In this document: positions 1 through 64,000 of the stretch, in pieces
How positions within the stretch are numbered: the first letter of the stretch is position 1
Layout: every line of letters starts with the position of its first letter
Origin: Verrucomicrobia bacterium S94
GTDB lineage: Bacteria; Verrucomicrobiota; Kiritimatiellia; Kiritimatiellales; Pontiellaceae
Assembly (NCBI GenBank): GCA_004299845.1
Contig: CP036201.1
Location: 124,001-188,000, forward strand
DNA: 64,000 bases
Reading direction: 5' to 3'
Notes under the pieces: model-generated
Database searches by the model: none
The model's input: only the letters and a program-made list of their open reading frames with translations
Told to the model about the DNA's origin: nothing
Made by a program: the position numbers and the translations under genes

Positions 1-642
1 TCGTATTCGGTGCAGCACTATTATCAGGAATTTGAGGGACCCGATACGGCAGAGTGGCAGACGCATCAGGCTTCATTAATTTCAGCATATGCCTTATCGC
101 AACGGACGAGTATTAATGTGGGCGGATATTATTCGATACAGGTGAACGATGATGAGGACGGTTCTATTGCGGTACTTGGCGGAGGGTTTGATAGCCGGGT
201 AACGGACAAGACCGCAATTAGTTTCATGGGTGGTGTAGGGTATGCGGATTATGATCTGTCTGGATCCGATATCACAGGTCTGGTCGATTTGAAAGTCAAC
301 TGGCAGGCGGTCTCTAATTTCGGTCTCTATATTTCCGGAGGGAATTCGTATGAACCCGGCTATGATGGAGGCGAAGCACGTATGGTATATCGGATGGGGT
401 ATGGTGCAGATTGGTTGCTTGCATCTAAATGGAAATTGAGTGGATCGGTATTGCATAATTATGAAGATGGGATTGACGGAGATGATGATTCCATCTATGG
501 CAGTGTACAGCACTTTTTTACCGTGCAATGTGCTTATGATCTAACCCGTAGATTAAATTTGGCACTGATTGGAAATTATGCCAACGATCAGGAGCCGGTT
601 TCCCGTTCTACGGTTTCGCTGAGACTGGATTATACGTATTAG
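1..642 (+). CDS. Outer-membrane beta-barrel protein, C-terminal part (5' end outside window)
   Basis: The frame is open from base 1, so the start lies upstream; about 213 residues are visible. The sequence alternates polar and aromatic or hydrophobic residues in strands separated by Gly/Asp-rich turns (for example a GGGFDSRV turn and a YGADWLL strand). It finishes in LRLDYTY, an aromatic C-terminal residue as in proteins inserted by the BAM machinery. This supports an outer-membrane barrel. It sits ahead of a secreted beta-helix gene and a large polysaccharide locus, so a role in polysaccharide export or surface attachment is possible but not shown. I do not recognise the exact family. Confidence 0.6.
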   Translation, partial: SYSVQHYYQEFEGPDTAEWQTHQASLISAYALSQRTSINVGGYYSIQVNDDEDGSIAVLGGGFDSRVTDKTAISFMGGVGYADYDLSGSDITGLVDLKVNWQAVSNFGLYISGGNSYEPGYDGGEARMVYRMGYGADWLLASKWKLSGSVLHNYEDGIDGDDDSIYGSVQHFFTVQCAYDLTRRLNLALIGNYANDQEPVSRSTVSLRLDYTY

Positions 643-1230
643 TCAAAATGCAATGGTCTCTTTTGGGGTGTCTGCAAAAATGTACTTTTTACGTCCGGGC
701 ATTCCTTTCAGAGAGTTGTTTCCAGACTTTTAATCGCCCTGTGTAACCGCAGTTGAAGAATGGGAAGTTCATGGTTTTTCAGGCATTCCGTTGTTCTTAT
801 GGTCAGCTGATTCGCATGGTATGCTTTTTCTGTGGGCGTATTTTCATGCACAGCTACTGTTGCACAATTAGAAGCGATGTTTTGTTAAGTCGGTTGTTGT
901 GTTCTCTCCGCAATTTCGGTTCTGTAAGGCATTCTTGTTGCATGAGCGGCAATTTTACAGATTTAGTAAAAAATACTACTTCCGGTTTCTGCCCGCTCGG
1001 GGTTCAGGATGACCAATGGCGGCAGCGTGTTATTAGACTTGTAATATCGAATTGGTGATGCGGTCCAGAGGAGTGCCGGTTTTTATACTTATTTTCCATT
1101 CTGCTTGTGGCATAGGTGTTGCTTTATAGTCTGTAAGAGAGAAGCTTAGGCCGAAGTAACTGGAACGAATTTGAGATGAGGCTGAATTGATCAGCACCCG
1201 GCTTACTGTGTGATACAATGTGGAGCATGT
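643..1230. other. Intergenic stretch with no convincing gene
   Basis: About 590 bases separate the barrel gene from the next start. Short open frames exist on both strands, but none has a ribosome-binding site or a recognisable protein. A GGAG at 1222-1225 serves the following gene. I see no clear terminator hairpin, RNA gene or repeat. It may hold the promoter of the beta-helix gene or remnants of a lost gene. Confidence 0.4.
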
Positions 1231-4200
1231 ATGATGAATACGATGCAGTATAATTTTCTGAAGTTTAGTTTCCTGTTTGCGATGACGATCGGATTGACGA
1301 CTGTGGTTCGAGCGCAGGGGGATATCCCGATATGCAGGTGTCGGGTCCGACCGACGAGTTCCCTGCGGAGTTTGCCCCGTTTAATCCGCCTGTTGATACT
1401 GACTATGTGATTCCCGATGGGGCTCCTGAGATTGCAGAGTGGATACGGTCTAATCAGCCTGGTGATACATTAGTTCTTGCGGGAGAAAATTTTAGTTTAA
1501 AAACGGCTGATGAAGAAGGTGAGGATACTCGCTTTACCGTTTATGCAGGTGAAGAATTGTTGGTCGATGCTTCAATTCTTAGGTTGGATGGTCGTATCGG
1601 TTCTATAATGTTGCCGGAAATATTGCCGAAGAATGAAATGTATTTAATGTGGCCGTGCAATGCTGCAGGTTATGGCCGGCCTGTAGCTATCAATAAGGCG
1701 GAGCTTTGGTGGGTTGGTTTTGATCGGGTTGTTGCGGGAGAAACCTTTTCTGTCTATGGAAGGAATGTGTCTTTAAAAGGCGGAAAAAGTTATATCTTTG
1801 TGGAAAGTTACGGATGGGTTGAAAGTTTTTCGGCAAACCCGTTTAAAGCAACTTTTGCTGTTCCCAAAGAATTGGAAGAAGGAAGCTATCGGATCTGGTT
1901 GCACAATGGGTATGGGAAGGCATTCGGATGGTCTGATGCTACCAGTATACAGGTTGTATCAGCGGAAAACAGGAGCTCGAATATTTTCAATGTAATAGAT
2001 TTCGGGGCTGATGGAGGGGATTCGTATTCCGATAGTGAAGCTATAGGGAATGCTTTATCTGCTGCTGAAAAGGTTCCGGGGTCTACAGTCTATTTTCCCG
2101 CAGGAGTATATTTAGTAGATACTGTTGTGGAATGTAGAAGTGACAAGGTTGTTTGCGGTGATGGGATGGGGAAGAGTGTGATTCGATCCACCGGCGAATT
2201 CCCAGCGAGCAAACCCGTGCTTGCTGCAAAAGATAATGTAATTTTACGAGATCTGACTATTGAGTGTACTGCTGTTCTGGACGGAGCAGACGCAGTTACC
2301 ATGGGAGGGAGTGGCTCCTCTTTTCTCAGAGTGGAATTTTCTGCATTATTAGATGAGGAGCGCCGGACAATACTTGATATTACAGGGTCCTCTTATACAA
2401 CGATTACAGATTGTCGATTTATTCAAGTGAATGATGTGAATTTAACAGAAGCCACACAGGCTAGATTCAGCGGATGTACTTTCTTGGGAACTGAAGACTG
2501 TAATCAGATGGTTACCCTGAAAGGATCGCAATATATTGATTTCAGTGAATGTTTTGCGGGGAATTATGATGAGACAGATGCTTCCGGTAGTTTTGGGTGG
2601 TGCAAGGGACGATGGTTGACCGGGGCTGGGCCATCTAAAGATTGTTATTTCGGACTTAATGAAACGAAAAATATGCTTCCAAGACAGTCTGCACCTTACG
2701 CGAAAGATATTTCTCCTTCATATATAGGGGATTATGAGCAGATTGATAATAATTGGGGCAGCAGGTTTGGAGATTTGAAAATCTTCCGGAAGTTGCTAAT
2801 GGGAGAAAGGGACGTTTGTATATTATCGAAAGTCCGGAGGGCGATATTCTTAGAAGTTATGAAATAAAAGAACGGATTGATACTGCTTCTGGAGAACTAA
2901 TTCTTGCTGTCGAGGATTGGCTTTCGAAAAAACCTTCTGATTTAAACTGTAAAGTAGAGTTGCGTGACGTAGTTGATCAGAATTCCGGTGAGCAGATTAT
3001 GTTTGAGGGATTGGTGACTAGATTTCGGGGAAATCCGGTTGAAGTATCAGATTATAAGGTCCGTTTTGACAAGTTATCCGTCAGTAATGGCCCTCGGATG
3101 ATTTCTGTTGTTCAGGGAAAAGGGGTTGGTCAATCGCGAAGGATTCTGTCCTTAGATGAGGCATCGGGGGAAGTTATTTTAGAAAAACCGTGGAGGGTTA
3201 TTCCGGATACGGAAAGTGTTTTGGCTGTAGGAAACTATTTAAGCCGGGTGGTCGTCTATGGAAATACATTGGATGGAAGACCGTATGGCGCAACTAATGA
3301 TAAAACAGCATCAACGGGAGCGGAGGCTTATGGTGGGGCATCAGATTTCATCGTGTATGGTAATGTTTTTACTGAGCTGGAAAGTGCTTCACATAATTTT
3401 GGATATGGATCTTTTGAGTTTGATGGGATCCATAGCACTGTAGCCCCAAATTATTTCAATGTTTTTGAATCCAATTTAGTTGAAACATGCTTCTTTGGGG
3501 CTCCAAACACTCTTTATTGTCCGAAAAGTGAACTGCCGATACAAGATGGAGATATCGGCCTTTTGGGCAATCTGTGGAGAGGAAATATATTTAGTAATAT
3601 TGTTTCTACTGTATTCAGCTCTAGATCCACTTTTTCTGATCCGTCAATCTACATGAATGTATATGATGGAAATGTAGCTGTTAATTGTGGGGAGTTCCTA
3701 AATGAGGGCCAAGGGAATAGGCACAGTGTGATTGTTAATAACAAAAGCATACATCAGAATGTAGAAAAAGCTGAAATAAATACTGAAGCCGACAATGTTC
3801 CAATTCTGTATGGAAATCAATGGAGCTCATCTTCTCCATATGAGGCTTTGAAGGTGAAGCTGGGGGTTTTGGCTGCACCGCATCGGGTTATTCTGATTAA
3901 TGAATCGGTTAAAAATTTCAAGATTTTTAATTTAGGTTCAGCGGAACTTCTATGGAGTGCAGTTTCGAAGGCTGATTGGATTTCTCTTGAATCTGACGAG
4001 GGAATGCTATCTGCAGAGGAGGCCGCACAGATAGGCTTTGAAATTTTAAATGTTCCCGAAGAAGGGGACGAGGCGCAGGTTGAACTTCAATCTGGAGATG
4101 GTAAAACGTTTTCCTTAACGTTGATTTATGAACCAGAAGCTATCATATTGAATGACAGCATTACATATCCTTTACGGGGTTTGAGGGGAAACTGATCAGG

Positions 4201-4386
4201 GCCAGTGTGTGGGATGAGGTCGCGGAAAAGTGGGAAATACTTTGGGCTAAAGAATCTCCAGTCGAGCTTAAGATAGATAACCTAGTAAATGGAAGATGGT
4301 ACAAGGTTTTACTGGAGGAGTACGAAGAAGAGACGGAAATGTGGAAAAAAGCGCATGCCGAGTTCTGGTTCTGTCCGCGAAAATAA
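1231..4386 (+). CDS. Secreted right-handed beta-helix (pectate-lyase-3-like) protein, interrupted by three frameshifts
   Basis: Joined across three breaks this encodes about 1,050 residues. GGAG at 1222-1225 precedes ATG 1231 (or 1234). A signal peptide (FLFAMTIGLTTVVRAQ) is followed, after a frame change at a G5 run (1317-1321), by a long domain. Near residue 250 comes NVIDFGADGGDSYSDSEAI...VYFPAGVYLVD, the typical opening of pectate-lyase-superfamily beta-helices, then repeated short strands (VYGNTL, VYGNVF, FESNLVE). Frame changes at 2755-2758 (G4) and at 4176-4179 or 4185-4188 (G4) are each repaired by one extra G. The restored ends read NNWGQQVWRFENLPE and PLRGFEGKLIRASVWDE, finishing at TAA 4384-4386. 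Inference: an extracellular or surface polysaccharide-acting protein made alongside the neighbouring polysaccharide locus. Substrate and catalysis are unknown. The breaks may be assembly errors. Confidence 0.7.
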
Positions 4387-4482
4387 CCCATACGGATTAT
4401 TATTAATAGGGTTTAATCAAAGGTAATGTCTGTAATGTAAGAATTATGGATAATACCTTTTTGTAAAGATTGTTTGTGGCAG

Positions 4483-6030
4483 ATGCCTGAGTTTAAGTCT
4501 GACAGTAGCTTGAAACGAATCCTGAGCAATGGTGTTTACACTGTTAGTCGATTCGGTGTATATGCGATTTCCGGAATTCTATTTATTCCTTTTTTGGTAA
4601 AAGAGTTTGGAAGCGGTTCTTATGGACTGCTTGCTCTGGGAGGATTCCTTACTCAGTATATTGGTATGATTTCCAGTTGTGTGGGAACGGCTGTTGCTCG
4701 CTATTTAAATATTGCTCTTAACAGCAATGATTGGAGACAGGCTAATGAGATCTTTACAACGGCTATTGTAGCGAATGCAGGTTTTATCTTGTTGCAACTT
4801 CCTTTGTTTGCTTTAGGGGTTTGGAAATTAGATTGGTTGATAGATTTCCCTGAGGAGCTTTCACGTGATTTTCGTATTTTAGTTGCGTGTAATATTTTGC
4901 TGTTTTTCTTAAACATTATGAAGGGGGTGCTGTTTACTCCTATTCAGGCTGCAAACCGTTTGGATATCAGTGAAAAATTCATGATCGGATCGCAGATTGC
5001 AAGAATGGTGCTTCTGTTTAGTTTAATCAAATGCTGTGGTGCAAGGCTTTGGATTGTCGGGGCTGTTGATCTGAGTCTTTCAGTTTGTGTGTTTTTAATC
5101 GGAATATCCATATACCACAGGCTTGTACAGAAAAACCTCGTTTTCAAGCGCGAATATATTACAGCCAAGTGGGTAAAGCCTATTCTTTCGATGGCAGGGT
5201 GGTCTTTGGTTTCAATGCTTGGGTTTTCGTTGTTTGTGAAGACTGATGTGTGGATTATCAATCGATTTGTGAGTAAGGAAATGGCAGGGGTGTATGCGGC
5301 ATTATTGGTGTGGCCTAATCTTATCAAGCAGATTGGTTCGGTGTTGGGGGGATTGGTGGCGCCAGTCTTTACGATTGATTTCGCGCATGGGCGTAATGAA
5401 CGTATGATAGATAGCCTGATGTTTTCCGCTCAGTTCGTGGCATATGCGGCATCGCTCCTTTGTGGTATATTTATTGCGTTGGCTCCGGGGTTGATCAGAT
5501 TGTGGCTTGATGAGACCTTTATTCAGTATGCGTTATGGATTCGTTTATTACTGGGCTTGTTGGTTTTCACAATCAGCGGTTCTGTCTTTTGGCGGATTTT
5601 TGTAACGATCGGAGAAACAAAATATATGGGATTGGGAAATCTTATTCCGGGAGTATTGAACATATCCTTTTCATTATTGCTGGTACATTTCGGCTATGGT
5701 GCTTTGGGGGTGATTTGCGCGTCAATGGTTGCTCTGGTCTTAAAAGAAAATATTCTTTTTCCGGTTTGGATATCCAAAGAAGTTGGCATTCCGTTTTCGC
5801 GGTTTCTATTAATTTACCTTCGTGCTGGAGCCGGATGTGTGTTGGTTATTCTGGTAAGCCGGTTACTGATTTCAACGCCTGTTGATCTGTCGATATGGCA
5901 ACTGGGTTATGTAATGCCCTTGAGTGGGCTGGCTCTTCTTGGTCTTGTCATATTTATGTCAACCAATAGTGAAAAGCTGGCCTTCATGAAGGTGCTTCAG
6001 AATCACTTTCTGATAGGAATAAAAAAATGA
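4483..6030 (+). CDS. Polysaccharide flippase (Wzx / MATE-like, oligosaccharide flippase family)
   Basis: A 515-residue integral membrane protein with about 12-14 hydrophobic segments and short charged loops. Its N-terminal pattern (NGVYTVSRFGVYAISGILFIPFLVKEFGSGSYGLLAL) is typical of Wzx/RfbX flippases, which move undecaprenyl-linked oligosaccharides across the inner membrane. I chose ATG 4483 over the in-frame TTG at 4474, though the ribosome site is weak. It is the first gene of the glycosyltransferase run and its stop overlaps the next start. With the Wzy-like polymerase at 9986 it indicates a Wzx/Wzy-dependent pathway; no Wza/Wzc export genes are in the window. Confidence 0.85.
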   Translation: MPEFKSDSSLKRILSNGVYTVSRFGVYAISGILFIPFLVKEFGSGSYGLLALGGFLTQYIGMISSCVGTAVARYLNIALNSNDWRQANEIFTTAIVANAGFILLQLPLFALGVWKLDWLIDFPEELSRDFRILVACNILLFFLNIMKGVLFTPIQAANRLDISEKFMIGSQIARMVLLFSLIKCCGARLWIVGAVDLSLSVCVFLIGISIYHRLVQKNLVFKREYITAKWVKPILSMAGWSLVSMLGFSLFVKTDVWIINRFVSKEMAGVYAALLVWPNLIKQIGSVLGGLVAPVFTIDFAHGRNERMIDSLMFSAQFVAYAASLLCGIFIALAPGLIRLWLDETFIQYALWIRLLLGLLVFTISGSVFWRIFVTIGETKYMGLGNLIPGVLNISFSLLLVHFGYGALGVICASMVALVLKENILFPVWISKEVGIPFSRFLLIYLRAGAGCVLVILVSRLLISTPVDLSIWQLGYVMPLSGLALLGLVIFMSTNSEKLAFMKVLQNHFLIGIKK

Positions 6031-6983
6031 AGATATCCATATTAGTTGTTTATTTCGGAAATCTTCCGCCTTTTGTTCCGTTGTTTCTCTCTTCATGTGC
6101 AAATAATTCTGCAATCGATTTTTTATTATTGGGTGATGCATGGCAAACGCTTAATGGGGATGTGCCGAAAAATTGTCGTATACTTGGAATTGGTCTGGAT
6201 GAATTTAAGAAACGGGCTCTTGCTGCCACGGGTATTAGGCCCGGGTTTTCATCGCCATATAAATTGTGTGATTATAAACCGGCTCTTGGAGCAATTTTTG
6301 AGCGGGAGCTTTCCGGATTTGATTATTGGGGGTTTTGCGATACCGATATCATCCTGGGAGATGTGATGTCGTTTCTAGGGGACTTGGAATCATATGATAT
6401 TTTCAGTACCTGCAGGGAATATCTAAGCGGGCCGTTGTTTCTTTTCAGAAACACAGAGCGAGTCAACAGGTTGTATTCCGGGAGCAGAGATATTGAAAAA
6501 GTGATGAGTTCCGAGAGACATTATTGTTTTGATGAGTGTTCTTTCGCTTGGTCGAAGCTTCTCGCTGGTCAGTCTATTCTTGAGGTCGATACTGAAATTG
6601 AGAGTATGACGGAGGTTATTGTTAAGGCTCGCGATAGAGGGGAGATTACGGCTCATTTTGAGAGTCTTTCGCTGGAGCCTCGCAGGGGGTTTAAGGGTGT
6701 GGTATCGGTGGATAACGGGCGGGTTATGATGAATGAACAATCCTATATTCATTATCATCACTTACACAATAAAGGCAGTTCGGTTTATACCTATCCAAAA
6801 TGGCACTGGAGTCAGGTGCCTGAGAGCTACTGGATTAATCGTTACGGTGTGTTTGGTAAACACGGGCTGGATATCGGTTACCGGCTTAATCAATATAAGA
6901 ACCGGTGGTTAAAACGCGTTGGCAGAAATTTGAGCAACCCATTAGCTGGGGGGAAGGATAATAATGCCACAAAAATTACGTAG
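6027..6983 (+). CDS. GT-A-like glycosyltransferase (DUF6625-like)
   Basis: 318 residues, overlapping the flippase stop by four bases. An N-terminal MKISILVVYFG strand, the pattern SPYKLCDYKPALG (76-88) and a metal-binding type DTD at 105-107 (WGFCDTDIILGD) suggest a GT-A fold that uses a nucleotide sugar. The overall look resembles DUF6625-type proteins found in capsule and LPS loci. The C-terminal part carries a His/Tyr-rich stretch (YIHYHHLHNKGSS). Donor and acceptor cannot be told from sequence. Confidence 0.65.
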   Translation: MKISILVVYFGNLPPFVPLFLSSCANNSAIDFLLLGDAWQTLNGDVPKNCRILGIGLDEFKKRALAATGIRPGFSSPYKLCDYKPALGAIFERELSGFDYWGFCDTDIILGDVMSFLGDLESYDIFSTCREYLSGPLFLFRNTERVNRLYSGSRDIEKVMSSERHYCFDECSFAWSKLLAGQSILEVDTEIESMTEVIVKARDRGEITAHFESLSLEPRRGFKGVVSVDNGRVMMNEQSYIHYHHLHNKGSSVYTYPKWHWSQVPESYWINRYGVFGKHGLDIGYRLNQYKNRWLKRVGRNLSNPLAGGKDNNATKIT

Positions 6984-7015
6984 AAGGTCCAGAGCCAGAT
7001 TAAAGGCAATTCTTG

Positions 7016-7984
7016 ATGAAGAAGATGTTGAAGTATAATTTTGTCGGCAATCCAGATAGCGGGGATAATCTTAATGAATTACGTCGGTTGTCTTGGGATG
7101 AGGGTATCGTTATGTGTGCTCGGCATGCATGGGTTTGGCCTCTATATTGCCAGCTTAAGATGAAAGGACTGCCTGTTTTATTTAATTACGAATTACAAGA
7201 GGATGCGGTTAATTTTGTACATGCTCAGGTGGCGAGGGTTATACTGAGTCCTCATGAGCTGAGTAAATATTTTGTGGTTGTCATTCGTGCTGATTATCGG
7301 AGTTTTCCTTTCGGTCGATTTGAGATTGTGCAGAATAAGCATTGTGCAGCGGGAACTCGCCGGATTTTCATGCCTCACTATCCGCAACCGGGTTTATTGC
7401 CGCGGATGAAAGAGCGGACTAAGGTTGAAAATGTATGTTTTAGTGGGCAGGCCAATAATTTTTGTTTAGATAAAGAACAATTAGGAAATGATCTTGAGCA
7501 GTTGGGATGTAAATTGATTTTCCGGGAATGTGGTGAATGGCAGGATATGCGAGAGGTTGATGTACTTTTGGGTATCCGCTCTTTATCAAAAAAAAAATAC
7601 CATAGCAAACCACCCACAAAATTGTTTAATGCCTGGCTGTCCAGGATACCATTTATTGGGGGCTATGATTCCGCTTATGAACAAGTGGGACGGCCGGGAA
7701 CCGATTTCCTTAGAGTTTCAACATATTCGGAATTATTAGATGCAGTTTCTCAACTTAAGAAAAAACCGGAATTGTATAATCGCATCGTAGAATCAGGATT
7801 GAAAAAGGGAGAGAATTTTACCGCGGCGGCTACTACAGAACGCTGGGTTAACTTTATTGAAGAGAATGTTGTTCCTGCTTTTAATTGTTGGAATGCTTGT
7901 GAGTGGAGTATCTCTCAGGGGATTAAAAATCGGCTGTATACTATGGATAAATGGTATCATCGAATGCGTGGTCTGGGTCGTTAG
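7016..7984 (+). CDS. Glycosyltransferase-like protein (GT-B C-terminal half recognisable)
   Basis: About 322 residues from ATG 7016 (TTG 7013 and ATG 7025 are alternatives). The C-terminal half has KPPTKLFNAWLSRIPFIGGYDSAYEQVG followed by LRVSTYSELLDAVSQL, a layout like the donor-binding half of GT-B glycosyltransferases with a spore-coat CgeB-like flavour. The N-terminal half is less familiar. A 24-codon frame from ATG 6963 ends inside this gene's start and is probably not translated as a separate product. Position within the operon supports a role in assembling the same glycan. Confidence 0.55.
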   Translation: MKKMLKYNFVGNPDSGDNLNELRRLSWDEGIVMCARHAWVWPLYCQLKMKGLPVLFNYELQEDAVNFVHAQVARVILSPHELSKYFVVVIRADYRSFPFGRFEIVQNKHCAAGTRRIFMPHYPQPGLLPRMKERTKVENVCFSGQANNFCLDKEQLGNDLEQLGCKLIFRECGEWQDMREVDVLLGIRSLSKKKYHSKPPTKLFNAWLSRIPFIGGYDSAYEQVGRPGTDFLRVSTYSELLDAVSQLKKKPELYNRIVESGLKKGENFTAAATTERWVNFIEENVVPAFNCWNACEWSISQGIKNRLYTMDKWYHRMRGLGR

Positions 7985-8008
7985 CCAGAATGCAGAATTG
8001 GGATTATT

Positions 8009-8899
8009 ATGAATATTTGTTTAGCGGCCGATGCGAACTACCTGCAGCACCTTGTTGTCACCATGGCATCCGTAATCATAAACTCGAATCCTAAGGAGCC
8101 GTTGGATTTTACGGTACTCACGGATGGAAGTATTAATCCGGACTGTCTGAATGGAATAAGCGGAGGGCGTTCATATGGTGTGCGAGTGATAAATGCTGCC
8201 GAGTTGGTACACGAGCATATGGAAATTGATACTGAATGCCGGTGGCCCGTGGCCGTATATTATCGTTTATTATTGCCTTCGTTATGTGAATCGGATTCAC
8301 GGATTATTTATCTGGATTGCGATACAATTGTTCGCAAGCCACTCGATGAGCTGTGGAATCTTCCGATGGAGGAGTATTCTGTTGCGGGTGTCGCGGACGA
8401 CGGATTCGGTCATAAAAAGCGGTTGGCACAGTATGGTGTGCAACTAAGAAATGAATACCTTAATTCAGGTGTTATGCTTTGGAATCTCGATCGTATTCGT
8501 TGCGGCGATTATGAAAGACGGCTGGAGGATGCCAGTATGCGCTTACCGAATCCGGAATTCCCTGATCAAGACTGGATTAATATAATGTTCGATACGGAAA
8601 AAAAGATAATTCCGGCGAAGTGGAATGCTATGAGTCACATATTTGAGCGGAAGAGGGGTACTGTGATCAATGATTCTGAGGAACTCCGTGCCGCAACGTG
8701 TGATCCCTACATTTGCCATTTTACAAACATAAAACCATGGACTATGACCTATACGGCGCATCCCTATTGGTTCGAATATTGGGAATATCTTGCTCGCACT
8801 TCATTTGCAGGTCGAAAGTACTGGGGAATTGTCAAAAAACAGTTTCTTTCCTCTGATCAGTCTTTGCTGTATCGACTGGTCAGATTTGTAAAAAAGTAA
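8009..8899 (+). CDS. Glycosyltransferase family 8 (LgtC-like)
   Basis: 296 residues, of usual length for GT8. Visible motifs are the N-terminal MNICLAADANYLQHLVVTMASV, YYRLLLP (84-90), the metal-binding DCD at 103-105 (IIYLDCDTIV), NSGVMLWN near 150 and the C-terminal HFTNIKPW. GT8 enzymes are retaining galactosyl- or glucosyltransferases that use UDP-sugars in LPS core and capsule synthesis. It probably adds a hexose to the lipid-linked repeat unit at the cytoplasmic face. The start is ATG after a short gap from the previous gene. Confidence 0.85.
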   Translation: MNICLAADANYLQHLVVTMASVIINSNPKEPLDFTVLTDGSINPDCLNGISGGRSYGVRVINAAELVHEHMEIDTECRWPVAVYYRLLLPSLCESDSRIIYLDCDTIVRKPLDELWNLPMEEYSVAGVADDGFGHKKRLAQYGVQLRNEYLNSGVMLWNLDRIRCGDYERRLEDASMRLPNPEFPDQDWINIMFDTEKKIIPAKWNAMSHIFERKRGTVINDSEELRAATCDPYICHFTNIKPWTMTYTAHPYWFEYWEYLARTSFAGRKYWGIVKKQFLSSDQSLLYRLVRFVKK

Positions 8900-8906
8900 T
8901 GGTTTT

Positions 8907-9989
8907 ATGAAGGTATTATTTTATTTTGGTGTTTTTGCGCGAATCGGTGGTATCGAAGAGTTTACGAAAGATTTGGCTTCGGTGCTTTGCGTCAATGGGA
9001 TGGAGGTCAGCATTGTATGTGCCTCATTGAAAAGTCCGATTCTGGATGAAATGGGGCGCATTGGAGTTAAAGTGCAGCGGATACCGTTTTATTGGGGGTG
9101 TCGGTGGAATTTGCCGGATTATGTGTTGCTCCCTTTCGCTCTTCACCAATTAAATAAAGCAGACGTAGTGATACATCAAAAGCCATTTAAAAAATGGTTT
9201 TACAAACTGTTTTCCAGAAAACCGAAACATGTATATATCACAGCTTATCGTCCTCGTGAGCAATTTCGGGATGCCAGCACTCTGAATTTTTTTTTCTCAT
9301 GGTTTGATCATATTTTCACGCAGGCGACTTTGTTTAAAGAGGATCTACGAAAAGGGGGGGTGAATTGTTCTATTTCTGTTTTGCCTTACACGCCTCCACA
9401 GGGAGCTTCTGTTTTGCCAATGCCTTTCGAAAAAAATAAAGTGTTGCGTATTGCCATGATGGGAAGAATTGAGCCTCAAAAGAATCCATTTTATGCGATA
9501 GAAATTATTTCAGGGCTTTCCCATTGCTTGAAGCAGTCCGGCATTGGAGTTGAGTTTCATGTGTATGGATCGGGATCATTATTGGAGAAGGTAAGATCAT
9601 TTGCGGATCAGCAAGGAGTCACGGTTGTATTTCATGGGGTTTATCAGCGTAAAGATGTCCCGGGTATTGTCGCTGAGAATGATTGTTTTTTGATTTCGTC
9701 CGTTTCGGAAGGACAGTGCATTGTTGCGTTGGAGGTTTTAGCTGGTGGCCGGCCTCTCTTTGCTACTGCAGTCGGTGCGTTGCCTGATATTTTACGTACA
9801 CCCGTTCGTGGGGCATTAATTCCTCAGGGAAATTCAGAAAAAGCGATATCGATTATCCTAGATTGGCTGGAGGAAAATCAGCCGATTTCTCCTGAGTCTA
9901 TTCAGGGAAGTTATAAGGACGATTATGACGGAGAAGCTGTAGCTAATCAGTATATTGGTGTATTTCAAAATTTAGTTGGGGACGTATGA
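8907..9989 (+). CDS. Glycosyltransferase family 4 (GT-B)
   Basis: 360 residues. The N-terminal Rossmann half opens with MKVLFYFGVFARIGGIEEFTKDLASVL, and the C-terminal donor half has MMGRIEPQKNP, HVYGSGSLLEKV and SSVSEGQCIVALEVLAGGRPLFATAVGALPDI, the GT4 pattern with its E-x7-E-like region. Retaining transferases of this family use NDP-sugars. The stop overlaps the start of the polymerase gene by four bases, which supports translational coupling. Confidence 0.82.
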   Translation: MKVLFYFGVFARIGGIEEFTKDLASVLCVNGMEVSIVCASLKSPILDEMGRIGVKVQRIPFYWGCRWNLPDYVLLPFALHQLNKADVVIHQKPFKKWFYKLFSRKPKHVYITAYRPREQFRDASTLNFFFSWFDHIFTQATLFKEDLRKGGVNCSISVLPYTPPQGASVLPMPFEKNKVLRIAMMGRIEPQKNPFYAIEIISGLSHCLKQSGIGVEFHVYGSGSLLEKVRSFADQQGVTVVFHGVYQRKDVPGIVAENDCFLISSVSEGQCIVALEVLAGGRPLFATAVGALPDILRTPVRGALIPQGNSEKAISIILDWLEENQPISPESIQGSYKDDYDGEAVANQYIGVFQNLVGDV

Positions 9990-11266
9990 ATCTTATAGCG
10001 CTCATAGCATATGGCGGAGTGAATATTTCTATGTTCCTGTTCCATTTGCTAGGGAAAAATCGGATTTACCAATTTCCGTTTTGGGCGGCGGCGATTGCCT
10101 TGGGATGGTTTTTTCCTCAGTGCGTAGGCGGGTTTCGTACAGCTGATCAATATCCGGGAAGTGCCTATGCTACAGGGCTTATTTTTGCGACTTTTTGCAC
10201 TGTGGCTTTATGGGCGGGATTTTATTCCGGTCATGAAAAAATGGATTATAGCCCTGCATGGTTAAATGCAAAATTTGATCGTAAAAGGTTATATATTGCA
10301 GGAGCGATATTGTGTCTGGGCGGGTTTTATTTCCGATATAAGCTAATGTCTTTGCCGGAAGAAGTTTTGGCAATGGGGCAGTGGTCTGGAGCTGCGGTTA
10401 AATATCTTTTTTTGGCAAGTATATTTGTTTTCGGATTTTTGAGCATATGGTTCTTATATTTGAGTCAGAACCGGTTAATAGTGGCTCAATATCTGTTATT
10501 TTTAATCCCTTCATTATTAATGCTTTTTCAGGCTGCTGTTATTAATGGGCGCAGGCGGGCGATGATGAATCTGGTGTCATATTTATTTGTAGCCCCTTGG
10601 TTTGTTCGGCGAATAGTACTGCCACGGTGGTTGATTGTTTCTGGATTATGTGTGGGGCTTCTATTGGTTAACTCGATTGGAATATACCGGTCAATAATGA
10701 AGAACAGTGATGAGAGTTTTCTGACACGACTAAAGCAGATTGTTGCAACAGACCTCACCAGTGAATCGGAAGAAGTTATTGAGAAGGGTGGGGCAGAATT
10801 CAATAATTATATATATCTTCGGCAGGTTCATGTTGAATTGGGGAAGTTTGATTGGGGAATTAAGCATTGGAATGGGTTGGTTTTTAATTATGTTCCCGGT
10901 CAGTTGATTGGGCGTGCCACCAAAAAGGCACTAATGCTTCCCGTTTTAAATGAGATTAAATTGGCCAATGAGATGTATGGTCATGTTTTTTTGACGGGAA
11001 CAACGGCTACAGGATATTTGGATGCGTTTGCATCGTTTGGCTGGTTGGGCTTTATTAAATTTTACGCAATAGGATATCTCATGGGAGTGCTTTATAGACA
11101 CGCTATGCAAGGTTTGTTTTTAGGCCAACTGTTGTATGTGTATGTGTTATCCCAAGCGATGCACGCGATTTCACATGGTACTCATATGATTCTGTTTTCA
11201 ATATGGGTTTATTTTTTTGCGCTGGGCTATCCGGTTTTACGATGGGCAAGGGCTGAAGCTGAGTAG
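9986..11266 (+). CDS. Wzy-like oligosaccharide repeat-unit polymerase
   Basis: 426 residues with about ten hydrophobic segments and a larger hydrophilic loop in the middle (roughly 235-320, NSDESFLTRLKQIVATDLTSESEEVIEKG...), the usual shape of Wzy or O-antigen polymerases, which are poorly conserved in sequence. A late NGRRRAMMNLVSYLF segment and the TGTTATGYLDAFASFGWLG stretch resemble EpsG/Wzy-type proteins. It follows the glycosyltransferase with a four-base overlap. An IS element lies 20 bases past its stop. The assignment rests on topology and context, so the family is likely but not certain. Confidence 0.65.
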   Translation: MNLIALIAYGGVNISMFLFHLLGKNRIYQFPFWAAAIALGWFFPQCVGGFRTADQYPGSAYATGLIFATFCTVALWAGFYSGHEKMDYSPAWLNAKFDRKRLYIAGAILCLGGFYFRYKLMSLPEEVLAMGQWSGAAVKYLFLASIFVFGFLSIWFLYLSQNRLIVAQYLLFLIPSLLMLFQAAVINGRRRAMMNLVSYLFVAPWFVRRIVLPRWLIVSGLCVGLLLVNSIGIYRSIMKNSDESFLTRLKQIVATDLTSESEEVIEKGGAEFNNYIYLRQVHVELGKFDWGIKHWNGLVFNYVPGQLIGRATKKALMLPVLNEIKLANEMYGHVFLTGTTATGYLDAFASFGWLGFIKFYAIGYLMGVLYRHAMQGLFLGQLLYVYVLSQAMHAISHGTHMILFSIWVYFFALGYPVLRWARAEAE

Positions 11267-11286
11267 TAAAAATAGAAGTAAGATAT

Positions 11287-12741
11287 TGTCATCCCATAGC
11301 TCTAAAACGAAAAGGCTGGCTTGTGAGCTCTAAATCCTCCACTCGGAGGGTATGAAAAAACAGAGACAAAAACACAAACCAGCCGGACATAGGTATACAA
11401 CCTTGAAACAACTGTGCAACATGATTCCGGGACACATGGTCTCGAAGCTCGCGAAAGAGCATGGCGTGGACGCCCAAAGCAGGACGTTTACGCCGTGGAG
11501 CCACGTGGTCTCGGTGATGTACGCGCACCTCTCGCATGCATTCGGGCTTAATGACGTCTGCGACTCGCTCCAAATGAACTCCTCGGCGCTCGCCACGGTT
11601 CGTTCGGCGGTGCCGCCGTCGCGCAACGGCCTGAGCCACGCGAACACGAACCGGAATGCGGACATGGCCGAGGCGCTTTACTGGGGCATGATGAAGCACC
11701 TGACGCACACGGTGCCCGGCTTCGCGAAGCGCAAGGTGCGCAGCGGATACCTCCGCCGCTTCAACAAGACGATCCACGCGCTCGACTCGACCACGATCCA
11801 ATTGGTGGCCAACTGCATCGACTGGGCGAAACACCGCCGCCGCAAGGCCGCGGCCAAGTGCCACTTGCGCCTGAACCTGCAAAGCTTCCTTCCGCAATGC
11901 GCCATCATCGATACGGCGAAGCACCATGACAGCACGAAGGCGCAGGAGCTGTGCGCCGGGCTCGAACCCGGCGAAATTGCCGTGTTCGACAAGGCCTACA
12001 CCAAGTTCAGGCATCTCCATGAGCTGACGGAGCGCGGCATCTGGTGGGTTGGCCGCGCGAAGGACAATATGCAATACAATGTGGTTCGCACGCTCGAAAC
12101 CACCGAACACAAACGCATCCTTTGTGACGAGGTGATCGAGATGGCGCTCGACAAATCGAAAGAGGCGTACCCCCGCGAGTTGCGTCGCGTCGCGGCCCTC
12201 GTTGAAATCAACGGTCAGGATGTCGAGATGGTCTTCATGACCAACAATCTGGAGTGGAGCGCGTGGACGGTCGCCGAACTCTACCGCTGCCGCTGGGACA
12301 TCGAGGTGTTCTTCAAGGAAATCAAGCAGACGCTCCAGCTCAGCGACTTCCTTGGCCATAGCGCCAACGCCGTGCGCTGGCAGGTGTGGATGGGATTGCT
12401 TGTCCATTTGCTTATGCGCAGCCTCGCGTGCATGCACGAATGGGAACACAGCTTCAAGCGGCTGTTCACTGTAGTGCGGGCGTCGCTGTGGCGGCGATGG
12501 GATCTCGATGCGCTGCTCAAATCCTATGGGACAGCCAAACCGCCCGGACGCATGTGCGCCGCCCCGGAACAGGCGTTTCTACCGGGGTTCGGCTGAATGC
12601 TGTGGGACAGCCAAATGCATAAAACGAGGAGCCATTGTTATCCCATAACCAGGAAATCGGAACTGACTATATGGAACAGAGATCAAAAACCTTAACAAAA
12701 CCGGGCGGTTACCAGCGGTTTTCGCCCTCTATGGGATGACA
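11287..12741 (+). mobile_element. IS4-type insertion sequence
   Basis: A 1.45-kb element bounded by a 13-bp perfect terminal inverted repeat: TGTCATCCCATAG at 11287-11299 and its complement at 12729-12741. It contains one transposase gene. No exact target-site duplication is evident next to the repeats (left flank ...AGTAAGATAT, right flank GTGGAAGGAA...), so the insertion may be old or followed by a rearrangement. The interior is visibly GC-richer than the surrounding genes. It lies between the polymerase gene and the next glycosyltransferase and does not obviously break either. Confidence 0.85.
11352..12596 (+). CDS. IS4-family transposase (DDE)
   Basis: 414 residues. The catalytic triad can be placed: D145 in HALDSTTIQ, D213 in AVFDKAYTK, and E318 in the signature Y311-x2-R314-x3-E318-x6-K325 of IS4 (YRCRWDIEVFFKEIK). 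The N-terminal domain (TTLKQLCNMIPGHMVSKLAKEHGVD) is the usual DUF4372-type DNA-binding start. No frameshift or internal stop is present, so the element may still be active. The enzyme cuts and pastes DNA at the 13-bp ends described for the element. Confidence 0.92.
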   Translation: MKKQRQKHKPAGHRYTTLKQLCNMIPGHMVSKLAKEHGVDAQSRTFTPWSHVVSVMYAHLSHAFGLNDVCDSLQMNSSALATVRSAVPPSRNGLSHANTNRNADMAEALYWGMMKHLTHTVPGFAKRKVRSGYLRRFNKTIHALDSTTIQLVANCIDWAKHRRRKAAAKCHLRLNLQSFLPQCAIIDTAKHHDSTKAQELCAGLEPGEIAVFDKAYTKFRHLHELTERGIWWVGRAKDNMQYNVVRTLETTEHKRILCDEVIEMALDKSKEAYPRELRRVAALVEINGQDVEMVFMTNNLEWSAWTVAELYRCRWDIEVFFKEIKQTLQLSDFLGHSANAVRWQVWMGLLVHLLMRSLACMHEWEHSFKRLFTVVRASLWRRWDLDALLKSYGTAKPPGRMCAAPEQAFLPGFG

Positions 12742-12875
12742 GTGGAAGGAAGAAGTATAATACTTTGTTTTATAAAAAATGCGTTTCGCATGTTGCTTTC
12801 CTGAACATTACAGAATTAGGACTGGAATGTGGTTGCTCTTTTTTTGAAGAAGGAAAGGGATGTCTTAGTGGTGAT

Positions 12876-14033
12876 ATGAGCCGGGTAATAGTGACACAAA
12901 GAGGAGCGCGGCATCGTTATCAGATACCGCGTATGCTGGAGGAGGCGGGGTTGCTTGCGGCGCTGTATACGGATTCAACGGCTTATAGTCCGGTCGGGCG
13001 TATAGCGGGTGTCCTGTGTAAAACGGGACTTGGTATTCATAAACTGAAAGCACTGGCTTCACGTTTGCCAGAGGGTATTCCGGCAGATAAAATATTTTCA
13101 TCAGATCGTGAACTTTTGCACCGGGGGGAACTCAGTACAGATTTTGAAAAATGGGGGCTTCGCGGTGCAACGGTAGTTTACAATATGAATGGGGAGGATA
13201 TCCCTTTTCTTAAATATGCTCGAGAACATGGTGCAAAGATAATTGTAGATGTTTTTATCAGTCCTCAGGCCAATCAAAATCTATATGATGAACAGCTACG
13301 GTTTAAAGGGGCTGGAGAAAAGGGGACTCTTTCAGAGGCGGACTGCCGACGCGCAGAGCATCGGGGAATCGGTGCGTATGCTCCTCTTGCGGATATTCTG
13401 CTTTGTCCTTCGGAGTGGGTGGCGGCCGGGGTTCGGGAGTTTGCTCCTGATCATGCGCACAAGATTCATGTAGTGCCCTATGGTTCAAGTATTGAGCCGA
13501 AGCGGCAGAGCGATGTGGAACCGGGCAGGCTTTTTTTTGCCGGTCGAGATGCATTGCGAAAAGGGCTTCCTTATCTGGCTGAGGCGGTTGCGCAGTTGAA
13601 AGAGTCCGGCCTTTCTCTGAAGGCTCGTATTGCCGGGTTATCCCGCGAGGAGTGCGACTGGATGCCTTATGCGGATCAGCTCGATTTTCTGGGGATTGTT
13701 CCGATGGGTGATATGACCAAGGAGTATGAGCGTGCTGATGTGTTTGTTCTTCCTTCATTGGCTGAGGGTCAGGCTGGAGTTATTCTGGAGGCGTTGTCGC
13801 ATGGTTGCCCGGTTGTCGCGACCCGGGAGTCCGGTGTGGACCTGATCACGAATGAAAACGGTATGCTTGTGGAGTCGCGCTCGGCCGGTCAGCTTGCCGA
13901 TGCCATTAAATCACTGGTAATGAACCGGGAGTTCAGAGATCGAATAGGTGTCCAGGGGCGTTGCTTTTTTGAGCAGGAGTTTGCTCGAAATGCATGGCGG
14001 TCCCGTCTTGTGGAAGTTGTGGAAAAACTTTAG
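12876..14033 (+). CDS. Glycosyltransferase family 4
   Basis: 385 residues from ATG 12876 (MSRVIVTQRGARHRYQIPRMLEEAG). The frame stays open upstream to 12765, but those residues are not glycosyltransferase-like and follow the IS end. The C-terminal half has RLFFAGRDALRKGLPYLAEAV, VDFLGIVPMGDM-type and VLPSLAEGQAGVILEALSHGCPVVATRESGVDLI motifs of GT4. Probably a retaining transferase in repeat-unit assembly. It is the first gene after the IS, so polar effects of the insertion on this and downstream genes are possible. Confidence 0.82.
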   Translation: MSRVIVTQRGARHRYQIPRMLEEAGLLAALYTDSTAYSPVGRIAGVLCKTGLGIHKLKALASRLPEGIPADKIFSSDRELLHRGELSTDFEKWGLRGATVVYNMNGEDIPFLKYAREHGAKIIVDVFISPQANQNLYDEQLRFKGAGEKGTLSEADCRRAEHRGIGAYAPLADILLCPSEWVAAGVREFAPDHAHKIHVVPYGSSIEPKRQSDVEPGRLFFAGRDALRKGLPYLAEAVAQLKESGLSLKARIAGLSREECDWMPYADQLDFLGIVPMGDMTKEYERADVFVLPSLAEGQAGVILEALSHGCPVVATRESGVDLITNENGMLVESRSAGQLADAIKSLVMNREFRDRIGVQGRCFFEQEFARNAWRSRLVEVVEKL

Positions 14034-14045
14034 ATTGATGATCAA

Positions 14046-15173
14046 ATGAATAATCATTCAGTGGCAATTATTACATTTCATTTATGGATTAACGGTAATC
14101 TGAACTATGGGGCAACCCTGCAGGCGTTTGCGTTGGCCCGTGTGGTGGCAGAGATGGGATTTCCGGTGCAGTTAATTGATTATATCCCGGAACCTCTACC
14201 GGCTAATGATATATTTCGTTCTGTTTATCGTCGTATTTTCCGATGGAAAGTTTCCAGAAGAATTCCTGGTGCGAAACGAAAAGGGTTTGAGGAATTTTTG
14301 CGAACTCACGGTTATTTAAGCCGGAACCGGTATGCCAGTCTGGAAGCATTGCGGGCAAATCCGCCGGAAGCGGATATCTATTTGGCCGGCAGTGACCAGA
14401 TATGGAATACGCAGATTTTCCATGGAGAACTCTATAGAGCCTATTTTCTGGACTTTGGGGATCCTAAAGCAAGGATTTCATATGCCAGCAGTTTTGGTTC
14501 TGCAAACAATGAGAAAAAATATGATGTGGAGATTGGAAATCTGCTTTCTGAATTTTCTCATTTGGCGGTGCGGGAAAGCAGTGGAGCCGAAATAGTGAAA
14601 AGGTTGCTGCCTGGAACGCAGCGGGTAGAGACGGTTATAGATCCGACTTTGCTTCTGGAAGATTATACGCCATTTGTCAGATCGGTGGATGTGCAAGGGT
14701 GTCTGTTAGCCTATCTCTTCCATCCTTCGGAAACTGAAGTTGATGCATTAAAGAAAACGGCCCGGAACCTGGGGCTTATACCTGCAGTGATCAGCGATGT
14801 ATCATCAGCTGTTTTTGAAGGGTGCAGAATTATACCGTGTAACTCTCCTGCCGAATGGCTGGGTGCCTTTCGGGGCGCTTCTGCGGTTGTTACGAACTCA
14901 TTTCATGGCACAGTCTTTTCCATTTTATTTGAAAAGCCGTTTGTTAGTTTATTGAGTGACGAGCAGGGAGTTGCAAACCGGAATACGAGGGTACTCAATT
15001 TGGCCTCCAAACTGGGAGTAGAACCTCAGTTACTTAATCAGTATGATCCGGAGTTGTGGACTGGGCGGTTGCAGGCACCGATAAATTGGGAGACAGTACG
15101 TTCTTTGCTTATAGAGGAGCGTAGTCGATCGAAAGAATATCTCGTCCGGGCATTGACGGAATTAAAAAATTAA
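14046..15173 (+). CDS. Polysaccharide pyruvyl transferase family protein (WcaK/CsaB-like)
   Basis: 375 residues. The N-terminal NYGATLQAFALARVVAEMGFPVQLIDY, the central YLAGSDQIWNTQIFHGELYRAYFLDF and the C-terminal GASAVVTNSFHGTVFSILFEKPFV with its SFHG motif are the hallmarks of the polysaccharide pyruvyl transferase superfamily. Characterised members transfer pyruvate from phosphoenolpyruvate to form ketal groups on exopolysaccharide sugars, giving negative charge. Other members act in other glycan loci, so substrate is open. It lies between two glycosyltransferases in the same direction. Confidence 0.85.
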   Translation: MNNHSVAIITFHLWINGNLNYGATLQAFALARVVAEMGFPVQLIDYIPEPLPANDIFRSVYRRIFRWKVSRRIPGAKRKGFEEFLRTHGYLSRNRYASLEALRANPPEADIYLAGSDQIWNTQIFHGELYRAYFLDFGDPKARISYASSFGSANNEKKYDVEIGNLLSEFSHLAVRESSGAEIVKRLLPGTQRVETVIDPTLLLEDYTPFVRSVDVQGCLLAYLFHPSETEVDALKKTARNLGLIPAVISDVSSAVFEGCRIIPCNSPAEWLGAFRGASAVVTNSFHGTVFSILFEKPFVSLLSDEQGVANRNTRVLNLASKLGVEPQLLNQYDPELWTGRLQAPINWETVRSLLIEERSRSKEYLVRALTELKN

Positions 15174-15195
15174 TCTGATCGGAAACGGTTAAAGT

Positions 15196-16131
15196 ATGAA
15201 TACGGGAAATACAGCCGGAGTTTCAATTTACGTCATAACCTATATGTCTTCGGAGGAGCGATACCCGGTGTTACGCCATACCGTTGAATGTGCGCTTCAG
15301 CAGGATTATCCTGAATTTGAGGTGGTTGTTTCCGATAACTGCAGTCCGGTTTCTGTGCATGAAGCCCTGATAGGAATAGATGATCCGCGGCTACGAATCT
15401 GTACTAACCGTGAAAATACCGGATTCGCCGGGAATCTGAACCGCTGTGTTGAACATTGTGCTTACGATATCATCAAACCGCTTTGTGATGATGATCTGTT
15501 GCACCCCGGATTTCTTTCGACGACGGTGCCGCTAGTGGACGATTTTACAATGGTGGTGGCCGGAGTGGAAAAGTTTCTGGTGGGTAAAGAACCGGAAGGA
15601 CTGAAGCAACCGCTGCCGGCCACCGTTCCGTCAACTGTTCGTGAAGCCGGTTACGGAGCGGATATCTGGCAACTGCCTTATGCTCCGAGTTCAATTCCTT
15701 CAGCGACGATCTATTCGCGCCGGCTTTTCGAAGAACTTGGCGGCTATGATGCCAAAACCGTAACGGCCGATTGGGATATGTTTATTGAAGCCTGTATTCA
15801 TCGACGGGTGGCGTCGGTGGATATACCGCTCTGTTATGTCGGTGTATGGGGTGGGAGTCTGACTGAGGAGATGGTGGATAAACCGTATTTCTTTCCTCAG
15901 CAGGGGTTATATACAAAATTCCGTACCCTACACTGTAAAGAGCTCACTAAAGCAGATCGGCGGGAGTTAAAGAATATGCTTTATAAACAGCTTTTTATGC
16001 AGGGTTTGCGTCCTTTGAAACGATTCAACAGTGCTGCCTATCGAGTGGGGTTCCGGGCATACAGAAAACGGTTTTTTGAACTGCTTCATCAGACGCCTTC
16101 TGAATTCGGTGCGCGGCCGAATAATCCCTGA
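15196..16131 (+). CDS. Glycosyltransferase family 2 (GT-A)
   Basis: 311 residues. N-terminal GVSIYVITYMSSEERYPVLRHTVECALQQDYPEFEVVVSDNCS is the GT2 nucleotide-binding start, and CDDD at 97-100 is the metal-binding motif; ADWDMFIEA gives the later acidic residues. An inverting transferase acting at the cytoplasmic membrane face. The C-terminus is basic (RVGFRAYRKRFFELL), as often seen for membrane-associated forms. Sugar specificity cannot be predicted. Confidence 0.85.
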   Translation: MNTGNTAGVSIYVITYMSSEERYPVLRHTVECALQQDYPEFEVVVSDNCSPVSVHEALIGIDDPRLRICTNRENTGFAGNLNRCVEHCAYDIIKPLCDDDLLHPGFLSTTVPLVDDFTMVVAGVEKFLVGKEPEGLKQPLPATVPSTVREAGYGADIWQLPYAPSSIPSATIYSRRLFEELGGYDAKTVTADWDMFIEACIHRRVASVDIPLCYVGVWGGSLTEEMVDKPYFFPQQGLYTKFRTLHCKELTKADRRELKNMLYKQLFMQGLRPLKRFNSAAYRVGFRAYRKRFFELLHQTPSEFGARPNNP

Positions 16132-16140
16132 GTTTCTGTT

Positions 16141-17232
16141 ATGCGCGTAATTCACATATGCCAGAGAGATGATCCGGATTCCGGGGGCTCCCTCCGTGTT
16201 GCGGAAGCATTGGGACGGGAGCAGCGGGCGATGGGCGTTGAGGTCTGGCTGCTTTTTCTTTATGGTTCGCGGTCCCATGTATGTGAGGAGTTTCAGGATC
16301 ATGCCATCTGTTTGGATCTGGCTTCATCGAAGCAGGCGTTGCGGGGAATCAGGCGGTTCTGTTCGGTCCTTCGAAAGGTGAAGCCGGATATTATCCATTC
16401 ACACGATGGGATCATATGGCCGCGTCTGGTTCTTATGCAGTTCCGTATTCCGGTCGTCATGCATTCCCATCTTCCATTGCGAAGTACAGACAGCCGAACA
16501 GGGCGTTTTCTGGTGAAGCATACAACAAAGCTGCTGGTCGGGATTTCTCTGCATACGATTGATACCTGGGTAGAGGATCACTTTCGGCCGTCACGCATTC
16601 ACTATATTCCGAACGGTGTCGATTTCAACCGGTTCAGGATTGCGGATCAACGTGAAAAGACGGATTTGCGGAAAACGCTGAAGCTGCCGTCGGATAAGCG
16701 CATCCTGTTGTGGGTCGGACGTATTCACCGAAGTATGAAGGGGTCGGATCGGATAGAACGTGTGGCCCGTCAGCTTCCGGATGATATGGTTTTGGTCGTG
16801 GTTGGAAATGGTCCTGAATATCCGGGTATGCTCGAGCGCTGCAGTGCGGAGATTGCCGCCGGGCGGCTGATTATGGTGGGTTCCTGTAACGTACCGGAAA
16901 ATTATTATAAAGCCGCTGATGAATTTCTTTTTACCTCTTATCATGAGCCTTTTGGTCTTGTTATTCTTGAGGCGGTGGCATCGGGTTTGCCTATTACGGC
17001 CTTCCCGGTGGTTGAGGGCGGCGGGGCGGTCTGTCTTCTGGAAGAATTCGGCGCTGTGATGCTGGAGGACAAAGCGACGGATGAAGAGCTGGCTGCGATG
17101 TTACAGCACTCAGGGAATCGTTCCGCGCAGGCTTTGGAAAATCGTACTCGTGCACTGAAAAAGTTCTCATGGCAGACCATCACCGGGAAGGTGATGGATG
17201 TGTATAAAATTGCTTTGATCAAAAAACTGTAA
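16141..17232 (+). CDS. Glycosyltransferase family 4
   Basis: 363 residues. The first half opens MRVIHICQRDDPDSGGSLRVAEALGREQ and contains DIIHSHDGIIWPR; the second half has YIPNGVDFNRF, LLWVGRIHRSMKGSDRIERVARQL, VVVGNGPEYPGM and SYHEPFGLVILEAVASGLPITAF, a complete set of GT4 motifs. Likely one transfer step in the repeat unit. It is followed after five bases by the next transferase gene. Confidence 0.87.
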   Translation: MRVIHICQRDDPDSGGSLRVAEALGREQRAMGVEVWLLFLYGSRSHVCEEFQDHAICLDLASSKQALRGIRRFCSVLRKVKPDIIHSHDGIIWPRLVLMQFRIPVVMHSHLPLRSTDSRTGRFLVKHTTKLLVGISLHTIDTWVEDHFRPSRIHYIPNGVDFNRFRIADQREKTDLRKTLKLPSDKRILLWVGRIHRSMKGSDRIERVARQLPDDMVLVVVGNGPEYPGMLERCSAEIAAGRLIMVGSCNVPENYYKAADEFLFTSYHEPFGLVILEAVASGLPITAFPVVEGGGAVCLLEEFGAVMLEDKATDEELAAMLQHSGNRSAQALENRTRALKKFSWQTITGKVMDVYKIALIKKL

Positions 17233-17237
17233 TTCCT

Positions 17238-18374
17238 GTGAATATACTTTCCTACATTCATGTCCATCGTCTGCCCAATCCATCGGGAGTGGGGCGGGTT
17301 ATCGATCAGTTGCTTAAGGCACATTGTGAAATGTTTCCAGGAGCCAGCCATCGGATACTGGTTGAAAAGGGGTTATACGACAGTGTGTATAAGCAACTGG
17401 ATCATTTCTGGAAAAAGGCTTCTTTTATTCCGCATTCACGTTCGACGTCCTGGCAGCAGGCAGGCTGGGTCTGGCGCAATAAACCTGTGGCTGAGCATTA
17501 TTGGGATGAGGTCGATCTGGTCTATTGTCCTGCGGAATCCTATGTTCCAACAGATAAGGCGCATCTGGTATGTACGATACACGATGTTGCCGGATTTGAA
17601 GAATCGTTGTATCCGCAGACGCTCAGTCGCCGTCTGCATTGTTTGAAATGGCGTTATCTGTTCCGGAGTATGGCGAAGTATGCCGATGCAGTCGTCACGG
17701 TTTCAGAGTTTTCCGCTTCGCGCATCGCCCGTTTTTTTCCAGCTTTGGAAAACAAGCTGAACGTGGTGTATAATGCGCCGCATCCCGTATTCGGCACTGA
17801 GGTGCCGGAAGCGCTGCTGGGTGAAGTTCGGGCACTGAGTGGCGGTAAACCTTATGTTCTGGTTCCCGGCGGATTGTCTCTGCGGAAAAATGCCGAGCTG
17901 ATTATTAAGACGATACCTCTGCTCACCCAGCGGAATCCCGACATTCGGGTGATCATTTCAGGTTCGAATGCCCAGCCCTATTTGGACCAGCTCAATGCGC
18001 TTGGTTTAGATAATACTGTTCTTGCGGGTTATGTGTCGGATGAGCTGCTGAATGCGCTTTATCAGCAGGCGGCAATCGTTTGGTTTCCTTCGCGCTACGA
18101 AGGATTCGGCATGCCGGTGATCGAGGCCATGGCTGCCGGTGCTCCGGTGGTGGCCAGCCATGTGGCATCCATTCCAGAAGTGGCCGGAAAGGCCGCCCTG
18201 CTCTGTGATGTGGATGATCCGGCGGAACATGTTGAGGCGTTGCAGTCGTTGCTTGAATCCGGTTCGGCACGGAATGAACTGAGAGAACGGGGCATTGAGC
18301 AGGCGGGACAGTTCACCTGGCCAAAATCCGCTCAGAAACTGGAGCATGTTTTCCAAACGGTTGTAAACGGATGA
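17238..18374 (+). CDS. Glycosyltransferase family 4
   Basis: 378 residues, starting at GTG 17238 (MNILSYIHVHRLPNPSGVGRVIDQLLK). Motifs include VCTIHDVAGFEE, VVTVSEFSASRIARF, VPGGLSLRKNAELIIK, LAGYVSDELLNALYQQA and SRYEGFGMPVIEAMAAGAPVVASHVASIPEVAG, a classic GT4 mannosyl/rhamnosyltransferase-like pattern. The stop overlaps the following ATG by four bases. Confidence 0.87.
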   Translation: MNILSYIHVHRLPNPSGVGRVIDQLLKAHCEMFPGASHRILVEKGLYDSVYKQLDHFWKKASFIPHSRSTSWQQAGWVWRNKPVAEHYWDEVDLVYCPAESYVPTDKAHLVCTIHDVAGFEESLYPQTLSRRLHCLKWRYLFRSMAKYADAVVTVSEFSASRIARFFPALENKLNVVYNAPHPVFGTEVPEALLGEVRALSGGKPYVLVPGGLSLRKNAELIIKTIPLLTQRNPDIRVIISGSNAQPYLDQLNALGLDNTVLAGYVSDELLNALYQQAAIVWFPSRYEGFGMPVIEAMAAGAPVVASHVASIPEVAGKAALLCDVDDPAEHVEALQSLLESGSARNELRERGIEQAGQFTWPKSAQKLEHVFQTVVNG

Positions 18375-19432
18375 TTGTTGTCTGCGATATAAATGAGATC
18401 TGGCGGAGAAAGCCGTTTGCGGCTCTTGCAGAAATAGAGTCGGTGCAGGGGGTCGCACCGGCGGACTGGATGGTTGCCCGTAAACGCGGATTGCCTGATA
18501 CGGATGATAGTCTGGATGTTTTGTCGGTGACCTTACCGCCGGGCTGGGCTTCGCGGACATCATGGCTGGGACAGCGCATGTTGTGGCGCCGCATTCGGAA
18601 GTGCTGTCCGGATGTGGAGACGCTGGTCGTCACCAGCCCGCATTATCTTCCGATGCTGGATTATATTTCTCCGAAAATCAGGACGATCTATTATGCATCC
18701 GATGACTACCGGAACTATGAAGGATGGGATGCCGTCGTTCGGCTGGAGGAACAGCTGGTGAAACGGGTGGATCATTCATTTTTTGTTTCAGAAGGTCTGA
18801 AAAACCGGGCACAGCGGGAGTACGGAGTGGATTCCGGAAAGCTGTCCGTGAGTATGAATGCGACTGAATCACGTTTTTTTTCTGAAGATCCAATGGAGCC
18901 GGTTTCTGCGCCGCTTGAAGGACTCAAGCGGCCGATTGCCGGGATCGTCGGGGGAATTAATGAACGGCTCGATTTTGAACTGCTTACAGCATGTGCGCAA
19001 CTGCCCGAGCTGGGTACGCTTCTGCTGGTCGGGCCGCTGACAGGTAGTTCGTCTTCCGGACTGAATAAACTGCTGGAGCAGCCGAAATGCAGCGCGGTCG
19101 GCCGTCAGCCGCACAACACCATTCATCGATGGTTTCAGTGTCTGGATGTCGGTTTGATTCCGTATGTTGAAAGTGAATTCAATCAATTCTGTTCTCCGAT
19201 GCGCCTGTTTGATCATCTCGCGAGCGGGGCACCTGTGATTGCGACAGCGGCCTGTGATCAGGTGCATGCATTTGAACGTCATGTGGTTGCGGCCGGGAAT
19301 CGTGAGCAGTTTATTGAGGCATTGCGTAAAGCATTATCTTCCGGAACGAGACCGGGACGGATAGAAGGAATTACCTGGGCTGATCGTGCAACCTCCATGG
19401 CTGGAGTGATAAAGGGGTTATGCCATGATTAA
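18371..19432 (+). CDS. Glycosyltransferase (GT-B, GT4-like, divergent)
   Basis: 353 residues. It contains RTIYYASDDYRNYEGW, DHSFFVSEGLKNRAQREYG, PIAGIVGGINERLDFELL, LLVGPLTGSSSSGLN, VGLIPYVESEFNQFCSPMRLFDHLASGAPVIATAA, a layout shared with glycosyltransferases that resemble the family-1/4 proteins of teichuronic and exopolysaccharide loci. The classical EX7E is weak, so it is a divergent member. Overlaps both neighbours by a few bases, indicating coupled translation. Confidence 0.75.
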   Translation: MIVVCDINEIWRRKPFAALAEIESVQGVAPADWMVARKRGLPDTDDSLDVLSVTLPPGWASRTSWLGQRMLWRRIRKCCPDVETLVVTSPHYLPMLDYISPKIRTIYYASDDYRNYEGWDAVVRLEEQLVKRVDHSFFVSEGLKNRAQREYGVDSGKLSVSMNATESRFFSEDPMEPVSAPLEGLKRPIAGIVGGINERLDFELLTACAQLPELGTLLLVGPLTGSSSSGLNKLLEQPKCSAVGRQPHNTIHRWFQCLDVGLIPYVESEFNQFCSPMRLFDHLASGAPVIATAACDQVHAFERHVVAAGNREQFIEALRKALSSGTRPGRIEGITWADRATSMAGVIKGLCHD

Positions 19433-20555
19433 GACGTGCATCTGGATGAATATTCCATCGCATTATCAGTCTGCGTTTTTTGAAGCGTTGGCTGCCCGGG
19501 ATGATGTGGATCTGAACGTCGTGTATTTCAGTGGAACTTCGTCTGCCCGGGCTGCTGAGGGCTGGCAGTCGGAATATGCACTGAAAGCGTATGAACGTTT
19601 TGCGGAAGAGGGAGCCGCTCCGCAAAAACAGGTGGAACAGGTTGAGGATTGGCAGAACCGGGTGCATGTTATCTGCGGGTATTTTAATGAGGCATTGATC
19701 GACTTCTTCTGTAAGGCCGGAGTGTCCTGGTGTCACTGGTCTGAGATGCCGGGCATCCGGCTGGCGGATCTGCTGGGGTACCGCACGGTTCTTTACCGTA
19801 TTTTTTATCCGCTTCAACTGATCGCCAAACGTTCTTATGGAGCGAGAATACGGAACTATGCGCTGGGGGCATTCGGGCAGGGGCATCTGGCAAGAAAAGC
19901 CTTTCAGCGTATGGGGGTTCCTGAGGCGAAAACGGCGGACCTCTATTATTCGCCGGAACCACTCTCACCGGCCGAGCCGTGTCGGCAGATGATGGATTTT
20001 GCCGGTGGCCGGAAAATCATTCTTATGGTTGGTGCGCTGTGTAAGCGCAAGGGTATTGATGTGCTGCTGAAGGCATTTTCCAAAGTGCGGGAAAACCGGG
20101 ACTGGTGTGTGGTTTTCTGCGGACTTGATAAGGCCGGAGGACGCTATCATGCGTTGGCCGAAAAGCTGCGGTTGCAGGATCAGGTGCTTTTTCTTGGAGC
20201 TTATCCGGTTGACCGGATTTCCGAAGTGTACTGCGCTGCGGATGTGTTTGTGCTGCCTTCACGGTTTGATGGATGGGGCACGGTTTTCAATGAGGCGGCC
20301 TCGCTGGGTCTTCCGCTCATCGGAACTGATCTGTGCGGTGGGGCATGGCATCTGATCCGGGAAGGGCAGACCGGCTGTCGTGTTCGTACTTCTTCGGTGT
20401 CTTCTCTTGCCGGGGCATTGCGGTGTTACGTAAAAAATCCTGCGGATGCGGAAAAGCACGGGCGGGCCGCGCAGGAATGGTTTATGACTGAATTCACACC
20501 GGCCCGCAATGCGGAGCGCTTTGTGGCCACCCTGAAATTGTGGGGTGGGGTATGA
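19425..20555 (+). CDS. Glycosyltransferase family 4
   Basis: 376 residues. The donor-binding half has IILMVGALCKRKGIDVLLKAF, FCGLDKAGGRYHALAEKL, LGAYPVDRISEVYCAADVFVLPSRFDGWGTVFNEAASLGLPLIGTDLCGGAW; the acidic pair lies in FDGWGTVFNEA. The N-terminal half (CIWMNIPSHYQSAFFEALAARDDVDLNVVYFSG) resembles transferases that act late in repeat-unit assembly. It overlaps the upstream gene by eight bases and the downstream one by four. Confidence 0.83.
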   Translation: MIKTCIWMNIPSHYQSAFFEALAARDDVDLNVVYFSGTSSARAAEGWQSEYALKAYERFAEEGAAPQKQVEQVEDWQNRVHVICGYFNEALIDFFCKAGVSWCHWSEMPGIRLADLLGYRTVLYRIFYPLQLIAKRSYGARIRNYALGAFGQGHLARKAFQRMGVPEAKTADLYYSPEPLSPAEPCRQMMDFAGGRKIILMVGALCKRKGIDVLLKAFSKVRENRDWCVVFCGLDKAGGRYHALAEKLRLQDQVLFLGAYPVDRISEVYCAADVFVLPSRFDGWGTVFNEAASLGLPLIGTDLCGGAWHLIREGQTGCRVRTSSVSSLAGALRCYVKNPADAEKHGRAAQEWFMTEFTPARNAERFVATLKLWGGV

Positions 20556-21685
20556 AGGTAGCGGTTTTAACCACCAGTTCGCGTAAGGCGGGCGGGCTGT
20601 TCTATTCCGTCCGCTGGCTTTCGAAGGCGCTGGTGGATAAGGGATGTGTGCCGGAGGTGTTCAGTCCGGAGGATGAATTTTCAAAGGAAGATCTTCCGGT
20701 ATGGGATCCGTTGCCGGTCAACCTCTATAAGGTTGCGGGTCCGTTGCAGCGTTCCTTGTCATTACGTAGAATGCTCAAAACATCCGGTGCGGATCTGATT
20801 CATCTGCACGGGATCTGGATGGACAACCAATGGGCGGCGATGCAGCACCAGCGGAAAAATAATGTGCCGGTGGTGGTTTCTCCGCGAGGTATGCTCGATC
20901 CATGGGCGATTCAGAATTCCGCCTGGAAGAAAAAGCTGGTGGAGGCTTTGTTTGCAAAAAAAGCGTTGCGGGAAGCGTCTTGTATTCATGCACTGTGTCG
21001 GTCGGAAGTGGAATCTATCCGGGCATATGGCCTGAAGAATCCGGTTGCGCTGATCCCTAACGGGGTTGAACTGCCCGGGCCCGGGCGTTTGCCGGCGGTT
21101 TCTGATTGTAAGACGATTCTGTTTCTCGGCCGGATTCATCCTAAAAAAGGCCTTGCTGAACTGCTGGAGGCCTGGAGTCGATTCGGAGGCGGCTGGAAGC
21201 TGCTGGTGGCCGGTTGGGATGACGGGGGGCATGATGAAGGGCTCAAGGCTCGAGCGACAGAACTGGGTCTGAAAAATATTGAATTTATCGGACCGAAATA
21301 CGGGAAGGAAAAAGAAACGCTTCTGCGCAGCGTGGATGCGTTCATTCTCCCGTCTTTTTCCGAAGGACTTCCCATGTCGGTGCTGGAGGCCTGGTCGTAC
21401 GGCCTGCCGGCCGTGATTACGGATTTCTGTAATCTGCCGGAAGGATTTGAATGCAATGCTGCGGTTCGGATTGAACCCCGGGCTGATTCGATTGTCGAGG
21501 GATTGGAAACACTGGCGGCGATGTCGGATGAAGAGAGGACGGCAATGGGTTCCGCGGGACGTGCTCTGGTCGAGAAGAGATTTACCTGGTCCGGAATTGC
21601 AGAGAATATGCGGCAGGTTTATGCATGGTGTCTGACGGGAGAAAATCCTCCGGAGTGCCTTGAGTTTGCGCGGACTGATTCATGA
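20552..21685 (+). CDS. Glycosyltransferase family 4
   Basis: 377 residues from ATG 20552, which overlaps the previous stop; a TTG at 20540 is less likely. Motifs: MKVAVLTTSSRKAGGLFYSVRWLSKAL, LIHLHGIWMDNQWAAM, VVVSPRGMLDPWAI, LIPNGVELPG, ILFLGRIHPKKGLAELLEAWSRF and LPSFSEGLPMSVLEAWSYGLPAVITDF. The WAI/MLDPWA region is typical of WcaI- or exopolysaccharide GT4 enzymes. The next gene overlaps it by four bases. Confidence 0.86.
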   Translation: MKVAVLTTSSRKAGGLFYSVRWLSKALVDKGCVPEVFSPEDEFSKEDLPVWDPLPVNLYKVAGPLQRSLSLRRMLKTSGADLIHLHGIWMDNQWAAMQHQRKNNVPVVVSPRGMLDPWAIQNSAWKKKLVEALFAKKALREASCIHALCRSEVESIRAYGLKNPVALIPNGVELPGPGRLPAVSDCKTILFLGRIHPKKGLAELLEAWSRFGGGWKLLVAGWDDGGHDEGLKARATELGLKNIEFIGPKYGKEKETLLRSVDAFILPSFSEGLPMSVLEAWSYGLPAVITDFCNLPEGFECNAAVRIEPRADSIVEGLETLAAMSDEERTAMGSAGRALVEKRFTWSGIAENMRQVYAWCLTGENPPECLEFARTDS

Positions 21686-23097
21686 TCTTTAATTCGCTTA
21701 CTTTTCTGGTTTTTTTCGCAGTGTGCCTTGCGTTATATGCGTTGCCGTTAAAATGGACCGTGCATAAGGGCATTCTGCTGATCGCCAGTTATCTTTTTTA
21801 TATGGCGTGGAATCCGCCGTTTGTATTGCTGTTGCTGATATCAACAGGAGTTGACTGGTGGGCGGCTAACCGGATTGCCCGAGCGGAATCGCAGAACATG
21901 CGGAAGCTTTTTCTGGCCTGCAGTTTAGGTGTGAATCTTGGTTTTCTGTTCTTTTTCAAATATTCGCCGATGTTGATGGAAACCCTGAACGGAATGCTGG
22001 GTTTTATCGGTGTTGAGATGGTTTTGCCTCGCTGGTCGATCATTCTCCCGATGGGTATTTCATTTTATACTTTCCAGACGCTTTCCTATACCCTGGATGT
22101 ATATCGTAAAAGAGAGCTGCCCTCAGATTCGATGCTCGACTTTGCGTTATATGTCACGTTTTTTCCGCAACTGGTGGCCGGACCGATTGTCCGCTCAAAT
22201 GAGTTTCTTCCTCAGCTTCAGGAGCGTCCGGAAATCAGGCCTGCCATGATCTCCTGGGGGATTGTTCTGATCGTTTTCGGCCTGTTTGAGAAGATTGTTC
22301 TGGCCGATACTATAATGGCTCCGGTGGCGGATACTGTTTTCGGTGCGTCCGGTGAGGCGGGGTTCCGCTCTGCGTGGATGGGAGTGCTGGCTTTTACGGG
22401 ACAGATTTATTTTGATTTTGCCGGGTATTCCACGTGTGCCATCGGTATTGCGATGCTGATGGGATTTGAGCTGCCTGATAATTTCAGGGCACCTTATGGG
22501 GCCATGGGATTTGGAGATTTCTGGCAACGCTGGCATATTTCGCTTTCGTCGTGGCTGCGTGATTATCTCTATATTCCGCTGGGTGGAAATAAGAAGGGCA
22601 ATGGAAGAACATATACCAACCTGTTTATCACCATGCTTCTAGGCGGGCTGTGGCATGGGGCGAACTGGACGTTTGTTGTCTGGGGCGGATTGCATGGGGC
22701 CTATCTGGCCATCGAGCGTCCGTTTCGGAAAAAACTGGAATCGGCGGCGGCGCGATCGTTGTTTTTCAGAATCGGCTGGATGCTCGCTACGCTGTTTCTG
22801 GTTATGCTGGCCTGGGTGCCGTTCCGAGCGGCATCGTTTGGAGACTGCAGTATTTTGTTTCAGGCGATGTTCGGTTTTGCGGATGGAAATCTTTCAGTTC
22901 ACTGGTTCAGTGAATGTATGGTGGTTGGGCTGGCCGGAGTCATGTTTGTACTCCATGGTCTGATGAAAAATCACCGGTTGGAGCATATCGGCCGGAAAAT
23001 GCCGATGTTGCTGGTGGCGGCTTCTGTCGTGTTTATGGTGTTAATGATTATTATGTCTCCGGTAAGTGATCGTGCCTTCATATACTTTCAATTCTAA
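21682..23097 (+). CDS. MBOAT-family membrane O-acyltransferase (AlgI-like)
   Basis: 471 residues with about 10-12 membrane segments. MBOAT signatures include MGISFYTFQTLSYTLDVYR, FFPQLVAGPIVR, DFAGYSTCAIGIAMLMGFELPDNF, FWQRWHISLSSWLRDYLYIPLGGN and LLGGLWHGANWTFVVWGGLHGAYL, in which the conserved His is seen. AlgI moves acetyl groups across the inner membrane for O-acetylation of exported polysaccharide. The adjacent SGNH-like gene, which overlaps it by 32 bases, is the expected periplasmic partner. Confidence 0.9.
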   Translation: MIFNSLTFLVFFAVCLALYALPLKWTVHKGILLIASYLFYMAWNPPFVLLLLISTGVDWWAANRIARAESQNMRKLFLACSLGVNLGFLFFFKYSPMLMETLNGMLGFIGVEMVLPRWSIILPMGISFYTFQTLSYTLDVYRKRELPSDSMLDFALYVTFFPQLVAGPIVRSNEFLPQLQERPEIRPAMISWGIVLIVFGLFEKIVLADTIMAPVADTVFGASGEAGFRSAWMGVLAFTGQIYFDFAGYSTCAIGIAMLMGFELPDNFRAPYGAMGFGDFWQRWHISLSSWLRDYLYIPLGGNKKGNGRTYTNLFITMLLGGLWHGANWTFVVWGGLHGAYLAIERPFRKKLESAAARSLFFRIGWMLATLFLVMLAWVPFRAASFGDCSILFQAMFGFADGNLSVHWFSECMVVGLAGVMFVLHGLMKNHRLEHIGRKMPMLLVAASVVFMVLMIIMSPVSDRAFIYFQF

Positions 23098-24088
23098 TAC
23101 TGCTTTCGGACGCCACCCTTCTCATCTGGATGGAGGTTGTTTTGTACTGGCGGTTCTGATTATCCTGCTGTTGACCGGCGGCGGACTGGAACTGTTCTGG
23201 CGGTCAAAAGGGCATGTTCCGGTGGCGGCTGATACGGTTTCGCTCTGGGGGCTTCATGTGGATAAAGTATCTGCATTGGATTCGGATGGGTTGGTCATTG
23301 CGGGCAGTTCGCGCGTACAGCTTGGTCTGGATCCGGAAATACTGAAAGAAGAGCTGGGGTCTTCCGCTGTTGTACAGCTTGCGCGGGCGGCGGGATCGCC
23401 GGTTCCGGTGCTCGAATATATTGTGGATGAAACATCGTACGGTGGAACCGTGTTGTGCGGCATAACACCGGGGGTGGTTTTTGATGAACTGCAACGGTCG
23501 CGAAAAGCGCTGGAAGAGGCCTTGGTACAGCGAAAAAAACGACCCTTTTATGTGTTTTTGGAAGAACGGTTGATCTATGGCGTGCAATCGGTGTTATGTT
23601 TGAATAATACGGCTCTTTCGTGGAAACTGGCGGGAAACGGGTTGGTCCGAGGAAACTGGCCGGATCCGCCTTATGCAAAGTTTTATTCCAGCCGCTACAT
23701 TGCGGCAGACTATTCGAAATGCAGGAAGGCGGAAATCTTACTGAATAATTTTGTTAATCTGCTGCAGGAAGGTGTTCCGATGACAGAGGATAGTTTGGCC
23801 GGGCTGGTGGATCAGTTTTCCGATCTGGCCTTTAAACTTGAACAACGCGGCGGAAAATTGGTGCTGATTCGTATGCCGTCGTCTGGAAAACTTTACGGGA
23901 TGGAACATCACAATTATCCTGCAGGAAAATACTGGGCGGCCTTTAAACAGCGGTTTGGTGACCGGGCCATCCATTTTACCGATCTGGAAGAGGCTATGGG
24001 GACTATGTTCCGGTGTCCGGATGGCAGCCATCTGGATTATCGCGATGCAGAGCGGATTTCGAAGGAGTTAGGCCGGTGGATCAAGTGA
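23066..24088 (+). CDS. SGNH/AlgJ-like periplasmic acetyltransferase partner of the MBOAT protein
   Basis: 340 residues beginning at GTG 23066 inside the end of the MBOAT gene. One membrane anchor (FVLAVLIILLLTGGGLELFW) is followed by a soluble domain with VIAGSSRVQLGLDP, a plausible SGNH nucleophile block, and a C-terminal DGSHLDYRDAERIS holding the Asp-x-x-His pair. Such AlgJ/AlgX-type proteins transfer acetyl groups delivered by MBOAT proteins onto polysaccharide in the periplasm. The match is by motif and context only; overall similarity to AlgX is not obvious. Confidence 0.65.
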   Translation: MIVPSYTFNSNTAFGRHPSHLDGGCFVLAVLIILLLTGGGLELFWRSKGHVPVAADTVSLWGLHVDKVSALDSDGLVIAGSSRVQLGLDPEILKEELGSSAVVQLARAAGSPVPVLEYIVDETSYGGTVLCGITPGVVFDELQRSRKALEEALVQRKKRPFYVFLEERLIYGVQSVLCLNNTALSWKLAGNGLVRGNWPDPPYAKFYSSRYIAADYSKCRKAEILLNNFVNLLQEGVPMTEDSLAGLVDQFSDLAFKLEQRGGKLVLIRMPSSGKLYGMEHHNYPAGKYWAAFKQRFGDRAIHFTDLEEAMGTMFRCPDGSHLDYRDAERISKELGRWIK

Positions 24089-24642
24089 GCGGACTGGATA
24101 TCAGTAAAAATCGAAAAGCGCAGAAATATTCTCGTGCGGTGCAGCTTCGGCGTGTGCTGTGGGCGCTCGGGAAAGTCGTGTTCCGGATGGTGCCGCGGCC
24201 TTTTTATGCTCCCCGCCGGATGATTCTGCGCGCCTTCGGTGCCCGGGTGGGACGTCATGTGAATATCGCGAATACGGCAACAATCTATTTCCCCTGGAAT
24301 TTTGAAATCGGGGACTGGTCATCAATTGGCGAACGGGCGATGATTTATAATCTGGGAAAAGTAACTATCGGTGAACGGGCGACGGTATCGCAGGGTGCGC
24401 ATCTGTGTGCGGGGACACATGATTTTTCAGATCCGGCCACGCCGCTGCTGACACCGCCTATTAACATTGAATCGCAGGCGTGGATTTGTGCGGATGCATT
24501 CATCGGACCGAATGTGACGGTGGGTGAAGGGGCGGTGGTCGGAGCCCGGGCGGTGGCGGTTAAGGCGGTCGAAGCATGGTCGGTTGTTGCTGGAAACCCG
24601 GCAACGTTTATTAAGATGCGCAAATTAAAACAGGTGGAATAA
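24076..24642 (+). CDS. WcaF-like hexapeptide-repeat acetyltransferase
   Basis: About 188 residues from GTG 24076 (GTG 24085 is an alternative). The N-terminal GLDISKNRKAQKYSRAVQLRRVLW region and ILRAFGARVGRHVNIANTATIYFPWNFEIGDWSSIGERAMIYNLGKVTIGERATVSQGAHLCAGTHD form the left-handed beta-helix of the colanic-acid WcaF group, with the catalytic-type His in GTHDF. It uses acetyl-CoA to O-acetylate a sugar in the cytoplasm, so the locus has two acetylation routes. It starts inside the end of the SGNH gene. Confidence 0.83.
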   Translation: MDQVSGLDISKNRKAQKYSRAVQLRRVLWALGKVVFRMVPRPFYAPRRMILRAFGARVGRHVNIANTATIYFPWNFEIGDWSSIGERAMIYNLGKVTIGERATVSQGAHLCAGTHDFSDPATPLLTPPINIESQAWICADAFIGPNVTVGEGAVVGARAVAVKAVEAWSVVAGNPATFIKMRKLKQVE

Positions 24643-24643
24643 T

Positions 24644-25483
24644 ATGGCAGGCGTATCGGTTCTGATTCTTACGAAAAATGAAGAGATCAATATTGAACGC
24701 TGTATTCGGTCGGTTGCCTGGTCGGATGATATTGTGGTGTTTGATTCATTCAGTGATGACCGGACGGTTGAATTAGCGGAGCGGCTTGGAGCCCGGGTGA
24801 TCCAGCGGAAATTTGATAATTGGTCTGCTCATCAGAACTGGGGCGTGGAAAATATTAAATTCAAGCATCCCTGGGTTTACTATACCGATGCCGATGAAAT
24901 CTGTGATGATCAGTTGCGCGATGAGCTGTTGTCGCTGGATAAAAACGGGGAATCGTTTTCGGCCTTTCAGGTGCGCCGGAAAGATTATTTTACGGGGCGA
25001 TGGCTGAAGCGGTCGCAGCTTTATCCGACCTGGATTACCCGGGTGTTTCGTCCGGAAAAAATCCGGTATGAACGGCTGGTGAATCCGGTTGCCGTGGTGA
25101 CCGGTGAGACGGGAAAACTCGATGGGCACATTATCCACTATCCGTTTTCCCATGGTATTGGACATTGGTTTGACCGGCACAATAGGTATTCTCAAATGGA
25201 GGCGGCGGATCTGGTGAACGAAGTAACAGAGAAAATCCGTTTCTCTGATTTTTTCTCCAAAGATGCGGCGGTAAAAAGACGGGCGCTGAAAACGCTGGCC
25301 TATAAAATGCCGGGGCGGCCGGTTTTAATGTTTTTATATCTTTATTTTTTCCGGTTGGGACTGCTCGATGGTCTGCCGGGACTGCGCTATTCGATCATGC
25401 GTTCGATGTATGAGTATATGATTGATTTAAAAGTGCTCGAATACCGCTATACGGAAACTGAAGGGAAAGGATCGACGCTTTGA
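24644..25483 (+). CDS. Glycosyltransferase family 2 (WaaE/KdtX-like)
   Basis: 279 residues. MAGVSVLILTKNEEINIERCIRSVAWSDDIVVFDSFSDDRTVELAERLGARV is the opening of the WaaE-type GT2 subfamily, with metal-binding DAD at 82-84 (YYTDADE). Characterised WaaE proteins add glucose to LPS core heptose, while relatives in exopolysaccharide loci have other targets. Two bases separate it from WcaF-like and it overlaps the next gene by four. Confidence 0.85.
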   Translation: MAGVSVLILTKNEEINIERCIRSVAWSDDIVVFDSFSDDRTVELAERLGARVIQRKFDNWSAHQNWGVENIKFKHPWVYYTDADEICDDQLRDELLSLDKNGESFSAFQVRRKDYFTGRWLKRSQLYPTWITRVFRPEKIRYERLVNPVAVVTGETGKLDGHIIHYPFSHGIGHWFDRHNRYSQMEAADLVNEVTEKIRFSDFFSKDAAVKRRALKTLAYKMPGRPVLMFLYLYFFRLGLLDGLPGLRYSIMRSMYEYMIDLKVLEYRYTETEGKGSTL

Positions 25484-26439
25484 AAATATTGGTTACAGGC
25501 GCGGCCGGTTTTATTGGATCGAATGTGGCGCATGTTCTACTGGATGCGGGGCATGAGGTGGTCGGAATCGATAATTTTAATGACTACTATCCGGTAGCGA
25601 TCAAAGAGATGCGGCATACGGCATTGGAAAAAAGGTCGGGTTATACGGGCATACGTGGTGACTTTTCTGATCTGGAGCTGATGAATGAGCTTTTCGGGAA
25701 ACATCGGTTTGAACGGGTCTGTCATCTGGGTGCACAGGCGGGAGTGCGTTATTCTCTGGAGAATCCGCATGCCTATGAAAGGTCGAATCTGGCCGGACAT
25801 CTGAATGTGCTGGAATGCTGTCGGAATTTTGATGTGCCGCGGCTGGTATATGCATCAAGCTCCAGTGTATATGGGGGAAATAAAAAAGTACCTTTTTCGG
25901 AAACGGATCCGGTGGATCATCCGGTGAGTCTGTATGCCGCGACCAAAAAGACCAATGAATTAATGAGCCATGCCTATACCGATCTGTATGGGGTTCAAAC
26001 CATTGGTCTGCGTTTTTTTACTGTATACGGACCGGCCGGTCGGCCGGATATGGCATACTGGCTTTTCACCGAGGCGATGCTGCAGGGACGGCCGATTACA
26101 GTATTTAATCACGGCGACATGAAACGAGATTTTACGTATATTGACGACGTTGTTCAGGGGGTGAAGGCCGCTCTTTTTACCGACGGCCTGGAACCGTATG
26201 AAATTTTCAACCTCGGGAATAATCAGCCGGAACTGCTGATGGATATGATCAGGTATCTGGGAAATTCGCTCAACCTTGAACCGCAGATGGAAATGCTGCC
26301 GATGCAGGCAGGGGATGTGCCGGTTACCTATGCTGACATTGAAAAAGCGAAAATAAAACTGGGCTATCAACCTCGCACAGGTTTGGCGGACGGGTTGGAG
26401 CAATTTGTGAAATGGTATAAGGACTGGAAGAAATCCTGA
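25480..26439 (+). CDS. NAD-dependent sugar epimerase (UDP-glucuronate 4-epimerase-like)
   Basis: 319 residues starting at TTG 25480, which overlaps the preceding TGA. GAAGFIG at 7-13 binds NAD, and the SDR catalytic pair is in SLYAATK. GIDNFNDYYPVAIKEMR, LGAQAGVRYSLENPHAYERSNL and LRFFTVYGPAGRPDMAYWLFTEAMLQGRPI are characteristic of UDP-glucuronate 4-epimerases, making UDP-galacturonate for an acidic polymer. UDP-GlcA dehydrogenase is not in the window, so another UDP-sugar substrate is possible. Confidence 0.82.
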   Translation: MKILVTGAAGFIGSNVAHVLLDAGHEVVGIDNFNDYYPVAIKEMRHTALEKRSGYTGIRGDFSDLELMNELFGKHRFERVCHLGAQAGVRYSLENPHAYERSNLAGHLNVLECCRNFDVPRLVYASSSSVYGGNKKVPFSETDPVDHPVSLYAATKKTNELMSHAYTDLYGVQTIGLRFFTVYGPAGRPDMAYWLFTEAMLQGRPITVFNHGDMKRDFTYIDDVVQGVKAALFTDGLEPYEIFNLGNNQPELLMDMIRYLGNSLNLEPQMEMLPMQAGDVPVTYADIEKAKIKLGYQPRTGLADGLEQFVKWYKDWKKS

Positions 26440-27212
26440 TGAAGTTTTCGGTGATTACAGCGACCTATAATTGTGAGGCGAGTATCCTGGATACGGTGAA
26501 GTCGCTTCGGGAGCAGACCATTCCGCGGGAGGATATTGAATGGATTCTGGTGGATGGCGGTTCAACGGACCGGACGCTGGAATTGATCGAGGGGCAGGAT
26601 TTTCATCCGGATCAGTGGGTTTCGGAAAAGGATAACGGCATTTATGACGCGCTTAATAAAGGGGTGCGGATGGCCACCGGCGATTTTGTCGGTTTTCTGC
26701 ATGCGGATGACATGCTTGCGGCACCAGGTGTTTTGTATCATATCGGTTGTGCTCAGAAGAATTCGGGTGCGGATGCGGTTTATGGTGATCTGCAGTATGT
26801 TCGGCCGTTGGAGCAGGGCGGTTTCGGCATTGTACGGCATTGGGACAGCGGTGTTTATTTCCGCAGAAAACTGAAGTGGGGCTGGATGCCGCCGCATCCG
26901 TCGCTTTATTTAAAGCGTGAAATTTATGAGCAGGCCCGGCTTCCGAATGGTGAGTATTTCGATACCTCATACACTTGTGCGGCGGATTATGATTTTATGA
27001 TGCGCATTCTCGGAAAGTATGAAGTGGAGCCGGCTTATCTCCGCATGGTTCTGGTACAGATGCGTGTCGGCGGAATCAGCAACCGCAGTCTGAAGCATAT
27101 CATGACCAAATCCAAAGAGGATTGGCGGGTTATTCGTGAGAATAAAATCGGAGGGCCTCATACGCTGGCCTGGAAGAATCTGAGTAAACTGCAGCAGTTT
27201 TTCGTGCGTTAA
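26439..27212 (+). CDS. Glycosyltransferase family 2 (WcaE-like)
   Basis: 257 residues. MKFSVITATYNCEASILDTVKSLREQTIPREDIEWILVDGGSTDRTLELIEG is the GT2 start; DNGIYDALNKGVRMATGDFVGFLHADDMLA contains the acidic ADD. This is the pattern of WcaE/colanic-type GT2 enzymes. It overlaps the epimerase stop by one base. It is the last classical glycosyltransferase before the NRPS-like gene. Confidence 0.86.
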   Translation: MKFSVITATYNCEASILDTVKSLREQTIPREDIEWILVDGGSTDRTLELIEGQDFHPDQWVSEKDNGIYDALNKGVRMATGDFVGFLHADDMLAAPGVLYHIGCAQKNSGADAVYGDLQYVRPLEQGGFGIVRHWDSGVYFRRKLKWGWMPPHPSLYLKREIYEQARLPNGEYFDTSYTCAADYDFMMRILGKYEVEPAYLRMVLVQMRVGGISNRSLKHIMTKSKEDWRVIRENKIGGPHTLAWKNLSKLQQFFVR

Positions 27213-27229
27213 ATACAGGAATTTAAAAT

Positions 27230-30200
27230 ATGGATTGGCTCAAACTGTATTCAGAATTTGATAACGCAGTTCCTGTTTTATTCGGCATGGATGACGCGGG
27301 ATTTGAACCGGGATGGACGCTGTCGCTGAATGTTGCTGAGACCGGGGTGGAGGTGTGTATCGGTGCCTGGGCATTATTGTTGTCCAGATGTTCCGGGGAA
27401 CGCTGGGTTACGCTGGGTTATATGGATAAGGAGACCGCTGAACCGTTTCCTGTTCGACTTGAGATCGATGAGTCCCTTGTCGTAAGGGATTTTCTGAATT
27501 CGGTCAGAGATCAGCTCAGACTGCAGTTGGAGCATGCCGATATCGGCGAAGAGCAGCTTCGCCGATTGTTGGAACTGGAATCCGGACTGCAGCTGTATTC
27601 CAGTACCGTGCAGGAGGAAAAGAACGGGACCGTAATCATTTCCGGCGATAACGGGATGTCGGAGGAGACGGTTGGTCGGGTTGCATCCTATGTCGATACT
27701 GTTCTTGATTTATTCCGTTCGGTGCCGGAGGCCAAAGTAAAGGATCTCGTTTATCTACCCGACGAAGAGCTTCAGTTGGTTACAGAAAAGTGGAATCCCG
27801 CCGCTTCTGCGTATCCGGAACAACCGGCGCATCGTATTTTTGAAGAAACAGCGGCTGCTTATGCTGATCGAACGGCTTTGGTGCTGAAGGGTAAATCAGT
27901 TTCATATGGGGTATTGAATGAGCGAGCGAATCAGCTGGCCCATTACTTGAAGGAACAGGGGGTTGGTCCGGGCGGACAGGTTGCACTCATGCTTGAGCGG
28001 AGTGAAGGGCTGATTCAGGCTGTTCTGGCCGTGCTTAAGTGCGGAGCTTCGTATATTCCTTTTGATCCGGACTATCCGCGTGTACGGATTAAACAAATGC
28101 TGGATGATGTTTCTCCGCAATATGTTCTCGTGAATTCTAACGTTGAGGTTTGCGCTGGTACCATTCCGGATGGCATCGAGTGCATTCAAATTGACCGGAT
28201 AGGGGAACAGCTTCAGAGTTTTTCCAGAGAGAATCCTGAAGCCGTGTGTACGATAGACAGTCCGGCTTATATTATGTTTACTTCCGGGTCTACCGGGCAG
28301 CCGAAGGGGGTGGAAGTTGTTCATCGGGGCATTGTCCGTCTGGTGTGTAACAGTAACTTTGTGCCTTTAAATCAGGATACGGTCCTTCTTCATATGGCGG
28401 CGGCTTCTTTTGATGCATCCACATTTGAGATCTGGGGAGCATTGCTTAATGGCGGATGTTGTGTTTTGTGTGAAACCGGAATTCCTACTATTGATGATAT
28501 AGGACGTCTGATCGCTGATTTCGGTGTAAATACACTCTGGATGACCGCTGCGCTGTTCAACCTTGTGATCATGGAAGCACCTGAAGTATTGAAGCCTGTT
28601 CGGTATCTGTTGATTGGCGGGGAGGCATTGTCGCCGAAACATGTTGAGAAGGCACTGAATGAACTTCCGGATACTCAGCTGATTAATGGGTATGGACCGA
28701 CTGAAAATACGACGTTTTCAACAACCTATGCTTTTGATCGGACTGCTTTTGATGTTCAGGCACCGATTCCGATCGGCTATCCAATTGCAAATTCAACGTG
28801 TTATATTCTGGATGTTTATCAACGGCCTGTTCCAGTCGGAGTCCGGGGAGAGCTTTACGTCGGAGGAGACGGCGTTGCCCGCGGTTATGTAAATCGGCCC
28901 GAATTAACCGCTGAACGGTTTCTTCCGGATCCGTTTTCTAAGAAAACGAGCAGACGCATTTACAGAACCGGCGATTTGGCCTATTGGAACCGCGACGGCT
29001 CCATCGGTTTTGTCGGGCGGGTTGATAATCAGGTGAAGCTGCGAGGGTTCAGGATCGAGCTTTCCGAAATTGATGCGACGCTCTCGCAATATCCGGATGT
29101 TGAGCAGGCGGTAACGGTTGTGGTGGATGGAGACGGCGGTAGTAAATGGCTCGCCGCATATGTAAAAGTTGAGCGGCCGGAGGAATATGACGTAAGTGGT
29201 CTGTTGTCTTTTGCCCGTGAGAATCTGCCCGACTATATGGTTCCCTCCCGTATCGTTCCGATTAAAGAGTGGAATTATACCCCTGCCGGTAAACTGAGTC
29301 GTACTAAACTTCCGCGGCCGTGGGAGAATGAAGCTTCATATGCTGATCCGGTTCAGTATGCAGGCAAGACGGAAGAGACGGTTGCGACCATCTATGGTGA
29401 AGTGCTGGGGCTCAAATCGGTTGGCCCGAATGCGGATTTCTTTGAGCTGGGGGGGATTCACTTAAGGCGGTATCCCTGTTCCTGAAAATAGAAAAGCAAC
29501 TGGGAAAGAGTCTGCCTTTGGCGACGCTGACGCAGGCTTCTACGGTAAGCGATCTTGCCAAAATCATTGGTGGAGAAAAAAGTTCTACGGATGTGGAAGG
29601 ATGCCGCTCGCTGAAGTGTATTCAGTCCGGCCACAAGGGAAAGGCCCCTCTGTTTATGGTTCATGGAGGAGCCGGTAACACGCTCATTTTTAAGGATCTG
29701 GCCCGGAATCTGGGTGCAGAATGGCCGGTTTATGCTTTTCAGTGGTCGGGATGGGACGGCCTGCCCGGAGAGACATCGATCGAATCTATGGCCTCGGTTT
29801 ACGTCGAGGAGCTGTTAAGCGTGGCTGATGATGGGCCTTTTTATCTGGGCGGGCATTGCATCGGAGGATTAATTGCTCTTGAGATGGGGCGTCTGCTGAA
29901 ATCCAGAGGTATTGCGTTTAAGGAGCCGCTGTTGATTACTGATTCGCCGAACATCCGTTCCCGGAAATATCTTCCGCGGAACAGGAATAGACGGCGGTTT
30001 GATACAATGCGGACAAAACTGCTGGAGAAAAAGATTACGGATTGCGAGGTGGATTCGCTTTCCGATGCTCACTCTGGCAGTGGACTGAAGGGATGGATCA
30101 AAGATTCCCGACTGTACGCTTATGTACGAAATCTGCGCACGGAAAAAAGAATCATGGCTATGCACGAACAGGCCGGAAAGGGAAAGCCGGTTCCTGTGGA

Positions 30201-30465
30201 TTCACGTGCATTTTACAGTGGTCAGATGATGCATTTGGCGTTGAGAGCCTATAAAGGCAGAAAATATGAGGGAGCCGTGCTCTATTTCCGATCGGGCTGC
30301 CATGGGGATAGAATGCATCTTTCAGGCTGGTGGGATGATGTGTTTCTCGGATTCGAGGAACTATGTTCCGGACGTTTTACCGGATATGTCATCGGTGGTG
30401 GTCATGATGAGATTCTGTCACGACCGGAGTTGGAAGGTTTGCTGAAGGACGTGTGGGAGACCTAG
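27230..30465 (+). CDS. NRPS-like protein: truncated condensation remnant, adenylation, carrier and thioesterase domains (one frameshift)
   Basis: Two frames (27230-29485 and onward to 30465) join at a G7 run, 29449-29455. One added G restores ELGGDSLKAVSLFLKIEKQLG, the canonical carrier site whose Ser takes phosphopantetheine. Residues 1-180 resemble the end of a condensation domain but lack HHxxxDG. The adenylation core follows: YIMFTSGSTGQPKGVE, FDASTFEIWGALL, NGYGPTENTT, YRTGDLAYW, VKLRGFRIELSEID and PAGKLSRTK with the catalytic Lys. My hand-aligned specificity residues read D-A-F-W-L-G-G-T-F-K, close to published valine-type codes. The thioesterase (HGGAGNTLIF, LGGHCIGG) has Cys where Ser is usual. 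It probably activates a hydrophobic amino acid and releases or transfers it. Placement among glycan genes hints at amino-acid decoration, which is inference. Confidence 0.8.
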
Positions 30466-30474
30466 GACGTATCC

Positions 30475-31485
30475 ATGAGGCAATTCATTCCAGCCTTTTG
30501 TTTAGCCGCATATGCGGCTTTTCTTTTCTTTTTCGGGTTGCGGCCTTTCGAAATCATTTCCGGCCGTACTGTTTCCGGCGATGTTGCAGCGATGGAGGAT
30601 GTGCGGGGCGGCGATAGAATCAGGGATAATATGCTGGAATCGCGGGCTTTTTCGCTTGATGTCGTATTGGAACCGTTTTCAGCGGAGCAATATGGTCCTG
30701 CACGCATTATTACGTATTCCCGCGACCCATTGGCCTGGAATTTTACGTTGGGACAGCAGGGGGAGGATGTCGTTTTCCGGTTGCGAACCTGTGAAAATGA
30801 CGCCGGTATCGGCGGGGTTGAATTTCAGGGCGACGCTATATTCAGTACTTTACGCCCGTTGCATTTAGCGATCACATACGACGGGGTTAAAACGCGGTTG
30901 TATGTGGATGGGATTCTGCGCGCTGAATCCCATCTGATTCAGGGGAATTTCCGGAACTGGGGGAAAAATCACCGTTTGGTCATTCATGATGAAGTAACCG
31001 GCGGTCGTTTCTGGAATGGCCGAATTTACCGCTTTTTAATCTATAACCGGAGGCTGACGGAAAAAGAGATAAAAGCTGCTGCCTCCGGGACGCCGGCAGA
31101 CGGTTCACTCTATCAGTATAAGCCGGGCTCTCCTGACTGGAAGCCGCTGAAATATCGTAATCTTTTCATCACGGTCGACAAGGTGTTTGATCCCCTCGAT
31201 TGTGTGGCCAACATTCTGGCCTTCATTCCAGTACCCGGTCTTTTGTTTTTTGTACTTCCAGCGGCCTTTCGCAAAAAAAGATGGCTGTCCTGCATCAGTT
31301 TACCCCTTGCGTTGGGTTTGTCGATCAGCCTGTTCTTCGAATCCAGCCAGCGCTTTATCGTGGGGCGGGTTCCGTGCCTGGCAGATTTGGTATATAACGT
31401 GACAGGGACTTTAATTGGTTGTATTTTCTTGATGATTTGTGCGCGCCGCTACAACGTTATTTTATTAAAGGAGAGAAAAGGATGA
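30475..31485 (+). CDS. VanZ-like membrane protein with an inserted LamG/concanavalin-type domain
   Basis: 336 residues. An N-terminal membrane helix (FCLAAYAAFLFFFGLRPF) is followed by a soluble beta-sandwich region of about 180 residues (FSLDVVLEPF, ITYSRDPLAWNFTLGQ, LAITYDGVKTRLYVDGIL, GRIYRFLIYNRRLTEKEI) typical of LamG/concanavalin domains. Three further helices close with ALGLSISLFFESSQRFIVGRVPCLADLVYNVTGTLIG, a VanZ signature. Such LamG-VanZ proteins occur in exopolysaccharide loci; their function is not established. The sandwich is predicted to be periplasmic and may bind glycan. Confidence 0.78.
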   Translation: MRQFIPAFCLAAYAAFLFFFGLRPFEIISGRTVSGDVAAMEDVRGGDRIRDNMLESRAFSLDVVLEPFSAEQYGPARIITYSRDPLAWNFTLGQQGEDVVFRLRTCENDAGIGGVEFQGDAIFSTLRPLHLAITYDGVKTRLYVDGILRAESHLIQGNFRNWGKNHRLVIHDEVTGGRFWNGRIYRFLIYNRRLTEKEIKAAASGTPADGSLYQYKPGSPDWKPLKYRNLFITVDKVFDPLDCVANILAFIPVPGLLFFVLPAAFRKKRWLSCISLPLALGLSISLFFESSQRFIVGRVPCLADLVYNVTGTLIGCIFLMICARRYNVILLKERKG

Positions 31486-32528
31486 AAATCATAGTTGTTG
31501 GTAATCTGGGCTATATCGGTCCGAGTGTGGCGGAGCAGTTTCGATCGAGTTTCCCGGATGCTGAACTGATCGGTTTTGATATTGGATATTTTGCGCACAG
31601 TCTGAGCAACGCGGCCTATTCTCCAGAAACCCTGCTGAACAAGCAGATTTACGGTGATGTCCGTGTGTTTCCGGAAGAGCTGCTGGCCGGTGTTGATGCC
31701 GTGGTCGATCTGGCCGCCATTTCAAATGATCCCATGGGCAACGAGTTTGAAGAGGTTACCATGGATGTGAACTATCGTGCCGCTGTCCGCCTTGCGGAAA
31801 TGAGCAAACGGGCCGGTGTAAAACATTTTGTGTATGCCTCGAGCTGCAGTATGTACGGCGCGGCGAGTGAATATCCGAAGAAGGAGGATGATGAACTCAA
31901 TCCTCTGACGGCCTATGCGCGCTCTAAAGTGGCGGCGGAAAGGGAGCTTGAGCCGCTGGCGGGCGACGGTTTTACGGTCACCTGTCTACGTTTTGCGACC
32001 GCCTGCGGTTTCACGAGTCGGCTGCGGCTGGATCTGGTACTCAATGATTTTGTGGCCGGTGCGCTGGTCAACAAAGAGATCGGTATTCTGAGCGACGGTA
32101 CACCCTGGCGCCCGATGATCAATACCAAGGATATGGCGCGGGCGTTTGAATGGGGGGCCATCCGTCAACCGGAAAACGGTGGTGCCTTTCTGGCGGTGAA
32201 TACCGGGTCCAATGAATGGAATAATCAGATTAAACCGCTGGCCGATGCCGTGGCCGTGCAGATTCCCGAGGCCAGAGTCAGCACCAATCCGGATGCGCCG
32301 CCGGACAAACGTTCGTATCGCGTAAATTTTGATCTGTTCAAAAAGCTGGCTCCCGATCATCAGCCGCAGTGCGATCTGGAAAGCACAATTCGTGAACTGA
32401 AGGATAATCTGGAGGCCATGAATTTTAATGATCCGGATTTCAGGACCTCGCAGTTTATCCGCCTCCGGGTACTTGCGCGTCATATGGAGCAGGGGCGGCT
32501 GAATAAAAATCTGGAGTGGATTCGATGA
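31482..32528 (+). CDS. NAD-dependent epimerase/dehydratase (SDR, nucleotide-sugar type)
   Basis: 348 residues from ATG 31482, preceded by AAGGAG (31469-31474 region). The NAD-binding motif GNLGYIG starts at residue 7, and YASSCSMYG with AYARSK supplies the Ser/Tyr/Lys triad. The C-terminal part (WRPMINTKDMARAFEWGAI, VNTGSNEWNNQIKPLADAV) matches SDRs of surface-carbohydrate clusters. It may be the 4-ketoreductase or epimerase in the CDP-sugar route with the following genes. Its stop overlaps the methyltransferase start. Confidence 0.8.
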   Translation: MKIIVVGNLGYIGPSVAEQFRSSFPDAELIGFDIGYFAHSLSNAAYSPETLLNKQIYGDVRVFPEELLAGVDAVVDLAAISNDPMGNEFEEVTMDVNYRAAVRLAEMSKRAGVKHFVYASSCSMYGAASEYPKKEDDELNPLTAYARSKVAAERELEPLAGDGFTVTCLRFATACGFTSRLRLDLVLNDFVAGALVNKEIGILSDGTPWRPMINTKDMARAFEWGAIRQPENGGAFLAVNTGSNEWNNQIKPLADAVAVQIPEARVSTNPDAPPDKRSYRVNFDLFKKLAPDHQPQCDLESTIRELKDNLEAMNFNDPDFRTSQFIRLRVLARHMEQGRLNKNLEWIR

Positions 32529-33694
32529 AACATACGGCGTGTCCCAACTGCGGGAAGACGGATCTGGAGGAATTTTTTACGATTCCGAATGCACCGACGC
32601 AGAGTCTGGTAACCATTAAAAACCGCGAAGAGGCACTGGCGATTCCCCGCAAAGATATTGTACTGACTTTCTGCAATTCCTGCGGGTTTATTTTTAATGG
32701 CGAGTTTGACACCACGATTGATTATTACACGCAGGGGTATGAAGATCAGCAGGGGTTTTCGCCGACGTTTGTGAAATTCATTACCGAGGTTACGAACCGG
32801 GTTATTGAACGCTACGATATCCGCAACAAACAGGTTATAGAGATCGGTTGCGGAAAAGGGGATTTTATCCGGTTGCTGAGCAAGCTCGGAAATAACCGGG
32901 GTGTCGGGATTGATCCGGCCTACGTTCCGGGGCGCGGGGAAGAGGTTGAAGGCGTCAGTTTTATCAAGGAATTCTATTCCGATAAACATGGCGATCTCCA
33001 GGCCGACCTTATTACATGCCGCCATACCATGGAGCATATACATGATACCCAGGGGTTCATGGAAACTGTGCGTTCATCGATCAAAGAAGCCGATCCGGTT
33101 CTGTTTTTCGAGGTGCCGAGTATTGTGCGTATTCTTGATATTCAGGCGTTCTGGGACATTTTTTACGAACACTGCAGCTATTTCAGTCCGGGGTCATTTG
33201 CCCGGCTGTTTCGTCAGACGGGATTCGAGGTGCTCGATATGTATCTTGAATACGATAAGCAGTATCTGTTTATCGAAGCGAAGCCGGCGGATGGCGTTTC
33301 AGAAAAGATCCATCCGTTGGAGGAGTCCATCGAAGAACTGAAGGAAAAGACAAAATATTTTGTCGACCAGATCAATATTCAGCTGAGTGAATGGCGGGAA
33401 CGGCTTGCCGGTTTTAAAGCGGAAGGGAAAAAAGTGGTGGTCTGGGGCGGCGGCTCTAAATCCGTTGGATTCCTTACACAGTTTGCCGATCTCGATGTAA
33501 TTGAGCATGTCTGTGATATCAATCCGCATATGCAGGGGAATTATATTCCGGGTATTGGAAAGCAGTATGTCGGCCCGGATTTCCTGACAGAGTATAAGCC
33601 GGATGTGGTGATTGTTATGAATTCGGTTTATATGGATGAAATTCAGAAGGATCTCGCAGATCGGGGACTGCATCCGCAGATGCTGGGACTTTAG
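32525..33694 (+). CDS. Sugar C-methyltransferase (SAM-dependent, NovU/TylCIII-like architecture)
   Basis: 389 residues. N-terminal zinc-binding Cys pairs CPNCG (5-9) and CNSCG (near 58) match the Methyltransf_13 domain. The SAM-binding motif is VIEIGCGKGDFIRLL, the catalytic-type CRHTMEHIHD follows, and the C-terminal WGGGSKSVGFLTQFA...VCDINPHMQGNYIPG corresponds to Methyltransf_14. This three-part build defines C-methyltransferases acting on NDP-4-keto-deoxysugars (as in mycarose or noviose synthesis). Together with RfbF and RfbC it suggests a branched-chain sugar in the polymer. Confidence 0.85.
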   Translation: MKHTACPNCGKTDLEEFFTIPNAPTQSLVTIKNREEALAIPRKDIVLTFCNSCGFIFNGEFDTTIDYYTQGYEDQQGFSPTFVKFITEVTNRVIERYDIRNKQVIEIGCGKGDFIRLLSKLGNNRGVGIDPAYVPGRGEEVEGVSFIKEFYSDKHGDLQADLITCRHTMEHIHDTQGFMETVRSSIKEADPVLFFEVPSIVRILDIQAFWDIFYEHCSYFSPGSFARLFRQTGFEVLDMYLEYDKQYLFIEAKPADGVSEKIHPLEESIEELKEKTKYFVDQINIQLSEWRERLAGFKAEGKKVVVWGGGSKSVGFLTQFADLDVIEHVCDINPHMQGNYIPGIGKQYVGPDFLTEYKPDVVIVMNSVYMDEIQKDLADRGLHPQMLGL

Positions 33695-33703
33695 GCAGAC
33701 GTT

Positions 33704-34456
33704 ATGTCGGATATTACGGTTGAAGATGAGGTGCCGGATGAAGGACAGCGTTGCTATAAAATAGTCACGGAGCGGGCGACTTATTTGTATCAGAAGAAGG
33801 GGTGCGCTTTTTCGAGTCTGTTGGATCGGGACGGGAAAGACTGGATCAGTTATCGGCCGAAGGGGGGACCTAAAGGGCATTACCGCGGGATTCCGAATAT
33901 GGGCTATGAGACGTTCGGGCATCCGGGCTATGAAACCGGCGAAACGACACTGCTGGAGAAATCGAAGGAGCTGGTTCGTCTGAAGTCGACGGCGGATGGC
34001 GGAGCCTGGGATGTGGAGTGGACGTTCCGGACTACGCATGCCGAAATGCGGGCGTTGCATGTTGCATCGCCGGTTTGGCTGCTTTACGAAGGTACACCGG
34101 GCGGTAAATTCCGGCCGGATCTTCAGCAGATTCTGTTTTCTGACGGAACGCGGAGTCTGTGTTCACAAACGCGGAAGCTGGAAACTCCCGATCCCAAGTG
34201 GGTGGCGTTCTGCGATCCGAAAACGAAGCGCAGTGTCGCGTTGGCGTACGATGGTCCGGACCGGTTTCTGGATAAATACTGGCCGATGGGCGGTAAAGGC
34301 GGAATGACGGTGTTCGGTTTCGGGCGTACGGATGAGCAGGGTTTCGGATTCCTGATTAAATCGGTCCCATTTACCTTTTCTTTTGCGCTGGTGGAGAGTA
34401 TCTCTTATGAAGAGGTGTCGGCTTATGTGGCAGATTATATGCCGGTGCGGCGGTAA
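33704..34456 (+). CDS. Protein of unknown function in the nucleotide-sugar cluster
   Basis: 250 residues with no signal peptide or membrane segment. The sequence is rich in beta-type stretches, aromatic residues and Gly turns (GHYRGIPNMGYETFGHPGYE, WPMGGKGGMTVFGFGRTDEQGFG), like a carbohydrate-binding beta-sandwich, but I do not recognise a family. It is set in frame between the C-methyltransferase and the LhgO-like oxidoreductase with short gaps, so it belongs to the same operon and may act on a sugar. Confidence 0.65.
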   Translation: MSDITVEDEVPDEGQRCYKIVTERATYLYQKKGCAFSSLLDRDGKDWISYRPKGGPKGHYRGIPNMGYETFGHPGYETGETTLLEKSKELVRLKSTADGGAWDVEWTFRTTHAEMRALHVASPVWLLYEGTPGGKFRPDLQQILFSDGTRSLCSQTRKLETPDPKWVAFCDPKTKRSVALAYDGPDRFLDKYWPMGGKGGMTVFGFGRTDEQGFGFLIKSVPFTFSFALVESISYEEVSAYVADYMPVRR

Positions 34457-34471
34457 AGAGGGATACGGTTT

Positions 34472-35677
34472 ATGGCAGTAAAAGCGGTGGATTATCTGGT
34501 TATCGGTGGCGGCATCATCGGTGTGAATATGGCGCTTCATCTGAAGCGCAGGCATCCGGGAGCGTCGATCTGTGTGGTGGATAAAGAGCCGGAACTGGGC
34601 CGGCATGGTAGCGGGCGGAACAGTGGTGTGCTGCATGCCGGATTTTATTATACGGCCAACAGTCTGAAGGCGCGTTTTACCCGTGATGGAAATGCGTTGC
34701 TTAAGGACTATATACGCGAACATCAACTGCCGCTGAATGAATGCGGTAAGCTGGTGGTGGCTAAAGATGAATCGGAACTCCCGACGCTGGATGAGCTGCA
34801 TAAGCGGGGGCTGGCCAATGGCGTGGAGCTGATCAAAATCACGGAAAAAGAGGCCCGGGAAATCGAACCGCGTGTGAAGACCTGTCAATATGCGCTGTGG
34901 AGTCCGAATACGGCAACGGGGGACCCGAAACCGGTGATGGCTCAGTTCCGGAAAGATGCTGCGGAAATGGGGATCGAGTTTCAATGTTCGGAGCCGTTTG
35001 TAAAATGTGATGGAAACCGGGTGTGGACCCGAACGCTGGAGTTTGACGCAGGCTATGTGGTGAATGCAGCGGGCCTCTATGCGGACCGGGTCGGTCACGC
35101 TTTCGGGTTCGGCAAAGCGTATGCGATTCTTCCGTTTAAAGGGCTTTATCTGAAATCGAATGAGCCGGCGGGAAGTTTTAAAACCAACATTTATCCGGTG
35201 CCGAACCTGAATAACCCTTTTCTCGGAGTGCATGTAACGGTGACGGCTGACGGGCATCATAAAATCGGTCCGACGGCGATTCCTGCTTTCTGGCGGGAGC
35301 AGTATAAAAGAATGGAGAACTTTAAGTTCGGGGAACTCTGCGAGACGACCTGCCTCGGTACACAGCTGATGATGAAAGCGGATTTTGATTTCCGTCGTCT
35401 TGCCCGCGAGGAACTGCGGAAATACAACCGGGCCCATCTGGTGGAGTTGTCTCAATCGCTTGCAACAGGTCTTGAACGTTCAACGTTACAGAAATGGGGG
35501 CCTTCGGGGATTCGGGCACAGCTGCTCAATCTGAAGAAAAAGAGTCTGGAAATGGATTTTCTGTTTGAGGGGGATGAAAAATCGTTCCATGTGCTCAATG
35601 CGGTTTCTCCGGGATGGACATGTTCCATTCCATTTACAGAATATATGGTCGACGAAATGGAAAAAATGCAGGGATAA
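34472..35677 (+). CDS. FAD-dependent oxidoreductase, L-2-hydroxyglutarate oxidase (LhgO)-like
   Basis: 401 residues. The dinucleotide-binding [51 protein letters not shown] is the diagnostic start of LhgO/L2HGDH-type DAO-fold enzymes; [18 protein letters not shown] and PFKGLYLKS follow in the usual order. LhgO oxidises L-2-hydroxyglutarate with electrons passed to quinone. Its place between sugar genes suggests that this member may oxidise a hydroxy-acid or sugar intermediate; that is inference. The gene is intact. Confidence 0.82.
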
Positions 35678-35696
35678 ACAGAAAGGGAGATGGAAG

Positions 35697-36476
35697 ATGA
35701 AAGCTGTTATACTGGCGGGCGGCTATGGCACACGGATCAGTGAGGAAAGTACCGTGCGGCCGAAACCCATGGTGGATATCGGTCCGGAGCCGATTATCTG
35801 GCATATTATGAAAACCTATGCCTATTACGGTATTACTGACTTTATTGTGGCGTGTGGATATAAAGGAAATGTCATCAAAGAGTACTTTTCAAAGATTTTT
35901 CTGTCTGAGGCCGATGTTACCTTTGATCTGGCCAACAATACCATTGAATATCACCGTTCCCGCGTTGAGCCCTGGCGGGTCACCTGTGTTGATACCGGAC
36001 TCAGCAGCATGACCGGCGGCCGTTTGCGGCGCGTTCGCGAATATCTTGATGACGAAACCTTCTGCATGACCTACGGAGACGGGGTTTGTAACATCAATAT
36101 CGCTGACGAAATTGAATTTCATAAAAAATCGGGACGCAAAGCTACCATGGCCGCAGTGCAGGCTCCGGGGCGGTTCGGTGCGTTCACTCTGGGGCCGGAT
36201 CAGGTTGAAGTGAAACATTTTCAGGAGAAACCCGACGGAGACGGAGCCTGGATTAACGGGGGGTATTTTGTGCTGGAACCGGAGGTGATCGATTATGTGG
36301 ATTCCGACAGTGTGGTGTGGGAGCGGGAGCCGCTTCAGCAGCTGGCACTGGCGGGGGAGCTGAATGCCTATCGTCATTCCGATTTCTGGCACCCCATGGA
36401 TACGCTGCGTGACAAGCATGTGCTCGAAGAGCTGTGGGCTTCCGGTAGAGCCCCTTGGAAAGTCTGGCAGGATTAA
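35697..36476 (+). CDS. rfbF: Glucose-1-phosphate cytidylyltransferase
   Basis: 259 residues, the usual family length. [45 protein letters not shown] is a near-signature RfbF start, followed by [42 protein letters not shown] and [17 protein letters not shown]. It forms CDP-glucose from CTP and glucose-1-phosphate. ATG 35697 lies behind GGGAGATGGAAG. The expected CDP-glucose 4,6-dehydratase (RfbG) is not recognisable in the window. Confidence 0.93.
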
Positions 36477-36487
36477 GGAGTTGAACC

Positions 36488-37012
36488 ATGATTTTTGAAC
36501 CGGCCCCTCTGAAAGATGCCTGGATTATTAAACAGAAACCGATCGGTGATGAGCGGGGTTATTTTGCCCGCGCGTTCTGTGAGAAGGAATTTGCAGCGCA
36601 TGGAATACCGACGGGGTTTGTGCAGGTGAACACGTCGTTCAGCAAAGATGCAGGGACTCTGCGGGGGCTGCATTGGCAGATCGATCCAGCGCCGGAACCG
36701 AAGTTCATGCGCTGTACCCGGGGGGCGATCTACGACATCATGGTGGATATGCGTCCTGATTCTCCGACCTATCTCCAGCACTTCGGAATTGAGCTGACGC
36801 CGGAAAATCAGACGATGGTTTATGTGCCGGCCTTTTTTGCCCATGGATTTCTTACATTGGAGCCTGACAGTCAGTCGCTCTATATGGTTGGCGGCTATTA
36901 CACGCCGGAGTGCGAGCGCGGGATTCGTTATAATGATCCGAAACTGGGCATTGAACTGCCCATCGAGCCGACGACGGTCAGTGAAAAGGATTTAAGCTGG
37001 CCTCTGCTTTAG
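36488..37012 (+). CDS. rfbC: dTDP-4-dehydrorhamnose 3,5-epimerase-like cupin
   Basis: 174 residues, RmlC family. GDERGYFARAFCEKEF, VNTSFSKDAGTLRGLHWQ with the catalytic-type His, RCTRGAIYDIMVDMRPDSPTY, and VYVPAFFAHGFLTLE are visible. RmlC epimerises NDP-4-keto-6-deoxy sugars at C3 and C5. Next to RfbF and a C-methyltransferase, the substrate may be a CDP- rather than dTDP-sugar. Last gene of the polysaccharide locus, followed at once by a terminator. Confidence 0.87.
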   Translation: MIFEPAPLKDAWIIKQKPIGDERGYFARAFCEKEFAAHGIPTGFVQVNTSFSKDAGTLRGLHWQIDPAPEPKFMRCTRGAIYDIMVDMRPDSPTYLQHFGIELTPENQTMVYVPAFFAHGFLTLEPDSQSLYMVGGYYTPECERGIRYNDPKLGIELPIEPTTVSEKDLSWPLL

Positions 37013-37031
37013 GTTGGAGTTTATGAAAATG

Positions 37032-37063
37032 AAAAAGCCCGGTTTTGATCGCCGGGCTTTTTT
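37032..37063. terminator. Bidirectional Rho-independent terminator between rfbC and rex
   Basis: A GC-rich stem, AAAAAGCCCGG paired with CCGGGCTTTTTT, has A residues before it and T residues after it. It can therefore end transcription of the polysaccharide operon on the plus strand and of rex on the minus strand. Confidence 0.88.
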
Positions 37064-37082
37064 GTTTTTCAGGGGTGGAGCA

Positions 37083-37730
37083 TCAGATGCTGCTGCTTTC
37101 AACCAGTAGGCGGTGGGAGAGAACCGCGAGGGAGGAGGCGAGTTCTTCGCGCTGGAGAATGACGTGGTCAGGAACGTCGAGACTGGTGGGGGTGAAATTC
37201 CAGATGGCGCGGATGCCGCCTTCGATCATTTTATCGGCCACGCCCTGAGCGACCGAGGCGGTGACGGTCAGGATTCCGATCTGTACATGCATGCGTCGGG
37301 CGAGTTCGGGCATTTTGGCAATATCAAGGACCGTTTTCCCGTGTACTTCGGTGCCGATAATGGCGGGGTTGTTGTCGAAAGCGGCGACGATACGCATGCC
37401 GTGCTGCTCAAATCCTTTATAACCGAGGAGTGCGGTGCCCATACTGCCGACTCCGATCAGAAATGCATCGGAGGTGTTGGACCAGCCCAGGAATTCTTCA
37501 ATGGCGGAAATGATTTCGTCCATGGGGAAGCCCAGCCGCGGGCGGCCGACGGCTCCGGTAATGGCCAGATCTTTGCGGACTACGATCGGATCGAGCCCCA
37601 ATTCTTTGGCTACCACGGTGCCGGAAGCATACTCTTCCCCGCGTTCTTTCATTTTCCGCAATAACCGTAAATAGAGCGGCAGGCGTTTCAGCGTGGGGAC
37701 GCCTGCGGTTTTTCGTTCCATTTGACTCAT
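37083..37730 (-). CDS. rex: Redox-sensing transcriptional repressor Rex
   Basis: 215 residues. An N-terminal winged helix (VPTLKRLPLYLRLLRKMKERGEEYASGTVVAKELGLDPIVVRKDLAITGAVGRPRLGF) precedes a Rossmann domain with GVGSMG at 93-98, FDNNPAIIG, and the C-terminal swap helix. Rex senses NADH/NAD+ and represses fermentation and respiration genes. Start ATG (complement of 37728-37730) has a GGAG six to nine bases upstream. It is divergent from pfl; an inverted repeat overlaps its probable -35 box (37770-37793), consistent with self-regulation. Confidence 0.93.
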   Translation of the reverse strand: MSQMERKTAGVPTLKRLPLYLRLLRKMKERGEEYASGTVVAKELGLDPIVVRKDLAITGAVGRPRLGFPMDEIISAIEEFLGWSNTSDAFLIGVGSMGTALLGYKGFEQHGMRIVAAFDNNPAIIGTEVHGKTVLDIAKMPELARRMHVQIGILTVTASVAQGVADKMIEGGIRAIWNFTPTSLDVPDHVILQREELASSLAVLSHRLLVESSSI

Positions 37731-37769
37731 GAAAATTCTCCAAGTAATTACCTTAAATCGTACCAGTAT

Positions 37770-37793
37770 GGGTCGATATACGTCAATCGATAC
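37770..37793. promoter_or_regulatory. Candidate operator (site A) over the rex promoter
   Basis: Half-sites GGGTCGAT and ATCGATAC are separated by eight bases (ATACGTCA). Read on the minus strand the spacer contains TTGACG, which with TACGAT 18 bases further on gives a plausible promoter for rex. The same layout recurs at three more places in the window. Rex as the binding protein is inference. Confidence 0.55.
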
Positions 37794-37861
37794 CTGAGGT
37801 TCGATCGGAAGCGGCCGTATCTGAACCGAACCCCGGGGTATTACGTACACAGTTTGCATAA

Positions 37862-37885
37862 ATATCGATCATATGCAATCGATAT
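37862..37885. promoter_or_regulatory. Candidate operator (site B) in the rex-pfl intergenic region
   Basis: A perfect inverted repeat: ATATCGAT and ATCGATAT with an eight-base spacer (CATATGCA), about 200 bases ahead of pfl. It is the most symmetrical member of the four-site set. A separate weaker dyad, TGTTTG-N7-CGAACA at 37943-37961, lies closer to pfl. Confidence 0.55.
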
Positions 37886-38082
37886 AAATGTATCTTAAAA
37901 TAAGTTGCGTTCAAATACCGCTTTGTCTATAGAACGCGGTCTTGTTTGTAATTTTCGAACAGGAACAGGGGTGGATATATTAATCATGTTTGTTGGGGAG
38001 GGCCGTATCTTTTCTTAATTTCGGTTCACTTGCTGCAATTCATGAACATAATCCTTAAATAATGTTAACTCAGGAGTCAAAA

Positions 38083-40311
38083 ATGGACAAAGCGTGGAAT
38101 GGGTTTCAGGGAACGGCCTGGAGAGAAAAGGTGGATGTTCGGGATTTTATTCAGGCGAACTATACGCCCTATGAAGGTGACGGTTCTTTTCTGGAACCGG
38201 CAACCGAGGCGACGTCCTGTCTTTGGACGAAGGTGTCCGAGTTGATGAAGGAGGAGCTGGGCAAGGGCATTCTTGATGCGGATTGCGATCGGCCTTCAAC
38301 CATTACTTCGCATGATGCAGGCTTTATTGATCGGTCGTTGGAAAAGATTGTCGGCCTGCAGACCGACAAACCGCTGAAGCGCGGTATTATGCCGAACGGG
38401 GGCCGGCGGATGGTTGAGATGGGGCTTGATGCCTATGGGTATCATTTTGATGATACGGTCAATGAATTTTATAAGAAATACCGGAAAACACACAATGACG
38501 GTGTGTTCGATGCCTATACGCCGGAGATGCGCGCAGCGCGGTCTGCCGGCATTGTGACCGGATTGCCGGATGCCTACGGGCGGGGACGTATTATCGGCGA
38601 TTACCGTCGTGCAGCTCTGTATGGAGTTGATTTTCTGATTAAAGACAAACTGGCCCAGAAAGCGGAAACCGATCGCGTGCCGATGACTGAAGAGGTGATC
38701 CGGGAACGTGAAGAGTTGTCGGAGCAGCTGCGTGCGCTGGAGGAACTCAAGGTGATGGCTGAAACGTATGGGTTTGACATTTCCCGCCCGGCATCAACTG
38801 CGCAGGAAGCCGTTCAGTGGACGTATCTGGCTTATCTGGCGGCAACCAAGGAGCAGAATGGTGCGGCGATGTCGCTCGGCCGTGTTTCGACTTTCCTGGA
38901 CATCTACATTGAGCGAGATCTCGCGAACGGCGTTATTACGGAAACCGAAGCGCAGGAATTCATTGACCATTTTGTTATGAAACTCCGCATGATTCGTTTC
39001 CTCCGCACGCCGGCTTACGATGAGCTGTTTTCCGGTGATCCCACCTGGGTAACTGAATCCATCGGAGGAATGGGGGTTGACGGTCGTCCGCTCTGCACCA
39101 AAAGCAGTATGCGTTTTCTGCATACCGTCTATAATCTGGGGCCTGCGCCGGAGCCGAATCTGACGGTGCTGTGGTCCGAAAAGCTTCCGGAAAACTTTAA
39201 GGCGTTCTGTGCGAAAGTCTCCATCGATACCAGTACGATTCAGTATGAAAACGATGATCTTATGCGTCCGAAGTTCGGCGACGACTATGGAATCGCCTGC
39301 TGTGTTTCGGCCATGCCGATCGGTAAGCAGATGCAGTTTTTCGGGGCGCGGTGTAATCTGGCGAAGGCTCTGCTGTATGCGATCAACGGTGGTGTGGATG
39401 ACAAAAGCGGAAAACCGGTGGGGCCGGATTTCGGAAAGGTTGAATCTGAATATCTCGATTATGATGAGGTGATGGAAAAATTCCGGAAAACCCAGGCGTG
39501 GCTTGCGGGGCTCTATCTCAATACTCTGAATGTTATTCATTATATGCACGACAAATATGCCTATGAGCGTATTCAGATGGCGTTGCATGACCGTAAGGTG
39601 CATCGTACACTTGCCGGCGGTATTGCCGGACTTTCGGTGGTTGCCGACGCATTTTCCGCCATGAAATATGCAAAGGTGAAAGTGATTCGCAACGAAGAGG
39701 GGATGGCTGTTGATTATAAAGTTGAGGGCGAATATCCGGCCTTTGGCAATAACGACGACCGCGTGGATGCTATCGCCTGTGAACTGGTTGAAGGTTTCAT
39801 GGCCGAGCTGCGCAAACATCCGACCTACCGGAATGCTGAACCGACCATGTCGATTCTTACGATTACATCAAATGTGGTGTATGGCAAAAAAACCGGCAAC
39901 ACGCCGGACGGCCGGAAGGCCGGTGAACCGTTTGCTCCGGGGGCGAATCCGATGCACGGGCGTGATGTGAAGGGCTCGGTTGCATCCATGGCTTCCGTGG
40001 CCAAGCTGCCGTACGATGATGCGGAGGATGGAATCTCCTATACGTTTTCAATTGTTCCGAAGGCTCTGGGGAAAACGGATGAGACCCGGATCCGGAATCT
40101 GTCCGGCCTGATTGACGGCTATTTCCTGGAAACCGGACAGCATATCAATGTCAATGTTTTCGACCGTGAAATGCTTGAAGATGCCATGGAAAAGCCGGAG
40201 CTTTATCCGCAGCTTACGATTCGTGTTTCGGGATATGCCGTGAACTTTACGCGGTTGACGCGTGAGCAGCAGCTCGACGTGATCAACCGTACCTTTCACG
40301 AACGGATGTAA
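38083..40311 (+). CDS. pflB: Pyruvate formate-lyase (formate C-acetyltransferase)
   Basis: 742 residues from ATG 38083, preceded by CAGGAG; an in-frame ATG at 38062 has no ribosome site. The catalytic adjacent cysteines are C406-C407 in [10 protein letters not shown]. The glycyl-radical site is G717 in [13 protein letters not shown]. Both fit true PFL, which splits pyruvate with CoA into acetyl-CoA and formate. Other landmarks: [19 protein letters not shown] and [15 protein letters not shown]. The activase follows after about 90 bases. A candidate redox operator stands upstream. Confidence 0.94.
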
Positions 40312-40318
40312 AGGGATA

Positions 40319-40391
40319 ACCGCAAAGATGCTTCAAAAAGGATGCGCAAAGTATTTCTGAGCACACTTTGAGTTTCCGGCGTCTTTGCGGT
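40319..40391. repeat. REP-like palindrome between pfl and its activase
   Basis: ACCGCAAAGATGC at the left end pairs with GCGTCTTTGCGGT at the right end (12 of 13 positions) around a central loop. Sequences of this type (fragments of 'CGCAAAGACGC') are dispersed in many genomes. It may act as an mRNA-processing or stability element between the two genes. Confidence 0.6.
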
Positions 40392-40402
40392 AGAAAGCAG
40401 GC

Positions 40403-41155
40403 ATGACGATTGAAGAAGCCAGAGCGGTCCGCGGCCGGATCAGTGCTTTTGAAAGCTGCGGAACAGTGGATGGTCCGGGATTGCGTACGGTGGTTTTTAT
40501 GCAGGGTTGTCCGCTGCGCTGTCTCTACTGTCATAATCCCGAAACCTGGGAATTCGGCGGGGGCGATGAATATACCGCCGGCGAGGTTTTTGACGAAATC
40601 AGTAAATACCGCAATTTCTGGAAATCGTCCGGCGGGGGCGTGACCTTTTCCGGTGGAGAACCGATGAGTCGTCCGCGGTTTCTTGAAGCGCTGCTGCAGC
40701 TTTGCCGGGCAGAGGGTATTCATACGGTGGTGGACACCAGCGGGTTTACGCTGATCACGGAGACCGTAAAACGGATTGTTGAGCGGACGGATCTGTTTCT
40801 GCTGGATATCAAAAGTGTGAATGCCAACATGCATCAGATCATTACCGGTGAATCCAACAGAAACACCATGGCCTTTGCGGAATATCTGGCATCGGTGAAG
40901 AAGCCGGTCTGGATGCGCTATGTTATTGTGCCGCGCCTGAACGACCGGGTTCACTGCCTGGAAAAACTGGCGCGGTGGGCGAAGGCGCAGGGGAATATCG
41001 AGCGGGTTGAACTGCTCCCGTTTCATAAAATGGGGGAATGGAAATGGAAAAAATATGAACTGCCTTACCGACTCTCTGAAACCTGGGAGCCGGGCGCGGA
41101 AGAGGTGGAAGAGTATGCCGGTATTTTCCGGGCTGCGGGGCTGATGGTCGAATAG
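40403..41155 (+). CDS. pflA: Pyruvate formate-lyase activating enzyme (radical SAM)
   Basis: 250 residues. The radical-SAM cysteines are C36, C40 and C43 in GCPLRCLYCHNPETW, preceded by the FESCGTVDGPGLRTVVF activase signature. VTFSGGEP and LDIKSVNANMH complete the SAM and partner motifs. The enzyme generates the glycyl radical on G717 of the upstream lyase under anaerobic conditions. Translated from ATG 40403 just after the REP-like palindrome. Confidence 0.94.
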   Translation: MTIEEARAVRGRISAFESCGTVDGPGLRTVVFMQGCPLRCLYCHNPETWEFGGGDEYTAGEVFDEISKYRNFWKSSGGGVTFSGGEPMSRPRFLEALLQLCRAEGIHTVVDTSGFTLITETVKRIVERTDLFLLDIKSVNANMHQIITGESNRNTMAFAEYLASVKKPVWMRYVIVPRLNDRVHCLEKLARWAKAQGNIERVELLPFHKMGEWKWKKYELPYRLSETWEPGAEEVEEYAGIFRAAGLMVE

Positions 41156-41180
41156 TTTTTTCCAACAGCGGAAAAGGGAA

Positions 41181-41220
41181 CGGCGCGGAACAGTGGTGGC
41201 AAAAGCACTGTTCCGCGCCG
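41181..41220. terminator. Strong hairpin after pflA, probable bidirectional terminator
   Basis: A perfect 15-bp stem (41181-41195 paired with 41206-41220, GC-rich) with a ten-base loop lies between the convergent pflA and hydrogenase genes. The flanking T-run is weak (CTTTGTT), so termination on either strand is likely but not proven. Confidence 0.6.
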
Positions 41221-41318
41221 CTTTGTTACGGGAGTCGGAGTAGTCCCGGAATTCAGATCAGTGACTATGAATCATTTTTATACCATGTCCTGTCTGGATA
41301 AGTTGAAAAGGTATAAAA

Positions 41319-41342
41319 ATATCGATAAAAGTCAATCGTATA
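41319..41342. promoter_or_regulatory. Candidate operator (site C) between convergent genes
   Basis: Half-sites ATATCGAT and ATCGTATA flank an eight-base spacer (AAAAGTCA), matching the other members at most positions. A further dyad, CGATAT-TTTT-ATATCG, at 41345-41360 overlaps the hydrogenase stop. No gene start lies on either side, so it is an orphan site or serves an unseen transcript. Confidence 0.4.
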
Positions 41343-41352
41343 AACGATATTT

Positions 41353-42825
41353 TTATATCGAAATTAAGCATGCTGTTCCGTTCGGAGTTAAAGGGGTGCT
41401 TTCATCGCACAGTCTGCGGAGTGTTTTGTGGGCGATTCGCGGGTTTCCGATTGTTCCGGGGCCTGCAATGCAGCCGCCTTCGCATGACATGACTTCAACA
41501 AAGTTTCCGGGGCATGAGCCTGTTGCCCATTGCTGCATTTGGCGAATGCTCTTTTTATCGATCCCGTCAATCTGAACCGGATCGATGGGCGTGCCGTTCG
41601 GTAATGCCGCCTGGACGGCCGCTGTCACGCCCCGGCTGGCTGCAAAACCGCGTCCTTCGCGGGAGGGGGCGATCTTTGCAGGTGCTTCCTGGCATTCCTG
41701 TACATCGATTCCCGCCCCTACCAGAATGGCGCCGAGCTCCTCAAACGTGAGGACAAAATCAACCGTGTCATTTTTTTGTGCTTCAACGCGTTTGGCGATG
41801 CATGGACCGATGAAAACCGTTACTGCATCCGGATTTATTTTCCGAACGGCGGCAGCGGTGTAGGCCATCGGAGTAGGGGTGTTCGAGACAAACGGTTTAA
41901 GGTCCGGAAGATGTTTTTCCACGGTTTCAATATAGGCAGGACAGCAGGAGGTGGTCATGAACCGGTCGCCGCTGCCGGTTTTTTCCTTCCATTCAGCACT
42001 TTCATGCACTGCTGTTTCATCGGCTCCGACAGCCACTTCGACTACGTCGGCGAATCCGATGGCTTTCAGGGCGGTAATGAGTTGAGGAAGGGTGCCGGGA
42101 AGCTGGCCGGCAATAGACGGAGCGATCATGGCAACGGTATATCTGCTCCCCAGTGTCTTCAGCACATCAATCATCTGGGAAAGATCGGTGATGGCGGCAA
42201 AGGGGCATTCGCGCAGGCATTTTCCGCAATAGGTGCACCGGGTATGGTCGATGGTCTCGCGGCCGGTATCCGGATCTTTGGTGATGGCACCGACAGGACA
42301 GGCTTCTTCGCACGGAATGGGGATGCGGATAATGGCATGGTAAGGACAGGCCTTCATGCAAAGGCCGCAGTTCACACATTTTGCGGGATTGATCCAGGCT
42401 TTTCCTTCGCGGGGTTCGATGGCCCCTTTGGGACAGACGGTTTCGCAGGAGCGCGCAAGGCATCCTTTGCATGCGTTGGTTGCGGAATACTGTGTGGTTA
42501 CGCAGGCGCTGCAGGCCACATCTATGACCGTCAGAACCGGGGCGGCCGCTTTCGGCCGCTGGAGCGCATCTTCAAAATAGGCGCTGATCGGTTTCAGTTC
42601 ATCGGTTTCATTTTCCACACTGTAGCCCAGGGCGGCCATGGTTCGGTATTTCACGACGGCGCGGTCTTTATAGATGCAGCAGCGCGAAGAGTCCTTTGCC
42701 TCTTTCGGCCGCATACTGATCGGGATACGGTTCAGCGTATCATCGGGCTGTTCAGCAAAGAAGGCGCGGGCAACCCGGGCCAGAATTTCTTTGCGGAGGC
42801 GGTTGGCCTTGTTGTCATGAAACAT
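41353..42825 (-). CDS. [FeFe] hydrogenase, catalytic type (group B-like, HfsD position)
   Basis: 490 residues. Several ferredoxin-type clusters occur: CKGCLARSCETVCP (119-132), CVNCGLCMKACP (150-161), CEEACP (172-177) and CTYCGKCLRECP (197-208). H-cluster ligands are C295 in TTSCCPAY, C342 in GPCIAKRVEA, and C448 and C452 in VMSCEGGC. The proton-relay Cys C294 is kept, so catalysis is expected: reversible reduction of protons to hydrogen. The N-terminal 45 residues are an extra region. It is the last gene of the operon and its start overlaps the [2Fe-2S] gene. Confidence 0.9.
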   Translation of the reverse strand: MFHDNKANRLRKEILARVARAFFAEQPDDTLNRIPISMRPKEAKDSSRCCIYKDRAVVKYRTMAALGYSVENETDELKPISAYFEDALQRPKAAAPVLTVIDVACSACVTTQYSATNACKGCLARSCETVCPKGAIEPREGKAWINPAKCVNCGLCMKACPYHAIIRIPIPCEEACPVGAITKDPDTGRETIDHTRCTYCGKCLRECPFAAITDLSQMIDVLKTLGSRYTVAMIAPSIAGQLPGTLPQLITALKAIGFADVVEVAVGADETAVHESAEWKEKTGSGDRFMTTSCCPAYIETVEKHLPDLKPFVSNTPTPMAYTAAAVRKINPDAVTVFIGPCIAKRVEAQKNDTVDFVLTFEELGAILVGAGIDVQECQEAPAKIAPSREGRGFAASRGVTAAVQAALPNGTPIDPVQIDGIDKKSIRQMQQWATGSCPGNFVEVMSCEGGCIAGPGTIGNPRIAHKTLRRLCDESTPLTPNGTACLISI

Positions 42826-43088
42826 TATTCAACCTCCATGCCGATCTCTTCACGTACAGCGCGGAGCAGTTTGTTGAGGGTGGCATCGGAAACCACCCGG
42901 TCGTTCACCCGGGCAAACGGAGCTTTTCCGTTTTTTTCATGAGCGCATAAGCCGAGGCAGTGGGAGCCGGTCAGATTGACATACTGGGCCGTTACGGGAT
43001 CCAGCATGTCATTAAAGGTCAGCAGATGGGCACCGCCCATCAGATAGCAGGTGGTTCCTGTACAGATCGAAACGTTAACGGTTTTCAT
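42825..43088 (-). CDS. Small thioredoxin-like [2Fe-2S] ferredoxin (NuoE/HndA-like)
   Basis: 87 residues with cysteines C9, C14, C44 and C48 in the NuoE-like pattern VSICTGTTCYLMGG...GSHCLGLC, which binds a [2Fe-2S] cluster. Such subunits carry electrons between NAD(P)H-linked partners and hydrogenases. It is coupled to its neighbours by four-base and one-base overlaps and should form part of the hydrogenase complex. Confidence 0.82.
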   Translation of the reverse strand: MKTVNVSICTGTTCYLMGGAHLLTFNDMLDPVTAQYVNLTGSHCLGLCAHEKNGKAPFARVNDRVVSDATLNKLLRAVREEIGMEVE

Positions 43089-44260
43089 ATAAACTCCAGG
43101 GTAACTTCTTTCAGATAATTCTCTTCCAATACGGTTGCTATACGCCGCAACAGACTGCGCCGGATTTCCAGTTCCATCGGCAGACTGGGATCCTGATGGG
43201 CCTGATTGATCCGTGTGCCGACGAGCAGATGGATGATATCGGAATTCAGCAGCTGTTCTTTCAGCAGTGTGGCGGCATTTTTTCCGATTGATTTTTTTTT
43301 GCCTTCCAGCAGGTTCAGTACTTCGGTGAGAGTCAGAATCCCTTCGGTTACCAGATCGATACCTTCCAGCTCTGAAACCGGCGGCAGAGAGGCTCGTTTG
43401 AAGCGGAAAAGGTCGGTATGAATTTCCCGGTTCAGTTCGCGGGCGACAATTTCGGCGGATGTGCCGCCGCTGATGATTTTGGTTCCGTCGAACCGACGGA
43501 TGGTTTCGGCATATTCCCGATCTTTTTGTTCTGAAAAAGGGGGGCCGGATGCCAGCAGGGTTCTGCGCGGAGTTCGGAAATAGAGTACGCCGCAGGTAAT
43601 GTCATCATAGGCTTTCCTGTCGGGTTCATGCTGGAGGGCGGCCTGTACAATGGCACGGGCAAGCCGGCGTGCGGACATGGAGGAGTCGTGCTGAATCCGT
43701 TCCCTGGAGAAGGCGGCACAGCCCCGGCTGCGCCAGCCCAGTGGGTGGGTCGGGGTGCCCATGCCGGCTTCGGTTACGCCGTCGCTGAAAAAAATGATGC
43801 GGTCTTCCGGCTGTGCTGTAAAACGGCTTACACGCAACGTACGGTAATCATTCTGATCACTCCCGAATTCACGGAAGGGAATTTCAACCGGGTTGCCGTT
43901 TCGCAGCAGGATGAAGGGCGGATTGCCTTGTTCAACAATCTGTACGGAGCCGTTCCGGCGGCAGTCGATGACGGTGAATGTGGCATAGGCAATCCGACGG
44001 ACCCGACAGACCGGCAGCGAGTTCATAATCACTTTGGCGTAGTGAACGAAATCGGTATAGGAATCGGCGAATTTGATGGCCATACTGGCTGTCATATTGG
44101 CCAGGATGTTTGCTTTTACGCCGCTGCCGAGTCCGTCGGAAAGCACCGCCAGCAGGCGGTGGTTTTCCGGATCTTTCTTCACCATGAATGCGTCGCCGGC
44201 GGTATGTTCCGAGGCTTTGCGGACCTGATGAAATTCCAGTTCTTTGAATAAATTCTTCAT
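43085..44260 (-). CDS. SpoIIE/PP2C-family protein phosphatase (HfsC-like)
   Basis: 391 residues. PP2C-type metal-binding motifs appear as VLSDGLGSGVKA (D42, G43), DRIIFFSDGVTEAG and YDDITCGVLYF. In clostridial Hfs-type operons a phosphatase of this family sits between a PAS hydrogenase and the catalytic hydrogenase, and this order is preserved here. Expected role: dephosphorylation of a signalling partner in response to the sensory hydrogenase. The long C-terminal tail (from about 260) is of unknown function. Confidence 0.82.
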   Translation of the reverse strand: MKNLFKELEFHQVRKASEHTAGDAFMVKKDPENHRLLAVLSDGLGSGVKANILANMTASMAIKFADSYTDFVHYAKVIMNSLPVCRVRRIAYATFTVIDCRRNGSVQIVEQGNPPFILLRNGNPVEIPFREFGSDQNDYRTLRVSRFTAQPEDRIIFFSDGVTEAGMGTPTHPLGWRSRGCAAFSRERIQHDSSMSARRLARAIVQAALQHEPDRKAYDDITCGVLYFRTPRRTLLASGPPFSEQKDREYAETIRRFDGTKIISGGTSAEIVARELNREIHTDLFRFKRASLPPVSELEGIDLVTEGILTLTEVLNLLEGKKKSIGKNAATLLKEQLLNSDIIHLLVGTRINQAHQDPSLPMELEIRRSLLRRIATVLEENYLKEVTLEFI

Positions 44261-44316
44261 TTCTGATCCATGGGTTTTACGGATGTTGAATCCGTGGGAT
44301 CTGGTTGGGGCCGGAT

Positions 44317-46017
44317 TTATGAATGCTGTTCCGGTGTTTCGGCATAATCTTCGGCAATCGAGCGCAGAAGAATTTCCGTGTCTGCCATATGTTCACCGAG
44401 TTTGCAGGCAATGTCCTGCACGGCAGCCATGTTCTTATCAATCACTTCGCGCGCTTTCCGGGCGATCAGCTCCCGTCGGTATTCTGTCTGAGTAACATCC
44501 AGCAGCGTGGCCCCGACGGATTTTCCGGTTTCAATGGGAAAGATGCTTATTTTAAGGAGGCGCTCATCAAAGCGAAGAGTGTCGGAATGGTATTCCCGAC
44601 CACTCCGGTTTACTTCGCTGAACAACGGTGCGAAAGGCAGAATTTTTCGCAGGTCGGCACCCTCAAGTCCCGGCCGGGCTTCGTAAGCCAGCAGTGTTTC
44701 CTCTCCGGCCAGTCGGGCAAAGTTTTCATTGCACTCAATCACCCGGAGGGTATCGTCCACAATCACCACGCCCGAGGGCATACAACGGAGCAGAGCATTG
44801 GCTTTTTTCTGCGCCTGTTTCCGAAGGTAGGACAGACACATGTCGGGCTCGGCTGTTTCATAAAAGAGGGCTTCGGCAAATGTACGGCAGGTTTCATAGC
44901 CGCATCCGCCACAGTTCAGTTCGTCCGTCGGTTTATATTTTCCGACCCGTTCCAGTGCCGAACGCAGTTCGGCTTCTGTTAAGCGGTCCGTCGTCGGCGG
45001 GACGGGGGAGAAGGAGTGGGCAATAGCTCGAGCGGGGGCGGAAGGCCGTTGGGGGCAGGCGTTGCGGCGGATGGCGAGTTCTCCGGCGAGCAGGGTCTGG
45101 CGGGCCTTCGTCTGGGGACCGCCGATGCATCCGCCGGGGCAGGCCAGGGCCTCAAGGAAAACCGGAGTTCCAAGTGATTCTGTATCCAGGTTTTCCAGAG
45201 TCTGGATAACGGCTTCAAGACCGTTCATGGCCAGCAGTTCGGTTTGGGGAAGTGGATAGTCCTCCAGCGTTTTATTCATTCCGCCGGCCAGCGGATAGAG
45301 CGCGCCGTGTTTTGCCTCTTGCGGCTCGAAAGCTGCCGGGGCTGATTCGGCCGGAATAATACCGCATTCATCCAGCCATTCGGCAAGTTCGCTGAAGGTC
45401 AGTGCAATATCAGTGAGTCCGCTGAATTCGTCACTTTCGCACTTTTTGGCAATACATGGGCCGATGAACACCACGGCGGTATCCGGGCCATAATGTTCTT
45501 TCAGGTACCGGGCGTGTGCCTGCATGGGGCTGAGTAAGGGGGAAAGGCAGCCGGTAAATTCGGGGCGGTATTTGCGGATGAGGTCCACGACGACCGGGCA
45601 GGCCGTGGAAATATGTAAGCCCGGACGGGCGTGGTTCAGTGATTCCGCAAGCGAGCGGGTTACCGCTTCGGCGCCGAGTGCCGTTTCGCTGACGGCATAA
45701 AAACCGAGCTGTTTGAGGGCGCCGACGATCGCTTCAGGTGCTGTATCCGGCCATTCACCCGCATAGGACGGGGCGAGTGAGGCGATGACTTTACTTTTTC
45801 GCTGCAGCAGGTTTTTGGCTCGTGTGAGGTCGTTCCGAACCTTTTTAGCTCCCGCCGGACAGGTATGCACACAGAGGCCGCAGGCAATGCAGCGCTCCGG
45901 AATGACTTCCGCGTGGCCGTTTTCGATTTTAATGGCTTTGACCGGGCAGTGACGCACGCATTTGTAGCAGTCGCGGCAGTCGGTTTCTTCGGTGTAGATG
46001 GGATATTTTCGGTTCAT
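44317..46017 (-). CDS. Sensory-type [FeFe] hydrogenase with PAS domain (HfsB-like)
   Basis: 566 residues: two [4Fe-4S] motifs (C14-C24, C43-C53), a hydrogenase core, a four-Cys cluster domain (NCGGCGYETCRTF...DMC), a PAS domain (about 405-500) and a helical tail. H-cluster ligands C140, C188, C293 and C297 remain, but the proton-relay Cys of TSCCP is Ala here (STACPVV). The methionines of the usual loops are also changed. This fits group C sensory hydrogenases rather than a turnover enzyme. It probably senses hydrogen and signals through its PAS region to the adjacent phosphatase. Confidence 0.86.
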   Translation of the reverse strand: MNRKYPIYTEETDCRDCYKCVRHCPVKAIKIENGHAEVIPERCIACGLCVHTCPAGAKKVRNDLTRAKNLLQRKSKVIASLAPSYAGEWPDTAPEAIVGALKQLGFYAVSETALGAEAVTRSLAESLNHARPGLHISTACPVVVDLIRKYRPEFTGCLSPLLSPMQAHARYLKEHYGPDTAVVFIGPCIAKKCESDEFSGLTDIALTFSELAEWLDECGIIPAESAPAAFEPQEAKHGALYPLAGGMNKTLEDYPLPQTELLAMNGLEAVIQTLENLDTESLGTPVFLEALACPGGCIGGPQTKARQTLLAGELAIRRNACPQRPSAPARAIAHSFSPVPPTTDRLTEAELRSALERVGKYKPTDELNCGGCGYETCRTFAEALFYETAEPDMCLSYLRKQAQKKANALLRCMPSGVVIVDDTLRVIECNENFARLAGEETLLAYEARPGLEGADLRKILPFAPLFSEVNRSGREYHSDTLRFDERLLKISIFPIETGKSVGATLLDVTQTEYRRELIARKAREVIDKNMAAVQDIACKLGEHMADTEILLRSIAEDYAETPEQHS

Positions 46018-46105
46018 GGAATGTTCTGTTGATTGAAGGCCGCAGGATAAGGATGGGTGAATAGGGTGAATTTTTTAATCGGGAAACGTTTGAGCGCAGG
46101 AGCTG

Positions 46106-46363
46106 TCAGGTTTCATTTTTTACCTCTGCAAAATAGAATTCCAGCAGGTCGAGCAGGGTTCCTGTATCCAGTTCGCGGTGGAGGTTGCCGTTGATTTCAA
46201 TATTGGGGCCGCATCCGCACTCGCCCCGGCATCGACAGCCCGAGAATGTGATGGCGGCGGCAATGCCGTTGCCATGCAGATAATTTTCAATCAGCTCCAG
46301 ATGCTCGCGATTACCGCGCGCAAAGCAGGAACTTCCCATGCAGATTGTGATGCTGTTGCTCAT
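46106..46363 (-). CDS. Small (2Fe-2S) ferredoxin-domain protein (HfsA-like position)
   Basis: 85 residues. Cysteines C8, C13, C43, C45, C49 and C51 lie in ITICMGSSCFARGN and SGCRCRGECGCGPNIEING, a thioredoxin-like [2Fe-2S] pattern with extra Cys. First gene of the hydrogenase operon. The start is in range of a promoter-like TTGACA that overlaps the candidate operator at 46405-46428. Confidence 0.78.
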   Translation of the reverse strand: MSNSITICMGSSCFARGNREHLELIENYLHGNGIAAAITFSGCRCRGECGCGPNIEINGNLHRELDTGTLLDLLEFYFAEVKNET

Positions 46364-46404
46364 TGCTTTCCCCTGTAATGCATATGCGGAACAAGGGTAT
46401 TCCT

Positions 46405-46428
46405 GAATCGATATATGTCAATCGATAA
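46405..46428. promoter_or_regulatory. Candidate operator (site E) over the hydrogenase-operon promoter
   Basis: GAATCGAT and ATCGATAA flank an eight-base spacer (ATATGTCA). On the minus strand this reads ATCGAT-TGACATAT-ATCGAT, so TTGACA, a consensus -35, is embedded in the dyad. The -10 is not clear. The position suits repression of the hydrogenase operon by a redox regulator such as Rex. Confidence 0.55.
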
Positions 46429-46512
46429 ATATATAATGATAAGAGGCTTTCAGTTGCGGGAGCAGGGTTTTTATTTGCGCAAAAATTCAGATTTCTTCAC
46501 GATCTGAGGCGT

Positions 46513-47229
46513 ATGGAAAGTGTTGAACAGATTTACGATATTCCGGACCTTGAATTATCTGATATTCATATTTGGGGGGCTGAAGTGCCGAAATGCATGG
46601 GAAAACTTCAGGATCTGGAGCGGGTTCTATGTGATGAGGAAAAGGAAAAGGCTGCGCGGTTTCTGCACGAGACCGACCGTCATATCTCGGTAGTTGCACG
46701 CGGGGCGCTCCGTATTCTGCTGAGCGTTTATGCCGGGGATGCACCGGAAAATCTGGTTTTTCATTATTCAGAAACCGGAAAGCCCGTTCTTGTGCCGACG
46801 GCTTTCGGAAGATCCGATGATACAATCGGGTTCAATGTCTCCCATTCCGGCAGCTGGGTGGTGCTGGCGTTCGGCCGGAACCGGCAGGTGGGAGTGGATG
46901 TGGAGAGAATCCGCCGTGAAATGGATGTGCTGTCCATTGCCGATCGGTATTTCGCTCCGGATGAAACCGCGCTTATCCGGTCTGCCGATGATGTACATGC
47001 GCTGTTTTTTCATCACTGGGTCCGTAAAGAAGCGTATGTGAAGGCGGTCGGTTCCGGTCTCTTCCGGGAACTCTCTTCATTTTCGGTGCCGCAAGAGGAC
47101 GGGGAAAAGGAGGGCTGGTTTTTCCGTCATCTGGAGGCCGGGTCCGAATATGCTTCGGCTGTTGTGACTGACAAACCGGTTGACAATGTGTCATGTTTTG
47201 ATTTTGGAGGTTTAAATTGGGACAGTTAA
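46513..47229 (+). CDS. 4'-phosphopantetheinyl transferase (Sfp type)
   Basis: 238 residues, the typical Sfp-type length. The Mg/CoA motifs are GFNVSHSGSWVVLAF (106-120), GVDVE (127-131) and W169-V-R-K-E-A-Y-V-K. The enzyme transfers phosphopantetheine from CoA to a carrier-domain Ser. The only secondary-metabolism-type carrier domain in the window is in the NRPS-like gene at 27230-30465. It is transcribed divergently from the hydrogenase operon, with a TTG-initiated nuclease gene overlapping its stop. Confidence 0.9.
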   Translation: MESVEQIYDIPDLELSDIHIWGAEVPKCMGKLQDLERVLCDEEKEKAARFLHETDRHISVVARGALRILLSVYAGDAPENLVFHYSETGKPVLVPTAFGRSDDTIGFNVSHSGSWVVLAFGRNRQVGVDVERIRREMDVLSIADRYFAPDETALIRSADDVHALFFHHWVRKEAYVKAVGSGLFRELSSFSVPQEDGEKEGWFFRHLEAGSEYASAVVTDKPVDNVSCFDFGGLNWDS

Positions 47230-48176
47230 AGAACACGTTTTCATGGTCGTTCAGTGCGGCGGAGGATTTCGAGCAGTGCCGCCGCCGGCGCTACTGGAGT
47301 AAATATGCCATGTGGGGCGGTTGGGCGCGGAATGCGACCGAGGAGCAGAAGACGGCATACCGACTGAATAAAATGGATAACCGCTGGGGATTGATGGGAC
47401 AGGCCGCGGAAAATGCCATTATGTGGGTGCTCCGTCAGCATCAGGCCGGCAGAAGTGTTTCCGTTGAGGAGGCCTGGAAAACCATCGCACGGCCTTTTAT
47501 GACTAAAAAATGGAATGAATCGCTGGAGGGGAACTGGCGCTCAAATCCGAAACAGTTCTGCTGTCTGCGGGATCATTATTACGGAAAGCTTTCCGGCGAA
47601 GAGGAAAAAGAGGCCAAGCGCGTTCTGGCCGCCCAGATTCAGAACTGCATTAAAAACTTTATCGAACGGGTTCTTCCCAGAATCGGAACCGTTAAGCCGC
47701 AGCAGGAATTCCGAATTGCGACACCGGAAACCGGCGGCGATGTAGAGCATTTTATTTATGAAGGGGTGAAAATCTATTCGATCCCGGATTATGCCTACAG
47801 AGTGAACGATGAAGTGCATATTCATGACTGGAAAGCAGGAAAAGTTAAAACCGATCAGCACAGGCTCCAGCTTTCGCTCTATGCGTTATGGGCGATGGTG
47901 AAATACGGTGCGCAACTGGATAAAATTTTTCTCTACGTCGAATACCTCAATGAAGGGCAGGTGCTGCCGTTCCAGATTACGGATGCAGAGCTTGAAGAAA
48001 CAAAACTGCTGATGAGTGATTCCGTGGGAGCCATGACCGAATATCTGGTGGATGGAGACCGCGAAAAAAATGAACCGCTTCCTAAAGAGGAGTGGGAGCT
48101 GACCTTCGATCCGGCCAACTGCGGCATGTGCGATTTCTATGAGCTCTGCGAACCGGAACTGGATGAAATGGAGTGA
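47217..48176 (+). CDS. PD-(D/E)XK nuclease-superfamily protein with Fe-S cysteines (RecB/Cas4-like)
   Basis: 319 residues from TTG 47217, where GGAGG at about 47205-47210 with a short spacer makes the start convincing. The nuclease core is QEF (E164), IPDYAYRV (D191) and HDWKAGK (D204, K206). Cysteines C21 and C302, C305, C311 (CGMCDFYELC) give the four-Cys Fe-S arrangement seen in Cas4 and AddB. No CRISPR array or cas genes are nearby, so a repair or housekeeping role is more likely. It overlaps the PPTase gene by 13 bases. Confidence 0.83.
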   Translation: MGQLKNTFSWSFSAAEDFEQCRRRRYWSKYAMWGGWARNATEEQKTAYRLNKMDNRWGLMGQAAENAIMWVLRQHQAGRSVSVEEAWKTIARPFMTKKWNESLEGNWRSNPKQFCCLRDHYYGKLSGEEEKEAKRVLAAQIQNCIKNFIERVLPRIGTVKPQQEFRIATPETGGDVEHFIYEGVKIYSIPDYAYRVNDEVHIHDWKAGKVKTDQHRLQLSLYALWAMVKYGAQLDKIFLYVEYLNEGQVLPFQITDAELEETKLLMSDSVGAMTEYLVDGDREKNEPLPKEEWELTFDPANCGMCDFYELCEPELDEME

Positions 48177-48302
48177 CCGCAAGATACACAGCATATGCGA
48201 AAGGAAAGCATTCCGGCGTATAGAAATATCACTTTGTCCGGTCTGATTTCCGGGTTTTGAGCGTCTTTCTGGATAGGGATTCATTTTTTAACATTTTCCC
48301 AT

Positions 48303-48328
48303 TGACCGGATCAGAGGTTCTCTATAGA
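48303..48328 (+). promoter_or_regulatory. Probable tRNA-Arg promoter
   Basis: TTGACC (from 48302) and TATAGA (48323-48328) are separated by about 15 bases and stand about 40 bases before the tRNA. The spacing is short for sigma-70, so the call is tentative. Confidence 0.4.
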
Positions 48329-48366
48329 TTCCCCACTTCTTTCGCATGAAAGACCGCTTTTAAAGC

Positions 48367-48443
48367 GCACCCGTAGCTCAATTGGATAGAGCACCTGACT
48401 ACGAATCAGGAGGTTTCAGGTTCGACTCCTGACGGGTGCGCCA
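48367..48443 (+). tRNA. tRNA-Arg (anticodon ACG)
   Basis: A 77-base cloverleaf: acceptor GCACCCG pairs with CGGGTGC, the anticodon loop CTACGAA carries ACG, and the T-loop is GGTTCGACTCC. G is the discriminator and CCA is encoded. The ACG anticodon is normally deaminated to ICG and reads CGN codons. Confidence 0.95.
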
Positions 48444-48629
48444 TTTTTTTGTCCGGACCCTTTTCAGCAACTTCTTGTCCTTTATTTCGGTATTACGACA
48501 GAACGCCTGCCGTCCTTTGCTCCGCGGATTTGATTCCCTTCTTTTCGATATCCAATGTTTCAGCACTGTCTCTCAGGGGCTGAATCTGCCGGTTGGAAAA
48601 TCGTGCTTGGATTCCTGAGTGTATGAATA

Positions 48630-48773
48630 ATACCATTTACTACAACATTCCGGTCTTAACGATAGCGTTATTCCGCGCAGAGAGCGCGGAGCCATTTATG
48701 ACTGAATTTCTTTGCGTCCTCAGCGCCTCTGCGAGAGATCAAATTTATACCGGATAGTTTTAACGTTTGGTAT
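48630..48773. repeat. MITE-like dispersed repeat, copy I
   Basis: A 144-base non-coding unit with imperfect terminal inverted repeats (ATACCA...TCCGGT at one end, its approximate complement ending TGGTAT at the other). A second copy is at 63493-63644, about 85% alike by eye. The inside contains a GCGTCCTCAGCGCCTCTGCG stretch typical of dispersed elements. Confidence 0.8.
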
Positions 48774-48852
48774 AAGGGAAGACGGTTTCGATTTGTTGTT
48801 TTCGATCTGTGCCGCCGAAATCGCCGCGAAACTGTTTGGGGAGCGTGTGGAA

Positions 48853-48883
48853 TAAAAAAGGGCGCCCCTTACGGAGCGCCCTG
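48853..48883 (-). terminator. Rho-independent terminator of hcp
   Basis: Stem AGGGCGC (48859-48865) pairs with GCGCCCT (48876-48882). On the minus strand it is followed by a T-run (complement of AATAAAAAA), about 30 bases beyond the hcp stop. Confidence 0.85.
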
Positions 48884-48915
48884 GTATTCCCTGTGTTAGT
48901 CCCCACTAACCCTGT

Positions 48916-50517
48916 TCAGGCACCGAGACACTGTTTCATGTCTTCTTCGACGGTGGTTACCGGTGCGATGTTGAAGGTGTCGACGAGCACCTGCAGCACG
49001 GTCGGTGTGATAAAGGCCGGCAAGGAGGGACCGACTTTGATATCTTTGATGCCGAGGTGCAGCAGGGTGAGCAGAATGCAGATGGCTTTCTGTTCGTACC
49101 ACGAAAGAATCATAGAGAGCGGCAGATCGTTTACATCGCATTCAAAGGCATTGGCCAGAGCGACTGCAACCTGAATGGCGGAATAGGCATCGTTGCACTG
49201 TCCCATGTCGAGCAGCCGCGGAATGCCGCCGATGTCGCCGAAGTCGAGTTTGTTAAAGCGGAACTTACCGCAGGCGAGCGTCAGGATGGCGCAATCGTCC
49301 GGAACGGCTTCCGCAAACTCGGTATAGTAGTTTCGGCCCGGTTTGGCACCGTCGCAGCCGCCGATAAGGAAGAAGTGTTTGAGGGCACCGCTTTTGACCG
49401 CGTCAATCACCTGCGGGGCAACGCCGAGCACGGCATTATGTCCGAATCCGGTGAGTATGGTTTTTTCTTCTTCGGTTTCTGCGAAGCCATCGGCCGCAAG
49501 GGCGGCTTCGATGACCGGGGAGAAATCTTTATCGTCACCGATGTGCTCCACATCCGGCCACTGAACGAGTCCGGTGGTGAAGATGCGGGCCTTATAGTTT
49601 TCTTTCGGTTTCTGAATGCAGTTGGTGGTCATCAGAATCGCGCCGGGAAAGGCTTCGAATTCTTTGCGCTGGTCCTGCCAGGCTCCGCCGTAATTACCGA
49701 CAAGGTGGCTGTATTTTTTCAGCTCCGGATAGCCGTGGCACGGAAGCATTTCACCATGGGTGTAAATATTGATGCCTTTGCCTTCGGTCTGTTTGAGCAG
49801 CATTTCCAGATCTTTCAGATCGTGACCGGAAACGAGAATGGCTTTGCCCTTTACCGGAGTAATGCGAACCGGGGTGGGAACGGGATGCCCGTAGGTTTCC
49901 GTGTTGGCTCCGTCGAGCAGACCCATTACGGTCAGATTGACCTCGCCGGTTTTCAGTGCGAGTGCAACCAGCTCGTCAACGGTCGGTTCCGGGTTCAGAA
50001 GAAAGGCCATGGCTTCGTGGAAGAACGCGAAAACAGAATCATCTTCTTTTCCGAGGACGAAGGCGTGGTCGGCGTAGGCGGCGGTACCTTTTAATCCGTA
50101 GAGAATCAGTTCCTGCAGACCGGTTACATCGGGGCCGAGGGTGTTCATTCGGCTTTCAATGCCGATTTTTTCCCCCATGGAAATCAGTTCATCGATATTG
50201 TTCGGCATTTCGCCATCACATTCGACACCCATTTCTTTTCCGAGCTGAAAACCGCGGGAGATGATGCCGGCGATATCGGCCGGATCAAAGTTTACATTGG
50301 TCACTGTGGTGAAAAGGCCCTGCATGACAAAGAGGTCGGCGTCGCGGGTGGATTTTCCTTCCTGGCGCAGCGCATGGGCTTTTTGGGAAATCTTTTTGCA
50401 GACTTCAATCAGCAGATCCTGAAGGGCTGCGGTTTCCGGGTCTTTTCCGCATACGCCGAAGGCGGTGCAGCCGGTGGCCTGACTGGTTTGTTCACATTGG
50501 TAACAGAACATGCTCAT
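48916..50517 (-). CDS. hcp: Hybrid-cluster protein / hydroxylamine reductase
   Basis: 533 residues from ATG at 50517 with an AAGGAGAT ribosome site; upstream codons lack one. Cysteines C5, C8, C17 and C23 (MSMFCYQCEQ...GCTAFGVCG) bind the N-terminal [4Fe-4S] cluster in the class I spacing. The later hybrid-cluster regions carry ILVSGHDLKDLEMLLKQTEGKGINIYTHGEMLP, LIGGCDGAKPGRNYYTEFA and TLACGKFRFNKLDFGDIGGIPRLLDMGQCNDAYSA. Hcp acts on NO or hydroxylamine. A probable FNR/HcpR box is 75 bases upstream. Confidence 0.96.
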   Translation of the reverse strand: MSMFCYQCEQTSQATGCTAFGVCGKDPETAALQDLLIEVCKKISQKAHALRQEGKSTRDADLFVMQGLFTTVTNVNFDPADIAGIISRGFQLGKEMGVECDGEMPNNIDELISMGEKIGIESRMNTLGPDVTGLQELILYGLKGTAAYADHAFVLGKEDDSVFAFFHEAMAFLLNPEPTVDELVALALKTGEVNLTVMGLLDGANTETYGHPVPTPVRITPVKGKAILVSGHDLKDLEMLLKQTEGKGINIYTHGEMLPCHGYPELKKYSHLVGNYGGAWQDQRKEFEAFPGAILMTTNCIQKPKENYKARIFTTGLVQWPDVEHIGDDKDFSPVIEAALAADGFAETEEEKTILTGFGHNAVLGVAPQVIDAVKSGALKHFFLIGGCDGAKPGRNYYTEFAEAVPDDCAILTLACGKFRFNKLDFGDIGGIPRLLDMGQCNDAYSAIQVAVALANAFECDVNDLPLSMILSWYEQKAICILLTLLHLGIKDIKVGPSLPAFITPTVLQVLVDTFNIAPVTTVEEDMKQCLGA

Positions 50518-50590
50518 CTTTATCTCCTTGGTTCTTGGCTCGTTTATTTTCAAATGATGCGGCCATTATTCTCGGAATGAGGAAACTTTC

Positions 50591-50606
50591 CTTGATGCAC
50601 GTCAAG
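50591..50606. promoter_or_regulatory. FNR/HcpR-type operator upstream of hcp
   Basis: CTTGATGCACGTCAAG is a palindrome that contains TTGATGCACGTCAA, one mismatch from the FNR half-site layout TTGAT-N4-ATCAA and close to the HcpR layout TTGAC-N4-GTCAA. It lies 74-89 bases before the hcp start, where Crp/Fnr-family regulators activate hcp in many anaerobes. Confidence 0.65.
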
Positions 50607-50629
50607 AAGCGGAAAATTTTGTAAAACCG

Positions 50630-50657
50630 TTGACGGAACTGCGCGGATACGTATACT
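50630..50657 (+). promoter_or_regulatory. Sigma-70 promoter of tRNA-Phe
   Basis: TTGACG (50630-50635) and TATACT (50652-50657) are separated by 16 bases and end 18 bases ahead of the tRNA. A near-consensus promoter. Confidence 0.75.
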
Positions 50658-50675
50658 GCGCACTCTTGTTTTCAA

Positions 50676-50751
50676 GGCGAGATAGCTCAGTCGGTAGAGC
50701 AGGGGATTGAAAATCCCCGTGTCCCCAGTTCGATTCTGGGTCTCGCCACCA
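50676..50751 (+). tRNA. tRNA-Phe (anticodon GAA)
   Basis: A 76-base cloverleaf: acceptor GGCGAGA pairs with TCTCGCC, the anticodon stem GGGGA with TCCCC encloses a TTGAAAA loop, and the T-loop is AGTTCGATTCT. ACCA is encoded at the 3' end. Confidence 0.96.
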
Positions 50752-50756
50752 TTTTA

Positions 50757-50791
50757 AACCTCCGGCTTTTAACGGGCCGGAGGTTTTTTGT
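50757..50791 (+). terminator. Rho-independent terminator after tRNA-Phe
   Basis: AACCTCCGGC pairs with GCCGGAGGTT and is followed by TTTTT. It may also stop the opposing minus-strand transcript of the S4-domain gene. Confidence 0.85.
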
Positions 50792-50824
50792 TTTCTGTCA
50801 GGTGCGGTGGACTAGGCGGATTCT

Positions 50825-51040
50825 TTAAAGGGCTCCGTCGACAACGTCGATGGTGACTCCTTCGAATTCGACGGTCTGTCCGGCACGGATTTTACAGCGT
50901 TTCCGGGTTTCTAGTTCGCCGTCTACCGTGACCAGTCCCTGAGCCACAACTTCTTTGCCTTCGCCGCCGGACATGACCACGTTAGCGGCTTTGAGGAGTT
51001 TGCAGAGTTCGATGTACTCGTCTTTAAGCGTAAATTCCAT
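50825..51040 (-). CDS. S4-domain RNA-binding protein (YbcJ-like)
   Basis: 71 residues: MEFTLKDEYIELCKLLKAANVVMSGGEGKEVVAQGLVTVDGELETRKRCKIRAGQTVEFEG is a stand-alone S4 RNA-binding fold of the YbcJ/RlbA type, of usual length. It is thought to act in RNA or ribosome-associated processes. It precedes the hypothetical 86-residue gene in the same orientation by two bases. Confidence 0.82.
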   Translation of the reverse strand: MEFTLKDEYIELCKLLKAANVVMSGGEGKEVVAQGLVTVDGELETRKRCKIRAGQTVEFEGVTIDVVDGAL

Positions 51041-51042
51041 GG

Positions 51043-51303
51043 CTATTCTCCCCGGGCTTTATCGCGCAGCTTTTTAACCAGTTCCAGGCGGTGATAGGGC
51101 AGACGTCTGCGGTGGTAGAGCACATCGACTTTTTCCACGATATTATCCCAGTCTTCCAGGGTAGGCGGAGTGTCGTAGTCCCAGGTTTCCTCGTCGGAAC
51201 GCTTGGTCTGCCACTTCATCAGTGTTTTCCCGGGGAAGGTTATGCGGACTTTACGTTTAACCCGGTTCTCAAGTTTTTCCGTCCATTCAATATCGGCTTT
51301 CAT
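51043..51303 (-). CDS. Small uncharacterised protein, 86 residues
   Basis: From ATG at 51303 with AAAGAG upstream. The protein is charged (MKADIEWTEKLENRVKRKVRITFPGKTLMKWQTK...) with no signal or membrane segment. No known family recognised. The close fit of start and stop with the S4 gene suggests co-transcription. Confidence 0.55.
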   Translation of the reverse strand: MKADIEWTEKLENRVKRKVRITFPGKTLMKWQTKRSDEETWDYDTPPTLEDWDNIVEKVDVLYHRRRLPYHRLELVKKLRDKARGE

Positions 51304-51314
51304 AGGCACTCTTT

Positions 51315-51548
51315 CTATTTCGGATAGAACCAGCGGCTGGCCGTTCCGGCAATCAGACAGATACCCGCGATTACCGTGCCTATGAGCGGGAAAATCATGC
51401 GCTGCTGTCGCATTGTGACGTCGATCTCGGCCTGCGTTCCCAGGACAAAGTAAAGACTCCACGAAATGGTCAATGAGATGACGGCCACCCACCAGAGGAG
51501 GGCTTTGGGTTGAAATGGATTTTTATGTTTCATCATTAGAGAAGGCAT
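51315..51548 (-). CDS. Small membrane protein, 2 membrane segments
   Basis: Up to 77 residues; starts at 51548, 51536 or 51533 cannot be told apart because none has a good ribosome site. Two hydrophobic stretches (LLWWVAVISLTISWSLYFVLG and IFPLIGTVIAGICLIAGTAS) are joined by a charged TQAEIDVTMRQQRM loop. Function unknown; it lies after the Bat operon. Confidence 0.5.
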   Translation of the reverse strand: MPSLMMKHKNPFQPKALLWWVAVISLTISWSLYFVLGTQAEIDVTMRQQRMIFPLIGTVIAGICLIAGTASRWFYPK

Positions 51549-51571
51549 TAACTACTTTGGTTGCTTCTATA

Positions 51572-52303
51572 TCAAGGAGAAACCATATCAATATAGTCCT
51601 GTTTCAGCCAGCCGCGCTTCCCGTCATATTCCACCTCAATCCAGCCGGGGCCATGCGAACTCCGCTGCTTAACCAATGCGGCCATCGGCAGCTTGAAGTG
51701 AGCCGTCGAACCTTCTACGGGACTGAAGAGTGCGGTGGCCTCTTTATTCGTTACTACCCATTCCGGATGGAGCCGAAGGTCGTTCCAGTGCCGCCAGCCC
51801 ATAAAAGACGCCGCCAGAATAAAGAGGGGAAGAAACAGAAACTTCAGTGTCTGCCGCCGGCCTTTTCGGACAAACAGCAATACCAGTAGACCGGCGCAGA
51901 GCAGCAGATAGCCCCCTGTTCCGGTTATGATCCACTCCTGCATGGAAAGGGATGAAAAAAAACGATCGATGAAGGAGGGTATGGTTTCAGCTGCGCCTGC
52001 GGCATTCAATGCAAAGTGCAGGTTGGCCTGAATATCAGGATCGCGCGGCAGGTCATATGAGGCTTTCCGGTAATGCAGTACGGCATTGGGCAGTTCGCTG
52101 TTTTTAAAACAGGCATTGCCCAGATTATAATGAATCTCCGGGTTGTCGAAACCATCAGCAATCATTTTTTCATAAAGCATGGCGGCCTCGCCGTAGCGGC
52201 CGTCGTCATAAGCCGCCTGAGCCCGGTTGAACAGATCCTCCTGGGCGTATGCAGCCGTGAAAATCAGTAAAACAGCAGCGAGGGTGTACAGAAAACGGAT
52301 CAT
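51572..52303 (-). CDS. batE: BatE-like TPR and SH3 protein
   Basis: 243 residues. A signal peptide (MIRFLYTLAAVLLIFTAAYAQ), TPR motifs (AQAAYDDGRYGEAAMLYEKMIADGFDNPEIHYNLGNACFKNSELPNAVLHYRKA), two membrane helices and a C-terminal SH3-type domain (VTNKEATALFSPVEGSTAHFKL...GWIEVEYDGKRGWL) match BatE. It ends the Bat operon and overlaps BatD by four bases. The system acts in the periplasm and supports aerotolerance or envelope stress in Bacteroides; its exact role is unsettled. Confidence 0.8.
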   Translation of the reverse strand: MIRFLYTLAAVLLIFTAAYAQEDLFNRAQAAYDDGRYGEAAMLYEKMIADGFDNPEIHYNLGNACFKNSELPNAVLHYRKASYDLPRDPDIQANLHFALNAAGAAETIPSFIDRFFSSLSMQEWIITGTGGYLLLCAGLLVLLFVRKGRRQTLKFLFLPLFILAASFMGWRHWNDLRLHPEWVVTNKEATALFSPVEGSTAHFKLPMAALVKQRSSHGPGWIEVEYDGKRGWLKQDYIDMVSP

Positions 52304-54065
52304 AGCTTCACCCTTTCACATTTTTTAAGAAGGGCGGTAAGGTCACGCAGAAGGGCTTTCATTTCCTCTCTGGAGGATGCTTCCGGCCGGATGCCGTACC
52401 GCCGCTGTTCAATCGTATTGAAAACGGAGCTGATGCTTTCCTTCTCCTCCGGGAAGGAGTCTTCCACATACCGGACTGAAACTTCTCCGGGGGCCAGATT
52501 CAGCCGGTGTCCGAAATAGTCCACCAATGCATTCCAAAGTGCTTCATAAAAAGCGGCGGCATCATTTTTCCGCATGGCCTGTTCCGCCATCTGAATCTGT
52601 TTGCGGGCGGCACCGGGAGCTTTCTGGCGGCGGGCCAGTGCCACATTGTTACGGAGCCGGCTGCGGTGTGCGCTGATCAGGCCGCCCAGAAGCAGGATCG
52701 CCAGAGGCAGAGCGGTGAGGACCCGGAACAGGGTGGTTTTATACCAGAAGGTATCTGTTGTTTTTTTCCAGTGCTTCGGCATGGGTTTCAGATAAATAAT
52801 ATCGCGACCGAGCACTTTGGTTTCCTGCTGTGCCAGGTGAGGGGTGGTGGCGATGACCTGAGCAGTCTGCTGCGGTGCCGGTTCAACAGTGACCGGGAAC
52901 GGACCTTTGGTGATGGTACGGAAATCCGTTGTTGTGGTGTTGAAATAGGAAAATTCAATTTTCGGGACTTCGGTCACGGCATCCGACTTTGGAATCAGTA
53001 CCTGTTCGAAACGGACTTCATGCTCTGACTCCGCCGGAACACTGCGCACTTCATAGAGTTTGTAGTCCGGGCTTTCCGGAATCTTCGGGGGGTAATCTGG
53101 GTTAGATTCCCCCGTCCGCGGATCCGCATTTTCACCGTGATGGGCTCGCCGGCCTTCACGTGATCCGGACCGACTTCCACATTGAAATCAAACAAACCGA
53201 CACCGCCGGTAAAGCTATCGGGTCTTCCGGCCATGGGAACCGGTTTGACTTCCACGTCGAGTTTGTTGCAGTCGAGAATAAATCTGCGGGTTTCCTGACG
53301 ACCGAACAAATCTCCGAAAAACGGATCGCCCAGATACGAGCGACGGTTCTGACGGGGGATGACCACATTCAACTGCACCTGAGGCTGGAAGGTGAACGTG
53401 CCGGCGGTCAGTGTTTTTACCCGCGCTTTGACGGTGTATACGTTGAAAATATTGCCCTTTTTCTGTTCGCGTCCGCGGTTGATAACCTCCCACTCGATTT
53501 CGCCGTCGAGGCCCTGGTCGGGCGTGCCGCCGACAATATTGAACCCGCCGACTGTCTGGACGCCATCTTTGATATAGACTTTCAGGGTCAGGTCGAAAGG
53601 TTCATTCACATGCGGTGCTTCGCGGTCCGCTGTAATCTCCGAAAACATGATTTCGGAGATTTCCTTTGCTTTTTCATCATCCTCCGATTTTATGACTTTC
53701 AGTTTTGCGGAAAGCGTTTTTTCGCCGCCCTTGAATTTTACGGTGACCGGTCCAATGGTGAAGTCGCCCACTTTTTCCGGAGTAACCAGATAGGAATGGG
53801 TTACCGTTGTGGTCGTTTTGAAATTGATCATTTCCATGCGCCGCGAAGGGCCCTGATATTGAATGTTGAGGCCCTCCACTTCCGGAATGTCGATGGCTGT
53901 TCCGTCGGTATCTTTGTACTCCACTTTGAGAATGGCCCGGTCGAGCAGGCTGATCAGTTCGGGTTCTATGGTCATTTTGACGTCGGCGGCAAAACCCGAA
54001 AAAGCCATTAGAAAAAGCCCAATGACCGGCAGTATGATTTTCAGATTTCGAATGCACGTGCTCAA
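52300..54065 (-). CDS. batD: BatD family protein (one frameshift)
   Basis: Two frames join at the G6 run 53087-53092: one extra base turns TPRRFRK into TPPKIPESPDYKLYEV and continues as RSVPAESEHEV. The restored protein is about 588 residues. It begins most plausibly at TTG 54065 (AGGAG eight bases upstream), with signal peptide ILPVIGLFLMAFSGFAA, then several beta-sandwich domains (typical DUF11/Oxygen-tolerance repeats: VKMTIEPELISLLDRAILKVEY, EITADREAPHVNEPFDLTLKVYI) and a C-terminal membrane helix (TALPLAILLLGGLISA). Part of the Bat complex with VWA partners. Confidence 0.78.
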
Positions 54066-54076
54066 GTTACTTGCTC

Positions 54077-54658
54077 CTACCAATCCTTATCCACCTTGAC
54101 CGGAGCCCCCATGATGGGCTGCAGCATCAGGCGTTTGGTTTCCTCATCCTGCTTCATGGCATCCATTAGGCGTTCGGCTTCGTCCTGGCTCATTTCCTCG
54201 GCCCGGGGTGGTTCCTGCTGAGGCTGCTGGTTTTGATCCTGCGGTTGCTCCGGTTCCGGTTGCTCCGGTTCCGGTTTGTCCTGATTCCGGTCGTTCTGAT
54301 TTTGATCCTGCTGATTCTGATCGTTTTGTTGATCCTGATTTTGCTGGTCGTCGTTCTGATTCTGATCCTGCTGGTCCTTGTTCTGGTCCTGATTCCGGTT
54401 CTGATCGGAATTCTGGTCCTGATTCTGTTCCTGCTGTTTATCCAGCAGTTCTTTCAGGCGCAGCAGTTTTCCGTTGTCAGGGAACAGGGCGAGGCCGGAG
54501 TATACCAGATTGCTTGCGCCGGCTGTATCGCCATGAATATACATGCTGGCGGCCGGATGAAAATAGGTGTTGTCAATATTCTCCTCCGGCATTTCCGCCT
54601 CCTGAGCGAAGACCGGAACTGTGAGTGCAAGTATCGCTATGGAAATCAGCTTCATCAT
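54077..54658 (-). CDS. Secreted DQN-rich low-complexity protein of the Bat operon (BatC-tail-like)
   Basis: 193 residues: signal peptide (MMKLISIAILALTVPVFAQ), a short TPR-like helical part (about 35-70), then about 80 residues made almost only of Q, N, D and a few E/P/K in imperfect DQNQ-type units. The end (LMLQPIMGAPVKVDKDW) is non-repetitive. The start overlaps the TPR gene's stop. BatC proteins often end in such Q/N-rich regions, so this may be a split BatC. Confidence 0.7.
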   Translation of the reverse strand: MMKLISIAILALTVPVFAQEAEMPEENIDNTYFHPAASMYIHGDTAGASNLVYSGLALFPDNGKLLRLKELLDKQQEQNQDQNSDQNRNQDQNKDQQDQNQNDDQQNQDQQNDQNQQDQNQNDRNQDKPEPEQPEPEQPQDQNQQPQQEPPRAEEMSQDEAERLMDAMKQDEETKRLMLQPIMGAPVKVDKDW

Positions 54659-55608
54659 TGCGCCATGTTGGTTGTCGGAAACAGATCCTGAATAATCTTC
54701 AGGACTTCCTGATTTTTCTGGATGGTCTCTTCATATTTTTTCTTCAGATCAGGTTTGATATCGAACGCATATTTTCGCTCATCCGTCTCGGTTGTCAACC
54801 GCTTCGCGGCCAGTATGTACTGATAATCCGAAATATATTTAAGCGCGACATCCAGATCAATCTCCGCGGCCTCGACCGCCAGCGCCAGCATTTCGAGCCG
54901 GTCATTCACCTTCGGCAGATACTGCAGCGCTTCCGGATGATTCGGGTCCACATTTTTAAGAATATGTTCAAACTGCTTTTTCGCCAGCTGATAGTTTTGC
55001 TGTGCATCTTTGGCTTTGAATTGGGGCAAAAGTTCCTCTGCCTGATCAAAATACCAGCGGCCGAGGTTGTACTCCAAATTGCCCCACAGTGTATGAGCCC
55101 GCTCAAAATTCTGTTTGGCCTCCAGATGATCCGGCTGCAGCAGAATCGCTTTTTCAAACATATCCATGGCCTGAAAGGCCAGTTCTATGGCCAGACTGAT
55201 TTCCTCGGTTTTTGTGAGTGCGGTTGTGCGGGCGAGCAACGCATTGCCCCGGTTGAAGTAGGCCTTGAACTGGAGCTCCAGATCGGTCGTGCGGAGTGCT
55301 TCGTTAAATGCATCCGATGCGGCTTCATAGTCGCCGGCGCGATAGTGTGCATTGCCGAGGTTGTAGTTTCCAATGTCCGGAAATTCCAGCACTGTTTTTT
55401 CCAGATGTTCTATGGCATTCGTATAGTTGCCGCTTTTGTATGCTTTCAGTCCCTTGCGCATCGAAGAACGCGGTGTATCCTCGGCTTTAACAGAGAAAGC
55501 GGAGATGAGCAGAAGGAGTAAAACCACCGATTGAATCGATAGGCGGGAACGTCCTGAGTGCCTGGCCGGCCACCGGTACGCTGAAATCTTCAATGATGAA
55601 AAGTTCAT
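54655..55608 (-). CDS. batC: Secreted/anchored TPR protein (BatC-like)
   Basis: 317 residues from ATG at 55608, where GGAG is nine bases upstream and ATGA overlaps the BatB stop; an in-frame ATG at 55623 also exists. A membrane anchor (SVVLLLLLISAFSVKAE) leads several TPR motifs: AYKSGNYTNAIEHLEKTVLEFPDIGNYNLGNAHYRAGDYEAASDAFNEAL, LELQFKAYFNRGNALL, FEKAILLQPDHLEAKQNFERA. Provides protein scaffolding in the periplasm. The C-terminal helical part is less clear. Confidence 0.75.
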   Translation of the reverse strand: MNFSSLKISAYRWPARHSGRSRLSIQSVVLLLLLISAFSVKAEDTPRSSMRKGLKAYKSGNYTNAIEHLEKTVLEFPDIGNYNLGNAHYRAGDYEAASDAFNEALRTTDLELQFKAYFNRGNALLARTTALTKTEEISLAIELAFQAMDMFEKAILLQPDHLEAKQNFERAHTLWGNLEYNLGRWYFDQAEELLPQFKAKDAQQNYQLAKKQFEHILKNVDPNHPEALQYLPKVNDRLEMLALAVEAAEIDLDVALKYISDYQYILAAKRLTTETDERKYAFDIKPDLKKKYEETIQKNQEVLKIIQDLFPTTNMAQ

Positions 55609-56606
55609 CCGTGGCGTCTCCATTTTATAGGTCTGATCAGAGATTCCAAAATAAGGATAAGGAGCGCGACTCCAAGGAACCACTGGTAGCGCTCGGTCCA
55701 GATTTTCGACATCCGGGTTTCGCGGTCTTCGCGCTGCAGCTGGGCAATGCCCTGCTGATAAATCCGCTCCAGCCCGAAATCGCCGGGAGCGGAGCGGACA
55801 TAAAAACCGCCGGTTTCAAAGGCCAGACGTTCCAGCATCTTCTCATCCAGCGCACTTTTCACCACATTGCCTTCGGGATCTTTCACAAAACCTTCCGAGG
55901 TCTGAATCAGTTCCCCTTCTTTGGTGCCGACGCCGATGGCAAAAACGCGAATGCCTTCTTCTTTCAGTTTCGGCAGCAGAGCCAGAGGATCGCCGGTTGT
56001 GCTTTCGCCGTCGGAGATCAGAATGATCACTTTGTCCGATTGTGCCTCCTCCGATTTTTCAAAGCTTTCCATCGATGTTTCCAGCGCCTGGAACAGATCA
56101 GTTCCGCCGATAGGAACAATGCCGGCATAGATGTCGTCAAGCATCATCAGGAATGCAGCGTAGTCAATCGTGGCCGGGCACTGCAGGAACGCATCGCCGG
56201 AAAAGGCCACAATACCGATCCGGTCGCCGCGCAGCTCTTTCACCAGATCCCGCACGCCCCATTTTGCCTGCTGGAGGCGGTTCGGTTTGATGTCCTGAGC
56301 CAGCATACTTTTGGAGGTATCAAGCGCCACAATAATACTTAGACCGCGCTGTTTAACTTCCTCCCATTTAAAGCCCCACTGCGGACGGGCCAGCGCAGCA
56401 ATCAGAAAGGCGAAGGCCAGTACGCGCAGAAAATTTTTCGTCCGCTGTCGGCCGGGTGAAAGCAACGGCAGCATGGTGGACCAAAGGGCAGGATCCGCCA
56501 TTTTTTTCAGCCGGCCAAGGCGACTGCGCAGCATCAGACTGCTGATCAGCAGAAGTGGCAGCAGGGCAATCAACCCAAGCAGGATATCCGGATTATGCCA
56601 TTTCAT
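55605..56606 (-). CDS. batB: BatB: membrane-anchored VWA-domain protein
   Basis: 333 residues. N-terminal helices (LLGLIALLPLLLISSLML, FLRVLAFAFLIAALA) and the ARPQWGFKWEEVKQRGLSIIVALDTSKSMLAQDI hallmark bring in a VWA domain with metal-ion site DTSKS, T in GGTDLF and D in LISDGE. A C-terminal helix (YQWFLGVALLILILESLI) anchors it. It partners BatA and the MoxR ATPase. Coupled to its neighbours by short overlaps. Confidence 0.9.
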   Translation of the reverse strand: MKWHNPDILLGLIALLPLLLISSLMLRSRLGRLKKMADPALWSTMLPLLSPGRQRTKNFLRVLAFAFLIAALARPQWGFKWEEVKQRGLSIIVALDTSKSMLAQDIKPNRLQQAKWGVRDLVKELRGDRIGIVAFSGDAFLQCPATIDYAAFLMMLDDIYAGIVPIGGTDLFQALETSMESFEKSEEAQSDKVIILISDGESTTGDPLALLPKLKEEGIRVFAIGVGTKEGELIQTSEGFVKDPEGNVVKSALDEKMLERLAFETGGFYVRSAPGDFGLERIYQQGIAQLQREDRETRMSKIWTERYQWFLGVALLILILESLIRPIKWRRHG

Positions 56607-57568
56607 CAGGGCAGCCTCCCGATTTTACTGAGTCCCAGCAGTTGCTCCAGTGCCAGGAAAACCATTCCGGCCACCAGCCAGCCGAACGATTTTTCTTCGA
56701 AGCGGGTAAAGCGCTCCACTTCAATTTCGGTTTTTTCAAGTTGGTCAATTTCTGCATAAACCGCTTCGAGGGTTTCAAGATCCTTGGCCCGGTAGAACTT
56801 GGCTCCGGTGGTTTTGGAGATCTTTTTGAGGGTTGCTTCATCCACTTCCTGACGCTGCATAAAGAAGCCGGTGCGGGCACCGCCGGCACCGATGGTGTAG
56901 ATTTTGATTCCCAGAGCTTCGGCCGCACTGGCGGCGTTTTCGGGAGACAGTGTTCCTGCATTATTGGCCCCGTCGGTCAGCAGAATGATGACTTTGCTTT
57001 TGGCCTCGCTGTCGCGCAACCGGTTTACCGCCGAGGCAATGCCGTCGCCGATGGCCGTACGGTTGCCATCGAGCATTTTGGTGTTCAGGCCTTCCATACG
57101 CTGAATCAGCCAGCCGTGGTCGAGTGTGAGCGGTGCAACGGCATAGGGCAGGGTGGCAAAGGCTACCATGCCGATGCGGTCATTCGGACGGTTTTCCAGA
57201 AAACGGGTAATCACTTCCTTTGAAGCCTCCAGACGACTCATTCGCTGGCCGAACTTCTGGAAGTCGCGCGTGTCCATTGATCCCGAAAGGTCCATCAGCA
57301 GGATAATGTCCACGGCTTCGGTACGCACCCGACTGTCCTCCAGGCCGCGCTGCGGCCGGGCAAGGGCTACGATCAGGCAGACGAGTCCCAGGGTATAGAG
57401 CAGCGGGATGACAGGCTGAACACGAACCCGCCAGCTTTTCGGTAAACTTTTCAGAGCGGCACCACTGCTGAACTGCATCGACCGTTTCCGCACCATATAA
57501 AAACGCAGCCACAGCAGAAACGGGATTACGAGGAGCAGTAGCAGGAAATACGGATGGGCGAGTCGCAT
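56606..57568 (-). CDS. batA: BatA: membrane-anchored VWA-domain protein
   Basis: 320 residues. Start MRLAHPYFLLLLLVIPFLLWLRF and the LVCLIVALARPQRGLEDSRVRTEAVDIILLMDLSGSMDTRDF block are typical of BatA; the metal-ion site includes DLSGS, T in GNRTAIGDG and D in LLTDGANN. A final helix (FGWLVAGMVFLALEQLLGLS) closes it. MoxR-regulated integrin-like role at the inner membrane. Confidence 0.9.
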   Translation of the reverse strand: MRLAHPYFLLLLLVIPFLLWLRFYMVRKRSMQFSSGAALKSLPKSWRVRVQPVIPLLYTLGLVCLIVALARPQRGLEDSRVRTEAVDIILLMDLSGSMDTRDFQKFGQRMSRLEASKEVITRFLENRPNDRIGMVAFATLPYAVAPLTLDHGWLIQRMEGLNTKMLDGNRTAIGDGIASAVNRLRDSEAKSKVIILLTDGANNAGTLSPENAASAAEALGIKIYTIGAGGARTGFFMQRQEVDEATLKKISKTTGAKFYRAKDLETLEAVYAEIDQLEKTEIEVERFTRFEEKSFGWLVAGMVFLALEQLLGLSKIGRLP

Positions 57569-58542
57569 CAGCTTTTCTCCTCCATTTTGGTTTCCTGAAT
57601 GAATTCCTCGGTGGTGGCAAATGCCGCTTCCATGGTGGAACGGTCGGGATTTCCTTTGGCGAATTTAACCATATCAGCCTGGGTCATGAAGTCGCGCAGA
57701 ATGCTTTGCTGGTCCATATTCAGTTCCGGTGAGCGGCTTAAATTCTCCACAATTTCTTCAGTAGTTTCGTCGGTTGCATTCAGGTTGAAGCGGCCATCAA
57801 GATAGGTACGAAGGATCAATGACAGCTCCGTATAGAACGGATTACATTCTCCCTTTTCCAGCAGGCCCTTGTTTTTCAGGTTTTCCAGTGCCTGCAGCGC
57901 AATTACATGCGGCGGAACCGGCGGCGGAGCGGGAATCAGTGTGTCGCGGTTTTTCCAGAGTCTGGAGGTAATCAGACCAATGAGAAACGCAATCAGTACC
58001 GCGGCGGGAACGACCCATACCCAGGCGGGAATGCGGGGCGGCAGTTTCTGGACCGGTTGAAGGTCCGCGATTTCAGAAGAGACGTTTTCGGGTAGCGAGG
58101 AGGTTACGGACAGCATAACCGGTGGAAAATTTGTGGAGAACGTTTTATCCCCGACCGTACAGGAAATAATTCCGGTGGAGACCTTGTGTTCGCCGAGGCG
58201 GAATGACGTGATCGAATAGCGGGTTTCCGATTGTTTTACTCCGTCTGTGCGCGGTACATCGGTCCAGTCTCTGGACAGCAGAACCACATCTTTTTCTCTG
58301 CCGATCTCCGGAAGTTCAAGCGTTCCGTTGGTCGGGAAAAAGGCGGTAACGGTCAGGTTCACCGGGTCGCCGATTCGAATGCCCTCCCGGTCAACCGAAT
58401 ATTCCACCGTCAGCCGATCCTGCGGCACCGTTTTCTGTTCTTCCTCTTTTTTACACCCGGTCAGGAAAAAAAATATCAGTACCGGAACAACGCGAATGAA
58501 CGCGGATTCTGAAATCGTAAATATGTATTTTTCGATGTTCAT
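57568..58542 (-). CDS. Lipoprotein-type membrane protein of the Bat operon (DUF4381-like region)
   Basis: 324 residues. The lipobox LTGC (about residues 27-30) would give a lipidated Cys. A beta-rich domain (TVEYSVDREGIRIGDPVNLTVTAFFPTNGTLELPEIG) leads to a membrane helix (AWVWVVPAAVLIAFLIGLITSRLW) and a helical C-terminus (ALENLKNKGLLEKGECNPFYTELSLILRTYLDGRF) like the small BatD-type/DUF4381 proteins that accompany MoxR-VWA operons. Sits between the DUF58 gene and batA. Confidence 0.7.
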   Translation of the reverse strand: MNIEKYIFTISESAFIRVVPVLIFFFLTGCKKEEEQKTVPQDRLTVEYSVDREGIRIGDPVNLTVTAFFPTNGTLELPEIGREKDVVLLSRDWTDVPRTDGVKQSETRYSITSFRLGEHKVSTGIISCTVGDKTFSTNFPPVMLSVTSSLPENVSSEIADLQPVQKLPPRIPAWVWVVPAAVLIAFLIGLITSRLWKNRDTLIPAPPPVPPHVIALQALENLKNKGLLEKGECNPFYTELSLILRTYLDGRFNLNATDETTEEIVENLSRSPELNMDQQSILRDFMTQADMVKFAKGNPDRSTMEAAFATTEEFIQETKMEEKS

Positions 58543-58548
58543 CTACAG

Positions 58549-59478
58549 TTAACGTCGTTGTGCCCGCTGGCGGAAAAATTTAATGAATTCCTTGTCGTAT
58601 GGTTCGCCGGCAAAAAGTCGAATGGTATCGATGCCGGCCTTGCGGTTCAGTTCATCAATCGCTTCGGCCCGCCGCGTCTGTTCGGCCAGGAGTTTTTCCC
58701 TGACTTTTCGGCTGGAGGTATCAACCAGGACGGTTTCGCCGGTTTCCGCATCGTGCCAGTTGACGAGGCCGATGGAGGGCCAGGCGATTTCCCGTTTGTC
58801 GCCGATGACAACGCTGATCAGGTCGTTGCGGCGCGCCGAAATTTTCAGCAGCTGTTCATAGTTGTCATGGAATATAAAGTCGGAAATCAGGAAGGTGACA
58901 TTTTTGCGTGTACTGATGTGGTTCAGGTAATCCAGCGCCGGTACAATCCGCGTTCCTTTACCCTGCGGTTTGTGGGAAAGCATTTCGCGGACAAGGCGCA
59001 GCACATGGCGTGTTCCTTTTTTCGGCGGAATATATTTTTCCACTTCTTCCGAAAAAAGAATCAGGCCGATCCGGTCATTGTTGCGGATGGCCGAAAAGGC
59101 GAGCACGGCCGCCACTTCGGCGGCGAGGTCGCGTTTCATCTGATTTCCGCTGCCGAACAGATGTGATGCGGAGACATCGACCACCAGCATCACGGTCATT
59201 TCACGTTCTTCTACAAACTTTTTGATGTGCGGTGCACCGGTGCGGGCGGTTACATTCCAATCGATGGTCCGTATGTCGTCGCCGGGCACATATTCCCGGA
59301 CTTCATCAAATTCCATGCCGCGTCCTTTAAACGTGGAATGGTACTGCCCGGCAAAAACATCATTGACCGCATGCTTTGTGGTAATCTGAATCCGCCGAAC
59401 CTTCTTCAGAAGTTCGCGGTGCGAAACTTCTGAAGAACTGCCGATTGCCGATTGCCGACTGCCGATTGATTTGCTCAT
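58549..59478 (-). CDS. DUF58-domain protein of the MoxR-VWA operon
   Basis: 309 residues. The DUF58 signature GRGMEFDEVREYVPGDDIRTIDWNVTARTGAPHIKKFVEEREMTVMLVVDVSAS is complete, with a VWA-like fold and ILFSEEVEKYIPP later. The first 15 residues (SIGSRQSAIGSSS) are encoded by the short repeat that flanks the inserted four-helix-bundle gene. The start may therefore have been altered or a later start may be used. Confidence 0.88.
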   Translation of the reverse strand: MSKSIGSRQSAIGSSSEVSHRELLKKVRRIQITTKHAVNDVFAGQYHSTFKGRGMEFDEVREYVPGDDIRTIDWNVTARTGAPHIKKFVEEREMTVMLVVDVSASHLFGSGNQMKRDLAAEVAAVLAFSAIRNNDRIGLILFSEEVEKYIPPKKGTRHVLRLVREMLSHKPQGKGTRIVPALDYLNHISTRKNVTFLISDFIFHDNYEQLLKISARRNDLISVVIGDKREIAWPSIGLVNWHDAETGETVLVDTSSRKVREKLLAEQTRRAEAIDELNRKAGIDTIRLFAGEPYDKEFIKFFRQRAQRR

Positions 59479-59869
59479 TTCCTGTCCTCGGCTGTTTTTC
59501 GGGATGCTGTCATGATTGCTGTAAGCTCATCGGCTTCTTTCAACAGGGCATCGACTTTCAGTCGGGGCAGATATTCTCCTTCGGCAATGCGTTCAAACCA
59601 GAAAGCTGATTCATCAGCTTCCTCAATAACCGTTCCGATTTCAGCAATAAACTCAGCTCGTGAACACGCGCGGCAGCTTGTCCGACAGTTTGCCGCAACC
59701 GATGGGCCTGACCGCGCCGGTTGGTTCCGTATAACCCGGGCTCCGTCCGTTCCAGGTAAAGCGGCCGTTAACTTAAGGGTTCGCAATGCGAATGGTTTAG
59801 TTCTTGTTTTCAGTTCGTTTTGATCCATAGCGTTCGCTGAGAAAGGCTATTTAATCGGAAATCGGCAAT
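59439..59869. repeat. Inverted TCGGCA-type repeat pair flanking the four-helix-bundle gene
   Basis: At 59439-59469 TGCCGATTG units are repeated about four times, while at 59854-59869 the opposite orientation ATCGGAAATCGGCAAT appears. The span between them holds exactly the four-helix-bundle gene. A hairpin (59404-59434, CTTCAGAAGT paired with ACTTCTGAAG) lies just outside on the low side. See findings. Confidence 0.6.
59475..59828 (-). CDS. Four-helix-bundle protein (S23/IVS family) inserted in the Bat operon
   Basis: 117 residues: RTKPFALRTLKLTAALPGTDGARVIRNQ, RSGPSVAANCR, SRAEFIAEIGTVIEEADESAFWFERIAEG match the four-helix-bundle family (formerly rRNA intervening-sequence proteins). The function is unknown; members are often found as isolated, mobile-looking insertions. 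Short TCGGCA-type repeats in inverted orientation lie on both sides (59439-59469 and 59854-59869), supporting insertion as a unit. Confidence 0.85.
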   Translation of the reverse strand: MDQNELKTRTKPFALRTLKLTAALPGTDGARVIRNQPARSGPSVAANCRTSCRACSRAEFIAEIGTVIEEADESAFWFERIAEGEYLPRLKVDALLKEADELTAIMTASRKTAEDRK

Positions 59870-59873
59870 GTGT

Positions 59874-60860
59874 CTACGGGACGGGGATTTCGCTGAGGAT
59901 TTCTTTGATAATATCTTCGCTGGAGAGTTCTTCTGCTTCGGCTTCGTAGGAGACAATCACGCGGTGGCGAAGCACATCGGGTGCGATGGATTTGACATCC
60001 TGCGGCGTAACGTAGCCCCGGCCCTGCATGAAGGCGTGTGCGCGGGCCCCCATGGTCAGATTGATGGTGGCACGCGGTGATGCGCCGTACTGCAGATAGT
60101 CTTTGATGTCCAGATTGTACTTTTCCGGCTCGCGGGTGGCGAAGACGATACTGAGAATGTAATCCTTGATTTTATCGTCGATATAGATTTCGTCGACGAT
60201 TTCGCGGGCCTTCAGGATTTCATCAGGATGCAGCACCGGGCTGATGGTGATTTCGGTATTGGAGTGGGCCATGCGGTCAAGGATACGGCGCTCTTCCTCG
60301 ATGGTCGGGTAGCCGACTTTCAGTTTGAGCATAAAGCGGTCAACCTGCGCTTCGGGCAGGGGATAGGTGCCTTCCTGCTCGATCGGGTTTTCCGTGGCCA
60401 TGACCAGAAAGGGTTTCGGCAGCGGAAAGGTTTCGTCGCCGATCGTTACCTGTTTTTCCTGCATGGCTTCGAGCAGCGCACTCTGTACTTTGGCCGGGGC
60501 GCGGTTGATTTCGTCGGCCAGAATGACATTGGCGAAAACGGGACCTTTTTTAATGATGAACTCGCCGTCTTTCTGGTTGTAGATCAGGGTGCCGATAAGG
60601 TCGGCCGGAAGCAGGTCGGGGGTAAACTGAATGCGCTGGAAGGCGGTGTCGAGGGCCTGGGCGAGGGTGTTGATGGTCAGCGTTTTTGCGAGGCCGGGCA
60701 CCCCTTCAAGCAGAACATGTCCGTTTGCAAGCATACTGATAATCAGCCGGTCGATCAGATATTCCTGCCCGACAATCACCTTGCCGATCTCTGATTTTAA
60801 CGTGGGTACAAATGCACTTGTCTCGCGGACTTTCTGATTAATGACTTCAATCCCGGCCAT
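59874..60860 (-). CDS. MoxR-family AAA ATPase
   Basis: 328 residues. Walker A region EGVPGLAKT, Walker B VILADEINRAPAKVQSALLEAMQE, sensor ATENPIEQEGTYPLPEAQVDRF and the C-terminal YGASPRATINLTMGARAHAFMQGRGYVTPQDVKSIAPDVLRHRV are all present. MoxR ATPases act as chaperones for VWA proteins, here BatA and BatB. First gene of the operon. The gap to the inserted gene is 45 bases. Confidence 0.95.
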   Translation of the reverse strand: MAGIEVINQKVRETSAFVPTLKSEIGKVIVGQEYLIDRLIISMLANGHVLLEGVPGLAKTLTINTLAQALDTAFQRIQFTPDLLPADLIGTLIYNQKDGEFIIKKGPVFANVILADEINRAPAKVQSALLEAMQEKQVTIGDETFPLPKPFLVMATENPIEQEGTYPLPEAQVDRFMLKLKVGYPTIEEERRILDRMAHSNTEITISPVLHPDEILKAREIVDEIYIDDKIKDYILSIVFATREPEKYNLDIKDYLQYGASPRATINLTMGARAHAFMQGRGYVTPQDVKSIAPDVLRHRVIVSYEAEAEELSSEDIIKEILSEIPVP

Positions 60861-60925
60861 GTTCTAAGCTCCCTTGTTAAGTTGTAATGCGTGTTCGACC
60901 CAGGAACGTAATCTGCGTTCAAAAA

Positions 60926-61378
60926 TCATCGGTTAATTTGCCGAAGTGCTTCAAACAGCACAATGGCTGCGCAGTTCGACAAATTGAGGGACCGCACATT
61001 ATCGAGTTTGATGGGGATATTCAAGATTCGGTCGTCAGGTTGTGCGCTGATAATTTCATCCGGCAGCCCATAGGTTTCATTACCGAAAATAAGGAAGTCG
61101 CCCGCCTGAAAAGCCGCATCATGAAAGATTCGGCTGCCGGCGGTACTGAAGAAAAATTTTCGCCCGCCGGCATTTTTTTCGATAAAGGTTTCAAAATCGG
61201 GATAGACCGAGAGGTCGACAGAATCCCAGTAGTCGAGCCCGGCGCGCCGCACCGCCCGGTCATCGATATCAAAACCGAGCGGTTCAACCAGATGCAGGCG
61301 CGATCCGGTCGCGGCGCAGAGGCGGGAAATATTTCCGGTGTTGGGAGGAATAGAGGGGTAGACCAGCACGATGTTCAT
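60926..61378 (-). CDS. trmL: tRNA (cytidine(34)-2'-O)-methyltransferase
   Basis: 150 residues from ATG 61378 (GGAAA upstream); upstream in-frame starts add unrelated residues. MNIVLVYPSIPPNTGNISRLCAATGSRLHLVEPLGFDIDDRAVRRAGLDYW, LIFGNETYGLP and the knot-forming LDNVRSLNLSNCAAIVLFEALRQ are SPOUT motifs of TrmL. It methylates the wobble cytidine or uridine of tRNA-Leu. Length matches the family. Confidence 0.9.
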   Translation of the reverse strand: MNIVLVYPSIPPNTGNISRLCAATGSRLHLVEPLGFDIDDRAVRRAGLDYWDSVDLSVYPDFETFIEKNAGGRKFFFSTAGSRIFHDAAFQAGDFLIFGNETYGLPDEIISAQPDDRILNIPIKLDNVRSLNLSNCAAIVLFEALRQINR

Positions 61379-61453
61379 CGGAATTTCCGGAAAACGGAAG
61401 TCCATCTGCTGTCGTTTCCGGTCTGAGAAGCGCATCTGTATATTTTTACCCAT

Positions 61454-62114
61454 AAGCCGGACAACATAGTGTGTCGGCTACTGAGTGGAAATAAAAAAAG
61501 GTCTTCCGCTGAATCTGTGGGGAAAAACAAAGGATTAACGCTCCGGCCGGGGGGCTCCGGCTTAATCGAAATCATATACGAACACCCTGATGCCATTAGG
61601 TTAAACAGGCCGATAGAAAATCAGTTTTTACGTTGACGAACAACCTCAGATGGGAATGGCACTATCCTGTTAAGGTCATATCTTTTGCCTGCAGAATGAT
61701 TTTCCTGCATGCCTGTAGGCCCGATGCCCCATCGGGCGCGTGTACGCAGGGCGATTTAACCGGACGACGGGGAGGGACACCTGGCCTGGTCAAAAACTTC
61801 GTTTGCTTTTTTCATAGTGGCTGGAAAATTGATCTCCCGCAGAGCCGCTGAGTGCGCAGTGGAACACCATAATGTGAGCGGGATCGCTTGAAAGGATGGG
61901 CGCGGGAGAAGGGTGGAAAATATGGGGATACTTGGATCCGAGGACCGGCTCTTTCGATGTACGAGACCTTCAGGCGCCTTTCGGACGAGGTCGTTGAACC
62001 CTTTTCCAAGGATCGGAAAACATGGGGTTAGTTTTTTGGTAAATTGAATTTGTTACAAATAAATTACTCAATAGTTGCAGTATTAATTTTCATATCTATT
62101 CCAGTGGACGAAAC
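61454..62114. other. Intergenic accessory stretch with a dispersed repeat
   Basis: No supported gene. The major feature is one copy of a roughly 300-base repeat from about 61656 to 61955 (see below). Beyond about 62030 the sequence becomes clearly AT-rich. Nothing else was identified. Confidence 0.5.
61656..61955. repeat. Long dispersed repeat, copy 1
   Basis: Shares ATCCTGTTAAGG at its left end and a long block from GTAGGCCCGATGCCCCATCG through CTTGGATCCGAGGACCG with copy 2 at 63463-63891, in the same orientation. It contains a CCCGATGCCCCATCGGG hairpin. Non-coding; origin unknown. Confidence 0.8.
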
Positions 62115-62516
62115 TTACCTGTACATAAAAAGATAAATGAATAATGATATAAAAAACAAAAAGAAAGATAGGTATGATAGTGATTTGCTGATATAAAATA
62201 TTAATATTTTACTATCACTTTTATTGTAATGATTTATAAGATTTGCTAAATCAGCAAGTATCAAAGAAAACAAGGCAGAAATGCATACTCGCGCTGCTAT
62301 TCCAGTAATAAGCAATCCATTATTGTGTTTTCCTGGAATATATATTTTGCCATTAGCAATAGAAATAATCAGATATATAGATAATCCAATTACAATTATT
62401 CCAGATAACTGCCTATCGAATTTTGGCATAATGTTTCGATTATTCCAATTCTTTTGTTTTTCGTCAATAATTTCTCTAAATTTTAATAATATAATTTTAT
62501 AATTAAAAACACTCAT
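62115..62516 (-). CDS. Hypothetical small membrane protein, AT-rich
   Basis: 133 residues from ATG 62516. Three hydrophobic segments (LSGIIVIGLSIYLIISIANG, LLITGIAARVCISALFSLILADLA, ILIFYISKSLSYLSFFLFFISLFIYLF) follow a basic N-terminal stretch. No family recognised. Its low GC content compared with its neighbours suggests recent transfer. The ribosome site is weak. Confidence 0.45.
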   Translation of the reverse strand: MSVFNYKIILLKFREIIDEKQKNWNNRNIMPKFDRQLSGIIVIGLSIYLIISIANGKIYIPGKHNNGLLITGIAARVCISALFSLILADLANLINHYNKSDSKILIFYISKSLSYLSFFLFFISLFIYLFMYR

Positions 62517-62826
62517 TGTATTCTTATTTGTGGATGGGATTTATGTTGTTAATATTTTATTGCATTATCTTTATAAAATTCAGTTGCTTTATTTTGATTT
62601 ATTGAAGCTTAATGGGCTTAGAGAGGCCGCACAATCTTCATCTGCATTCAGTGAGATTCCTCCCATATTAAAGGTGATGGGTTCAAACTCGTCTATACCG
62701 TTGTTGTTTGATGTAGAAATCATGGGACTTTGGTAGAGAATCTCTTCGGCAGTGCGGTTTGATGCTGAATCCCCATCCATCTCTGAGGGAGGAAACAAAG
62801 AAAATACCCGGAGTTATGCACTATAA
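62517..62826. other. Short gap between two minus-strand genes; no convincing gene
   Basis: About 310 bases. A 69-codon minus-strand frame (62589-62798) has no ribosome site or recognisable protein. AT-rich; nothing else seen. Confidence 0.4.
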
Positions 62827-63216
62827 CTAAAACTGACCAATGAGTGGTTTAAAGAGTGGGTCCACTTCTCTCCCCCAAAAAAGCTCCATTCCTGTTTGAT
62901 TGTTTGGTTCAATATTAAGTTCACCATAATTAATAACCCCTCGAACAGGAACATCCATGCTAAGCATATCAATGGTTAGTTTGTGTGCGATATGACATAC
63001 GTCCATGAGATATAATTGGTCTTGCGAGTGGTGCTTGTAATAAATAATAATTGTATCGGAGAAATAGATCATTCCATAATCGCTTTGTTCACCTTGAAAA
63101 AAGTGCGATTGACTGGATACGAATTTTTTGAGTATGCGACTAACTTTATCTGGCTCGGTCTGGCATAAGCGCTCGAACCCAAGGATGTCTATAAATGCAA
63201 AGAATCTCTTTTTCAT
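62827..63216 (-). CDS. Cyclase-like (CHD/GGDEF-superfamily-like) protein, probably truncated
   Basis: 129 residues from ATG 63216; longer upstream starts (to 63291) add residues of doubtful origin. FFAFIDILGFERLCQTEPDKVSRILKKFV, IYFSDTIIIYY and PVRGVINYGELNI follow the layout of class III cyclase-like domain proteins seen in accessory regions. The usual C-terminal half of such proteins is missing: it stops soon after FWGREVDPLFKPLIGQF. The function is unclear and may be lost. Confidence 0.45.
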   Translation of the reverse strand: MKKRFFAFIDILGFERLCQTEPDKVSRILKKFVSSQSHFFQGEQSDYGMIYFSDTIIIYYKHHSQDQLYLMDVCHIAHKLTIDMLSMDVPVRGVINYGELNIEPNNQTGMELFWGREVDPLFKPLIGQF

Positions 63217-63361
63217 ATTCTGTGTCTTTATTTTTTGAAATAGAACAATTGGTTGGGCAGAAAATTTCGCGCTGTTTATTTTATAAAACACGGTAATAAA
63301 ACGATGTTCGATTTGTAAGAGTTAAATTAAGAATTTTTAAGGGTTTGGCTGGTGCGGTTTT

Positions 63362-63450
63362 GCAGCAGGCGAGCCGCCTGCGGTACGATCAAACCCCGAA
63401 ACCACCGAGGCGGCGGTACAGACTGGTATCGCAGGCCGTCGGCCTGCCCC
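63362..63450. repeat. Pair of REP-type hairpins
   Basis: GCAGGCGAGCCGCCTGC at 63365-63381 and GCAGGCCGTCGGCCTGC at 63431-63447 are compact GC-rich palindromes about 50 bases apart, the layout of REP pairs. Confidence 0.75.
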
Positions 63451-63462
63451 GTAAAGCAGATG

Positions 63463-63891
63463 AAGGGGTATCCTGTTAAGGCCATATCAGTTATACCATT
63501 TACTAAAACATTCCGGTCTTAACGTCAGCGTTATTCCGCGCAGCGACGCAGAGCGCGCGGAGCCATTTATGACTGAATTTCTCTGTGTCCTCAGCGCTTC
63601 TGCTAGGGATCAAATTTATACCGGATAGTATTAACGTTTGGTATTACTCATATGCGTGTAGGCCCGATGCCCCATCGGGCGCGTGTACGCAGGGCGATTT
63701 AACCGGATGACGGGGAGGGACACCTGGCCCGGTCAAAAGCTTTGCGTCTTTTTGCCAACAGTGGTTGGGAAATTGATCTCCCGCAGAGCCGCAGAAGAAC
63801 ACCGTGATATGAGTGGGAGTGCTTGCAGGGATGGGGCGAGGGAGAGGGTATTAAATACGGAGATACTTGGATCCGAGGACCGACCTTTTTG
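63463..63891. repeat. Long dispersed repeat, copy 2, carrying a nested MITE-like insertion
   Basis: Homologous to 61656-61955, but interrupted by the MITE-like copy at 63493-63644. Its right end (CTTGGATCCGAGGACCGACC) runs up to the stop codon of the partial gene at the window edge. Confidence 0.8.
63493..63644. repeat. MITE-like dispersed repeat, copy II
   Basis: A 152-base copy of 48630-48773 with the same ATACCA/TGGTAT ends and inner GCGTTATTCCGCGCAG block. Lies inside the longer repeat. No coding capacity. Confidence 0.8.
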
Positions 63892-63892
63892 A

Positions 63893-64000
63893 CTATTTTG
63901 CTGTCGGGTAGATGGTTTTCCAGTTTTCTTTCATGCTGACGATGATCCAGCCGCGGTCAGGACCTTCGTCGAGTCCGCGTTTAAGGGCACCGATTTGGGA
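63893..64000 (-). CDS. C-terminal end of an unknown protein (start outside window)
   Basis: Reading leftward from the window edge the minus strand is open for 35 codons to TAG (63893-63895) and ends in GWIIVSMKENWKTIYPTAK. Codon use and the regular residues suggest a real gene, but the piece is too short to identify. Confidence 0.5.
   Translation of the reverse strand, partial: SQIGALKRGLDEGPDRGWIIVSMKENWKTIYPTAK

What the first reader, a model, noticed from the sequence alone, without database searches (positions are those of the whole stretch)
61656..63891. A MITE-like element nested in one of two copies of a longer dispersed repeat
Copy 1 (61656-61955) and copy 2 (63463-63891) share both ends and much of the interior. 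Copy 2 is split by the 152-base element at 63493-63644, a near relative of the one at 48630-48773. The nested arrangement shows the order of events and that the small element has moved. Its ends (ATACCA...TGGTAT) could be recognised by a transposase elsewhere in the genome.
Basis: seen in the sequence. Interest (0 to 1): 0.6.

Follow-up and report, generated by a model that had tools for sequence, protein, structure and literature searches.

The report
Miniature transposon nested in a repeat
This is a real 150-base miniature jumping element, about 45 copies of which are scattered in one bacterial genome; it descends from an IS630-type transposon now almost gone from that genome, one copy jumped into an older repeat, and every copy of a second, apparently RNA-guided transposon sits inside such miniature elements.

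Summary
The small element (M) is 150 bp at 63494-63643, flanked by TTA/TTA; its relative at 48631-48772 is flanked by TAA/TAA. The genome holds about 45 copies. Of 41 with both ends, 32 have identical 3-bp duplications, nearly always TNA (shuffle mean 9.4, maximum 20). Repeat copies without M at 3.196 and 2.696 Mb show the empty site, so M entered an existing repeat. M's 30-bp ends are those of IS630-family elements in congeners, one of them complete (1168 bp, TAA duplications). The only trace of that element here is a decayed fragment near genome 956 kb whose first 22 bases equal M's left end. M is therefore an IS630-derived MITE, probably orphaned, with an unusual TNA rather than TA duplication. 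The longer repeat is a degenerate non-coding repeat with 7 matches; copy 1 abuts an IS110-type transposase remnant. Beyond the finding, all nine copies of another IS110 element lie inside M copies. Its non-coding region can fold into two loops whose candidate guides match M's interior (CAGCGC-CT-CTGCGA) and the IS's own ends: a MITE serving as landing pad for a bridge-RNA-guided IS. Mobility and RNA guidance are inferred, not assayed.

The parts
63494..63643 (+). M copy inside the long repeat: 150-bp MITE, TACCA...TGGTA
63491..63493 (.). left target duplication TTA
63644..63646 (.). right target duplication TTA
63494..63523 (+). left terminal inverted repeat, TACCATTTACTAAAACATTCCGGTCTTAAC; first 22 bases identical to the decayed IS630 end at genome 956069-956048
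63614..63643 (-). right terminal inverted repeat (19 of 30 bases match the left one)
63536..63562 (.). left interior arm rich in CGCAGAG-type motifs; in other M copies a landing site for the IS110 element
63581..63607 (.). right interior arm rich in CTCTGCG-type motifs; the predicted bridge-RNA target is degenerate here
48631..48772 (+). second M copy in the window, 142 bp
48628..48630 (.). left target duplication TAA of the second M copy
48773..48775 (.). right target duplication TAA of the second M copy
48721..48734 (+). exact CAGCGCCTCTGCGA, the 14-base predicted IS110 bridge-RNA target, in the second M copy
61648..61960 (+). long repeat R, copy 1 (left part missing)
63252..63490 (+). long repeat R, copy 2, part left of M
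   Evidence: 82% to R copy at genome 3.196 Mb
63647..63899 (+). long repeat R, copy 2, part right of M
61551..61652 (+). 3' end of a second IS110-type transposase (SGLIEIIYEHPDAIRLNRPIENQFLR), abutting R copy 1

Best explanation
M is a non-autonomous miniature transposon (MITE) made of the two ends of an IS630-family insertion sequence around a non-coding middle. An IS630-type transposase bound the roughly 30-bp ends (TACCAnnnnnTAAAACnnTCCGGTnTnAA), moved M in trans and inserted it at 3-bp TNA targets, which were duplicated. One copy landed in a pre-existing copy of the degenerate long repeat at TTA. The autonomous element then decayed in this genome to a single fragment, leaving about 45 orphaned copies. 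Afterwards an IS110 element, whose candidate bridge RNA matches M's interior, used M copies as landing sites. Shown here: copies, ends, duplications, paralogous empty site, decayed partner, relative in a congener, IS110-in-M nesting and guide matches. Inferred: trans-mobilisation, order of loss, and RNA guidance.
For: 43 hits at 83-96% identity across the chromosome. End pattern found 85 times versus 0 for the reversed-pattern control. Target duplications: 32 of 41 identical over 3 bp and 39 of 41 identical in the middle base; shuffles of right ends give mean 9.4, maximum 20 in 20,000. Empty site: R copies at 3.196 and 2.696 Mb read CACATCAG-TTTA-CTCG where the window reads CATATCAG-TTA-[M]-TTA-CTCA. 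Partner: decayed fragment in the same genome, 22/22 identical to M's left end and 90% identical over 173 bp to an IS630 end in congener G019, with three stops in its coding remnant. Congener G026 element of 1168 bp with inverted ends, TAA on both sides and an open 364-aa frame, NF033545 IS630 transposase 1e-58 and DDE_3 4.7e-22. G009 relative has TCA on both sides.
Against: No excision or transposition was observed. The surviving fragment matches M's left end only; the partner's right end was not found here. The empty site is in a paralogous repeat copy, not the same locus in a sister strain, and differs by one T. IS630 elements are normally described as duplicating TA (RUP/IS630-Spn1 at TA: PMC2229807), so the TNA rule is a departure. 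The full-length relative is only loosely similar to M's ends.
Confidence: 0.92

Rival explanations
1. M is mobilised by an IS5-family transposase of the IS1031 type (known from memory for TNA duplications), and its resemblance to IS630 ends is incidental.
For: 3-bp TNA duplications are, from memory, a trait of IS1031-type elements.
Against: The element ends matching M lead into IS630/DDE_3 transposase sequence in two congeners and in the decayed fragment of this genome; a full IS630 element itself carries TAA/TAA and another TCA/TCA. No IS5 transposase next to such ends was seen, though IS5 families were not searched for directly.
Confidence: 0.03
2. M is a static regulatory or structural repeat (REP/BIME-like, terminator or RNA) spread by recombination or gene conversion rather than transposition.
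For: Interior is palindromic and G+C-rich; the CTCTGCG module is found widely, also in 23 viral-contig stretches.
Against: Precise ends with a matched 3-bp duplication at unrelated sites and a paralogous empty site are the mark of transposition. Folding of M as DNA is not exceptional (z -1.5). No Rfam family matches.
Confidence: 0.04
3. The long repeat R is itself a mobile element that carried M along, so the M copy in R is not an independent insertion.
For: R has 7 matches and the M copy lies wholly inside one of them.
Against: No other R copy contains M; M has its own TTA/TTA duplication inside R; R left ends are ragged and no R duplication could be defined.
Confidence: 0.02

Closest known systems
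RUP and IS630-Spn1 of Streptococcus pneumoniae (PMC2229807)
   Same: Short non-coding elements of about 100-150 bp sharing terminal repeats with an IS630-family element and thought to be moved by its transposase in trans; about 100 or fewer copies per genome; insert into other repeats or IS.
   Different: RUP inserts at TA; M inserts at and duplicates TNA. M's partner is decayed in this genome, and M carries a CTCTGCG-rich interior that serves as an IS110 target.
IS630-family insertion sequences (NCBIfam NF033545)
   Same: Congener element with M-like ends encodes an IS630/DDE_3 transposase.
   Different: 3-bp TNA duplication instead of the usual TA. Eukaryotic relatives of the group with TAA duplications (Fot-type pogo) are on record (PMC7386202).
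IS621 and other IS110-family elements that insert in REP sequences (PMC11208160, PMC1525189)
   Same: IS110 recombinase with a structured non-coding left end, CT core, guides matching target and donor, and all copies inside one class of dispersed repeat (for REP: ISPpu9 7/7, ISPpu10 7/7, ISRm19 4/4).
   Different: Here the class of repeat is an IS630-derived MITE, not a REP; guides were predicted from sequence only.

Membership tests
MITE (miniature inverted-repeat transposable element) | short, non-coding, many dispersed copies | tested here: met
   mostly 133-152 bp when uninterrupted; 43 hits; no transposase inside
MITE (miniature inverted-repeat transposable element) | terminal inverted repeats | tested here: met
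   imperfect 30-bp ends, 19 of 30 matching; consensus pattern 85 hits versus 0 in control
MITE (miniature inverted-repeat transposable element) | target-site duplication of fixed length | tested here: met
   32 of 41 identical 3-bp TNA
MITE (miniature inverted-repeat transposable element) | shares ends with an autonomous element | tested here: met
   decayed fragment in own genome, 22/22 at the left end; congener elements
IS630-derived element | partner encodes IS630-family DDE transposase | tested here: met
   NF033545 1e-58, DDE_3 4.7e-22 for the congener element; the G019 fragment also has DDE_3
IS630-derived element | TA target duplication typical of the family | tested here: not met
   duplication is TNA, for M and for two IS630 elements of the genus
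IS630-derived element | mobilised in trans by the IS630 transposase | not testable with these tools
   needs an assay
IS5 family, IS1031 type | TNA duplication | tested here: met
   (the rule for IS1031 is from memory)
IS5 family, IS1031 type | IS5-family transposase between such ends | tested here: not met
   transposases found between or next to such ends are IS630; IS5 profiles were not searched genome-wide
IS110 with bridge RNA (the element found inside M copies) | DEDD and Transposase_20 domains | tested here: met
   PF01548 5.7e-19, PF02371 2.3e-17, NF033542 4.6e-50
IS110 with bridge RNA (the element found inside M copies) | structured non-coding left end with target- and donor-binding loops | tested here: met
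   fold z -4.0; loops with guides CAGCGCCC/TCGCAGAG and ACAGTTGA/TCTACAAG; expression not tested
IS110 with bridge RNA (the element found inside M copies) | guides match the target of each copy | tested here: inconclusive
   5 of 6 readable right junctions read CTCTGCG(A/T), matching the right guide; the left guide fits well at 2062 kb and less well elsewhere
REP/BIME (for the long repeat R) | palindromic unit dispersed on its own in high copy | tested here: not met
   GTAGGCCCGATGCCCCATCGGGC occurs 6 times in this genome, all inside R

The most novel reading that the evidence does not exclude
Two-tier parasitism with guide tracking: an IS630 lineage with TNA target duplication spawned a MITE family whose CTCTGCG interior became the sole landing pad in this genome of a bridge-RNA-guided IS110. 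Two guide variants (CAGCGCCC and CTGCGTCC) go with insertions in the two different arms of the MITE (4 of 4 right arm, 3 of 3 left arm), as if the guides followed the MITE.
Probability: 0.4. Interest if true: 0.65.

Novelty: new variant of a known kind. Interest (0 to 1): 0.5.

Why it matters
It gives a datable series of nested insertions (repeat R, then M, and elsewhere M, then IS110), a MITE tied to its partner transposon through a surviving decayed end, and an IS630 group that duplicates TNA instead of TA. It also offers a natural test of bridge-RNA targeting: an IS110 element found only in one MITE family, with guides that can be read and compared with nine real insertion sites. A MITE as safe-harbour target would explain how such an IS can multiply to nine copies with little damage to genes.

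Tried and rejected
Reading the ends as TA duplications (element CCA...TGG) was rejected: the base N is the same on both sides in 39 of 41 copies and the empty site has a single T-tract plus A, not TNATATNA. R as a structured RNA was not supported (fold z +1.0; no Rfam hit). R as a REP cluster was rejected. A clean orthologous empty site for the 48.6-kb copy was sought: the downstream gene is found in six congeners at 81-84% but the tRNA side is not syntenic, so it only shows that M is not fixed there. The scan of genome contigs with the end pattern gave one hit, in a Saccharibacteria MAG, likely chance; the window's own record may be left out there. Papers on MITEs with IS110 bridge RNA: none found in the library. 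No solved structure resembles the congener transposase by sequence. One pairwise comparison failed through a wrong frame and was not repeated.

Full report
WHAT WAS CHECKED. The window is bases 124001-188000 of a single 4,107,983-base contig. Copy 1 and copy 2 of the long repeat (R) are 83% identical over their shared 240 bp, and copy 2 is split by an element (M) that is 88% identical to the one at 48.6 kb.

THE SMALL ELEMENT. A search of the whole genome with M gives 43 matches at 83-96% identity; fetching and aligning them with flanks shows one element with sharp ends. A pattern of the shared end bases, TACCAnnnnnTAAAACnnTCCGGTnTnAA, occurs 85 times with up to 3 mismatches, against 0 for the same pattern read backwards; about 45 elements account for these, some broken. 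For the 41 elements with both ends, the three bases on either side of TACCA...TGGTA were tabulated: 32 are identical left and right, 39 have the same middle base, and nearly all are TNA. Shuffling the right-hand triplets among copies gives 9.4 identical on average and never more than 20 in 20,000 trials. So the element is TACCA...TGGTA with a 3-bp TNA target duplication. In the window that is TTA-63494..63643-TTA and TAA-48631..48772-TAA.

EMPTY SITE AND ORDER OF EVENTS. Five other R copies span the site or its neighbourhood and none holds M. The two closest to copy 2 (genome 3.196 and 2.696 Mb) read CACATCAG-TTTA-CTCG where the window reads CATATCAG-TTA-[M]-TTA-CTCA. This is a paralogous empty site; it fits a 3-bp duplication apart from one extra T, and does not fit a TA duplication. 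M is thus younger than the R copy it sits in. Congeners hold few M copies: G001 two at 88-89%, G018 eight more diverged ones, most others none. At the 48.6-kb site the downstream gene is found in six congeners without M beside it, but the tRNA side is not syntenic, so this is not a clean empty site.

THE PARTNER. No complete element with these ends and a transposase exists in this genome. The same end pattern across 28 genomes of the genus found, in G026, two inverted ends 1168 bp apart flanked by TAA on both sides, enclosing an open 364-aa frame that ends at the right-hand terminus. It is an IS630-family transposase (NCBIfam NF033545, 1e-58; Pfam DDE_3, 4.7e-22). In G019 the end TACCGTTTGCTAAAACATTCCGGTATAAA leads into the C-terminal part of the same family. 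In the window's own genome one decayed fragment remains near 956 kb: its first 22 bases are identical to M's left end, it is 90% identical to the G019 end over 173 bp, and its coding remnant, 47% identical to the G026 protein over 58 residues, holds three stops. A further IS630 relative in G009 is flanked by TCA on both sides. M is therefore an IS630-derived MITE whose partner has been lost from this genome. The IS630 elements and RUP-like MITEs that I know of duplicate TA (RUP/IS630-Spn1 inserts at TA: PMC2229807); TNA is a departure, though TAA duplications are on record for Fot-type pogo elements of the same broad group (PMC7386202).

THE LONG REPEAT. R gives 7 matches at 73-83% and is found in part in G020 and, as a short palindrome, in other congeners. 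Its fuller form is 63252-63899 without M. Its left ends are ragged, no target duplication could be defined, it has no coding frame of note, no Rfam match and no unusual fold (z +1.0). Its palindrome GTAGGCCCGATGCCCCATCGGGC occurs only inside R in this genome, so it is not a REP cluster. Copy 1 directly follows the 3' end of an IS110-type transposase, 61551-61652, intact or nearly so at genome 2.70 Mb and also next to R at 3.196 Mb. R's nature stays open; a degenerate remnant of older mobile DNA is my best guess.

WHAT LIES INSIDE OTHER M COPIES. Several M copies are interrupted by one 1232-bp IS110-family element or pieces of it (domains). A search with that IS, made without reference to M, finds nine copies, and all nine lie inside M, although M makes up only about 0.2% of the genome (about 45 times 150 bp). 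Junctions read ...[CT]TGTAGG...CAGTTG[CT]..., a CT core. Five of six readable right junctions read CTCTGCG followed by A or T. The non-coding left end folds far better than shuffles (z -4.0) and contains two loops just upstream of the gene. One holds CAGCGCCC and TCGCAGAG, the left and right guides expected for a target CAGCGC-CT-CTGCGA. The other holds ACAGTTGA and TCTACAAG, which fit the IS's own ends ACAGTTG-CT-TGTAGG with one mismatch outside the core. The rule used, left guide like the top strand and right guide complementary to it, is that of the bridge-RNA paper (PMC11208160). The exact 14-base target occurs 8 times in the genome, every time in an M copy, and 23 of 25 occurrences with up to one mismatch are in M copies (compared). 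The left guide comes in two forms; the copies with CAGCGCCC sit in the right arm of M (4 of 4 readable) and those with CTGCGTCC in the left arm (3 of 3). Fit of the left guide to individual sites is good at 2062 kb and poorer elsewhere, so guidance is a strong hypothesis, not shown. IS110 elements found only in one class of repeat are known for REP sequences (PMC1525189); I found no report for a MITE.

CONFIDENCE. IS630-derived MITE with TNA duplication: about 0.92. M younger than its R copy: about 0.95. Partner lost from this genome: about 0.85 (the contig is one piece, 96.6% complete by the tool's estimate). IS110 guided to M by a bridge RNA: about 0.8.

Noticed in passing
genome 946, 1006, 1478, 2062, 2424, 2999, 3815, 3968, 4066 kb (L088, L083, L081, L082, L085, L087, L095, L096, L093): All nine copies of a 1232-bp IS110 element, or its remnants, lie inside M copies; candidate bridge-RNA loops match M's interior and the IS ends.
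   Followed up: yes
L088:835-981 and the same region of the other IS110 copies: Two left-guide variants (CAGCGCCC, CTGCGTCC) go with insertions in different arms of M.
   Followed up: partly
window 61551-61652; L091:6498-7798; L092:2153-2645: A second IS110-type transposase or its remnants lies directly beside copies of the long repeat R, which may be its target too.
   Followed up: partly
L005 near 1500 (genome 2823771-2823922): An M copy interrupts a tRNA-Lys-like sequence, with an intact tRNA-Lys (CTT) about 130 bases away; may be a partial tRNA duplication left by an integrated element.
   Followed up: partly
window 62000-63300: A+T-rich stretch (about 26-40% G+C against 50% in the window) between the two R copies, with two short frames on the minus strand without Pfam match; looks foreign.
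   Followed up: partly
genome 4065652-4066024 (L093): Two right-hand M ends face outward around an IS110 left-end piece, with different flanking triplets (TTA, TAA): a rearrangement between M copies.
   Followed up: no
interior of M and R; L182-L204: The CTCTGCG-rich module (CTCTGCGTCCTCTGCGnCTCTGCG) is shared by M and R and occurs in 23 stretches of viral contigs; a widespread repeat motif of unknown meaning.
   Followed up: partly
G026 (L108, L112), G020 (L122), G016 (L120): Other short elements of 110-150 bp with TACCA ends and TNA flanks in congeners: further MITE families of the same IS630 group.
   Followed up: partly
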